Shown one piece after another: positions 1-40,326 of a stretch of DNA of 40,326 nucleotides; positions within the stretch are counted from its first letter, which is position 1; the number at the start of each line of letters is the position of its first letter. The translations under genes were made by a program, and so were the position numbers. Under the pieces are notes generated by a model that was given only the letters and a program-made list of their open reading frames with translations, did no database searches and was not told the origin of the DNA. Origin of the DNA: SAR202 cluster bacterium. Its GTDB lineage: Bacteria > Chloroflexota > Dehalococcoidia > Lucifugimonadales > VGZY01. Location: contig VGZY01000022.1 of assembly GCA_016872355.1 (NCBI GenBank), forward strand, positions 1-40,326, written 5' to 3'.

Positions 1-2
1 AC

Positions 3-419
3 AGTGTGCTGTGCTTCCGATACCAGCGGACAGTGGCCGCGGATAACACGGTGAGCTTTGGTGGAGAGGACCTGCAGATCGAGCCTGACAGCGAGCGGAG
101 CACATACGCCAGGGCGACCGTAGAGGTACAGGAGCGGCTGGACGGGCGCATCGTGGTCATGCACAAGGGGCGTGAGCTGGCCAGCACGGTTGCTCCCCTA
201 AGACCCGCAGTCCTGCGAGCAAGGCGAAGAAAAGCTCAGGCGGGCAAGCGAGGAGATGGGCGTGCTGGAGACGGGTCCGTCTCCAGCACGCCCATCTCCT
301 CGCCCAAGGATCGAAAGCCGGGTCCAGATCACCCTTGGAGATCGAGACTGATTCAACAAAAACCAGTCGTACTGACAAAATCACTGAGCAGTAAGACTGA
401 CAAAGTCATTGAGCATTGA
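3..419 (+). CDS. Transposase, C-terminal fragment (ISNCY/IS481-like), cut by window edge
   Basis: The frame is open to the left edge, so only the C-terminal part of the protein is here. The stretch RYQRTVAADNTVSFGG, followed by SYARATVEVQERLDG and a short basic tail, matches the C-terminal beta-rich region found after the rve/DDE integrase core in ISNCY/IS481-type transposases. The DDE residues themselves lie outside the window. The last ~55 codons run through a perfect hairpin (248-303) and low-complexity basic sequence, so the original stop may have been earlier and the tail may be added sequence. Tandem end-like repeats follow directly, which supports this being the 3' side of an insertion sequence. 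The transposase call is firm; the exact IS family is less sure. Confidence 0.8.
   Translation, partial: SVLCFRYQRTVAADNTVSFGGEDLQIEPDSERSTYARATVEVQERLDGRIVVMHKGRELASTVAPLRPAVLRARRRKAQAGKRGDGRAGDGSVSSTPISSPKDRKPGPDHPWRSRLIQQKPVVLTKSLSSKTDKVIEH
248..303. repeat. Perfect 27-bp-arm hairpin inside transposase 3' end
   Basis: Positions 248-274 and 277-303 are exact reverse complements with only two bases (275-276, GT) between them. Each arm starts or ends with the GCGAGGAGATGGGCG core. No run of T follows on either strand, so it does not look like a simple intrinsic terminator. It lies within the open frame of the transposase about 115 bp from the presumed IS end. Confidence 0.9.
372..415 (+). repeat. 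Tandem IS-end repeats
   Basis: CTGACAAAATCACTGAGCA (372-390) is repeated as CTGACAAAGTCATTGAGCA (397-415), 17 of 19 bases identical, at a 25-bp period. Iterated motifs of this kind at the end of an IS are commonly transposase-binding sites. Their position just after the transposase supports that reading. Confidence 0.7.
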
Positions 420-456
420 CATTTGTGGAATTCGACACTTGTGCAGAACAGGGCGT

Positions 457-1476
457 CTATTGAAGCGGCAATGGCGGCTGAAGCCATCGGGAACTTTCGT
501 TCACATCTATTCGCACCACCCATTTCACCCATTCAAAGCCCCGCTTGCCGGGCGCAACAAGTCGCACAGGGAAGCCATGACCCGGGGATAAGGGCTCCCC
601 GGAAACATGCGTTGCTAATAAGAAGTGGCGCGCCTCGTCAAGTGAAAAGCGGCGGTAGTACCCGGTGGCGGATGTGAACGTCACGCTGCGCGCTGAAGGC
701 AGCGGCGAGGCGGCATCAAGGATCCGGCTTACCGGCATGCCCCGCCACTCTTGCGTTGAGTACCAGCCGCCCGTGCAATCGATCGTCGCCGTCAGCGTGA
801 CGTCCGGCGATATGTCTGCGTACCCCAGCGACCGTTCGTGTCTCACTGCGCCGGATACAGCCAACCTCCATCGGTCTGCGTCGATAGACGGCGTGCGGTC
901 GTTGAGCCACGAAACAACAGGGAACTTTGACTCGCCGGGGTCGTCCTCGTAAGAGCCCGTGAAGCGTTTCCGTGTACCGGACCTGAGGAAGTTCACCGGG
1001 GCCTCGACCGCCTGCCACAACACGAAGCCAGCGATAGACCCGCTAGCGAATCGCAGGAAAGTCCGCCGATCCGCCCAGAAAGCAAGTGGGAAGCCGCGCG
1101 TGTACTTCAAGGCATGCCAGGCCATCAGGGGGACCAGCTGCGCTCCGACGTATGCGTGCCAGCTAAGGCCGCTGAAGCCGGCGAAGAAGAACGGTCCGGC
1201 GAGCGACCATGCCAAGCCGAGGGAGAGGGTAACCACCAGGATAGCCAGGAGGACGACCGACGCGCTGCGGGTGGAATTCGCCCGGGGCCGCCTGAGCGCC
1301 TGCAGGATGATAGCTGCCTTCCATGCGATGACAGCCATAAGGCTGTAACCCAGCACGCGGTGCGCCAGCATGAATTCAGCGAGGTCTGGCGTGCCGGTCA
1401 TCAGGCCGAGCATGCCTGTCGTGAGCTCGGCGCACACGAGGACCAGCAATAGAGTATTTGCCCATGGGTAGCGCAC
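457..1476 (-). CDS. Membrane-anchored molybdopterin oxidoreductase (sulfite oxidase fold) fused to a cytochrome b-like membrane domain
   Basis: This 339-residue protein has two parts. Residues 1-160 contain about five hydrophobic spans (near 5-25, 35-58, 72-93, 98-123, 140-158) with His39, His107 and His121 in or next to membrane helices, suggesting heme b ligation as in cytochrome b561/DUF4405-type domains. Residues ~180-325 look like the oxidoreductase molybdopterin-binding domain of the sulfite oxidase/MsrP family: Cys234 in TIDCTGGWYS is in the position of the molybdenum-coordinating cysteine, and the GYYRRFSLDEA and GHGFPVRLVAPG stretches are typical of this fold. The likely role is electron transfer between a molybdenum site and the membrane. 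The substrate cannot be read from sequence. The Mo domain is probably extracytoplasmic, although I see no Tat signal. Confidence 0.8.
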   Translation of the reverse strand: MRYPWANTLLLVLVCAELTTGMLGLMTGTPDLAEFMLAHRVLGYSLMAVIAWKAAIILQALRRPRANSTRSASVVLLAILVVTLSLGLAWSLAGPFFFAGFSGLSWHAYVGAQLVPLMAWHALKYTRGFPLAFWADRRTFLRFASGSIAGFVLWQAVEAPVNFLRSGTRKRFTGSYEDDPGESKFPVVSWLNDRTPSIDADRWRLAVSGAVRHERSLGYADISPDVTLTATIDCTGGWYSTQEWRGMPVSRILDAASPLPSARSVTFTSATGYYRRFSLDEARHFLLATHVSGEPLSPGHGFPVRLVAPGKRGFEWVKWVVRIDVNESSRWLQPPLPLQ

Positions 1477-1494
1477 AGCCGCTCCGTAGAGACC

Positions 1495-1528
1495 GAATGG
1501 AGGCGCCGGCTTGTCGGCACCTCCATTC
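1495..1528 (-). terminator. Hairpin downstream of the VOC-fold gene
   Basis: A 14-bp stem (1495-1508 with 1515-1528, one G:T pair) with a 6-base loop lies between two minus-strand genes, 36 bases after the stop of the upstream one. No T-run follows, so it may be a weak terminator or an RNA-stabilising hairpin. Confidence 0.4.
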
Positions 1529-1563
1529 TAAGGCCGTGCACGGTTGCGGGTCTAATTGATACG

Positions 1564-1932
1564 CTACCTCGCCGGAGGTTCACGCTTGACGAGGCCGACG
1601 GTATTGCCGTCCAGGTCCTTGAATGTGGCAAAGGTTACCATGCCCGGCACCACAGTTGTGGGCGTGATCGTCTTTCCACCCTTTTCGTTCACCTTTTTCA
1701 GGAAGGCATCCGTGTCATCAACTTCGATATACATCACGATGTCGTTAGACCCGTCCTGGCTTTCGCCTATGCCGCCGTCAATACCGGTTGCATCTCCAGG
1801 GCGCTTCGTTCCTATGAGCGTGTAGAAGTCCTGGACGGGCGTCATCTGCCATCCGAACACCTCGGCGTAGAACTTGCGGACCCGGTCCGGCCTGGGAGTC
1901 ATTATTTCGAAGTGAACAACGGGGTTGGACAT
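1564..1932 (-). CDS. VOC/glyoxalase-fold protein
   Basis: This 122-residue protein of the vicinal oxygen chelate (glyoxalase/bleomycin resistance/extradiol dioxygenase) superfamily opens with a strand ending in VVHFEI, followed by the helix region RKFYAEVFGW. It closes with FKDLDGNTVGLVKRE, the classic end of a single VOC domain. His7 and the C-terminal region could supply metal ligands, but the reaction is not predictable; many such proteins are lyases or antibiotic-binding proteins. The ATG at 1932 is chosen over an upstream in-frame start because AGGAAGG lies nine bases before it and family homology begins there. It may be co-transcribed with the molybdoenzyme gene downstream, although a hairpin separates them. 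Confidence 0.85.
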   Translation of the reverse strand: MSNPVVHFEIMTPRPDRVRKFYAEVFGWQMTPVQDFYTLIGTKRPGDATGIDGGIGESQDGSNDIVMYIEVDDTDAFLKKVNEKGGKTITPTTVVPGMVTFATFKDLDGNTVGLVKREPPAR

Positions 1933-2021
1933 TGGTGGCGCCTTCCTGAATGTGCAGATGAGAGTGGAGTCGACGTGCGTCATGATATAGAACACGTGTT
2001 TGCAAGTCAACCATGCTGCAG

Positions 2022-2051
2022 AAACAAAAGGGGACACCGATCGGTGTCCCC
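2022..2051 (-). terminator. Intrinsic terminator after malate dehydrogenase gene
   Basis: A perfect 11-bp palindromic stem (GGGGACACCGA/TCGGTGTCCCC, 2030-2051) is followed on the minus strand by TTTTGTTT. It sits 25 bases after the mdh stop and ends the carboxylase-icd-mdh cluster. Confidence 0.85.
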
Positions 2052-2076
2052 CCGGAATCTCCACGAGCTCTCGCGC

Positions 2077-3009
2077 CTAGCCCGCCTTGGCCATCACTTC
2101 CACGAGCTCCTTGACGGCAACGGCGGACTTGTTGAGGGCCGCCTTCTCTTCGGCGGTCAGGTCAAACTGGATGATCTGCTCGATGCCCTTCGCGCCGAGC
2201 TTGCACGGCACACCGACGAAGAGGCCGTTGATGCCGTACTCACCCTCCAGGTACGCAGCGCATGGTAGTATCTGCTTCTTGTCGAAGAGAATGGACTCCA
2301 CCATCTGCACAGCCGCCGCGGAAGGCGCGTAGTACGCGCTGCCGGTCTTGAGCAGGTTCACGATCTCTGCGCCGCCGCCCTGGGTGCGCTTTACGATTGC
2401 GTCCAGCTTCTCCTTCGACATGAGCTTGCTCACGGGCACGCCGCCCACGAACGTGCTCGCGACTACCGGCACCATCGTGTCACCGTGGCCGCCGAGCACC
2501 CACGCAGTGATATCGTTGACGGAGACCTTGAGCTCCATCGCCAGGAAGGCGCGGAAGCGGGCTGTATCCAGCACGCCGGCCATGCCGACGATCCGGTTCT
2601 TGGGGAACTTGCTGACCTGGAACGCGCGCTGGGCCATTGCATCCAGCGGGTTGGTGACAGGGACGATTATCGTGTTTGGGGAGCGCTTCACGACCTCCTG
2701 GACGACGCTCGTGACGATCTTCATGTTGGTCAGCAGCAGGTCGTCGCGGGACATTCCGGGCTTCCGGGCGATGCCGGAGGTGATAACGACGACATCCGAC
2801 CCCGCCGTCTCGTCGTAGCCGTTGGTCCCTACGATCTTCGCGTCCGAGCCCGTGACCGGGCCTGCCTCCAGCATGTCGAGCGCCTTGCCCTGCGGAAGCC
2901 CCTCGACGATGTCGACGAGCACCACGTCCGCATAGCCCTTGTCGAAGATTCTCTGGGCGGTGGTGGCGCCGACGTTTCCGGCGCCGACGACTGTAACCTT
3001 CTTGCGCAT
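2077..3009 (-). CDS. mdh: Malate dehydrogenase (LDH-like type)
   Basis: This 310-residue NAD-dependent malate dehydrogenase interconverts malate and oxaloacetate in the TCA cycle. The Rossmann motif [10 protein letters not shown] is at the N-terminus. An arginine-rich substrate loop ([11 protein letters not shown]), VTNPLD and the catalytic histidine in GGHGDTMVP follow, in the pattern of the LDH-like MDH group known from Chloroflexus and other bacteria. The RKPGM loop favours malate over lactate as substrate. The ATG at 3009 is preferred over an upstream start because AGGAG lies eight bases before it and the coenzyme-binding strand starts immediately. It is the last gene of a minus-strand cluster with isocitrate dehydrogenase and pyruvate carboxylase B, giving a coherent TCA/anaplerotic unit, and is closed by a strong terminator. 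Confidence 0.95.
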
Positions 3010-3104
3010 GGGGTTCACTCCTGTGAAGTTTATTTCGTGACAACGCGGAGGACCCCAGGGACGGAGCACTCCGCGTCAAAATGGACGTCGGGAAGGGAGG
3101 TTCT

Positions 3105-3170
3105 GGGTTCTGGGTGCTAGGTTCTGGGTTCGATCCGAAACCAGCACCCATAACCTAGCACCCAGAACCC
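3105..3170. repeat. Inverted repeat between icd and mdh
   Basis: Arms 3105-3129 and 3146-3170 match in 24 of 25 bases (core GGGTTCTGGGTGCTAGGTT). The left arm also contains short direct repeats of GGTTCTGGGT. It fills most of the 169-bp gap between two co-oriented genes, directly after the icd stop on the minus strand. No T-run follows, so it resembles an interspersed palindromic repeat more than a terminator. Confidence 0.85.
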
Positions 3171-3178
3171 TTTAACTC

Positions 3179-4384
3179 CTACTTCGCGTTGGTGTAAGCT
3201 TCCCACCTGGTCAGCAGCTTCGAGTCGGCTACGGTGTCCATGATGTAGTCGCCGTACTGCTTGCTGGTGGCGCCGGTGCTGCGGCCGTTGGTGAGGACCT
3301 TCCGCTCGTACATGCCGCAGACGTCGATGGCGGCGTGGAGCTTCTTGGAAAGGTCCTTGTAGCCGATGTGCTCCAGCATCATGGCCCCTGCGCGGAGCAG
3401 GGAGCTGGGGTCGGCGTACTGGGCGCGGCCTTCCTTGATCATGCGCGGCGCGGAGCCGTGAATGGCCTCGAACATCGCGTACTTCTTGCCGATGTTCGCG
3501 CTGCCGGCCGTGCCGACGCCTCCCTGGATCTCAGCGGCCTCGTCGGTCAGGATGTCGCCGTAGAGGTTCGGCATCGCCAGCACCTGGAAGGAGCTGCGGC
3601 GCTGAACATCGAGCAGCTTGGCAGTCATGATGTCGATGTACCAACCGTCCCACTCGATGCCCTTGTAGCGCTCGGCAACCTTCCGGGCGATGTCCAGGAA
3701 CTTGCCGTCGGTCGCCTTGATGATGTTGGCCTTGGTTACGATGGTCACCCTCGTCTTGCCGGTCTTCTTTGCATGGGCGAAGGCCGCTTCGATAATGCGC
3801 TCAGAGCCCTGGGAGGTGATAACGCGGAAGTCGATGGCCAGGTCCGGCGTCACATGGATGCCCTGGCTGCCGACGGCGTACAGGTCCTCGGTGTTCTCGC
3901 GGAAGAACGTCCAATCGATGTTCTCCTTGGGGATCCGGACCGGGCGGACGTTCGCGAAAAGGTCGAGCTGTTTGCGCATGCCGACGTTAGCGCTCTCGAT
4001 GTTGGGCCAGCCGTCGCCCTTCTCTGGGGTATGGGTGGGGCCCTTCATTGTGACGTGGCAGTCCTTGATCGCCGCAAGGACGTCGTCCGGGATGGCCTTC
4101 ATCTTCGCTGCGCGGTTCTCGATGGTGAGGCCGTCGATGACGCGCATTTCAACCTTGCCGGCCTTGACCTCGTCCTTGAGCAGGTGCTCCAGGACGCGCT
4201 TGGTCTCGTCGCTGATCGTCGGGCCGATGCCGTCTCCGCCGAGGAAGCCGATCTTGATCGGCTTTACCTTCGAGTAGTCTATCCAGTCACCCTCCTGCTT
4301 GAGCAGCTCAACGCGGGCGAGCTGCTGCTCCACGACCTTTCCAAAGTGATGTTTAGCCGCCTCTACAACGCTGGGATCTGGCAA
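3179..4384 (-). CDS. icd: Isocitrate dehydrogenase, NAD(P)-dependent
   Basis: This protein of about 401 residues belongs to the isocitrate/isopropylmalate dehydrogenase family. The GDGIGP motif is near the N-terminus. GPTHTPEKGDGW, with ESANVGMRKQLDLFANVRP, carries the serine and arginines that bind isocitrate in true isocitrate dehydrogenases, arguing against isopropylmalate dehydrogenase. MPNLYGDILTDEAAEIQGG and HGSAPRM form the metal- and coenzyme-binding parts. Coenzyme preference was not deduced. The start is a TTG at 4384, preceded by AAAGGA at 4393-4398 with eight bases between. A GTG at 4438 would add 18 residues but has no ribosome binding site. It lies between pycB-type and mdh genes and supplies 2-oxoglutarate in the TCA cycle. 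Confidence 0.9.
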   Translation of the reverse strand: MPDPSVVEAAKHHFGKVVEQQLARVELLKQEGDWIDYSKVKPIKIGFLGGDGIGPTISDETKRVLEHLLKDEVKAGKVEMRVIDGLTIENRAAKMKAIPDDVLAAIKDCHVTMKGPTHTPEKGDGWPNIESANVGMRKQLDLFANVRPVRIPKENIDWTFFRENTEDLYAVGSQGIHVTPDLAIDFRVITSQGSERIIEAAFAHAKKTGKTRVTIVTKANIIKATDGKFLDIARKVAERYKGIEWDGWYIDIMTAKLLDVQRRSSFQVLAMPNLYGDILTDEAAEIQGGVGTAGSANIGKKYAMFEAIHGSAPRMIKEGRAQYADPSSLLRAGAMMLEHIGYKDLSKKLHAAIDVCGMYERKVLTNGRSTGATSKQYGDYIMDTVADSKLLTRWEAYTNAK

Positions 4385-4536
4385 TTCGGGAGTCCTTTCT
4401 TCAGGCCGCGTCCGGTGCTGCAACAGCAGTCCCGGCACGCAGGCTCATATGATTTCAACGCAATTCGCTCAGGCCGTCTAACAGTTTATCGCACTTCGTC
4501 CAACAAAGGGAGTGGCGACTTGCAGCGGGGAGTGAA

Positions 4537-6435
4537 TCACGGAGATACGATTGCGAGAATGTCGCCCCTGGAGACCTTGGTCCCCGGCTTGACCGGGAGC
4601 GCCTTTACGGTGCCGGCCCTGGGCGCCGGGAGGGAATTCTCCATTTTCATGGCTTCCAGGACGACGACCGTCTCGCCGGCGTTCACCTTCTGGCCCACAG
4701 TCACAGGGTACCTGAGCACGAGGCCCGGCATGGGAGCGATAACGGTGATGTCGTTCGGACCGGGCGCCGCCGACTGCGCGCCGTTCGCCTGGGCGGGCTC
4801 GGCTGCCGGCGTTGACGGCGGCGCTGCAACCGGCCCTGCGATCACCGGTCCGCCGACAGGGTCTACCTCGACCTGGAACAGGTCCGCGCCCACGTACACG
4901 TTGAACTTGCGCGAGCGAGTGCTCCTAGCATGGGCTTGGGACTGCCCCGATTTAGCCGATGAGGAATCGGCTTCATGCGGGGTCTTCGAGGGGCTGGTGG
5001 CTGGTGCTGATGCCGGAGAAGCCGGCTTTGCGGGCAGGGGCCCTTTCATGTCGTCAGGCATGGGCTCCAGGCCGTGCTTGATGCGAAGGAACTTCATGCC
5101 GGTCGTGGGATACAGCGCATAAGTCAGGACGTCGTCCAGGTCGGTCGATATTGGCTTGACCATCTCGATCGCCTTGGCAAGCTCCGGCTCCAGCAGGTCG
5201 GCCGGGCTCGTAGTAATCGGCTTCTGGCCGCGCTCGTAGCCTACGAGCGCCGTCTTGACGATCGCGGGATCGATCGGGCTCGGCGGCTGTCCATAGAGGC
5301 CGTAAACGTAGTCCTTGACCTGGCCGCTGACCATTTTATAGCGCCCGAACAGGACGTTGCTCACTGCCTGCGAGCCCACCATCTGGCTCATTGGGGTCAC
5401 CAGCGGTGGGTAGCCCAGCTCTTTTCGGGTAATGGCGATGTCCTTCAGGACCTCCGGGAGCTTCTCGAGCGCGCCTGCCTCCTTTAGCTGGGAAGTCAGG
5501 TTGCTGGCCATTCCGCCGGGTATCTGGTGGCTGAGGACGCGGGCATCGATAACCGCGACCTTGTTAGCCTCAAAGTACTGTTTGTACTTAGGGAGGACGG
5601 TTTCGAGGTGGTCGCCGAGGTCCAGGAGCTTTTCGAGATCGAGCCCAGGGTCGCGCTCCTCGCCTTTCAGCGTCACCAGCAGCGGCTCGACGGCCGGCTG
5701 AGCGGTGCGGAGTGCTAGCGGCGCCAGCGCGGTATCCACCACGTCCACGCCTGCCTCTATCGCCTTGAGCACGGTCATTGAGGCCATGCCGCTGGTGTAG
5801 TGCGTGTGGAGATGAACGGGGACTTTGAGTACCTTCTTGAAGGCGGAGATGATCTGGTAAGCGTCGTACGGGGCCAGCAGGCCGGCCATGTCCTTCAAGC
5901 AGATGCTATCCGCGCCATACGAGGCGAAGAGCTTCGCCTTGCCGACAAAGTAGTCCAGGTTGTAGATCGGGCCGCCCATCCGGCCTTCTTCGGTGACCGA
6001 ATAGCATATGGTCATCTGGAGGTGCTTGCCGGACTTTTTGACAGCCTTCGCGGCGGCCTCGAGGTTCCGAATGTCGTTCAGGGCGTCGAATACCCGGAAC
6101 ACGTCTATGCCGGCTTCCGCCGAACGCTGAACGAACGCCTCTACGACGTCATCGGCGTAGGCGCGGTATCCCACCAGTGACTGTCCGCGCAGCAGCATCT
6201 GCAGGGCCGTCTTCGGCATGAGCTTCTTGAACGTGCGCAGGCGTTCCCATGGGTCCTCGCCGAGGAACCGCGTCGTGGAATCGAACGTTGCGCCGCCCCA
6301 GACCTCAAGGGAGTGAAATCCGATGGAGTCCATCTGCGGTGCTATCGGGGTCATGTCGGCGGTGCGGAGCCGGGTGGCCAGCAGGCTCTGATGTCCGTCG
6401 CGGAAGGTGGTGTCGGTGATCTTGACTCGGTTCAT
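4537..6435 (-). CDS. pycB: Pyruvate carboxylase subunit B / oxaloacetate decarboxylase alpha-type, biotinylated
   Basis: This protein of 632 residues has three parts. An HMGL-like carboxyltransferase barrel begins with TFRDGHQSLLATR (residues 9-21) and contains the metal-binding HLHTHYTSG. A PYC_OADA conserved domain (roughly 300-470) follows. After a Ser/Ala/Pro-rich linker comes a biotinyl domain with EAMKMEN, in which Lys597 is the biotin acceptor. It moves carboxyl groups between biotin and pyruvate/oxaloacetate. Whether it works as pyruvate carboxylase (with a separate biotin carboxylase) or as a decarboxylase cannot be settled. No biotin carboxylase lies in the window, but the neighbouring icd and mdh favour an anaplerotic role. 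The ATG at 6435 has only a weak GAG-type ribosome site. Confidence 0.9.
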   Translation of the reverse strand: MNRVKITDTTFRDGHQSLLATRLRTADMTPIAPQMDSIGFHSLEVWGGATFDSTTRFLGEDPWERLRTFKKLMPKTALQMLLRGQSLVGYRAYADDVVEAFVQRSAEAGIDVFRVFDALNDIRNLEAAAKAVKKSGKHLQMTICYSVTEEGRMGGPIYNLDYFVGKAKLFASYGADSICLKDMAGLLAPYDAYQIISAFKKVLKVPVHLHTHYTSGMASMTVLKAIEAGVDVVDTALAPLALRTAQPAVEPLLVTLKGEERDPGLDLEKLLDLGDHLETVLPKYKQYFEANKVAVIDARVLSHQIPGGMASNLTSQLKEAGALEKLPEVLKDIAITRKELGYPPLVTPMSQMVGSQAVSNVLFGRYKMVSGQVKDYVYGLYGQPPSPIDPAIVKTALVGYERGQKPITTSPADLLEPELAKAIEMVKPISTDLDDVLTYALYPTTGMKFLRIKHGLEPMPDDMKGPLPAKPASPASAPATSPSKTPHEADSSSAKSGQSQAHARSTRSRKFNVYVGADLFQVEVDPVGGPVIAGPVAAPPSTPAAEPAQANGAQSAAPGPNDITVIAPMPGLVLRYPVTVGQKVNAGETVVVLEAMKMENSLPAPRAGTVKALPVKPGTKVSRGDILAIVSP

Positions 6436-6465
6436 GGGGTGCAGCTCACAGAATGGTGGGGTAGG

Positions 6466-6690
6466 TCATGCTCCGGGGGAGCGCCATGGGTCGGGACGTC
6501 CGGACCCGGCCGAGGAAGAATAAACGCCCCACCGGGCGGCTTTCCACTGCGAGACCGGAGCCGCCTCCGGCGGGATAGCCGAGGCGCGCAGGACGCGCCT
6601 CGGCGCGGATTCCTGGTCGATATACGCCTGCACCGCCGCCATTACGGCGGCGATGACCTTGTAGGACGGCGAATGGCCGCCTGGGCTCAC
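6466..6690 (-). CDS. Small OadG/linker-like protein in carboxylase operon
   Basis: This 74-residue protein starts at a GTG that overlaps the TGA of the upstream carboxyltransferase gene (GTGA), a sign of translational coupling. Residues 11-25 form an alanine-rich helix (KVIAAVMAAVQAYI), and a WKAARWG stretch follows. The arrangement of a short helix and a Trp/Arg-containing tail recalls small subunits and OadG-type linker peptides of biotin-dependent carboxylases and decarboxylases, but similarity is weak and no membrane span is present. Its position between the carboxyltransferase and the biotinylated subunit is the best evidence that it is real and part of the complex. Confidence 0.6.
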   Translation of the reverse strand: MSPGGHSPSYKVIAAVMAAVQAYIDQESAPRRVLRASAIPPEAAPVSQWKAARWGVYSSSAGSGRPDPWRSPGA

Positions 6691-8249
6691 AGCGGAATGC
6701 TCCCGTGCTTCTTCGGCGGGAGGACCTCCCGCTTGTTGTTCAGCATCTCCAGCGCCCGGACGATCTTCGGCCGCGTCTCCGCCGGGTCGATTACATCATC
6801 TATCAGGCCTTTGCCCGCGGCCACGTACGGGTTCATGAGCCGCTTGCGGTAGTCCTTTTCCAGGGCGGAGCGCGTCTCAGCGGGGTTAGCGGAGTCGCCG
6901 ATTTCCTTCTTGTGGATAATGTTAACCGCGCCGTCCGCGCCCATGACGGCTATTTCGCCGGTAGGCCAGGCGAAGTTGATATCGCCTCGGAGGTTCTTGC
7001 TGCTCATTACGATATACGCGCCGCCGTAGGCCTTGCGCGTGAGCACGCATATCTTGGGCACGGTGGCCTCTGCGTACGCGTAGATGAGCTTCGCGCCGTG
7101 GCGAATGATGCCGCCGAACTCCTGCGCCGTTCCGGGCATAAAACCCGGTGTATCCACGAACGTGACCAGCGGTATGTTAAAAGCGTCGCAGAAGCGGACG
7201 AACCGGGCAGCCTTTACGGAGGCGTTAATGTCCAGCACGCCGGCGAGGGCCTCAGGCTGCTGGGCGACGATACCGACCGGCTTTCCGGCGAAGCGTGCGA
7301 AGCCTACGATGATATTTCGAGCGTAAGTCTGGTGGACCTCAAGAAAGTCCCGATCGTCGATTACCTGGAGGATAATGTCCAGCATGTTGTACGGCTGGTT
7401 GGGATTATCCGGGATGACGTGCAAGAGGCCCTTGTCCTTGCGCATGGGATCGTCGCCCGATGCCTTGCGAGGGGGATCTTCCATGTTATTCTGCGGCAGG
7501 AAGCTCAGGAGGCGCTGCACGGTCGCGATGCACTCCTCCTCGGACTCAATCGCAAATTGGGCAACGCCGCTCTTGACTGCGTGGGCCATTGCGCCGCCGA
7601 GCTCTTCGTGCGTTACGGTCTCGCCCGTGACGGCCTTGATGACTTCTGGGCCTGTGATGTAAAGCTGACCTTTCCCCTTCGCCATGAGAACGAAATCAGT
7701 CAGGGCGGGGGAGTAGCACGCGCCGCCGGCCGCGGGTCCAAGCACAACCGATATCTGCGGGACAACGCCCGAGGCGCGCACGTTGCGCAGGAATATGGAG
7801 CTATAGCCGGAGAGGCTGCCGATACCCTCCTGGATGCGCGCGCCGCCTGAGTCGATGAGGCCCACCACGGGGGCGCCGCTGTTCATCGCAAGGTCCATAA
7901 CCTTGCATATCTTTCCGGCCGCGACCTCTGAAAGCGAGCCGCCGAGCACCGTGAAGTCCTGTGCATACACAAAGGTCATGCGGCCGTTGATCTTGCCGTA
8001 GCCCGTGACAACGGAGTCGCCTGCGTACTTCTGCTTGTCCAGGCCGAACTCGGTGGACTGGTGCTGCACGAATGGGTCAAGCTCTTCAAACGAGCCCTCA
8101 TCAAGCAGGAGCGCAATGCGCTCGCGCGCGGTCATCTTTCCGCGCTGGTGCTGGGCGTCTATCCTGGCCTGACCGCCGCCCAGCCTGGCCTGTTCCTTGC
8201 GCTTGACAAGGTCTTCGTGCTTGTCGTCGACTTTACGACGCAATACCAT
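6687..8249 (-). CDS. Acyl-CoA carboxylase carboxyltransferase subunit (PccB/MmdA family)
   Basis: This 520-residue protein of the carboxyltransferase (crotonase-fold) family includes propionyl-CoA carboxylase beta and methylmalonyl-CoA decarboxylase alpha. Typical features are RIALLLDEGSFEE near the N-terminus, the acyl-CoA pocket SGGARIQEG, the second half motif FVDTPGFMPGTAQEFGGIIRHGAKL and AYGGAYIVMSSK. It transfers CO2 from carboxybiotin to an acyl-CoA such as propionyl-CoA or acetyl-CoA, or catalyses the reverse; substrate choice is not certain from sequence. The ATG at 8249 matches the family start and removes a 50-residue upstream extension that would run into the folP promoter region. 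First gene of the minus-strand cluster, coupled to the small linker-like gene. Confidence 0.92.
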   Translation of the reverse strand: MVLRRKVDDKHEDLVKRKEQARLGGGQARIDAQHQRGKMTARERIALLLDEGSFEELDPFVQHQSTEFGLDKQKYAGDSVVTGYGKINGRMTFVYAQDFTVLGGSLSEVAAGKICKVMDLAMNSGAPVVGLIDSGGARIQEGIGSLSGYSSIFLRNVRASGVVPQISVVLGPAAGGACYSPALTDFVLMAKGKGQLYITGPEVIKAVTGETVTHEELGGAMAHAVKSGVAQFAIESEEECIATVQRLLSFLPQNNMEDPPRKASGDDPMRKDKGLLHVIPDNPNQPYNMLDIILQVIDDRDFLEVHQTYARNIIVGFARFAGKPVGIVAQQPEALAGVLDINASVKAARFVRFCDAFNIPLVTFVDTPGFMPGTAQEFGGIIRHGAKLIYAYAEATVPKICVLTRKAYGGAYIVMSSKNLRGDINFAWPTGEIAVMGADGAVNIIHKKEIGDSANPAETRSALEKDYRKRLMNPYVAAGKGLIDDVIDPAETRPKIVRALEMLNNKREVLPPKKHGSIPL

Positions 8250-8251
8250 AA

Positions 8252-8281
8252 TTGATGAAGTCCTGAGCGACGTGAAATAAT
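8252..8281 (+). promoter_or_regulatory. Candidate promoter for folP-folK
   Basis: TTGATG (8252-8257) and AATAAT (8276-8281) are separated by 18 bases in the 58-bp divergent gap, giving a predicted start near 8288, about 20 bases before the folP start codon. This was read by eye and not tested. Confidence 0.35.
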
Positions 8282-8307
8282 CACCCCCAAAGGTACCAGA
8301 TTCCCAA

Positions 8308-9186
8308 ATGGCTAGCAAGGCGAGGCAGACGGTGCGCGGCACAATGAAGGTCGGCAACAGCACATTCGTATGGGGTTCACGCACGTACGTGATGGGCATC
8401 CTGAATGTGACCCCGGATTCTTTCTCAGGGGACGGGACCGGCGCCGACGTTCAGGCTGCCGTCCGGCAGGCAGTCACGTTCCAGGAGCAGGGAGCGGACA
8501 TTATCGACGTGGGGGGCGAGTCTACGCGGCCGCCGGCGGTCTACGCCGGCGCGAGGCCTGTGACTGCTGACGAGGAGCTCGCGCGCGTGCTGCCGGTGAT
8601 CAAGGCCCTCAAGAGCGCGGTCACGCTGCCCATAAGCATAGACACGTACAAGGCCGCCGTGGCGCGAGCGGCTGTCGATGCTGGCGCTTCGCTAATCAAC
8701 GACGTCTGGGGCCTCCGGCGGGACCCGGGCATGGCCCGCGTTGCCGCGGAGCTCCACGTGCCCGCAGTCCTCATGCACAACCAGGATGGGACGAGCTACC
8801 GTGACCTCGTGCCGGACATAATTGCCAGGCTCGGGGAGCTTGCGGCCGAAGCCGAGCGCGCCGGCATCGCGCCAGACAGGATTATCGTCGATCCGGGCTT
8901 TGGCTTCGGCAAGAACACCGGCCAGAACCTGGAGATGCTCAGGAGGCTGGGAGAGCTGCGCGCCCTGGGGAAGCCGCTTCTGGTCGGCATGTCCCGCAAG
9001 TCCACGATCGGCCAGGTGCTGGACCTCCCGGTCCACGAGCGCGTGGAGGGCACCGCCGCGACGGTGGCGCTATCCATTGCCGCGGGAGCGGACATCGTTC
9101 GAGTGCACGATGTGAAGGAAATGGTGCGGGTGGCGCGCATGACGGATGCCGTGGCGCGCGGCTGGAGGCCTGCTCATGCTAACTGA
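8308..9186 (+). CDS. folP: Dihydropteroate synthase
   Basis: This 292-residue TIM-barrel enzyme joins para-aminobenzoate to 6-hydroxymethyl-dihydropterin diphosphate in folate synthesis. GILNVTPDSFSGDG near the N-terminus, the pterin-binding loop IIDVGGESTRPP, SIDTYK, LINDVWG, DPGFGFGKN and LVGMSRKS are all present. These are the conserved pterin, PABA and phosphate contacts. The start could be 8308 or the ATG at 8344, just before the first barrel strand; neither has a well-spaced ribosome site, so the longer form is given. The gene overlaps folK by 11 bases, and both are divergent from the carboxylase cluster. Confidence 0.95.
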   Translation: MASKARQTVRGTMKVGNSTFVWGSRTYVMGILNVTPDSFSGDGTGADVQAAVRQAVTFQEQGADIIDVGGESTRPPAVYAGARPVTADEELARVLPVIKALKSAVTLPISIDTYKAAVARAAVDAGASLINDVWGLRRDPGMARVAAELHVPAVLMHNQDGTSYRDLVPDIIARLGELAAEAERAGIAPDRIIVDPGFGFGKNTGQNLEMLRRLGELRALGKPLLVGMSRKSTIGQVLDLPVHERVEGTAATVALSIAAGADIVRVHDVKEMVRVARMTDAVARGWRPAHAN

Positions 9187-9628
9187 CGCGTACCTGGGGC
9201 TGGGCTCCAACCTGGGGGACCGCCGCGCAAACATCCTCGAAGGCCTTGAGCGGCTGCGGGAGCGGTTCGGGGATGTGAAGGCGTCGTCGATTTACGAGAC
9301 CGATCCGGTGGGGTTTGCGGGACAGCCGCCGTTCATGAACGCAGCGTGCAGACTGTGGACGGACCTTGATGCTTTCTCGCTGCTGTCCGAGATACAGAAA
9401 ATGCAAGTTGTGTGGGGCAAGCGGCGGGCCTTCGTGAACGGGCCGCGAACGCTGGACATCGATATCCTCGTCTTCGGCCGCGCCGTCTTCTCAACCCCTA
9501 ATCTCACCGTGCCTCACCCGCGGATGGCCCAGCGTCAATTCGTCCTGCTACCGCTATCCGAGATCGCCCCGGGGCTTGTCCACCCGGTGCTGGGGGTAAC
9601 GGTAAGAGACCTACTCGATTCGTTGTAG
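9176..9628 (+). CDS. folK: 2-amino-4-hydroxy-6-hydroxymethyldihydropteridine diphosphokinase
   Basis: This 150-residue HPPK transfers diphosphate from ATP to 6-hydroxymethyl-dihydropterin, the step just before FolP. It has the N-terminal GLGSNLGD motif, the central segment SSIYETDPVG and the signature GPRTLDIDIL with its magnesium-binding aspartates, followed by PHPRMAQRQFVL. The ATG at 9176 has a GGAGG site seven bases upstream and lies inside the end of folP, so the two are translationally coupled. The stop codon TAG is part of the first unit of a dual-hairpin repeat. Confidence 0.95.
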   Translation: MLTDAYLGLGSNLGDRRANILEGLERLRERFGDVKASSIYETDPVGFAGQPPFMNAACRLWTDLDAFSLLSEIQKMQVVWGKRRAFVNGPRTLDIDILVFGRAVFSTPNLTVPHPRMAQRQFVLLPLSEIAPGLVHPVLGVTVRDLLDSL

Positions 9629-9709
9629 CCCGCCCCGATGCATCGGGGCCTGTCATGCTCGCCTGGATCGCCTGTCGATGACGCGGGCGCGATGAATCGC
9701 GCGGCTACA
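9624..9709. repeat. Dual-hairpin palindromic repeat, copy 1
   Basis: The element begins TGTAGCC (9624-9630) and ends GGCTACA (9703-9709). Inside are two palindromes, CCCCGATGCATCGGGG (9633-9648) and GCGCGATGAATCGCGC (9687-9702), joined by a spacer ending ACGCGGG. Copy 2 at 14488 has the same two stems in swapped order. This copy overlaps the folK stop codon. Confidence 0.85.
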
Positions 9710-9761
9710 GGGATAGGAGCCGCCCCGAGGTCCCATGCGGTGGTCATCACCAATAAATCGT

Positions 9762-9944
9762 TCAATCCCTGAGGTTCGGCGGGAGCAGGTTGGGAATCGT
9801 GTCCTTGATGGGGTAAGCCTCTTTGCAGGACTGGCATGTCAGCGTGCCTTCCACAACCTCGCCGTCTTCCTCCGTTGTTACCTGCAACTTCAGCGTGCCC
9901 CGGCAAACGGGGCAGGCGAGTATCTTAACCAGTTCGGGCTTCAT
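9762..9944 (-). CDS. Trm112-family zinc-ribbon protein
   Basis: This 60-residue protein of the Trm112/YcaR (UPF0434) family has cysteines at 11, 14, 37 and 40 (CPVC and CQSC) that form a zinc ribbon, followed by the typical ending AYPIKDTIPNLLP. Trm112 in eukaryotes and archaea activates several methyltransferases; bacterial members are thought to act as small partner proteins, with targets mostly unknown. AGGAG lies six bases before the ATG, next to the stop of the CopD-like gene, so the two are likely translated from one transcript. Confidence 0.9.
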   Translation of the reverse strand: MKPELVKILACPVCRGTLKLQVTTEEDGEVVEGTLTCQSCKEAYPIKDTIPNLLPPNLRD

Positions 9945-9955
9945 GCGGGCTCCTG

Positions 9956-10462
9956 CTAGGGGCGGAGTGCTATTTCGTAGAGGACTTTCATCATATCAGA
10001 CAGGAAGAAGACGATGAGACCCAGAATGACCAGGGTGTTGTAGCCGGAGACAGCCTGCAAGGCCTTCTGGAGCGCATTGGGCGGCCTTGCAGGCTTGGCG
10101 AGATATGGCTCCAGCAGCTTCGTCTGGCGCCGCTGGTCGCGCACAAGAAGGAACATCCATATCGTGAGGACGGACTTGACTCCAAGTGTGGCGGCATAGG
10201 GAGCGCCCACGACGTTTGCCGTCAGCCGGTCCGCCGCCAGGATTACACCAGTAGCGACAAGCACGACGATGGCCGTGATCACCAGGGCCCGAAACTCTAC
10301 GGCGTAGCCCTGGCTCAGCCCCTTCGGCAGGTCCGGGAAGCGCCTTGAGACCGGCCTCAGAACAAGGAAATAAAACAGGCTACCCCCGACCCAGAGAGTA
10401 GCCGAAACGAGGTGCATCCACCTCACAATTAACATGAACATGTCGCCGATGCTCATCGGCAT
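9956..10462 (-). CDS. CopD-like four-helix membrane protein
   Basis: This 168-residue integral membrane protein has four predicted spans (about residues 8-32, 55-75, 85-105, 138-160). His17 in the first helix (RWMHLVSATLWVGGSLFYF) and the surrounding pattern resemble the copper-resistance D/CopD and related DUF families, in which such histidines bind copper or heme. The start may be the first ATG (10462) or the second (10456). It begins nine bases after the TlpA-like gene ends, consistent with an operon. A redox or copper role with the thioredoxin-like lipoprotein is plausible but not proven. Confidence 0.7.
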   Translation of the reverse strand: MPMSIGDMFMLIVRWMHLVSATLWVGGSLFYFLVLRPVSRRFPDLPKGLSQGYAVEFRALVITAIVVLVATGVILAADRLTANVVGAPYAATLGVKSVLTIWMFLLVRDQRRQTKLLEPYLAKPARPPNALQKALQAVSGYNTLVILGLIVFFLSDMMKVLYEIALRP

Positions 10463-10471
10463 ATTCTATCG

Positions 10472-11020
10472 TTATTGGAGCAGTTGCGCGACAAGCTCCT
10501 CCAGCTTCTCCTCGGTCAGCGCGCCGGCCCACGTCCGGACGATCTTGTGGTCCCTGTCCAGGAACACCGTGGTCGGGAAGGTGACGACGTTGTAGCTTCG
10601 GACGATCTCCCCCTTCGCGTCCGGTCCGACAGAGTACTGCAGGTCCAGGTCGTCCACGAACTTCTGGCCGTCCGCCACCGAGTCCAGTCCCACGAGCTGC
10701 ACGCCGATGAACTCAACGCCATCGTCCCTGTGCTTTTCGTACGTTCTCTTGAAGTGCGGCATCTCCAGGGCGCAGGGGGGGCAGGAAGGGTACCAGAAGT
10801 TGACGACAACGGGCTTCCCCGCGAAGCTCGCGAGGGAAACCTGCTGGCCTGCCTGGTAGTTCTCGTTGGCGAACGCGGCTATCGTGAGCTCAGGCGCGGC
10901 CTTTGCGGCGGCCAGCGTACCGGTCGCATCAGGACCGGTCGCAGTATCGTTGTTGCACGCTATGGCGCCGAGCGCGGCGGCGGCCAGGCACAGGACCCTT
11001 AGATACCAAAAGTGCTTCAC
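10472..11020 (-). CDS. TlpA/ResA-like thioredoxin lipoprotein
   Basis: This 182-residue extracytoplasmic thioredoxin-like protein has an N-terminal signal with a lipobox-like LGAIAC, placing the lipid cysteine at residue 22. A low-complexity Ala/Thr linker follows. The fold contains VVNFWYPSCPPCALEMP, so the redox pair is Cys80 and Cys83 (CPPC), and the cis-proline region is NVVTFPTTVFLD. It may keep exported thiols reduced or serve heme/cytochrome assembly, as TlpA and ResA do. The GTG at 11020 is chosen because TTGAGG lies seven bases before it and the signal peptide starts there; longer starts overlap sbcD. Next gene is CopD-like. Confidence 0.85.
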   Translation of the reverse strand: MKHFWYLRVLCLAAAALGAIACNNDTATGPDATGTLAAAKAAPELTIAAFANENYQAGQQVSLASFAGKPVVVNFWYPSCPPCALEMPHFKRTYEKHRDDGVEFIGVQLVGLDSVADGQKFVDDLDLQYSVGPDAKGEIVRSYNVVTFPTTVFLDRDHKIVRTWAGALTEEKLEELVAQLLQ

Positions 11021-11069
11021 AGTTCGCCTCAATTGTCGTCTTTCGTTTAGCAAGAAACTTACTGGCGGA

Positions 11070-12308
11070 CTACCCCTCCGGCGCAGTGTCACCCATCAGC
11101 CTCTCGGCGTGCTGCATCAGGGCTTTGCGCCGGTCTTCTGCGATGTTCCGACTCTTCAGGTACAGGTCAAGAGCGTCATGCGGGTCTATCGCCTTCTGGT
11201 TAGCTGCTCCAAGGCGCGTTCGCGCCTGCTCTTTAGATTCCTTCGAAATCGCGGCGATGTAGTGTGCACCCGACAGCGCCGCTCGTATCTCCGGTTCCTT
11301 GATGTGCCCTTCAAGCTCGGCGGGCGTCTTGATGAGCACGCGCACAACTGTCCCTGATACGTCTTGCTTCCGGATGGCCTTGAGGACCAGCTCCATCGGG
11401 TCGGAAGCGCCCGCTGGGATGTCCACCGCGATCGTCAGGAACCGCCGTGCGTCCACCTCTTGGAACCGGAAGTCAGCGAGCCTGCGGCCGGACGGTCTGG
11501 ACGGATCAATGTCGACAACGCAAAAGCCCTTTGGGTCCTTTTCCTCGCCGAAGTCTACGCGCTGAAGGCTGCCGGAATACACAACCATCGGGTCTGTGTT
11601 CAGGACCTGGTGGCGGTGTATGTGGCCGAGCGCAACATAGTCCAGCATCGGAAGGGCAACGGCGCTCTTTAGAAGCACATGGTCGCGCCCGAGCATCATT
11701 GACTGTTCCGAGCCCGTAGTCGCCTCGCTTACAGAGACGTGCCCGGCGAAGATGGCCGGTATGGACGGGTCCAGCGCCTCGGCCTTTAGGCGGACCGCGT
11801 TGGTCAACGACTCCTCAATGGCCTTGTTGACCTCCTCGGGGCTCAGCCCCTGGGTGTCCTCCCTACTTAGAAACGCCCCGCGCCGTATCCAGGGTAGCGA
11901 AATTACCTGCAGCGGCCCGGAGGCTGTCTTGACCACGTGCGTGGCGAAAGTGTCGCCGGTGTAGATTCCGGGCACATCGAGGGTCCGGAATATTTCCAGC
12001 GATGTGGCGCGGTTGACGATGTGGGGCATATCGTGGTTGCCGACGACGAGAAACACCGGCACGCCCGCCGCGGCCAGCCTGGCGATGCGCTTCGCGAACT
12101 CGCGCTGGTGCGTCTGGTTAGGGTCGCGGCTCTTGTATGCGTCGCCGCAGAAGACGACCAGGTCGACACGGTTTTCTAAGGCGTGTTCAACGACTTCATC
12201 GAAGGTGCGCAGGAAGTCGAGCAGCCGGGTGGACAGGCCGGTAGCGGCGTCCGGCCTGCCGTAGTTCTCCACACCGATATGTACGTCGCTGAAGTGGAGG
12301 AGTCGCAT
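11070..12308 (-). CDS. sbcD: SbcD/Mre11-family DNA exonuclease
   Basis: This 412-residue calcineurin-fold nuclease carries the five phosphoesterase motifs: SDVHIG (residues 7-12), the FCGDAY segment (Asp56), GNHD (90-93), an IFAGHV histidine and YVALGHIHRHQ. The capping domain and a longer C-terminal helical tail follow. SbcD works with the SMC-like ATPase SbcC to open hairpin and protein-blocked DNA ends. No sbcC is next to it in this window. The ATG at 12308 fits the family start but has no good ribosome site, so the gene may be translated from an upstream-coupled or leaderless message. Confidence 0.9.
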   Translation of the reverse strand: MRLLHFSDVHIGVENYGRPDAATGLSTRLLDFLRTFDEVVEHALENRVDLVVFCGDAYKSRDPNQTHQREFAKRIARLAAAGVPVFLVVGNHDMPHIVNRATSLEIFRTLDVPGIYTGDTFATHVVKTASGPLQVISLPWIRRGAFLSREDTQGLSPEEVNKAIEESLTNAVRLKAEALDPSIPAIFAGHVSVSEATTGSEQSMMLGRDHVLLKSAVALPMLDYVALGHIHRHQVLNTDPMVVYSGSLQRVDFGEEKDPKGFCVVDIDPSRPSGRRLADFRFQEVDARRFLTIAVDIPAGASDPMELVLKAIRKQDVSGTVVRVLIKTPAELEGHIKEPEIRAALSGAHYIAAISKESKEQARTRLGAANQKAIDPHDALDLYLKSRNIAEDRRKALMQHAERLMGDTAPEG

Positions 12309-12339
12309 CTAAAGGTTAGTGGCGCCGGGATGCTGCAAA

Positions 12340-12573
12340 TCAGACAGCCTCCGACAGTCGCTCGCTGAACTTGTACAACGGGGCCACTTGCTTGGCATCA
12401 CCTTCGAGCAACTCTTCTATTCGCTTGACAGTCTTGGCTGATAGGAGCGTGTCGCCGCATCTGTCACAGACCAGGGCGGGCACATCATCAATCATGACCC
12501 TCTGATCACCCCGCCGACGGTTCAACGATATCGTCTTCGCCCGGTAGTTTCCCTTACACAAATCGCATCTCAT
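12340..12573 (-). CDS. YgiT-type zinc-finger protein (antitoxin-like)
   Basis: This 77-residue protein starts MRCDLCKGNY and has a second Cys pair in LVCDRCGD, forming the CxxC...CxxC zinc finger of YgiT/MqsA-type proteins. Its C-terminal helix region (VKRIEELLEG) is short, and the helix-turn-helix of full MqsA is missing. A purine-rich GGGGGAGGAGGA lies upstream of the ATG. The ATG shares one base with the TAA of the upstream gene, so the pair is tightly coupled. Zinc fingers of this type commonly accompany a small partner such as the DUF4258 gene here, in toxin-antitoxin-like pairs. Confidence 0.8.
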   Translation of the reverse strand: MRCDLCKGNYRAKTISLNRRRGDQRVMIDDVPALVCDRCGDTLLSAKTVKRIEELLEGDAKQVAPLYKFSERLSEAV

Positions 12574-12884
12574 TATGATGTCCTCCTCCCCCTTTGCGTG
12601 GGGGAAATCCAGTACGGTGGTACAGGAATGTAGACTGTAATTATCCGCAATGGAGACTTGGTTGTCGTAACAACCACATGCAGGTTTCTGCCCGCAGTAG
12701 TGACTCCATAGAGCAGGCAACATGCCCCTCGAATATGATCAGGATAGTCTTCAAGGACTGAACCTGTCATCAGTACTTCGATGACTTCGTCGACCGAAAT
12801 AGCCTCCTCGTTAGCCTCGTCCGCAGCGTGCTGAGTCAAGAAGACTTCACCACGAGAAGCCAGTTGCCTGATCAATTCTGACAT
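12573..12884 (-). CDS. DUF4258-like protein (toxin-like partner)
   Basis: This 103-residue protein contains FLTQHAADEANEEAISVDEVIEVL, then GSVLEDYPDHIRGACCLLYG and LHVVVTTTKSPLRIITVY, the pattern of DUF4258 proteins (compact alpha-beta folds related to the RelE/MqsR-like group). His18 and Asp22 lie in the conserved helix. The start at 12884 is supported by AGGTGG four bases upstream and removes a longer frame that overlaps glyS. Together with the following zinc-finger gene, overlap by one base, it forms a toxin/antitoxin-like module; RNase activity is assumed from the family and not shown. Confidence 0.75.
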   Translation of the reverse strand: MSELIRQLASRGEVFLTQHAADEANEEAISVDEVIEVLMTGSVLEDYPDHIRGACCLLYGVTTAGRNLHVVVTTTKSPLRIITVYIPVPPYWISPTQRGRRTS

Positions 12885-12927
12885 GTAGCCACCTGCAACG
12901 GGCCAAATAGACCCCGGTCTGCCGGAA

Positions 12928-14451
12928 CTATCCCCCCAGCCGCTTCTTGAGCTCACCAACCAGGTCGTCTGTCTTCACACGCACCTGCTGCATGGAGTCG
13001 CGCTCGCGGATTGTGACCGACTTGTCTTCAAGCGAGTCGAAGTCCACCGTTACGCACAGTGGCGTTCCGATCTCGTCCTGGCGACGGTAGCGGCGGCCGA
13101 TGCTCTGGGAGTCGTCGAACTGCACCATGCCGTTTATGCCGGAGCGGCGCACTATGTTGAAGACATCGCTCGATAGCGGGGCCAGCTTTTCGTTGCGGCT
13201 GAGCGGCAGCACGGCAACCTTGACGGGCGCCAGGGCAGGGTGGAGCCTGAGAACGATGCGAGTCTCGGACTTGCCGCCGCCCGCCGGCATCTCTTCCTCG
13301 TTGTAGGCGTCGAGGAGAAATACCATGAGCGCGCGCTCCACGCCCATCGACGGCTCTATCACGTACGGAGTGATGTGCTCCTTTGTCTCCTCGTCGAAGT
13401 AAGTCATCGTCTGCCCGGTGGCGTTGGAGTGGGCCTTCAAGTCGAAGTCCGTCCGGCTCGCCACGCCCGAAAGCTCGCCCCAACCCCATGGGAACATGTA
13501 CTCAATATCGGAAGTACCCGTGGAGTAGTGAGACAGCTCTTCGGGGTCATGCGGCCTGATGCGTAGATTCTCCCGCTTGACTCCCAGGTTGCAGTACCAG
13601 TTAAGGCAATCCTCAACCCATTCCAGGTAGGCTGACTCCCCTTGCTGCGGCTTGACGAAGTACTCGATCTCCATCTGCTCGAACTCGCGGGTGCGGAAAA
13701 TGAAATTTCCCGTCGTGATTTCGTTGCGAAAGGCCTTGCCGACCTGCGCTATGCCGAACGGAAGTTTCTTCCGGGTGGCAGTGAGCACGTTGTTGAAGTT
13801 CACGAAGATGCCCTGTGCCGTTTCGGGACGGAGGAACACCTTCTTGTCCTCGGCCTTAACTGGCCCGAGATATGTGTCGAACATCAGGTTGAACAGTCGC
13901 GGCTCAGTGAGGTTGCCGGCCTTCGCCCCGCACTGTGGACACGGGACCTGAGCAATGGGGAAATCGGCAGCCGTGCCGGTCTCCTCGTATTTGCCGAATT
14001 TCTGGCCCGCGGCCTTCGCAACTGCATCGGCCCGCTCCCTGAGCTCCTTGCTCTCCGTGATCGCCATTGCCCCGTTGTAGGAAACGAGGCCAAGCTCCTG
14101 GCCTTCCGAAGACACAACCTTAATGACTTTGATGTGGTCCGGCCGGATACGCGCGTTGCAGGACTTGCACTCCGTCAACGGGTCGTTGAAGTTGGCCACA
14201 TGCCCGCTCGTCACCCATACCTGCGGGTGCATAAGGATCGCCGCGTCCAGGCCCACCATGTCGTCGCGCTCCCAGACGTTCTTGCGCCACCACAGGTCCT
14301 TGATGTTGCGCTTGAGCTCCACGCCCAGGGGACCGTAGTCCCACGTGCTGGCAAGGCCGCCGTAAATCTCGCTGCTCTGGAAGATAAACCCCCTGCGCTT
14401 GCAGAGCGACATCAGGCTGCTCAGGTCGATGGACGGCTTGGTCTGGGTCAT
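12928..14451 (-). CDS. glyS: Glycyl-tRNA synthetase, single-chain alpha2 type
   Basis: This 507-residue class II synthetase charges tRNA-Gly. The start matches the dimeric eukaryotic/Gram-positive type: RGFIFQSSEIYGGLASTWDYGPLGVELK near residues 16-45. Two CxxC pairs (CKSCNARIRPDH and CPQCGAKAGN) suggest an inserted zinc site. FRNEITTGNFIFRTREFEQMEIEYF carries motif 2 and ends a conserved glycine pocket, and the anticodon-binding domain starts near LAPVKVAVLPL. The ATG at 14451 has GAGG about seven bases upstream. The gene lies downstream of a palindromic repeat copy and upstream of the toxin-like pair; it is the only tRNA synthetase in the window. Confidence 0.95.
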   Translation of the reverse strand: MTQTKPSIDLSSLMSLCKRRGFIFQSSEIYGGLASTWDYGPLGVELKRNIKDLWWRKNVWERDDMVGLDAAILMHPQVWVTSGHVANFNDPLTECKSCNARIRPDHIKVIKVVSSEGQELGLVSYNGAMAITESKELRERADAVAKAAGQKFGKYEETGTAADFPIAQVPCPQCGAKAGNLTEPRLFNLMFDTYLGPVKAEDKKVFLRPETAQGIFVNFNNVLTATRKKLPFGIAQVGKAFRNEITTGNFIFRTREFEQMEIEYFVKPQQGESAYLEWVEDCLNWYCNLGVKRENLRIRPHDPEELSHYSTGTSDIEYMFPWGWGELSGVASRTDFDLKAHSNATGQTMTYFDEETKEHITPYVIEPSMGVERALMVFLLDAYNEEEMPAGGGKSETRIVLRLHPALAPVKVAVLPLSRNEKLAPLSSDVFNIVRRSGINGMVQFDDSQSIGRRYRRQDEIGTPLCVTVDFDSLEDKSVTIRERDSMQQVRVKTDDLVGELKKRLGG

Positions 14452-14487
14452 TGGGTCCTCGCTCAGTCAAGAGGTAGTTGAGGTTAA

Positions 14488-14553
14488 TGTAGCCCGCGCG
14501 ATTTATCGCGCCTGTACGCAACGCGGGCCCCGATAGGATCGGGGCGGGCTACA
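14488..14553. repeat. Dual-hairpin palindromic repeat, copy 2 (stems swapped)
   Basis: Begins TGTAGCCCG (14488) and ends CGGGCTACA (14553). The first stem is GCGCGAT/ATCGCGC and the second CCCCGAT/ATCGGGG, separated by a CTGTACGCAACGCGGG spacer. Copy 1 (9624-9709) has the same stems in the opposite order, with identical outer ends and an ACGCGGG spacer core. Confidence 0.85.
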
Positions 14554-14589
14554 CGAAATTGCAATCCAAACGATCTTATCAGGTTGCTG

Positions 14590-15231
14590 TTACGGGACCT
14601 TGCCCTGGAACTCGGCCAGCTTGGACTCAAGCCGCTGCTGGCGGAGGGCCATCGTGAGGTCGCCGCGCGTGCGCTCAAGGATGCCGCGCGTCTGGTCCGT
14701 CGTGCGGCGGAGCCCGTTCGTGACGCCCTCAGGGAAGTCCATTGAGACCAGGATGGTGTATATCTCGTCCATTGTGTCCAGGAGCTCTTCGCAACGGGAG
14801 AAGTCGTCCTTGCGCAAGGAATCCAGGATGAACCTGCGGAGCTCGCCCGCCGCCTCTGCCAGGCCATTCAGGTACGGCCCGGCCTCCACGCCAATGTCCT
14901 CCGGCGAGGGCAGCTCGCTGCCCTCGGCGAATGCGAGCGTTGCCCGGGCCTCGGCGTACTCCTTGAGAGCATCCTCGACGAATCCGGCGTAGAAGACTCG
15001 AGGCAGGGGGTCAACCTTCGCATGCACCTCGGCCGCGATATTCCCCACCTCGGCCAGCATCGCCCGTGCCTGGGCGAATTCGCCGCGGTGAGTGGCCCGG
15101 ATAGAGTTGGCCGAATTGCGAATGATCTCTCGCGAGAGCTTGAGCGCAACCTCTCGGGCCTCGTGTGTGGCGAGAAAGCTTGCCCGGGACGTGTCTGCGA
15201 TTGCGGTGAGGCGGTCCTTCAATTCCGTCAT
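14590..15231 (-). CDS. Translin-family protein
   Basis: This 213-residue all-helical protein belongs to the translin family. Typical blocks are AREVALKLSREIIRNSANSI, HRGEF (49-52 region), the GPYLNGLAEAAGELRRF helix (GELRR at 129-133) and MDEIYTIL (154-161), then LRRTTDQTRGILERT. Translin and its partner TRAX form oligomeric RNA-processing octamers (C3PO) in eukaryotes; prokaryotic members bind nucleic acid, but their role is poorly known. The ATG at 15231 has AGGAAG upstream. It starts 21 bases after thiE and so lies in the same transcript, a pairing that gives no obvious functional clue. Confidence 0.85.
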   Translation of the reverse strand: MTELKDRLTAIADTSRASFLATHEAREVALKLSREIIRNSANSIRATHRGEFAQARAMLAEVGNIAAEVHAKVDPLPRVFYAGFVEDALKEYAEARATLAFAEGSELPSPEDIGVEAGPYLNGLAEAAGELRRFILDSLRKDDFSRCEELLDTMDEIYTILVSMDFPEGVTNGLRRTTDQTRGILERTRGDLTMALRQQRLESKLAEFQGKVP

Positions 15232-15252
15232 GGTTTTCTTCCTGCCTGCTAC

Positions 15253-16248
15253 TTACTTGCGGTCCGATGCGATGGCATCCACGAGCTCCCTGGCCGCCGC
15301 TTCCGGGTTATCGGCGCCGGTGACCGCGCTGATGACGCAGACGGAGTCCGCGCCCGCCTTCACGACTTCCGCGACGTTGGCACGATTAATCCCGCCGATG
15401 GCCACCACCGGCTGCGACGCCACATCCTTCGCCTTACGCACCAGGTCCAGGCCGACGACGGGCCTGCCTCCCTTCCCCCCAGTGGAGGTGGCATAGATCG
15501 CGCCCACCGCGAGATAGTCCACGCCAGCCGAGATCGAAGCTGCGACTTCATCCATGGAGTTATTAGAACGGCCAAGGATCTGCCATGGCGAAAGGACCTT
15601 CCGGGCCTCAATCAGCGGGAGATCTGCCTGTCCAACGTGGAGGCCGTGCGACTCGGCGGCATATGCAATTGCGGCGTCGTCGTTCATGATGAACAGGGCT
15701 GACCTGGAGTCGCACATCGCCTTCAGCGCCCTGGCCATGGTTAGCACGGCCCCGACGTCGCCGCGCTTGTCCCGGAGCTGCAGCACGCTCGCGCCACCGC
15801 TCAGCGCCGCCTGGGCCACGTCCTGCACCGGTCGACCCTTCGAAGCTTCAGGGTCCACGATCACATAGAGCCCAGTCAACCTGGCCGCCGTCTTCGCCCT
15901 GATATCGCCGCCGACCTTTTGCTCCGCCCTCGTCAGCACCTTGCGCGCGCGGGACGTCCAGTCGGCATTCAGAGGGCTCTCCCTGGACTTCTCAAATATC
16001 CCCAGCGATTCCTGGGAGTGCCTGACGGCCCTCAGCGCCAGCGACGCCGGGTCCGATGACAGGCTGCGGTACATCAGCCGCTGCTCCTGTTGGGCCGCCA
16101 GGGAGAGCTCGGCGGCCTCCGGGGATGGGACCGACTCACGAAGCATGCGGATGTCCGAGTATAGGCCAAGCGGCGCGGTGACGAATGCCTCCAGGTACCG
16201 GATGTTTGCGATGAGGGAGCTCAGGTGCGCTGCAAGAAATGGGTTCAT
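15253..16248 (-). CDS. thiE: Thiamine-phosphate synthase with N-terminal helical domain
   Basis: The 331-residue protein has the ThiE barrel at residues ~124-325: LTGLYVIVDPEA, VLQLRDKRG, IMNDDAAIA, HGLHVGQADLP, ILGRSNNS, YLAVGAIYATSTGGK and PVVAIGGIN. It condenses HET-P and HMP-PP to thiamine phosphate. Residues 1-120 are an extra helical region; a stretch LRAVRHSQESLGIFEK resembles the ThiD2-like N-terminal domain seen in some cyanobacterial and related ThiE proteins, although the match is weak and it may be degenerate. The start is the ATG at 16248, with no strong ribosome site. It is followed by a translin-family gene. Confidence 0.9.
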   Translation of the reverse strand: MNPFLAAHLSSLIANIRYLEAFVTAPLGLYSDIRMLRESVPSPEAAELSLAAQQEQRLMYRSLSSDPASLALRAVRHSQESLGIFEKSRESPLNADWTSRARKVLTRAEQKVGGDIRAKTAARLTGLYVIVDPEASKGRPVQDVAQAALSGGASVLQLRDKRGDVGAVLTMARALKAMCDSRSALFIMNDDAAIAYAAESHGLHVGQADLPLIEARKVLSPWQILGRSNNSMDEVAASISAGVDYLAVGAIYATSTGGKGGRPVVGLDLVRKAKDVASQPVVAIGGINRANVAEVVKAGADSVCVISAVTGADNPEAAARELVDAIASDRK

Positions 16249-16324
16249 GAAGACCGTTCCGGAAGGGGAGTGAGTGTACCGGAGATTGTAACACGCAGCG
16301 GATACGAACAGGACTTGACCGGCC

Positions 16325-16696
16325 CTACAGCTCTATGGCGTTCTCAACCAGGCTCATCCGGGCAATTCTTCCGCCCGCGCCGATCTCCACGGCGACCAGG
16401 TCGATGCGCCAGTCACGGTCTTCCATGCGCTTGTGCTGCAAGTAAAGCTGCGCTGCGAGCACCATGTGGGAGCGCTTGTGGCTGGTGAGCGACTCCTCCG
16501 GTGAGCCGTAGGGAGAGTTAACGGCGCGCGTACGGACCTCAAGAAAGGCGACCGCGCCGTTCTTCTCGCCTACGATGTCTATCTCGCCGAAGCGGGTGCG
16601 GTAGTTCGTCTCCAGCACCCGGTACCCACGCCGCTCCAGGAACTTGCGCGCCGCCTCCTCACCGCGCTTACCAGTTTCCTGCCTGCGGTTGGTCAT
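16325..16696 (-). CDS. YraN/UPF0102 family endonuclease-like protein
   Basis: This 123-residue protein of the UPF0102 (YraN) family has a restriction-endonuclease-like fold. It has KRGEEAARKFLERRGYRVL, then GEIDIV with the active-site Asp and AFLEVRTR carrying Glu and Arg, the ExK-like pattern of this family, and a C-terminal WRIDLVAVE. Its role is unproven but probably nucleic-acid related; it is often found beside rnhB, as here. The ATG at 16696 overlaps the rnhB stop by four bases (ATGA), which fixes this start over a longer upstream frame. Confidence 0.9.
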   Translation of the reverse strand: MTNRRQETGKRGEEAARKFLERRGYRVLETNYRTRFGEIDIVGEKNGAVAFLEVRTRAVNSPYGSPEESLTSHKRSHMVLAAQLYLQHKRMEDRDWRIDLVAVEIGAGGRIARMSLVENAIEL

Positions 16697-17424
16697 GGGC
16701 CTTTCTTCCCCGGCTGGCCGTCCGCCATCGATGGCCGCGCGACCATAGATGGAGAGGGAACTCGTATAACGGTCCTCTGGTAACCCCACGTCCTGATCGG
16801 CGCAAAGGAATAGCGGTGTATAGCGCACGGCCCAAGGCGCTCGAGGTGGCGCAGGTGGTCGCCGGTGCCGTACCCCTTGTGCTGGGCAAAGCCGTACTCC
16901 GGGAAAATGTCGTGCTGCTCGTGCATGAGCCTGTCGCGGGCGACCTTGGCCACAATGGAGGCCGCGGCTATGGACAGGCACAACGCATCACCGTGAATGA
17001 TCGGCTTCTGAGGCAGGGCTGCGTCAGGCAGTGGGAAAGCGTCGAGGAGCAGGTACTGGGGCATGAACGCGAGAGAATTGAGCGCCCGCATCATCGCCAG
17101 CCGCGTGGCCGGGGCGATGCCGATGGCGTCGATCTCATCGGCCGTCGCCACCCCCGGCGCCGCGCCAAGCGCGTGCTCCAGGATGTACGGTAGTACCCGC
17201 TCCCGCTGCGCTGCAGTTAGCTGCTTGCTGTCCTTCACCCACTCTACCCACTTACCCCTTGGGTCAGGCGGCAGTATGACAACGCCAGCAACAACCGGTC
17301 CGGCCAGCGGGCCTCGCCCGGCCTCGTCAAGCCCGGCGATCAGTGAATAGCCGTCCGCAAGCAGCGCAGCTTCCTCGCTGTACGTGGGGACCATCGCCTC
17401 GGCTGTAACGCGGGTTGCTGCCAT
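16693..17424 (-). CDS. rnhB: Ribonuclease HII
   Basis: This 243-residue RNase HII cleaves RNA in RNA-DNA hybrids and single ribonucleotides. The GLDEAGRGPLAGPVVAG motif carries two catalytic acids (Asp33 and Glu34). LLLDAFPLP supplies the third and GDALCLSIAAASIVAKVARD contains the last, as in family members. About 25 residues at the C-terminus after RTWGYQ are unlike the core and lie in the zone overlapping yraN. The start may be the ATG at 17424 or 17394; neither has a good ribosome site. It begins six bases after the aldose epimerase stop. Confidence 0.95.
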   Translation of the reverse strand: MAATRVTAEAMVPTYSEEAALLADGYSLIAGLDEAGRGPLAGPVVAGVVILPPDPRGKWVEWVKDSKQLTAAQRERVLPYILEHALGAAPGVATADEIDAIGIAPATRLAMMRALNSLAFMPQYLLLDAFPLPDAALPQKPIIHGDALCLSIAAASIVAKVARDRLMHEQHDIFPEYGFAQHKGYGTGDHLRHLERLGPCAIHRYSFAPIRTWGYQRTVIRVPSPSMVARPSMADGQPGKKGP

Positions 17425-17430
17425 GGCATT

Positions 17431-18318
17431 TCAGCCCCAGCTCCAGCGCGTCCAGCCGGTCACCGGCGCGCCCGGGACAACGTGCTGCACGCCGGTATCC
17501 GGAACGCCCTGGGCCGCCAGCCTGAACCCGTCCGACACGCACGACCACGGTTCAACGCAAACTGAGCCCTCAGGCGAGTACACGGCCAGCTTGCTGACCT
17601 CTTTTGACGATAGTATCTCCAGCGAAATTGAGTCCGGCCAGGCCACGGTGACCCGTGACTCGGGCGAAATCGAAAAGCAGTTGTTGAAGGCGCCGGGCGC
17701 GGGGTTGCGACCACTGCGAAGATCGAGATCCTCCGGCACCGGGACCTGCTTGCCGGTGGGTGCGCCGTCCGATATTTCCCAGTCCGTGAGCTGCCCCGGC
17801 GACTGGACGGTAAGCTCCCCCGTGCCGATATCCCGCCTGAACCACGGGTGCCAGCCGAAACCGATCGGGTACCGCGACTTGCCTCCAGAGCTGAAGGTGA
17901 GGGTCTCCTTGAACGAAGGGCCGTCCAGCACGGCCTCGTAGACCGCTTTCCCGGGCAAAGGCCACGGGTATGTGAGCGACTGCTCGAACACCGCCCGCGT
18001 GGCGGTCGACTCTACAACAGTCCATGGCCGCTCCCGCACGAAGCCGTGGTGGCCGTGCTGGCCGCGGTTCGGTACGAGCTGGTACGTCCTGGAGTTGGCG
18101 AAGAGCACCGCATTCGTCATGCGGCTTGGCCAAGGGGCCATGATGAACGAGCCGGTGCCCTGTGGCGCCTTAAACGGGTCGAAAGGCCCCTCGCCGCCGG
18201 TGAGCAGCTCCCGCATTTCGCCGCCGGCGCTCTTCACGGACAGAGAGCGCACGGTCGCCCCGGCGAGGGGCGAAATGACCACGCGGCCGTGGTCGTTGGA
18301 CAGGACTAATTCGGTCAT
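17431..18318 (-). CDS. Aldose 1-epimerase family protein
   Basis: This 295-residue protein of the galactose mutarotase superfamily has HGHHGFVRERPW, containing one catalytic histidine, and PIGFGWHPWF with the second. Near the C-terminus, SVCVEPWSCVSDGF provides the catalytic glutamate. The enzyme would interconvert alpha and beta anomers of a sugar. The exact sugar is not known, and the family also includes phosphorylated-sugar epimerases. The ATG at 18318 has AGGA seven bases before it. Transcription from mnmA is likely, with an 84-bp gap that contains a short hairpin. Confidence 0.85.
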   Translation of the reverse strand: MTELVLSNDHGRVVISPLAGATVRSLSVKSAGGEMRELLTGGEGPFDPFKAPQGTGSFIMAPWPSRMTNAVLFANSRTYQLVPNRGQHGHHGFVRERPWTVVESTATRAVFEQSLTYPWPLPGKAVYEAVLDGPSFKETLTFSSGGKSRYPIGFGWHPWFRRDIGTGELTVQSPGQLTDWEISDGAPTGKQVPVPEDLDLRSGRNPAPGAFNNCFSISPESRVTVAWPDSISLEILSSKEVSKLAVYSPEGSVCVEPWSCVSDGFRLAAQGVPDTGVQHVVPGAPVTGWTRWSWG

Positions 18319-18402
18319 AAGAATGTCCTGGAGGACAGGTTAGAGACACGGGCAGTAGTGTATCAAAAGGAAAAGGCCGCGTGGGGGTTAATCGGGGCGC
18401 GA

Positions 18403-19524
18403 TTAGCGAGCGATTCCAGCGGTCTTGGACTCGTCGTGAACAGTGGCGGGCCTGTCAACTTCAATGATGCCGCCGCCTACGAGCTCCTCGCCCTGGTAAA
18501 AGACAACTGCCTGGCCGGGCGTGATGGCGCGCTGCGGCTCATCGAAGCGGACCTCCGCCCAATCGCCGCGTGAGACCAGGGTGGCGGGCGACTCTGAGGC
18601 CTTGTACCGGATCTTCGCCGTCACCGTTACTGGGACGCCCTGCGGCAGGCCGGAAGGGAAGTTCGTCCGGGAGGCGAAAAGGTCGGTGCGGAGGAGATTG
18701 TCTTCCCCCCCAAGCACAACCTTGTTATCAACGGCGTCAATCTTGATGACAAACATCGACTTGCCGCCCGTATTTATGCCCAGGCCGCGCCTCTGGCCCA
18801 CGGTGAAGAACTGCACCCCCGGGTGCTGCCCCAGCTTCTCGCCGTTCACGCCCACGAAGTCGCCCGGCCTGGGCGTGCTCATCCCGCCGACAAACTTCTT
18901 GTAGTCGCCGTCCGGTATGAAGCATATCTCCTGGCTGTCCGGCTTGTCCGCCGTGGCCAGGCCGGCTTCCGCCGCAAGCGCCCGGATCTCCTCCTTCGGG
19001 TATTCACCGATGGGGAACAGAAGGCGGCCTAGCTCATTCTGTGTCAGGGTGAAGAGGACGTAAGACTGGTCCTTCTTCGGGTCCGCTGCCTTCAGCAGGT
19101 GGAAGCGGTCGCCTTCACGCCGGATGCGCGCATAGTGGCCGGTGGCGATGTAGTCCGCGTCCAGGAACATGGCGCGGCGCAGGAGAAAGTCGAACTTGAT
19201 CTTGTCGTTGCACGCCAGGCATGGGTGAGGCGTCCTGCCGCGGTCGTACTCTCGCACGAAGTAGTCAACTACGTGCTCCTTGAACTCCCGCTCGAAGTTC
19301 TGGACGTAGTGCGGCACGCCGATCACCTGGCAGACCCGGCGGGCGTCGTCCACGTCCTCCACCGAGCAGCAGCGCTTGCTGTGCTCGGGCACGTCGGAGC
19401 GTTCCACCGTCCACAGGCGCATCGTGACGCCGATCACCTCGTAGCCCTGGCGGTGGAGTAGTAGAGCGGCAACGGAAGAGTCGACCCCGCCGCTCATTGC
19501 GACAATTACACGCTTCTTTCCCAT
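18403..19524 (-). CDS. mnmA: tRNA-specific 2-thiouridylase MnmA
   Basis: This 373-residue enzyme inserts sulfur at C2 of the wobble uridine of tRNA-Lys, -Glu and -Gln. The ATP pyrophosphatase loop SGGVDSSVAA is at residues 11-20. The two catalytic cysteines sit in HPCLACND (Cys102) and SQEICF (Cys201), and TGHYAR is also present. The C-terminal beta-barrel reads GLGINTGGKSMFV and GQAVVFYQGEELVGGG. The start ATG at 19524 has no clear Shine-Dalgarno sequence, and its upstream region is shared with the promoter region of the divergent 64-residue gene. Confidence 0.95.
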   Translation of the reverse strand: MGKKRVIVAMSGGVDSSVAALLLHRQGYEVIGVTMRLWTVERSDVPEHSKRCCSVEDVDDARRVCQVIGVPHYVQNFEREFKEHVVDYFVREYDRGRTPHPCLACNDKIKFDFLLRRAMFLDADYIATGHYARIRREGDRFHLLKAADPKKDQSYVLFTLTQNELGRLLFPIGEYPKEEIRALAAEAGLATADKPDSQEICFIPDGDYKKFVGGMSTPRPGDFVGVNGEKLGQHPGVQFFTVGQRRGLGINTGGKSMFVIKIDAVDNKVVLGGEDNLLRTDLFASRTNFPSGLPQGVPVTVTAKIRYKASESPATLVSRGDWAEVRFDEPQRAITPGQAVVFYQGEELVGGGIIEVDRPATVHDESKTAGIAR

Positions 19525-19595
19525 AGATTCAAGGTTAGCACAGGCAGGGCGGGCTGGTGAAGGTTGTTTTGCATGGTGCGAAATCCGGTGAGGGC

Positions 19596-19604
19596 TGGTA
19601 AAAT
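19596..19604 (+). promoter_or_regulatory. Candidate extended -10 for the 64-residue protein
   Basis: TGGTAAAAT (19596-19604) resembles an extended -10 box and lies 46 bases before the start codon. No good -35 is seen, so this is only a candidate. Confidence 0.3.
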
Positions 19605-19649
19605 CGTGGCGAAACAGTGATGCACCCCAGGCGGGGGCCAGGAGGCGAT

Positions 19650-19844
19650 ATGAAGTACGCAGATACCGGAGCAGTAAAGGCGGGGATGAAGTTCACATCC
19701 CCGGGCGGGCTGACCGTCGAGACGACCGGCAAGTCCACCAAGATCGATTCCCACAACCTTTACGTGCACGAGGTTGTGATTGTCGACGGGGCCGGCAAGG
19801 GCCGCAAGTACCTTCTTAACCTGGACTCGGCGACGCCCAGCTAA
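19650..19844 (+). CDS. Conserved-looking small protein, unknown function
   Basis: This 64-residue protein begins MKYADTGAVKAGMKFTSPGG and includes KSTKIDSHNLYVHEVVIVDGAGKGRKYLLNLD. It is rich in charged residues and glycine, with no signal peptide, cysteine or membrane span; the alternating hydrophobic pattern suggests a small beta-rich fold. I do not recognise the family. Evidence that it is real: AGGAGGCGAT directly before the ATG, a predicted extended -10 upstream, and a strong terminator after it. It is divergent from mnmA and stands alone as a one-gene transcript. Confidence 0.8.
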   Translation: MKYADTGAVKAGMKFTSPGGLTVETTGKSTKIDSHNLYVHEVVIVDGAGKGRKYLLNLDSATPS

Positions 19845-19867
19845 GCGGCCGGAATCAGACTGGTTGG

Positions 19868-19918
19868 AAAACTCAGGGGCCACGGATATCCGTGGCCCCT
19901 GATGTTTCCAGTTTTTTT
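19868..19918. terminator. Bidirectional intrinsic terminator
   Basis: A perfect 30-bp palindrome (TCAGGGGCCACGGAT/ATCCGTGGCCCCTGA, 19873-19902) has a T7 run at 19912-19918 on the plus strand and, read on the minus strand, GTTTTCC just beyond it. It lies between the small plus-strand gene and the minus-strand gene at 19958, so it can end both. Confidence 0.85.
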
Positions 19919-19943
19919 AGCTGCACAGCATGCTGTGCAGCTA
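19918..19943. repeat. 26-bp perfect palindrome, related to TGTAGC...GCTACA repeats
   Basis: TAGCTGCACAGCATGCTGTGCAGCTA is a perfect palindrome, followed by CA, so its right end reads GCTACA like the dual-hairpin repeats at 9624 and 14488. It sits just after the bidirectional terminator and before the stop of the minus-strand gene. Confidence 0.75.
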
Positions 19944-19957
19944 CAACTGCATCGCGT

Positions 19958-21154
19958 CTATGCGTTCACTGCCTTAAGGGCCTGGCCGATCATTGCCAGC
20001 TGTTTCTCACGGAGCAGGCCATAGTTGTAGAAAAGCCCCCCAACGGCGCCGGCGGCGTAGGCGGTTCTCATTTGCTCAACCATGGGCGCCGAATCCACCG
20101 TGGCGGGCACGGATATCGGGACAAGAAGCTCGCCCTTGGGCGCAATCATGTCCAGGTAGCCCCTGGCCTCCTTCTTTGCGTCGTCACCGGTCTTCGTTAT
20201 CCCCGTGGTCATGCGGTCTATCTGCTTGTTTATGACTGAATTCAGGCCCGTTGTCCAGGCGCGGTCCCCCTGGGTGAGGAAGTCAGACTGCACCTTGCCG
20301 CCGCCCTTCTTGATCACCTGGGCGACTCTGAGCCAAAGGTCCGTGGCGACCCTCTCGCTGATATCCATGTACTTGCAGAGCTGGCCGTCGAATGCCTCGT
20401 CAACCCACTCCTTTGTTACGGGCGCACCGTCCGCCTCGGCCGGCATCATGGCGAGCTGCCACCGCAGCCAGTCTGCCACTTCCCGCCGGAACTTCACGGC
20501 ATCCATGCCGCCTTCTTCGGCGTTTTCCATTGAGCCGGGATTGAAGCAGAGGTTCAACAGGAACTCGCACCGGGGAGTCATCTCCCCAGCGAACTTGTTC
20601 TTCAGCATTCCGTGACGCCATTGCTGCCGCTGGAGCGCCTCAACAAGGACCGCGTGCGGCTTGAACCGCTCCATTATTTCCTCGGACAGTACGACAGCGT
20701 ATTCCTGTGCGTCCTTGGAGGACGGGCTGATCTGGCCGAAGTACGGCGTTCCGAAGGCATCGTGCTTGGCAAATTCCGGGTACCGCTCGGTCATGGCATG
20801 CTGGAAGAAGTAGACGATCCAGGCGCTGAACCGGAGCCCGCGCTTCTCAATGGCCTCGACAATGCGCTCGAAGTAGTGGGGGTCGCGGACGTACGTGCTC
20901 ACTCTTGGATGGAGCTGGGTCTTCGAATACCGGGCCATGGCTGGGGAGAAGAAGGCCGCGCCGTTCTCACCGTGCATTATCGGGTGCTTGGGGTTGTGCG
21001 GCAGGAAGTAGTTGGCGACATGGTAGATAGGCGTGACAACCAGCTCGCTGCACCCGGTAAGGTCAACAATGCGGTCGAGCGCCTTTTCGGTCCCTTCGTC
21101 GGTGATGTCCCAGGGATAGGTATAGAGAGCGCCAAAGAACGGTTTGCGCGGCAT
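19958..21154 (-). CDS. Unassigned protein, possibly TIM-barrel-like
   Basis: This 398-residue soluble protein was not recognised. The N-terminus FGALYTYPWDITDEGTEKALDRIVDLTGCSELVVTPIYH, with an alternating strand/helix pattern and later segments such as RFSAWIVYFFQHAMTERYPEF and PHAVLVEALQRQQWRHG, suggests an (alpha/beta) barrel of the glycoside-hydrolase-like type; the ending AGAVGGLFYNYGLLREKQLAMI fits a closing helix. No catalytic acid pair can be assigned with confidence. The ATG at 21154 has CGGAGC about seven bases upstream. It is co-directional with the cupin gene, 14 bases apart, so the two probably act together. Confidence 0.7.
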   Translation of the reverse strand: MPRKPFFGALYTYPWDITDEGTEKALDRIVDLTGCSELVVTPIYHVANYFLPHNPKHPIMHGENGAAFFSPAMARYSKTQLHPRVSTYVRDPHYFERIVEAIEKRGLRFSAWIVYFFQHAMTERYPEFAKHDAFGTPYFGQISPSSKDAQEYAVVLSEEIMERFKPHAVLVEALQRQQWRHGMLKNKFAGEMTPRCEFLLNLCFNPGSMENAEEGGMDAVKFRREVADWLRWQLAMMPAEADGAPVTKEWVDEAFDGQLCKYMDISERVATDLWLRVAQVIKKGGGKVQSDFLTQGDRAWTTGLNSVINKQIDRMTTGITKTGDDAKKEARGYLDMIAPKGELLVPISVPATVDSAPMVEQMRTAYAAGAVGGLFYNYGLLREKQLAMIGQALKAVNA

Positions 21155-21168
21155 GGAAAGCTCCGAGT

Positions 21169-21849
21169 CTAGATTGCTGACTTGAGGTCGATCAGGTCGT
21201 CCACGAACCGTGTGTAGGTCTGGGTCTTGGGTTTGTCCCTGTCCTCGTCCTTAACGTACTTGATGGAGCTCTGGCCCTTCAAACGCGCCGGCAGCACCAT
21301 CGTGCGAATAAAGCTCGTGAGCTCGGTCTTTGACGCCTCAGCGTAGACCGGGTCCGGGCCTGCCTCGAACCACGGGGCGCCCGGGTCCAGGTGGGTCTGG
21401 TGGCCATTTACGCTCACCATGAACTTGCCGCGGTAGAGGCAGCGGATGCCCGGGCCGGCGTGCGTGTGGGTATACGCGACGCCCCCGAGAGGGAAGTCAA
21501 CCCGGTCACACCGTATCAGGTACTGCTCCGTTGGGTCCAGGGTGATGTCGGCGGATAGCTTCAGCTTCGGCCTGTCTGAGTCCCCCAGGTTGCGGGCCTC
21601 GTCCGATCCCATCTTGTCGACAAGCTCCCAACGCCACAGCTTCGCGCCCCCCTTCCCAGCAGTGACCGCCGGGGATTCCGTGCCGAACCATGCCTGGTTT
21701 GCCGCGAAGTAGCGCGAGTCCTTACCGACTTTGACCGTCATGTCGCCCTCGGCGACGAAAATGACGCGATGGAGCTTCATCAAGGGAGGCTGAAGCTGCT
21801 TGTCGGGTCCGAGCCTGTCTTCCAATAACCTGAGAATGTGACTTGCCAT
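21169..21849 (-). CDS. Cupin-domain protein
   Basis: This 226-residue protein carries GGVAYTHTHAGPGIRCLYRGKFMVSVNG, the HxH...G motif of a cupin barrel, and DPGAPWFEAG, so a metal-binding single-cupin domain lies around residues 115-185. The first 110 residues appear to form a second, weaker beta-rich half. Its substrate is unknown; cupins include dioxygenases, isomerases and sugar-binding proteins. AAGGAGG directly before the ATG at 21849 is the strongest ribosome site in the region. Paired with the unassigned gene downstream, so a small catabolic unit acting on a sugar or acid is possible, but not shown. Confidence 0.8.
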   Translation of the reverse strand: MASHILRLLEDRLGPDKQLQPPLMKLHRVIFVAEGDMTVKVGKDSRYFAANQAWFGTESPAVTAGKGGAKLWRWELVDKMGSDEARNLGDSDRPKLKLSADITLDPTEQYLIRCDRVDFPLGGVAYTHTHAGPGIRCLYRGKFMVSVNGHQTHLDPGAPWFEAGPDPVYAEASKTELTSFIRTMVLPARLKGQSSIKYVKDEDRDKPKTQTYTRFVDDLIDLKSAI

Positions 21850-21892
21850 GGGTCCTCCTTAGTTACAGGCACAGGAAAAAAAGTAGATGGGG

Positions 21893-22816
21893 CTACTGCC
21901 GCTCTTCGCACCAATAGGCTATTCCCACGAGGCCCGGCCCAGTGTGGCTGCCCATCACGGGCGAAAACTCGCTGACATACAACTCCCTGACTTCGAAGCT
22001 GCTGCGTAGCACTTCGGTGACCGAGAGGGCCATCTCAGGCGCGTTCGCGTGCATCACAGTGGCGTGGAGGGGACCCTCTATGCGCTTGCGCACAAGGTCC
22101 AGGAGTTTTTCTGCTGCCCCCCTGGCCGAACGCACTCTCGCCAGGCTCTTTACTGCGCCACGCCTCATTTCAAAAATCGGCTTGATCTGGAGCACAGACG
22201 TACCCCAGTGGGCCACAACCGGAACGCGACCGCTCTTCCAGACATAGTACAGCGTATCCAGATACGCGACTAGATGGACGCGACCTGTCACGTTCCTTGC
22301 CACGAAGGTCACCTCCTCCAGCCCGGCCCCCGCCGCCGCCGCCCGGAGGGCTGCGGTTACCACAAGTCCTTCACCGCCGGCCGCGCTCTCAGTATCGACG
22401 ATCGAGATGGGTAGTGGGTGTTCCATCCCATCCGCGGCGGCCTGAAGCCCTGCGATCGCTGCAGCGTGCGTAGCGCTGAAGTTTGGTGAAACGGTGAGGC
22501 AAAGAACGGAGTCCGCAACCTCCAGGGCGCGGGTGAAGGCCTGTTGGAAACTATTCGGGGTGGGCGCCGAGGTAGTGGTTGTGCCGCCGAAAGCGCTCTG
22601 TCGCCGGTAGAATTCCGCCGGAGTCATGTCCACGCCGTCCAGGTACGTCCGACCGTCCAGCACTAGCTGCAACGGAGCGACGAAAAGAGGGCCGAGCCGG
22701 CCGGCATCTGGCGGCAGTGAAGCGGAGCTATCGGTCACGATCGCTACTTTATATGGTCTGCCGGTAGGCAAACGCCAACCTCGGGCGGGGATTGCAACAG
22801 TGGTGGATTCTACCAT
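21893..22816 (-). CDS. DegV-family fatty acid-binding protein
   Basis: This 307-residue DegV/EDD-domain protein has VTDSSASLPPD near the N-terminus, the TTSAPTPNSF loop and VDTESAAGGEG, all conserved lipid-contact motifs. DegV (FakB) proteins bind fatty acids and present them to the FakA kinase in Firmicutes; no fakA gene is in this window. The ATG at 22816 is used; a TTG one codon earlier is possible. The start lies 28 bases after the padR stop, so padR and degV likely form an operon divergent from the histidine genes. Confidence 0.9.
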   Translation of the reverse strand: MVESTTVAIPARGWRLPTGRPYKVAIVTDSSASLPPDAGRLGPLFVAPLQLVLDGRTYLDGVDMTPAEFYRRQSAFGGTTTTSAPTPNSFQQAFTRALEVADSVLCLTVSPNFSATHAAAIAGLQAAADGMEHPLPISIVDTESAAGGEGLVVTAALRAAAAGAGLEEVTFVARNVTGRVHLVAYLDTLYYVWKSGRVPVVAHWGTSVLQIKPIFEMRRGAVKSLARVRSARGAAEKLLDLVRKRIEGPLHATVMHANAPEMALSVTEVLRSSFEVRELYVSEFSPVMGSHTGPGLVGIAYWCEERQ

Positions 22817-22844
22817 CAACTGCGAGGCTTGTCTGGTTCTCGGG

Positions 22845-23249
22845 CTAAACGGCCACAGCTCGGGGCAGGGGCCTTACGTGGTCTGCTATGAGGCTGACAG
22901 CGTGGATGAAATCATGCCATTCGCTGCGCAGGTCCGCAAGACGGTCGAGACCCTGGCGCGTCACATGGTAGTAGCGTCGGCTCTGGCCATTCTCGGAGAG
23001 CTCCCAGCGGCCTTCGATAACGCCATCGCGCTCGATACGGTGAAGTGCCGGATAGAGGGTGCCTTCCTTGAGCCGGAAGTAGCCCATGCTGCGTCGCTCC
23101 ATCTCCTTGACAAGCTGGTAGCCGTACATGGGGTTTTCTGAAAGCAGGGACAGGATCAGAGTCTCGGTGCTGCCCTTGAGCAGCTCCCTCCTGTACAGAT
23201 CAAGGTTGCCGGCAGCCGGGCCAACGGGGGTTTCCAGAACGGTCGTCAC
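22845..23249 (-). CDS. PadR-family transcriptional regulator
   Basis: This 134-residue winged-helix regulator has the PadR core: ELLKGSTETLILSLLSENPMYGYQLVKEMERRS, then FRLKEGTLYPALHRIERDGVIEGRW and a wing with RRYYHVTRQG. The C-terminus is a dimerisation helix (DRLADLRSEWHDFIHAV). The start is a GTG at 23249, with GGGAGGGG upstream (23253-23260), preferred over a GTG at 23282 whose extra residues are not typical. PadR proteins usually repress their own operon and respond to phenolic or drug-like ligands. A 22-base imperfect dyad GTTACATATACCTACGTACAAC at 23284-23305 upstream is a candidate operator. Confidence 0.85.
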   Translation of the reverse strand: MTTVLETPVGPAAGNLDLYRRELLKGSTETLILSLLSENPMYGYQLVKEMERRSMGYFRLKEGTLYPALHRIERDGVIEGRWELSENGQSRRYYHVTRQGLDRLADLRSEWHDFIHAVSLIADHVRPLPRAVAV

Positions 23250-23283
23250 GTGCCCCTCCCAATCACTAATGACGATCTTCACT

Positions 23284-23305
23284 GTTACATATACCTACGT
23301 ACAAC
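23284..23305. promoter_or_regulatory. Candidate PadR operator
   Basis: GTTACATATACCTACGTACAAC is an imperfect dyad with matching outer GTT/AAC ends and a TACCTACGTA centre, in the divergent gap between padR and hisZ. About 12 of 22 positions are symmetric. PadR sites are often AT-rich dyads of this length, but this is only a candidate. Confidence 0.35.
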
Positions 23306-23362
23306 CACCAGAAATTGGATTTCGGTCGTGCCCTTACGCCGGTTTCAAGATTACGAACTTCG

Positions 23363-23392
23363 TTGAATGGCCGTTTGAAGCTGTTGTACAAT
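23363..23392 (+). promoter_or_regulatory. Candidate leaderless promoter of histidine operon
   Basis: TTGAAT (23363-23368) and TACAAT (23387-23392) are separated by 18 bases. The predicted start, about seven bases after the -10, is the A of the hisZ ATG at 23399, so the mRNA may have no leader. Confidence 0.45.
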
Positions 23393-23398
23393 GGCCGC

Positions 23399-24613
23399 AT
23401 GTCACTTGGGAGCCAGGATTTGCAGAGCAGCAAGGTATACCGACTTGCAGGCATGGCGGATGCCACGGGCAAGCCGTTACAGAAGCTTACGGGCGCCACG
23501 GAGAGGTTCAGTGCGCTCCTCGAACAGGAGGGGTACGCCGCCATCGATACTCCCGTGGTGGAGGAGACCGAGCTATTCGTCCGCAAATCGGGCGGTGAGC
23601 TGACAAGCCGGCTGTACACCTTAGTCGATCCAGGCGGACACAGGGTGAGCCTGCGGCCGGAGTTTACTCCTTCAGTCATTCGCCACTACATACAGGAGCG
23701 CGCCGGATTCAACGGCCCTGTACGCTTCAGGTACAGCGGGCCGGTCTTTCGGTACGAACAGCACGGCGTCGGCGCTTACAGGCAGTTCACTCAGGCGGGC
23801 GCGGAGCTGATCGGCGCCGCGGGAGCGCAGGCGGATGCTGAGGCCCTCTCGATCGCATGGGAAGGCCTGCGGAGTATCGGCGTCACCGGCTTCGGTATCC
23901 GCATCGGCAACATAGGCGTTTTGCAGGAGCTTATCGGCGGGTTCGGCCTCTCGGAAGCCGGCCGCCTCTTCATAATCAGCAATATCCAGGCCATCAAGAC
24001 CGGGCAGACAACTCTCTCAAAACTCACCGAGCAGGCCGCCAGGGTCGGCCTGCTGAGGGCGGGGCTCAAAATCACCGTCGACGATAGCGCGGCCTACATT
24101 GACGGCGATTCGACTCGCGATTTCATCGAAGGGGTCCTTGGCGAGGCGATGTCAAGCCCGACGGGGCGACGCACACCGGAGCAGATCGTCGACAGGCTCC
24201 TCCGGAAAGTACGGGAGGCCAGCCAGCCCGGCAACCTGGAGTCCGCGCTCGCCCTCATCGACCAGCTTGCCCGCATCGACGGCGCGCCGGGCGCGGCGAT
24301 AGACCGCGCTGGCGTCGTACTCAAATCGCACGGCATAGACGCCTCGCCTCTGGACGATCTTTCCGCGCTCGCGAATGATTTGCGCAAGCGAGGCATCGAT
24401 GACGCATGTCTAACTCTCGATTTCGGCCTGGCGCGAGGCATCTCGTACTACACCGGCATGATCTTCGAAGTTGAGCATCCCCAGGCCGCCGCGGGAGCTT
24501 CCCTCGGCGGCGGCGGCCGATACGACGGCCTCGTGCGGGCGCTGGGCGGCGAAGATGTGCCGGCGCTCGGTTTCGCCCTCACAATGGACAATGTTGTTGA
24601 CCTTTTGAAGTAA
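23399..24613 (+). CDS. hisZ: ATP phosphoribosyltransferase regulatory subunit HisZ-like
   Basis: This 404-residue class II synthetase-like protein resembles the catalytic core of HisRS but lacks the C-terminal anticodon-binding domain, ending soon after GGGGRYDGLVRALGGEDVPALGFA. Motif 2 reads RFRYSGPVFRYEQHGVGAYRQFTQAGAELIG, and the later LARGISYYTGMIFE corresponds to a HisRS His-binding motif. Together with operon position (first gene, before hisG) this supports HisZ rather than HisS. HisZ normally pairs with the short-form HisG; here HisG is long, which is odd. The ATG at 23399 has no Shine-Dalgarno but sits at the predicted transcript start. Confidence 0.85.
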   Translation: MSLGSQDLQSSKVYRLAGMADATGKPLQKLTGATERFSALLEQEGYAAIDTPVVEETELFVRKSGGELTSRLYTLVDPGGHRVSLRPEFTPSVIRHYIQERAGFNGPVRFRYSGPVFRYEQHGVGAYRQFTQAGAELIGAAGAQADAEALSIAWEGLRSIGVTGFGIRIGNIGVLQELIGGFGLSEAGRLFIISNIQAIKTGQTTLSKLTEQAARVGLLRAGLKITVDDSAAYIDGDSTRDFIEGVLGEAMSSPTGRRTPEQIVDRLLRKVREASQPGNLESALALIDQLARIDGAPGAAIDRAGVVLKSHGIDASPLDDLSALANDLRKRGIDDACLTLDFGLARGISYYTGMIFEVEHPQAAAGASLGGGGRYDGLVRALGGEDVPALGFALTMDNVVDLLK

Positions 24614-24634
24614 ACCAGACGATCGAGGACTAAC

Positions 24635-25627
24635 GTGCTTCGTCTTGCGATTCCGAGCGACGGCGCCCTCTCCGACCCGGCCCAGGCCTTCCTGAAGGCC
24701 TGCGGCCTCAGCGTCTCGCGCCCCAACCCCCGAAAATACACAGCCGACATCCCATCTGTGCCGGGAGTGGTGGTCCACTTTCAGCGAGGCTCCGACATCG
24801 CCATGAAGGTGGAGGAGGGCAGCGCCGACATGGGGATCGTCGGGCACGACACGTTTGTCGAGAAGGGGCGCGAGGGCGGCGACGCCGAGGTGGTCATCGA
24901 CCAGCTTGGGTTCGGCCATTCCGAGCTCGTTCTGGGCGTTCCAGACTCCTGGGTTGACGTGACTTCCCTGTCCGACCTTGCGGACCTTTCGATGGAGTTC
25001 CGGCAGCAGGGGCGGGACCTGCGAATTGCAACGAAATACCCGAGGGTAGTGGAGCGCTTCCTGCTCAGCAACGGCGTGAATTACATCTCGCTCGTCCCTT
25101 CCAGCGGGACACTCGAGGCTGCGCCGGTCATGGGCTACGCGGACATAATCGCGGACATCTCGTCCACGGGCACGACGATGAGCGCCAACCGCCTGAAGAC
25201 CGTTCACGGCGGGACGATTATGAAGTCCGAGGCATGCCTCATCATCAACAAGCCCCTAATAATCGCCTCCGAAGCGAAGCTCAGCCAGGCAACTGCGATC
25301 GTCGAGCGCATCGAGGCCCACCGGCAGTCGCTGGAGTACTACAGCGTTACAGCGAACATGCGTGGGGAATCCCCCGAGGACGTGGCCCGGTTTGTCCTGG
25401 AGCAGGCATACATTTCCGGCCTGCGCGGCCCCACGATTTCCCGCGTCTTCACCAGGGACGGCGCCGGCATGTATGCCGTGACCGTAATAGTAGAGAAGAA
25501 CAAGCTGCTCCAGGCAGTTGAACAGTTCCGAAAGATCGGCGGGAGCAGCGTGACGGTTTCCCAGCCGCACTACGTGTTCCATTCCGAATGCAAGGCGGCC
25601 AGGCGTCTGCGCGCCAACCGGCAGTAA
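24635..25627 (+). CDS. hisG: ATP phosphoribosyltransferase, long form
   Basis: This 330-residue HisG catalyses the first step of histidine synthesis (ATP plus PRPP). The catalytic domain has RLAIPSDGALSDP, GSADMGIVGHDTFVEKG and IATKYPRVVERF, then the signature region with IIADISSTGTTMSANRL. Residues ~210-315 are the HisG C-terminal regulatory domain (YYSVTANMRGESPEDVARF ... GPTISRVFTRDGAGMYAVTVIVEKNKL), which is the histidine-binding part of long-form enzymes. The GTG at 24635 follows GAGGA by about five bases. It comes after hisZ in the operon. Confidence 0.95.
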   Translation: MLRLAIPSDGALSDPAQAFLKACGLSVSRPNPRKYTADIPSVPGVVVHFQRGSDIAMKVEEGSADMGIVGHDTFVEKGREGGDAEVVIDQLGFGHSELVLGVPDSWVDVTSLSDLADLSMEFRQQGRDLRIATKYPRVVERFLLSNGVNYISLVPSSGTLEAAPVMGYADIIADISSTGTTMSANRLKTVHGGTIMKSEACLIINKPLIIASEAKLSQATAIVERIEAHRQSLEYYSVTANMRGESPEDVARFVLEQAYISGLRGPTISRVFTRDGAGMYAVTVIVEKNKLLQAVEQFRKIGGSSVTVSQPHYVFHSECKAARRLRANRQ

Positions 25628-25656
25628 ACGGTCCGCCGCCTCAAGGGGGTCCCCGA

Positions 25657-25980
25657 ATGGTTGACGTTAATGAGCTGGGAGGCGCGCTCTTCGACGCGCT
25701 TGCGCAGCCCGACCCGGTTGTTCGTCAAGCTGCGGTAGACGCGTGGTTGAAGGACGCCGAAGGGTTTTTTGAGCCCGAAGTCATCAAGCAGATCGCCGAG
25801 GCAATGCCCCAGCTCGTGACCGTGATGGACACGCCGCAGGGTGAACAGATGTCCGGCATGCTGCGAAGCGGCCTGATGACTTTGCTGCGGGCCGGCGACG
25901 CGAAGTTTACAATCAAGGTAAAGAGTCCCGGCAGCGGGCCCGAAGAAGGGGCTGCTCCGCAACAGGGGTCACAGGGTTGA
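25657..25980 (+). CDS. Unknown small protein in histidine operon
   Basis: This 107-residue protein starts MVDVNELGGALFDALAQPDPVVRQAAVDAWL and contains AAVDAWLKDAEGFFEPEVIKQIAEAMPQLV, a helical, repeat-like composition reminiscent of short HEAT-type helices. The last 20 residues are Gly/Pro/Gln-rich. I do not recognise the family. AAGGGGG lies ahead of the ATG, and the TGA overlaps the hisD start codon (TTGA), so it is translated with hisG and hisD. Placement between them suggests a histidine-pathway role, but nothing in the sequence defines it. Confidence 0.75.
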   Translation: MVDVNELGGALFDALAQPDPVVRQAAVDAWLKDAEGFFEPEVIKQIAEAMPQLVTVMDTPQGEQMSGMLRSGLMTLLRAGDAKFTIKVKSPGSGPEEGAAPQQGSQG

Positions 25981-27305
25981 AAATAGTTCGCGGGCTCGAC
26001 AGGGCGAAGCAAGCGCTATGCGCCGGCCGGGGGCTAAACCTGGACGCCGTGCCGCCGCACGTTTTGAAGCGAACGCAAGAAGTTTTCGGGGCCAGGCTCA
26101 CGCCCATGCAGGCCGTGCAGGCGATCATCGACCGCGTACGCAAGGACGGGGACGCGGCGCTCCGCGATCTGTCCATCAAGTTTGACGGCGCGGCGCTCGA
26201 CGCCATCGAAGTGCCCCGATCAGCGATCGACCGCGCTTACGATGAGGTGCCGGGAGAGCTCGTGGACGCGCTTGACCTTTCGGCGAGCCGCGTCCGCATG
26301 TTCCACGAAGCCAGCATGCCAAAGGGCTGGACCGACTTCAAACAGGGCTACGGCGAAGTCTTTAACCCCGTTGAAAGCGTTGGCGCCTATATCCCGGGCG
26401 GAAGTGCGCCTCTCATGTCTACCGTTCTGATGTCTGCCATACCCGCAAGGGTAGCGGGCGTCCGCGAGGTATTCGTTGCCACCCCCGCCGGCAAGGGCAA
26501 GCCCGTTCATCCGGCCGTGCTGGTGGCGGCGGACATTGCGCGGGTGGACAGGGTCTTCCAGGTGGGCGGCGCCCAGGCGATAGCCGCCCTCGCGTACGGG
26601 ACGGAGAGCATCCCAAAGGTGGACATGGTCTGCGGGCCGGGCAACATCTTCGTCACCATCGCCAAGAAGCTCGTTTACGGCGACGTCGGCATCGACGGGC
26701 TGTACGGGCCGACCGAGACGGTTGTCATCGGGGATGAAACGGCCAACATAACGTTTTGCGCCGCTGATCTGATTGCCCAGGCGGAGCACGACGTAATGGC
26801 GCGCCCGGTCTTCATCACCACCTCGCTGGAGGTGGCGGAGGCCGTCAGCCGCGAGATCGACATTCGACTGGCGCGCCTGGATCGAGCAGACACCATACGC
26901 GCATCCGTTGACCACCAGGGCGTTATTGCCGTGGTGGAAACGCTGGAGCACGCGTTCGACCTGGCCAACGCCTTCGCGCCGGAGCACATGTGCCTGGCCA
27001 TACGCGACCCATGGACGCATGTGGGGAGGGTGAAGCACGCCGGCGCTATCTTCCTCGGCGAATTCTCGCACGAGGTCCTGGGCGACTATGTCGCCGGTCC
27101 AAGCCACGTAATGCCCACGGCGGGAACCGCCAGGTTCGGGTCCGGACTGAACGTGCGCTCGTTCCTCAAAGTAAGCCCGGTGATCGGCCTCGACGAGGCG
27201 ACTGCCATGGTCGTGGCAAGGGCGGCCTCCGTTATCGGCCGCGCGGAGGGGCTCACAGCGCACGCCGAAGCGGCGGAAATCCGCGAAGAGTTTGGGAAGG
27301 GCTAA
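25977..27305 (+). CDS. hisD: Histidinol dehydrogenase
   Basis: This 442-residue enzyme oxidises L-histidinol to L-histidine in two NAD-dependent steps. The catalytic and zinc residues are present: AQAEHDVMARP (Gln and His), FAPEHMCLA (Glu-His acid/base pair) and GPSHVMPTAGTARFGSGLNV; the C-terminal LTAHAEAAEIR supplies another histidine. GAYIPGGSAPL and VCGPGNIFVTIAKK are also typical. The TTG at 25977 overlaps the previous gene's TGA; AGGGG lies about eight bases before it. It is followed 10 bases later by hisC. Confidence 0.95.
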   Translation: MKIVRGLDRAKQALCAGRGLNLDAVPPHVLKRTQEVFGARLTPMQAVQAIIDRVRKDGDAALRDLSIKFDGAALDAIEVPRSAIDRAYDEVPGELVDALDLSASRVRMFHEASMPKGWTDFKQGYGEVFNPVESVGAYIPGGSAPLMSTVLMSAIPARVAGVREVFVATPAGKGKPVHPAVLVAADIARVDRVFQVGGAQAIAALAYGTESIPKVDMVCGPGNIFVTIAKKLVYGDVGIDGLYGPTETVVIGDETANITFCAADLIAQAEHDVMARPVFITTSLEVAEAVSREIDIRLARLDRADTIRASVDHQGVIAVVETLEHAFDLANAFAPEHMCLAIRDPWTHVGRVKHAGAIFLGEFSHEVLGDYVAGPSHVMPTAGTARFGSGLNVRSFLKVSPVIGLDEATAMVVARAASVIGRAEGLTAHAEAAEIREEFGKG

Positions 27306-27315
27306 AGGTGTCACT

Positions 27316-28407
27316 TTGACGGCCAGAATTAATGCGAGCGACTTCATTCGCCCTCACATCCGCAAGGTGGAGGGTTACAAGGCCGTCGACCCAATCGAGG
27401 AACAGGCGGCGAGAATGGGCATCCCGGAGGCGCAGGTCATCCGCCTGAACGCCAACGAGAACCCTTACGGCTGCTCTCCGAAAGTGGCGGCCGCTGTGGC
27501 CGCTGTGCCGTACAACATCTACCCTGACCCTGAGCAGCGGCGCACGCGAAGGGAGCTTGGCAAGTTCCTGGGCGTAAGCCCGGACAGCGTTATCGCGGGA
27601 GCGGGGAGCGACGAGATCATCGACCTGCTGTTCCGGCTGGTGCTCGCCCCCGGCGACAACATTATCGACTGCGACCCCACCTTCGGAATGTACAGCTTCG
27701 ATGCGGGCGTCAACGAGGTGCAGGTCAAGACCGTGCAGCGCGACGAGCTATTCGACGTGGACGTGGCGGCGGTCAAGCGCGCAATCGACAGCCGGTCGAA
27801 GGCCATCTTTCTGACCTCGCCCAACAATCCCACCGGCAACGTCCTCTCCGAGAAGACGCTGCGCGAGATACTGGACACGGGGCTGCTTGTGGCCGTGGAT
27901 GAGGCCTACTACGACTTTTGCGGCAAGAGCTTCATTCATATGGTGAGTGAGACGCCGAACCTGGTCGTGCTGCGCACGATGAGCAAGTGGGCCGGGCTCG
28001 CAGGACTGCGGGTAGGATACGGCGTGATGCACCCGGATTTCGTTTCGCGCATCATTCAGATCAAACAGCCGTACAACATCAGCACCGCGGCAGAAGCAGG
28101 ACTGTATGCGTCCATTGAGGACGCGGCGTACCTGGACAGGAACCGCGACCTGCTGATTGTTGAGCGGGAGCGCCTTTTCGCGCTCCTGAAGTCTGTTCCG
28201 GGGATCACGCCGCTCCCGTCCGGGGGCAACTTCATCCTGTTCGAAGTTCCGCAAGGTCGTTCGCAACACATCTTCGATAGCCTTGCGAAGCGCGGCATCT
28301 TCCTCCGAAGATATGGCTCAAAGCGGCTGGTGAACTACATCCGGACGAGCGTGGGGAAGCCGGAGCACACGGACGCGCTCATTTCAGCCCTCAAAGAGCT
28401 TGTTTAA
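27316..28407 (+). CDS. hisC: Histidinol-phosphate aminotransferase
   Basis: This 363-residue PLP enzyme makes histidinol phosphate from imidazole acetol phosphate. It contains NANENPYGCSP, AGAGSDEIIDLL, TSPNNPTGN, VDEAYYDF and the PLP-lysine motif TMSKWAGLAGLRVGYG. The later KQPYNISTAAE and RRYGSKRLVNYIRTSVG (phosphate-binding Arg) complete the family pattern. A TTG at 27316 is chosen as start because AAAGGTG (27304-27310) lies five bases before it; a TTG at 27292 would overlap hisD and has no ribosome site. Confidence 0.93.
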   Translation: MTARINASDFIRPHIRKVEGYKAVDPIEEQAARMGIPEAQVIRLNANENPYGCSPKVAAAVAAVPYNIYPDPEQRRTRRELGKFLGVSPDSVIAGAGSDEIIDLLFRLVLAPGDNIIDCDPTFGMYSFDAGVNEVQVKTVQRDELFDVDVAAVKRAIDSRSKAIFLTSPNNPTGNVLSEKTLREILDTGLLVAVDEAYYDFCGKSFIHMVSETPNLVVLRTMSKWAGLAGLRVGYGVMHPDFVSRIIQIKQPYNISTAAEAGLYASIEDAAYLDRNRDLLIVERERLFALLKSVPGITPLPSGGNFILFEVPQGRSQHIFDSLAKRGIFLRRYGSKRLVNYIRTSVGKPEHTDALISALKELV

Positions 28408-28434
28408 TACGAGACCACGCGGAAGGCGGCCGAG

Positions 28435-29028
28435 ATGCCACGAACAGCGAAGCTGAACAGGGAAACGGGCGAGACTAAGATCGCGATCGAGCTCAACATA
28501 GATGGGGCGGGGAAGTACAGGATCGACACCGGAAACGGGATGTTCGACCACCTCCTCTCCGCCTTCTCCCGCCACGGCCTGTTCGACCTTGAAATCACCG
28601 CCCGGGGCGACACGCACGTTGGCTGGCACCACCTGGTTGAGGACACCGGCATACTGCTGGGCCGCGCAATCAAGCAGGCGGTCGGCGATGCCCGGGGCAT
28701 CACACGCATGGCCCACGCTTACGCGCCCCTCGATGAGACGCTGGCGTTCGTGGCCGTTGACTTCGGCGGGCGCGGATACGCTGTGATCGACGCGGAAATA
28801 GGTGACAGCGACCTGGGCGGGCTGGCCGGCAGCCTTATCAACCACTACCTGGAATCGATGGCGCGTGAGGGGGCCTTCAACCTGCATGTCCGCATAGAGT
28901 CCGGCGCGAACAACCACCACAAGGCGGAGGCCACGTTCAAGGCGCTGGCGCGGGCCACGCGCGCCGCTCTGTCTCTGGATGAGCGCCTCGGTGGGCAGGT
29001 GCCCAGCACCAAGGGCACGATCGGGTAG
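28435..29028 (+). CDS. hisB: Imidazoleglycerol-phosphate dehydratase
   Basis: This 197-residue manganese enzyme performs the sixth step of histidine synthesis. FDHLLSAFSRHGLFDLEI, HVGWHHLVEDTGILLG and SGANNHHKAEATFKALARA provide the conserved metal-binding histidines in two repeats. This is the monofunctional type, without a phosphatase domain. GGAAGG lies about nine bases before the ATG. It is the last recognised his gene here; hisA, hisF, hisH and hisI are not in the window. Confidence 0.96.
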   Translation: MPRTAKLNRETGETKIAIELNIDGAGKYRIDTGNGMFDHLLSAFSRHGLFDLEITARGDTHVGWHHLVEDTGILLGRAIKQAVGDARGITRMAHAYAPLDETLAFVAVDFGGRGYAVIDAEIGDSDLGGLAGSLINHYLESMAREGAFNLHVRIESGANNHHKAEATFKALARATRAALSLDERLGGQVPSTKGTIG

Positions 29029-29031
29029 AGG

Positions 29032-29735
29032 GTGGGATTGCATCTCCGGCGGTATGTTTTAGCGTGGGACCGTACCGGGCACCCCGTCGGGCTCGGACTC
29101 ACCTGGCGCCTGGCGGCGCCGGCCGTCTTATTGCTGACCTCATGCGGCGGTCAGGCGACCGGCAGTCCCGTACCCGCATTCACATCCGTGCCCACTGTTG
29201 CCGCGCCCAGCGCGACCCCAATAGCGGTGCCACCTGCAACGGTCCAAAGCAGCCCTGCGCGCACGCCGGACGTGACGCCGGCGACGTCTCCGGTTCCCGC
29301 TAGCACTTCAGTACCTTCTCCCACACCGGCTCCTACCGCACGCACCAGATACGCCGCTGGGGAGAAGATACCTGTCGGCGCTATCCGGATAACCGTGGTC
29401 CGGACTTACACCACAATGGGTTTCGGTCCTTTCGAGCCGGAGCAGGGCAAACCGTTCTTCTACGTGAGCGTCGAGGTGGAAAACCCCACAAGCGAAGTGC
29501 AAGTCTTCGACACCGTCCAGCTAACGTCGCTCCGGGACTCTGGGGGCGGAGGTACGAGGTGGATATCATGGCCATAGGCATAGGCGAGGAGCTTCCGCCG
29601 AACTGGGAGGTAGCCGCCCGAACGACGGAAAAAGGGGCAGTGGGCTTCCAGGTGCCGGTCGATTACTCAGGCAAATGGACCTTCGTGATCGACCTCGCCG
29701 CCGACGGCGGGGGCGTCGTAACGGTCGATCTCTAG
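29032..29735 (+). pseudogene. DUF4352-like lipoprotein, frameshifted
   Basis: The first frame (29032-29577) encodes a lipoprotein with a signal and lipobox LLTSC, a long Pro/Thr/Ser/Ala linker (about residues 45-105) and the start of an immunoglobulin-like DUF4352 domain (KPFFYVSVEVENPTSE). It stops at 29577. In the next frame, YEVDIMAIGIGEELPPNWEVA continues and ends GGGVVTVDL at 29735, completing the same domain. The break lies near the G5 run at 29542-29546, so a one-base indel, real or sequencing error, is likely. The start could also be the TTG at 29038. Its role would be outside the membrane; a ligand cannot be predicted. Confidence 0.7.
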
Positions 29736-29737
29736 CC

Positions 29738-29986
29738 CTACACCTGCTCCAGGTCGAAACGGTAGTCCTCGATGACCATGTTGGCCAGCAGGTCGCGGCA
29801 CATGCCGTCCACCTTCTTCTTCGCGTCCGCCTCGCTCTTTTCGGCGAGCTTGACTTCCAGGTACTTGCCGAGGCGCACGCTGGTTACCGAGGAGTACGCG
29901 AGGTCCTTCAGACCGGCCTGTATGGCCAGCCCCTTGGGGTCGTTTACGGTGGGCTTGAGAGTTACGTACACGCGGGCTAGGTACAT
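29738..29986 (-). CDS. purS: Phosphoribosylformylglycinamidine synthase subunit PurS
   Basis: This 82-residue protein has the PurS pattern: LARVYVTLKPTVNDPKGLAIQAGLKDLAY, GKYLEVKLAEKS and DLLANMVIEDYRFDLEQ. PurS bridges PurQ and PurL in the FGAM synthase complex of bacteria with split enzymes. Neither purQ nor purL is adjacent, although a purine cluster is upstream. It starts eight bases after the DUF3105 gene ends and so belongs to the same transcript. Confidence 0.92.
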   Translation of the reverse strand: MYLARVYVTLKPTVNDPKGLAIQAGLKDLAYSSVTSVRLGKYLEVKLAEKSEADAKKKVDGMCRDLLANMVIEDYRFDLEQV

Positions 29987-29993
29987 CAGTAGG

Positions 29994-30521
29994 TTACCTC
30001 ACGAGGGGCTCGGGGGCCTCGGGGGAGTTCATGTGTTTTTTGATGAACGCCTCTATCCGGGCCGCATCGTAGTCATCAAAAGAATCGATATAAGTCCACG
30101 CGGTAAGAGCAAACCGCTTTTCCATGCCCGGGTACGGGCTAACGATCACCTTGTCGTAATCGATAGCGAACTGGTCAAGCGCAGTCACGACCGTCGGGCA
30201 GGAGTCCGGGCAGTTGTAGTGGATGCCGCCGCCGCCGTGCTCCAGGTTGTGGACGAGGACCTCATCCGGCAGCACTTCGTCGTGCACTCCCCACTGCGCC
30301 CAGCCGGCGTAGTGCGGGCCGGACGTGGCGGGCTTTGAGTTGTACGCAGAGTGTGTTGTCCCGTTTGCAATGTGAACAGTCCCCAGGCTCGGGAGCTTCT
30401 GCTCGCCGGCAAGCGTGGGTTGGGCCGTCGGGGTGGAGGTGTCGCCGGAGCCGCAAGCCATTGTTGCGGCGACGAGTGCCGCCGCAACAATGGAGATGCG
30501 GACACCGGAATTTAGCTTCAA
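29994..30521 (-). CDS. DUF3105 lipoprotein, copy B
   Basis: This 175-residue DUF3105 protein has a lipoprotein signal with ATMACGSG (cysteine 23). The domain contains HSAYNSKPATSGPHY, VLVHNLEHGGGGIHYNC (LEHGG motif with histidines), and PYPGME with WTYIDSFDDYD. It is a close tandem paralogue of the next gene. Histidines and cysteines in DUF3105 suggest metal or redox use, but no activity is established. The TTG start at 30521 follows AGGTAAAGC and overlaps the end of the upstream copy. Confidence 0.85.
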   Translation of the reverse strand: MKLNSGVRISIVAAALVAATMACGSGDTSTPTAQPTLAGEQKLPSLGTVHIANGTTHSAYNSKPATSGPHYAGWAQWGVHDEVLPDEVLVHNLEHGGGGIHYNCPDSCPTVVTALDQFAIDYDKVIVSPYPGMEKRFALTAWTYIDSFDDYDAARIEAFIKKHMNSPEAPEPLVR

Positions 30522-30524
30522 GCT

Positions 30525-31163
30525 TTACCTGGCGAAGGGCTCTGGTGAGTTCGGCGAGTTCAGGTGCGCGTTGACGAAGGCGCGGACGGCCTCCTCGTCA
30601 TAAGCGTCAAGCTTCTGCATGAACGTCCAGGCGACCAGTGCGAATTTGGCATCCATGTCCGGGTAGGGCGCCAGGATCGTCTCGTCGGTGCTACGGACGA
30701 AGCTGGTGAGCTTGGCGACGTCGTCCGCGCAGCTATTGTCCGGGCAGTTGTAGTAGATGATTACGCCGCCGTGCTCCAGGTTATGGACGACGCGCTCCTC
30801 CGTGACGGGCTCCGTGTAGACGCCCCACGGCGCGGTTGTGTCGTAGTGCCAGCCAGAGGTGGCGGGCTTTGTGCTGTAGGCGGCATGGGAGTCGCCGACC
30901 GCAATGTGTGTTCCGCCCTGGGACTCGTAGCGGGTGCCTGGGCCAGAAGGGCCGGAGGGGTTGTTGTTGCTGAAAGGCAGGCTGCCTGCGAACAGCGAGA
31001 CAAGGAACAGGATGGATATCAGTCCAACCAGCCCCGCCCAAAGGCCGCGCTGCAGCTTCTTCTTCTTATCTTGCCTCTCCCTGCGCGCCGCCCTTGCCTG
31101 TGTGGGCGTCAGGCGCTGGCGTTTCTGCGCCGGCGTTGGGGTTGAGGTCTTTTTGGTCGTCAT
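30525..31163 (-). CDS. DUF3105 membrane-anchored protein, copy A
   Basis: This 212-residue DUF3105 protein opens with a basic, lysine/arginine-rich cytoplasmic region followed by one membrane span (GLWAGLVGLISILFLVSLFAG) and a Ser/Asn/Pro/Gly linker. The domain has HAAYSTKPATSGWHY, VVHNLEHGGVIIYYNC and PYPDMDAKF, as in copy B. It is probably an extracytoplasmic domain anchored by a signal-anchor helix. The ATG at 31163 follows GAGGTACC; the ATG at 31175 is possible but less likely. It is the first gene after purB. Confidence 0.85.
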   Translation of the reverse strand: MTTKKTSTPTPAQKRQRLTPTQARAARRERQDKKKKLQRGLWAGLVGLISILFLVSLFAGSLPFSNNNPSGPSGPGTRYESQGGTHIAVGDSHAAYSTKPATSGWHYDTTAPWGVYTEPVTEERVVHNLEHGGVIIYYNCPDNSCADDVAKLTSFVRSTDETILAPYPDMDAKFALVAWTFMQKLDAYDEEAVRAFVNAHLNSPNSPEPFAR

Positions 31164-31305
31164 GGTACCTCGCAATAGACTTTAATTCGCTGCCGGATAT
31201 TGTCCTAGGTTATCGCTTTGCCGGTCAACCGCCGGCAATCAGTATAACCTTCTTCAACGCGTTGCCGTGAGCAATAGTTATTAACTTCGGCGCCCAGGTC
31301 TCGGC

Positions 31306-32598
31306 CTAATTCAGGCCAATGCGCGCGAAGACCTCGTCCACGTGGCGGGCGTAGTAGTTGTAGTCAAAGATCCCGTCCAGGTCCCCGCCGGACAGCTTTG
31401 TTGAAACAGTGGGGTGCGTGCGGACAAGCTCGCGGAAGTCCTTGTGCTCATCCCACGTCACCTTCGAGCAACCCTGGACGATCTTGTAGGCGTCCTCGCG
31501 GCTAATGCCCTTCTCAATGAGGGCGAGAAGGACACGCTGGGAAAATACGAGCCCGCGCGTGATTTCCATGTTTTCCTGCATGCGGTCCGAGTAGACGCGC
31601 AGGCCCTTCATGACGCCGTTGAAAAGGTCCAGTGAGTAGTCCAGCGCCATGCAGGCGTCCGGCAGGATGATTCGCTCCGCCGAGGAGTGGCTGATATCGC
31701 GCTCGCCCCACAGCGCAACGTTTTCCATGGCCGTCACCGCGTGGCCCCGGATGAGCCGCGCAAGGCCGCATACGCGCTCGCTGAGCTCGGGGTTGCGCTT
31801 GTGCGGCATCGAGGACGAGCCCGTCTGGCCTTCGCCAAAGGCTTCCTCAACCTCGCGGACCTCCGTGCGCTGGAGGCCGCGAATCTCCGTGCCGAACTTG
31901 TCCAGAGACGAAGCTATCAGCGCGAGGGTAGTTATGAACTGGGCGTGGCGGTCGCGCTGTATAACCTGGTTGGAGACGGGCGCGGGCTTGAGGCCCAGCC
32001 GGGCGCACACGGACGCCTCAACAGCGGGCGGTACGGACGCGAAGGTGCCTACCGGGCCGGAAATCTTGCCTACGGCGATCATCTCGCGCGCCTGTGCGAG
32101 GCGGAGCTTGTTGCGCTTCATCTCCTCGTACCAGAGCGCCATCTTGAGGCCGAACGTGATCGGCTCCGCGTGGACGCCGTGGGTGCGGCCCATCATGAGC
32201 GTCTTCTTGTGCTCCACAGCGCGCTTTCCAAGAGTCTCTATCAGGGAGTCGATCTCCTCCATTAGCAGGTCAGCGGCATCCAGTATCTGCAGGTTGGTCG
32301 CCGTGTCCCAAACATCGTTGCTGGTCAGGCCGTGGTGAATCCAGCGACCCTCGGGGCCGAGGAAGTCCGTGATCGACTTCAGAAACGCCGTAACGTCGTG
32401 CTTCGTCTTTTTGAGCACCTCGTTGAGGCGGTCCATGTTGTACTTCGCGTGGCGCAGCTTTTCCATGTCGGCGACAGGGATCACGCCCAGCTCGGTCCAC
32501 GCCTCAGAGGCGGCGAGCTCCACGAGCAGCCACTTGTCGTACTTGTTCTCATCGGACCAGACCCGCTTCATTTTGGGCCTGGCGTACCGCTCAATCAA
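31306..32598 (-). CDS. purB: Adenylosuccinate lyase
   Basis: This 430-residue fumarase-superfamily enzyme catalyses the eighth step of IMP synthesis and the adenylosuccinate step to AMP. The signature GSSSMPHKRNPELSE, the HHGLTSNDVWDT catalytic His region and MMGRTHGVHAEP are all present. The TTG at 32598 follows GGAGG at 32605-32609 with six bases between. It follows purE on the minus strand after an inverted repeat. Confidence 0.96.
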   Translation of the reverse strand: MIERYARPKMKRVWSDENKYDKWLLVELAASEAWTELGVIPVADMEKLRHAKYNMDRLNEVLKKTKHDVTAFLKSITDFLGPEGRWIHHGLTSNDVWDTATNLQILDAADLLMEEIDSLIETLGKRAVEHKKTLMMGRTHGVHAEPITFGLKMALWYEEMKRNKLRLAQAREMIAVGKISGPVGTFASVPPAVEASVCARLGLKPAPVSNQVIQRDRHAQFITTLALIASSLDKFGTEIRGLQRTEVREVEEAFGEGQTGSSSMPHKRNPELSERVCGLARLIRGHAVTAMENVALWGERDISHSSAERIILPDACMALDYSLDLFNGVMKGLRVYSDRMQENMEITRGLVFSQRVLLALIEKGISREDAYKIVQGCSKVTWDEHKDFRELVRTHPTVSTKLSGGDLDGIFDYNYYARHVDEVFARIGLN

Positions 32599-32619
32599 TT
32601 AGGTCCTCCGGCAGCAAAT

Positions 32620-32704
32620 GATGAATTATGAAGTATGAATGGTGAAGGTCCTATCCGAAGGCCCTTCGATCTCCATTTCATAATTCATACTTCATCCTTC
32701 ATAC
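32620..32704. repeat. ATGAA-rich inverted repeat
   Basis: Arms around 32620-32642 (GATGAATTATGAAGTATGAATGG) and 32673-32704 (CCATTTCATAATTCATACTTCATCC on the plus strand) form an imperfect inverted repeat made of alternating TATGAA units. It fills most of the gap between purE and purB. No T-run points to a terminator. Confidence 0.8.
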
Positions 32705-32707
32705 TTT

Positions 32708-33166
32708 TCACTTCGTCTTGAGCCCCTCGCGGTAGTCGTCGTAGGCCTTGCGGATCTTGTCGTGCTTGATTCCCAGGATCTGGGCGGCGAGGAACGCGGC
32801 GTTGCGCGCGCCCCAGGAGCCGATCGCGACGCAGGCTACGGGGATCCCCGGCGGCATCATTGCGATAGAGTGAAGGGAATCGACGCCCTTGAGCTCGCTC
32901 GTGGGCAATGGGATGCCGATAATCGGGAGGGTGGTCCAGGAGGCTATGCAGCCCGGGAGGCCGGCGGAGCCGCCGGCGGCCGCGATGATTACCTCAAGGC
33001 CGCGGCTGCGGGCAGACATGCCGAACTCGCGGACCTTGTCCGGGGTGCGGTGGGCCGAGGCGACGACGACTTCGTACTCGATCCCCATTTGGGTCAGGAC
33101 CTCTTCGGTGTCCTTCAGAAGGGGGACATCGGTCTTGCTGCCACAGATGACACCTACTAGCGGCAT
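32708..33166 (-). CDS. purE: N5-carboxyaminoimidazole ribonucleotide mutase
   Basis: This 152-residue class I PurE converts N5-CAIR to CAIR. VICGSKTDVPLLKDTEE, VASAHRTPDKV with the active-site Ser/His, and IIAAAGGSAGLPGCIAS are conserved. The C-terminus NAAFLAAQILGI is normal. The ATG at 33166 is preceded by GGAGG 11 bases upstream. PurK, its usual partner, is not in the window. Confidence 0.94.
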   Translation of the reverse strand: MPLVGVICGSKTDVPLLKDTEEVLTQMGIEYEVVVASAHRTPDKVREFGMSARSRGLEVIIAAAGGSAGLPGCIASWTTLPIIGIPLPTSELKGVDSLHSIAMMPPGIPVACVAIGSWGARNAAFLAAQILGIKHDKIRKAYDDYREGLKTK

Positions 33167-33185
33167 GAGAGACTGTACCTCCAGG

Positions 33186-34451
33186 TTAGACTTTGGCCGC
33201 AATATCGTTGCGGTAGAAATTGCCGGTAAAGGAGATGCGGCGGGCGTTATCGTAAGCCTTGCTCCTGGCGGCCTCGTGTGAGTCGCCGATGGCTGTTACC
33301 GTCAGCACCCGGCCGCCGTCCGTGACGACCGTGCCATCCGGCATCGGCTTCGTGCCCGCGTGGAAGACCATGACATCCGTGTCGGTCTTGTCGAGGCCGG
33401 TGATAGGGAAGCCGGTAGGGTACTTGCCCGGATAACCGCCGGAGGCCACAACAACGCCCACGCACGGGCTAGGGTCCCATTCGAGCGTTATATTGCCCAG
33501 GTCCCCTTTGGCCGCACTAATCATAACGTTCAAAAGATCGGTTTTCAATCGAGGGATAATGACCTGCGCTTCAGGGTCGCCGAAACGCGCGTTAAATTCA
33601 TACACCTTAGGTCCCAGCCCGGTCATCATGATCCCGGCGTACAGAATGCCGCGATAGGGTGTGCCGAGGTCGCACATTGCCTTGGCGACTGGCCGGAAGA
33701 CAGACTTGAGGACGCGGTCCGCCACCTCCGGGTTCCATAGCATCCGCGACGGCGGGCTGAAAGTGCCCATGCCGCCGGTGTTGGGCCCTGTATCGCCGTC
33801 ACCTACACGCTTGTGATCGCATGCGGCTACGAGCGAGGAGACGCTCTGGCCGTCTACGATGCCGAATACGCTAACCTCGCGGCCCTGGAGAAATTCCTCG
33901 ATGAGGACCTTCTCTCCCGCTGCGCCGAACTGCCTGTCCACCATCTGCTGCTTTAGGGCTGCGGTGGCCTCGTCCCGGGTCTCTGCCACGACCACACCCT
34001 TGCCCTCGGCGAGGCCGTCGGCCTTCACCACGATGGGCGGCTCAACGGCAGCGACGTAGTCGCGCGCCGCCGCAAAGTCTGTGAAGGTCTTCGCCTGGGC
34101 CGTGGGGACGCCGCTCCGGAGCATCACGCCCTTGGCAAAGCTCTTGCTAGTTTCGAGCTGTGCGGCTGCTTTCGTGGGGCCGAAGATCGAGCGGCCTGCC
34201 TTCTGGAAGGCATCTACGACACCAAGAGCCAGCGGGGCTTCGGGTCCCACGATAGTGAAGTCGATTTTGTTTTCCGCCGCGAACTTCAAGAGGGCGGGCA
34301 CGTCAGTTACGGGAATCGGGACATTTTTCGCGATTGCCGCAGTGCCGGCGTTTCCCGGCGCGACATAAAGCTCGCGCAGAAGAGGGCTCTGCTTGAGCTT
34401 CCACGCGATAGCGTGCTCGCGCGCGCCCTTGCCGACGAGGAGGACGTTCAC
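33186..34451 (-). CDS. purD: Phosphoribosylamine-glycine ligase
   Basis: This 421-residue ATP-grasp ligase makes GAR from phosphoribosylamine and glycine. LLVGKGAREHAIAWKL begins the N-domain. The ATP-grasp core has PIVVKADGLAEGKGVVVAE and VLIEEFLQGREVSVF, and KVYEFNARFGDPEAQVIIPRL carries the magnesium ligands. The GTG at 34451 is chosen, with AGGGG five bases ahead, nine bases past the guaA stop; a GTG at 34469 overlaps guaA. Confidence 0.95.
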   Translation of the reverse strand: MNVLLVGKGAREHAIAWKLKQSPLLRELYVAPGNAGTAAIAKNVPIPVTDVPALLKFAAENKIDFTIVGPEAPLALGVVDAFQKAGRSIFGPTKAAAQLETSKSFAKGVMLRSGVPTAQAKTFTDFAAARDYVAAVEPPIVVKADGLAEGKGVVVAETRDEATAALKQQMVDRQFGAAGEKVLIEEFLQGREVSVFGIVDGQSVSSLVAACDHKRVGDGDTGPNTGGMGTFSPPSRMLWNPEVADRVLKSVFRPVAKAMCDLGTPYRGILYAGIMMTGLGPKVYEFNARFGDPEAQVIIPRLKTDLLNVMISAAKGDLGNITLEWDPSPCVGVVVASGGYPGKYPTGFPITGLDKTDTDVMVFHAGTKPMPDGTVVTDGGRVLTVTAIGDSHEAARSKAYDNARRISFTGNFYRNDIAAKV

Positions 34452-34459
34452 CGGTGCCC

Positions 34460-36130
34460 CTACTCCCACTCGATCGTGCCCGGGGGCTTGCTGGTGATGT
34501 CGTATACGACGCGGCTGACGCCAGGCACCTCGTTGACAATGCGGCTGGAGATGCGGGCGAGCACCTGGTAGGGCAGGCGCGCCCAGTCTGCCGTCATCGC
34601 CTCGTCGCTCGTGACCGCACGGATAGCGACGACGTGGCCGTAGGTGCGGTTGTCGCCGACGACGCCGACCGACTGCGTGTTGGTCAGGACGGCGAAGCTC
34701 TGCCAGAGCTCGCGGTAGAGGTTGTTGCCCTTGATTTCGTCCATGACGATCCAGTCCGCGGAGCGCAGTATCTCAAGCTTCTCGCGGGTTACCTCGCCCA
34801 TTACGCGGATGGCGAGGCCGGGGCCCGGGAACGGCTGGCGGTAGACCATGCTCTCGGAGAGGCCGAGCTCCAGTCCGACGAGTCGGACCTCGTCCTTGAA
34901 GAGGTACCTCAGCGGCTCCACGAGGCGGAGCTTCATATTCTTGGGCAGGCCGCCCACGTTGTGATGTGTTTTAATCTTGGCGGAGACTTTGTTGTCGCTC
35001 GTCTTGCTCTCTATCACGTCCGGGTAGAGCGTACCCTGAGTGAGGAAGTCCACCTTGCCCAGGCGTGAGGCCTCGCGGTCGAAGACCTTGATGAACTCGC
35101 TGCCGATGACGCGGCGCTTCTCCTCGGGGTCCATCACCTCACTGAGCGCGGTGAGGAACTGGTCGGTTGCGTCCACATGAACGAAGTTGAGCTTCATGTG
35201 CTTCTGGAAGGTGTCCACAACTCGTTGCGGCTCTTCACGGCGCATGAGGCCGTTATTCACGAAGATACAGGTTAGCTGGTCTCCCACGGCCTTGTGCACG
35301 AGCATCGCGGCCACGGCGGAGTCGACGCCGCCCGAGAGGGCGCAGATGACTTTGCCGTCGCCAACCTGCATGCGGATGTTCTCGACTGCCTCCGTCACGA
35401 AGTTCGCCGGCGTCCAGGACGGGCTGCAGCCGCAAATTTCGAACACGAAGTTCCGGAGCATCGCTTTGCCGTCGGGGGTGTGGGCGACCTCCGGGTGGAA
35501 CTGGATGCCGATCATGCCCTGCTCGTTGCCCGTAACGGCCACAGGCGAGTTCTCGCTGGACGCAAGCGCCGAGAAGCCGGGCGGGGGAGCAACGATATGG
35601 TCGGCGTGGCTCATCCAGACGGGAATCGACTGCTCGAGTCCTTTGAAGAGGGGCTGGTCCGTCCCGCTCTGGTGGATGACGGCGTGGCCGTATTCGCGTT
35701 TTCGCGCCGGCGAGACCTTGCCGCCGAGCTGGTGGACCATGACCTGCATGCCGTAGCAGATGCCGAGGACCGGCAACTTGCTGTTGTAGACCCATGCAGG
35801 GGCCATCGGCGCGCCGTCTTCATAGACGCTAGCGGGGCCGCCGGACATAATGACGCCCTTTGGCTCCAGGTGGGCGACACTCTCCCAGGTGGCGTCGTGG
35901 GGGATTATCTCGCAGTAGACGTGGGCTTCGCGGACGCGGCGGGCTATCAGGCGGCTGTACTGGGACCCGAAGTCAATTATCAGGACGGCGCCTTTCTGAG
36001 GCGGCCTGGCAGGCTGTGACTGTGGGTCCGGCCCACCCTTCTGCTTGGCTATCTCAAGGTAAGCTGAGACCTCAAGGTCGTCGCTCGCCGCTACTCGATG
36101 GCTCTGGGTGGGCTTGTTTTCCGTAGTCAT
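34460..36130 (-). CDS. guaA: GMP synthase (glutamine-hydrolysing)
   Basis: This protein of about 556 residues converts XMP to GMP. The class I glutamine amidotransferase domain has [18 protein letters not shown] and [13 protein letters not shown] with the nucleophile cysteine. The synthetase domain starts near [15 protein letters not shown] (PP-loop) and ends with a dimerisation domain, [30 protein letters not shown] non-homologous N-terminal extension of about 45 residues, rich in Ser, Pro, Gln and Glu, precedes the first strand. The ATG at 36130 or a GTG at 36154, which sits at a possible leaderless start, could open the gene. First gene of the purine cluster. Confidence 0.95.
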
Positions 36131-36158
36131 TGTTGAAGCGTCTTGCCCTGTCACCTGC

Positions 36159-36165
36159 TATAATA
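36159..36165. promoter_or_regulatory. Overlapping -10-like boxes in guaA/tsaC divergent gap
   Basis: TATAAT (36159-36164) on the plus strand fits a -10 for the tsaC gene, and TATTAT (36165-36160) on the minus strand fits one for guaA. A minus-strand start would fall near the GTG at 36154. No convincing -35 was seen for either. Confidence 0.35.
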
Positions 36166-36199
36166 AGCGCCGAATAATAATCACATTTTGGGAACGGGT

Positions 36200-36835
36200 T
36201 TGGCAAGTTACCGCGCCGGAACGCCCATCGATTCGCAGATACGCTCCGCGGTGGACGTTTTGAGGCACGGAGGGGTCATTGCGGTCCCTACCGACACCCT
36301 TTACGGCCTTGCCGCCTCTGCGCTCAACCCCGGGGCTGTTGCAAGGCTCTACGCCATAAAGGGAAGGCCCTCGGCAATGGCCCTGCCGGTGCTCCTGGCC
36401 GAGGTAAGCGAGATTCCCAAGTACGTTGCCGATGTTCCCGACCTCGCCCGCAAGCTGGCGGAGGAGTTTCTGCCCGGCCCACTCACGATCGTGCTGAGGC
36501 GCGGGGCGGCGATTCCGGATGTGGTGACCGGCGGCCAGGATACAGTTGGAGTGAGGGTGCCTGACCACCCGGTGCCCAGGCAGATAGTCCGGCTCCTCGG
36601 CGGCCCGATCACCGGCACGAGCGCGAACCGCTCGGGAAAGCCCGGGCTGACCACGGCCGACGCCGTGCGGCGGGAACTGGGGACCGATGTCGACTACATC
36701 GTCGACGGAGGCGAGTGCGAGGGCGGAGTCCCTTCGACGGTCATCGACGTATCAACCGTACCTCCGCGGCTAGTCCGGGAGGGAGCGGTATCCCGTGAGG
36801 AGATCGAACGTATCTGCGGCATGAAGGTGCTCTGA
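36200..36835 (+). CDS. tsaC: Threonylcarbamoyl-AMP synthase (Sua5/YrdC family)
   Basis: This protein of about 211 residues has the YrdC fold and makes threonylcarbamoyl-AMP for the t6A37 modification of tRNAs. GGVIAVPTDTLYGLAASAL, IKGRPSAMALPVLLAE, PGPLTIVLRR, VGVRVPDHPV and GTSANRSGKP are conserved. It lacks the extra C-terminal Sua5 domain. The start may be TTG at 36200, where GGGAACGGG lies just upstream, or TTG at 36188. No ATG is available. It is followed by a strong terminator. Confidence 0.92.
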   Translation: MASYRAGTPIDSQIRSAVDVLRHGGVIAVPTDTLYGLAASALNPGAVARLYAIKGRPSAMALPVLLAEVSEIPKYVADVPDLARKLAEEFLPGPLTIVLRRGAAIPDVVTGGQDTVGVRVPDHPVPRQIVRLLGGPITGTSANRSGKPGLTTADAVRRELGTDVDYIVDGGECEGGVPSTVIDVSTVPPRLVREGAVSREEIERICGMKVL

Positions 36836-36860
36836 GCACCGTCGAATTGAGAGGACGCGG

Positions 36861-36888
36861 GGGCCCCGAGGAGTCGGGGTCCTTTTTT
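36861..36888 (+). terminator. Intrinsic terminator after tsaC
   Basis: A nine-pair stem (36861-36869 with 36874-36882, including one G:T pair) with a four-base loop is followed by T6 (36883-36888). It lies 26 bases after the tsaC stop and separates it from the prenyl synthase gene. Confidence 0.85.
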
Positions 36889-36923
36889 GACCTCGGCAAT
36901 CTGTGCCGACAGGGCGATTTTAG

Positions 36924-37937
36924 GTGATTGCGATCAACATTGAACTTCTTGAGGCGAAGGTAGAGGCCGAGCTGAAGGATATCTTCAGCGAGCGGACGAT
37001 GCCCCTTTACAATATGATGGCCTACCACCTGGGATGGCAGGACGAGCGCGGCAACATGGGCGTCCCCATGCGCCGGGACCGCCACCACGGCGTGGCGTGC
37101 CTTGCCGCAGCGCACGCGGCCGGGGGAGAGGCCGAGGCGGCTTTACCGGCCGCGGCGGCAGTGGAGCTTGTCCACAACTTCGCCCAGATCCACGACGACG
37201 TTCAGGGGGGCCACCCGCAGCGGTTCAAGCGCGATGCCGTCTGGTGGGTGTGGGGCCCAGCGCAGGCGATCAATGCAGGAGATGGCATGTATGCGCTGGC
37301 CCGGCTGGCGCTGTTCAGGCTTATGGACAGGGGCATCTCTCCGGAGGTGACGTTCGGGGCGCTAAAGATGCTGGACATCGCTGGCCTGGAGGTCTGCGAA
37401 GGGCGCTTCCGCGACTTCGAGGCGCAGGAGCGCATTGACATGAGCGTTGAAGCGTACATGGCAATGGCCTCCAGCAAGACCGGCGCGCTGCTGGCGTGCT
37501 CCACGAAGCTGGGCGCGCTGGCCTCAGGAGCGCCCGCCGCCGTGGTGGACGCGATGGGCGTGTACGGCACGAAAATGGGTATTGCGTGGCAGGTTCGCGA
37601 GGACCTCGACGCGCTGTGGCCGACTGACCCGCAGGCGGCGCCGCCAAGCACCGAGGTGCTCAACAAGAAGAAGCTCCTACCGGTAGTGCATGCGCTTGAG
37701 CAGGCAACGCTGAAAGACAAGCGTCGCCTGGGCGAGATTTACTTCAAGCGCGTGCTGCAGCCTGAAGACGTGATATCCGTGCGTGGAGTCCTTGAGGAGC
37801 TGGGCGCGCGGGACTTTTGCGAGGGGCTGGTCAAAAACCTCAGGCAAGAGGCCCACGATGCGCTCGTGACAGCAGGGGTGACAGCGGAAGGCAAGAAGCT
37901 CCTGGCGCAGGTGGAGAAAGGCCTGATGGGCGAGTGA
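36924..37937 (+). CDS. Polyprenyl synthase-family protein with atypical Asp-rich motifs
   Basis: This 337-residue isoprenyl diphosphate synthase-fold protein has the long HNFAQIHDDVQGGHPQR segment, the place of the first Asp-rich motif. It reads DDVQG, so the last Asp of DDxxD is Gly95. The second motif region reads QVREDLDALW, giving EDLDA instead of DDxxD. The N-terminal GGKRLRP element is also replaced by GVPMRRDRHHG. AVWWVWGPAQAINAGDGMYALARLALF fits this family well. It may make a prenyl diphosphate with altered metal binding, or be non-catalytic. The GTG at 36924 has AGGG about ten bases upstream. Confidence 0.8.
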   Translation: MIAINIELLEAKVEAELKDIFSERTMPLYNMMAYHLGWQDERGNMGVPMRRDRHHGVACLAAAHAAGGEAEAALPAAAAVELVHNFAQIHDDVQGGHPQRFKRDAVWWVWGPAQAINAGDGMYALARLALFRLMDRGISPEVTFGALKMLDIAGLEVCEGRFRDFEAQERIDMSVEAYMAMASSKTGALLACSTKLGALASGAPAAVVDAMGVYGTKMGIAWQVREDLDALWPTDPQAAPPSTEVLNKKKLLPVVHALEQATLKDKRRLGEIYFKRVLQPEDVISVRGVLEELGARDFCEGLVKNLRQEAHDALVTAGVTAEGKKLLAQVEKGLMGE

Positions 37938-38315
37938 TATTGCAGAGACAGGCAGCGGGTTTGAGGCCTGACGGGCCGGAATAGCTTAGCCCAGGGTGGA
38001 GTGCCGAAGGCTCCGCGAAGGCACGCAGCCCTGGGAATTCGATATAGTATTTCACCCAGCCCTGAAGGGGCGAAATACTCTCTGGTCAGACAAGAGATTA
38101 TCTCGGCTCTTCAGGCCTTAAGAAATTCTTCGGTCCGGGTACCCAGGGCTACGCCCACTCCGCAGAGCCTTCGTGGGCTCCACCCTGGGCTTAGATAGCC
38201 CGCGCCTTCAGCGCTCCCATCCGCTCCCCCATGGGCGAGCAGTGTAATATTGCGATGGCTGACCCAAAGAATCAAATGCCAAGGGCGGTCCTGGCAAAGG
38301 GAAAGGCTGAGACCG
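37938..38315. other. 378-bp gap holding a MITE-like repeat
   Basis: No coding region is supported. Positions 37984-38195 hold a long imperfect inverted repeat (see its own entry); the flanks (37938-37983 and 38196-38315) have no recognised feature other than the leader of the kinase gene. Confidence 0.8.
37984..38195. repeat. MITE-like composite inverted repeat
   Basis: The left arm AGCCCAGGGTGGAG (37988-38001) and right arm CTCCACCCTGGGCT (38178-38191) are exact reverse complements. Matching continues inward, imperfectly, to GCCCTGGG near 38028-38035 and CCCAGGGC near 38142-38149, so each arm is about 50 bp. Between them is AGCCCTGAAGGGGCGAAATA (38058-38077), another common bacterial intergenic repeat type. 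No coding capacity is seen. Confidence 0.8.
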
Positions 38316-38852
38316 ATGCGTCGTGTCGCAATAGTCGGCTCCGGCGGCGCAGGGAAGTCGACGCTGGCCCGACGGATGGGCGAGATAACCGGGCTGCCGG
38401 TCGTCGATCTGGACCGGCTCTACTGGAGGCCGGGCTGGACGCCGACGCCGAAGCCGGAGTGGCGCGAGACCGTTCAGAGGCTGGTTGAGGAAGATCTCTG
38501 GATTATCGACGGCAACTACATGAGCACTATGGGCATCAGAATTCCGGCGGCTGATACCATACTATTCATGGACTATTCGAGGATACGGTGCATGTGGAGG
38601 ACTACAAGGCGTGTCCTCACCTACCGGAGGCATGTAAGGCCGGACATGGGCGAGGATTGCCCGGAGAAGATAAACGTCAGTTGTTACAAATGGATGTGGA
38701 ACTTTCGCAAGGATATCAGACCCAAGATAATGGCCCTGATCGAAGCAAACCGAAACGGTAAAGAGGTCTACATCCTCCGCAACCCGAAGGATGCGGACAG
38801 GTTGCTTGCCGAGCTTCAACGCAAGCCAGGCAGACTATTTCAACAGGCGTAG
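38316..38852 (+). CDS. Small P-loop kinase-like protein (topology modulation/FlaR-like)
   Basis: This 178-residue P-loop protein has the Walker A motif GSGGAGKST (residues 8-16), followed by VVDLDRLYWRPGW and WIIDGNYMSTM, the pattern of the adenylate-kinase-like 'topology modulation protein' or FlaR family. The ILFMDYSR segment is the Walker B-like strand. The substrate is unknown; it might phosphorylate a nucleotide or small molecule. The ATG at 38316 begins directly at the first strand; AAAGG lies upstream. The stop precedes pgk by four bases, so the two are co-transcribed. Confidence 0.85.
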   Translation: MRRVAIVGSGGAGKSTLARRMGEITGLPVVDLDRLYWRPGWTPTPKPEWRETVQRLVEEDLWIIDGNYMSTMGIRIPAADTILFMDYSRIRCMWRTTRRVLTYRRHVRPDMGEDCPEKINVSCYKWMWNFRKDIRPKIMALIEANRNGKEVYILRNPKDADRLLAELQRKPGRLFQQA

Positions 38853-38856
38853 GGAA

Positions 38857-40050
38857 ATGAACAAAAAGAAGACAGTCCATGACATTGACGTGGCCGGCAA
38901 GACCGTTCTCCTCCGCGTTGACTTTAACGTGACCTTCCACCCCAATACCACCGACATCTCCGACGACTCTCGCATCAAGGCTTCGCTTCCCACCATCAAG
39001 TATCTGCAGGACAAAAAGGCGAAGACTGTAATCTGCACTCACCTGGGCCGTCCCAAGGGCAAGGTGGATGAGAGCATGCGCCTCACGCCCGTATCGAAGC
39101 GCCTTTCGGAGCTGCTCGGAAAGCCGGTGGCGCAGCTCAAGGACTGCACCGGCCCCGAGGTGGAAAAGGCCGTGAAGGCGATGAAGCCCGGCGATGTTGT
39201 AATACTCGAGAACGTTCGCTTCCACCCGGGCGAGGAGAAGAATGACCCCGCACTGGCGAAGGCGCTGGCAGCCCTCGCGCAGGTCTATGTGAACGACGCG
39301 TTCGGGGCGGCGCACAGGGCGCACTCCTCCACGGAGGGAGTTGCGAAGTTCATCCCGGCGGTCTCGGGGCTCCTGATGGACCGCGAGCTGCAAATGCTCG
39401 GCATGGCGCTGGAAGCGCCGAGGAAGCCATTTGTGTCGATCGTCGGCGGCGCCAAGGTATCCGACAAGCTCTCAGTCCTTGAGAGCCTGGCGCCGAAGGT
39501 CAACGTGCTGATCATCGGAGGGGGCATGGTTGCGACCTTCCTCAAGCAGCAGGGCAAGCAGATCGGGCTGTCGCTCGTAGAGGACGACAAGGTCGAGGAG
39601 GCGGGCAGAGTTGTTGAGCTTGCCAAGAAGCTGGGTGTGAAGCTAATGCTGCCCGTAGACGCCATGGTTGCCGACGCGTTCGCTGACAAGGCGAAGGCGA
39701 AGGTAGTGGAAATTGACAAGGTTGAGCCTACCTGGCGGATAATGGACATCGGTCCAAAGACAGTGGCCCTGTACGAGAGCGAGATTGCCAAGGCGAAGAC
39801 GGTGGTGTGGAACGGCCCGATGGGCGTTTTCGAGTGGGAGGCGTTCGCGCAAGGGACGAAGCGAGTTGCAAACGCGCTGGCGAAGCTGAAGGATGCGACG
39901 ACGGTCATCGGCGGCGGCTCGACGGCGGACGCGGTGATTTCGCTGGGGCTGCAGGACAAGATGACGCACGTCTCCACCGGCGGCGGCGCATCACTGGAGT
40001 TCCTTGAGGGAAAAGTGCTGCCCGGGGTCGCCGCACTGATGGATAAGTAA
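38857..40050 (+). CDS. pgk: Phosphoglycerate kinase
   Basis: This 397-residue glycolytic kinase transfers phosphate from 1,3-bisphosphoglycerate to ADP. The N-terminal domain has VLLRVDFNV, THLGRPKG and ENVRFHPGEEKNDPALA; the middle contains YVNDAFGAAHRAHSS. The C-terminal nucleotide domain reads VSIVGGAKVSDKL, VLIIGGGM, WNGPMGVFE and the terminal GGGSTADAV and STGGGASLEFLEG. The ATG at 38857 follows TAGGGAA, directly after the kinase gene. The gene set gives no further glycolytic enzymes. Confidence 0.97.
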   Translation: MNKKKTVHDIDVAGKTVLLRVDFNVTFHPNTTDISDDSRIKASLPTIKYLQDKKAKTVICTHLGRPKGKVDESMRLTPVSKRLSELLGKPVAQLKDCTGPEVEKAVKAMKPGDVVILENVRFHPGEEKNDPALAKALAALAQVYVNDAFGAAHRAHSSTEGVAKFIPAVSGLLMDRELQMLGMALEAPRKPFVSIVGGAKVSDKLSVLESLAPKVNVLIIGGGMVATFLKQQGKQIGLSLVEDDKVEEAGRVVELAKKLGVKLMLPVDAMVADAFADKAKAKVVEIDKVEPTWRIMDIGPKTVALYESEIAKAKTVVWNGPMGVFEWEAFAQGTKRVANALAKLKDATTVIGGGSTADAVISLGLQDKMTHVSTGGGASLEFLEGKVLPGVAALMDK

Positions 40051-40085
40051 CACGCTTGAGCAAAGGCCAAATGCAACACCCTCAC

Positions 40086-40107
40086 CCTTTGGCCGGAGCG
40101 CCAAAGG
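40086..40107 (+). terminator. Hairpin after pgk
   Basis: An eight-base-pair stem (CCTTTGGC/GCCAAAGG, 40086-40093 with 40100-40107) with a six-base loop lies 35 bases after the pgk stop. No T-run follows, so it is at most a weak terminator or part of an intergenic repeat. Confidence 0.35.
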
Positions 40108-40194
40108 CCTCTCCCCGAGGAGACCTTTGCATAACCCGAGGTAGAGGCGATAATCATACCTGTGCGAGGAAGATATAGCAAAATGGAGTGAGCC

Positions 40195-40326
40195 ATGCAC
40201 CGCAATATGGGAAACCCGTCCATGATCGAAGCGTTCCTTCCCGAGCAGGTTGGGCGTAACGAGCGATTGGAGAGGATAGCCCAAGTTGTGGACTGGGAAA
40301 AGATGGGAAAGCTGGTGTCAGATATC
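40195..40326 (+). CDS. IS5-type transposase, N-terminal fragment, cut by window edge
   Basis: The 44 codons from the ATG at 40195 read MHRNMGNPSMIEAF, then LPEQVGRNERLERIAQVVDWEKMGKLVSDI. The NERLERIAQVVDW block is typical of the N-terminal DUF772-type domain of IS5-family transposases. The frame runs off the right edge. GGAGTGAG precedes the ATG by about three bases, giving a good ribosome site. The IS left end is not defined, but must be between the pgk stop and here. Confidence 0.85.
   Translation, partial: MHRNMGNPSMIEAFLPEQVGRNERLERIAQVVDWEKMGKLVSDI

Follow-up and report, generated by a model that had tools for sequence, protein, structure and literature searches.

ATP phosphoribosyltransferase (ATP-PRT) is a model of allostery for which two alternatives are described, a long form that regulates itself and a short form regulated by HisZ. 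In the long form of plants and other organisms, the C-terminal domain, on binding histidine, locks the hexamer in an inhibited state, and HisZ usually complements short HisG proteins that lack this C-terminal histidine-binding domain. The window analyzed here, the whole stretch of 40,326 nucleotides of contig VGZY01000022.1 from a SAR202 cluster bacterium, raises the question of why one Chloroflexota bacterium encodes both supposedly alternative feedback regulators for its first histidine-synthesis enzyme. A first-pass annotation, which placed a HisZ-like gene first in the operon beside a long-form HisG, had offered two readings, namely, that the HisZ relative has another role or that both feedback systems operate on one enzyme.

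The hisZ-like gene lies 21 bp upstream of hisG, and the gene order in the window is hisZ-like, hisG, a 107-aa open reading frame (ORF), hisD, the hisC-type aminotransferase gene, and hisB (Table 1). An alternative TTG start for hisZ at 23315 would give a protein of 432 aa; the N termini of relatives favor the ATG listed. A sigma-70-like promoter match (2 matches against 0.7 expected) ends 6 nt 5′ of this ATG, and the hisZ mRNA would be leaderless or near-leaderless if this promoter were used. No riboswitch, T-box, or RNA leader was found within the window. At 37964 to 38035 on the minus strand, we recorded an Acido-Lenti-1 RNA match with a score of 38.3 against the gathering score of 37. The 107-aa ORF had no family match, and no relatives of it were found in the related loci compared; it may be an orphan. 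In many loci, hisG and hisD seemed to be separated by a gap of ~750 bp; this proved to be an artefact of partial BLAST segments, and hisD lay directly 3′ of hisG in the locus checked.

Table 1. Features of the hisZ-hisG locus in the window
Feature	Coordinates	Strand	Details
Sigma-70-like promoter match	23363..23392	+	TTGAAT-18-TACAAT; consensus match only
hisZ-like gene	23399..24613	+	404 aa, ATG 23399; HisRS-like core, no anticodon-binding domain
hisG, long-form (plant-type) ATP phosphoribosyltransferase	24635..25627	+	330 aa, GTG start
HisG_C domain	25319..25582	+	residues ~229-316; contains N241, G262, G265-P266-T267, R299
107-aa ORF between hisG and hisD	25657..25980	+	ORF call
hisD (histidinol dehydrogenase)	25977..27305	+	profile match; operon neighbor
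Aminotransferase, probable hisC	27292..28407	+	operon neighbor
hisB (IGP dehydratase)	28435..29028	+	operon neighbor

The HisG protein scored 133 bits against Pfam HisG (cut-off, 25.5) and 174 against NCBIfam TIGR00070 (cut-off, 75.75), and it exceeded the cut-offs of both C-terminal models, Pfam HisG_C (37 bits; cut-off, 23.5) and NCBIfam TIGR03455 (46.9; cut-off, 40.05). Its AlphaFold model (mean pLDDT, 87.8) aligned over residues 1 to 330 with the Medicago long-form ATP-PRT (6czm/6czl; Z 33, ~325 residues) in matches comprising tense and relaxed forms, and the next structural matches were other histidine-inhibited HisG_L structures. Medicago ATP-PRT was also the nearest solved relative by sequence (235 bits; next, 107). 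The window HisG is confirmed as a long form by the domain cut-offs together with the full-length predicted fold.

We next considered the residues of the C-domain itself. The histidine contacts of Mycobacterium HisG are equivalent to Corynebacterium residues 215, L231, T235, M250, and A270 (PMC3896937), and the Mycobacterium C-domain sequence was checked against the PDB. The Mycobacterium contacts L234 and T238 (L231 and T235 in Corynebacterium) align with L263 and T267 of the window HisG, and both are kept; the other contacts map with less certainty, and the equivalents of D218 and A273, R243 and S305, are uncertain or variable. Across 112 long HisG proteins from HisZ-positive genomes, N241, G262, G265, P266, and R299 were near-invariant, and T267 was present in 105. 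The C-domain is thus not degenerate, so that this ground for refuting the first-pass reading fails, and its functional loss in the window HisG was ruled out by the Pfam and NCBIfam cut-offs, the predicted fold, and the conserved residues. In HisZ-positive genomes with an intact C-domain, C-domain identity tracked catalytic-domain identity (0.62 at 65 to 70%), whereas degenerate copies, at ~0.20, fell far below these. At equal catalytic identity (55 to 60%), C-domain identity was 0.44 in HisZ-positive pairs versus 0.52 in HisZ-negative pairs, which are few and not independent; since the value is lower in the HisZ-positive pairs, the role of the C-domain may be partly relaxed. Entropy was 1.75 bits in the C-domain versus 1.41 bits in the catalytic domain. 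Judged by these comparisons, we regard the HisG C-domain as being under selection that is perhaps slightly relaxed.

The identity of the upstream gene was less easily read from profile scores. The HisZ-like protein reached 232.5 bits against TIGR00443 (hisZ), below the cut-off of 271.65, and 229 bits against TIGR00442 (hisS), likewise under its cut-off; TIGR00443 was still the top-scoring family. Because the two scores are nearly equal and both fall short, scores alone do not settle HisZ versus HisS, but the presence of a second gene for HisS, the trees, and the residue pattern described below do; we use the names HisZ-like and HisZ clade because this divergent clade lies under the TIGR00443 cut-off. 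A true hisS is present elsewhere in the genome, on contig C74 (483 bits for hisS, 180 bits for hisZ). In trees of 65 sequences, built on core columns with both paralogues included, Chloroflexota HisZ clustered with alphaproteobacterial HisZ (93/83) and away from the HisS proteins that the same genomes encode. The window-type HisZ was separate from the other HisZ type of Chloroflexota; the HisZ clade proper had moderate support (87/51). The gene therefore did not group with true HisS, and its earlier assignment as a HisZ relative stood. The nearest structure to the HisZ model was the solved HisZ 3od1 (Z 34.5), but because HisRS chains followed within about 2 Z units, the structure search is not decisive alone.

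We then turn to the residue pattern of HisZ, given in E. coli HisRS numbering, which, together with the HisRS residue roles, we take to apply here. The histidine-pocket residues E83, Q127, E131, Y263, Y264, R287, and Y288 were kept in 109 to 118 of 118 HisZ proteins. D262 was replaced in nearly all of the 118 and the motif-2 loop Arg121 was mostly lost, and neither is present in the window protein; at the position of motif-3 Arg311, the window HisZ has Asn and the others vary, and the catalytic Arg259 is kept in the window HisZ. Such a pattern is the signature of a putative histidine sensor that has lost the ability to form histidyl-adenylate. The window HisZ has a region of ~120 aa between motifs 2 and 3 (residues ~200 to 318) and lacks the C-terminal tail of at least 45 aa, resembling the HisRS anticodon domain, that is found in 46 of 78 related HisZ proteins. 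HisZ and HisG distances were correlated over 10 genomes (r = 0.84), with a partial correlation of 0.70 when controlling for HisS.

When named genomes were scanned with the HisG alignment, 80 loci were recovered, almost all of them under the titles Chloroflexi, Dehalococcoidia, or SAR202, and HisZ lay immediately upstream of HisG in all 78 loci whose contig reached far enough. Because every assessable locus repeats the hisZ-hisG order, the arrangement is not due to chance or to error in metagenome assembly. Together with the HisG_C cut-offs and the plant-like fold, this bears out the arrangement originally described for the locus. At the order level, HisG was found in 141 of 147 genomes and HisZ with HisG in 134. 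In the phylum sample, 27 of 101 genomes carry the window-type HisZ clade; 23 of these have a HisG_C match (22 above the Pfam cut-off and 1 just below), and the remaining 4 have a full-length HisG whose C-domain motif is lost. In family f44 of the phylum, hisZ and hisG are found in one genome on different contigs, and plant-type long HisG without HisZ is present in the phylum too. The pairing of HisZ with long HisG is the rule in the clade and has been conserved in much of the phylum. An assumption made in a published survey is that genomes with hisGL are without hisZ, and the survey states that the distribution had not previously been analyzed (PMC8305728); the window genome and its relatives contradict this assumption. 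The parts are individually known, and their stable combination is undescribed in the open-access papers searched.

The relatives also include genomes in which one or the other component is missing. In 19 of the 147 order genomes, all of them HisZ-positive, HisG ends near residue 220 to 250 and has no C-domain; the sequence of one of these contains a run of N, and another is divided between contigs. On the catalytic-domain tree of HisG, which is unrooted, at least seven (seven to eight) separate C-domain losses with HisZ retained are required. In one such relative, G002, HisG stops at residue ~235, hisD begins about 75 bp later, and a C-domain remnant was absent from all frames, as in the other short forms read. 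At least five further order genomes, all HisZ-positive, have a degenerate C-domain. Conversely, HisZ is missing in five genomes (G013, G017, G204, G216, and G224), for each of which a TIGR00443 search returned a single HisS-level match and no HisZ; all five retain a C-domain with the GPT motif, and the HisZ losses amount to about three events. A free-standing HisG_C ORF in G141 was a contig-end fragment.

In the phylum sample, each of the 20 genomes tested that lack an intact HisG C-domain has a HisZ; in most of them, a canonical HisZ adjoins a short HisG, and five have a tandem HisG. All 30 long-HisG genomes without the window-type HisZ clade keep the C-domain, and none of them has another HisZ above the cut-off. 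No genome in this sample had a HisG lacking both the C-domain and HisZ. The corresponding test for the absence of genomes without both sensors was not significant within the order (Fisher p = 0.59), and the phylum two-by-two table gave p = 2e-6, a value that ignores shared ancestry.

Taken together, these data point to a single enzyme: an intact C-domain, with co-variation of HisZ and HisG beyond that of HisS, makes one ATP-PRT under two controls the simplest account. We propose that hisZ and hisG would encode one ATP-PRT with two histidine sensors, in which HisZ, as a catalytically dead HisRS paralogue, would bind the catalytic core of HisG and activate it, and the histidine site of HisZ would allow inhibition of HisG. 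The C-terminal domain of HisG would stay as the second sensor. The two controls would overlap enough that lineages could drop either one; at least seven have dropped the C-domain, leaving HisZ with a short HisG, and about three have dropped HisZ. On the strength of sequence comparisons, we lean toward this picture of one ATP-PRT with two overlapping histidine controls. Synteny, co-evolution, and the pattern of losses indicate that HisZ most likely binds and regulates the window HisG, and the closeness of the window pair to that of G002 (HisZ, 44 to 45% identity; HisG catalytic domain, 61%) argues likewise that the window HisZ would act on HisG. Both pockets, we infer, bind histidine, and both would act in one complex. 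In characterized systems, HisG_S has little activity on its own (PMC10998830), and the short-HisG relatives therefore suggest that HisZ of the window clade may be a sufficient partner for a HisG that lacks a built-in regulatory domain. The second control could have an added role, for example, activation by HisZ combined with inhibition through either domain.

Other divisions of labor between the two proteins can be set against these data. An account in which HisZ both regulates the enzyme and senses histidine, and the HisG C-domain serves only for folding or oligomerization and has lost histidine sensing, would fit the many losses and degenerations of that domain in HisZ-positive lineages, its greater entropy and slightly reduced identity, and the variability of S305 and R243. 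We nevertheless consider this account doubtful, as the GL-GPT motif with its histidine-contact Leu and Thr is near-invariant among the 112 HisG proteins and the five HisZ-less order relatives all retain the domain with its GPT motif. In the opposite arrangement, HisG_L would do all of the feedback, as in plants, and HisZ would merely activate or stabilize it without sensing histidine. The window HisG is indeed a long form of the plant HISN1 type, and long-form enzymes are homohexamers that need no partner (PMC10795190), but with the histidine pocket kept in essentially every HisZ and 19 relatives that have HisZ and no C-domain, this arrangement is improbable.

Near-total synteny and co-variation with HisG make it very improbable that the HisZ relative has some other role, for instance in sensing histidine or tRNA-His or as a moonlighting protein, and merely shares the operon, and HisZ is found beside every tested HisG without an intact C-domain. 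The anticodon-domain-like tails of many related HisZ proteins would suit such a role, but the window copy is tail-less, and the Geobacteraceae HisZ proteins, which have anticodon-like domains, also pair with short HisG (PMC2923632). Hardly credible at all is a HisRS duplicate that still charges tRNA: the nearly equal TIGR00442 and TIGR00443 scores and the retained Arg259 would allow it, but the anticodon domain is absent, the motif-3 Arg is replaced by Asn, D262 and R121 are lost, a full hisS is encoded elsewhere, and the trees place the protein in a separate clade. Of the two original readings, joint action of both feedback systems on one enzyme thus appears favored over an unrelated role for HisZ, because close relatives deleted the C-domain and kept HisZ beside a short HisG.

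The proposed two-sensor enzyme differs from each of the described systems. The short-form ATP-PRT of Lactococcus, Psychrobacter, and Acinetobacter, a hetero-octamer of HisG_S and HisZ, likewise has, next to hisG, a gene for a dead HisRS paralogue whose histidine pocket is intact, but the window HisG retains the C-terminal regulatory domain by which long forms are defined; the partner HisG is long in the window, and relatives including G002 and f70 have a short one. The plant HISN1/Medicago ATP-PRT (6czl, 6czm) has the C-domain motifs ANMRG, GLxGPT, and IGGS in common with the window HisG and is described as a long form without HisZ, whereas in the window a HisZ gene adjoins. Canonical HisG_L of E. 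coli, Mycobacterium, and Campylobacter has the same three domains, but it is more distant in sequence and has no HisZ partner. Alphaproteobacterial HisZ is on the window's side of the tree; the C-domain of its HisG partner is degenerate or lost, unlike that of the window.

It is an even call, in our estimation, whether HisG_L with HisZ, two sensors in one complex, constitutes a third ATP-PRT architecture that was ancestral in a large lineage, from which deletion of the C-domain repeatedly produced HisG_S with HisZ and loss of HisZ, a rarer event, left HisG_L alone. The precedence of the combined form is an order of events that we infer from an unrooted tree. The relatives that lost one or the other sensor make the origin of short forms testable in natural variants, and the mode of ATP-PRT control should not be inferred from gene presence alone.

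Several further loci depart from these arrangements. In Methylobacterium (L168, 3449-4607), HisG has an adjacent HisZ and keeps its C-terminal region with the GPT motif lost, and HisG is short in Sinorhizobium and Shinella, so that C-domain decay is found outside Chloroflexota too. A plasmid-borne HisZ of Azospirillum (L170, 2465-3619) is annotated beside adenylosuccinate synthase, with no hisG among the neighbors shown. The HisZ-positive loci L153-L156 and L165, from two distant families, have full-length HisG C-domains without the conserved motif. At G024:C1:824568-825887 and at homologous positions in the class-mate families f22-f25, two HisG catalytic domains are fused in tandem in one ORF of ~470 aa; these loci have no HisG_C, and a divergent HisZ adjoins. 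Three genomes of family f73 (G157, G171, and G180) carry a second, distant HisG that scored 62 to 80 bits, compared to about 485 bits for the main copy.
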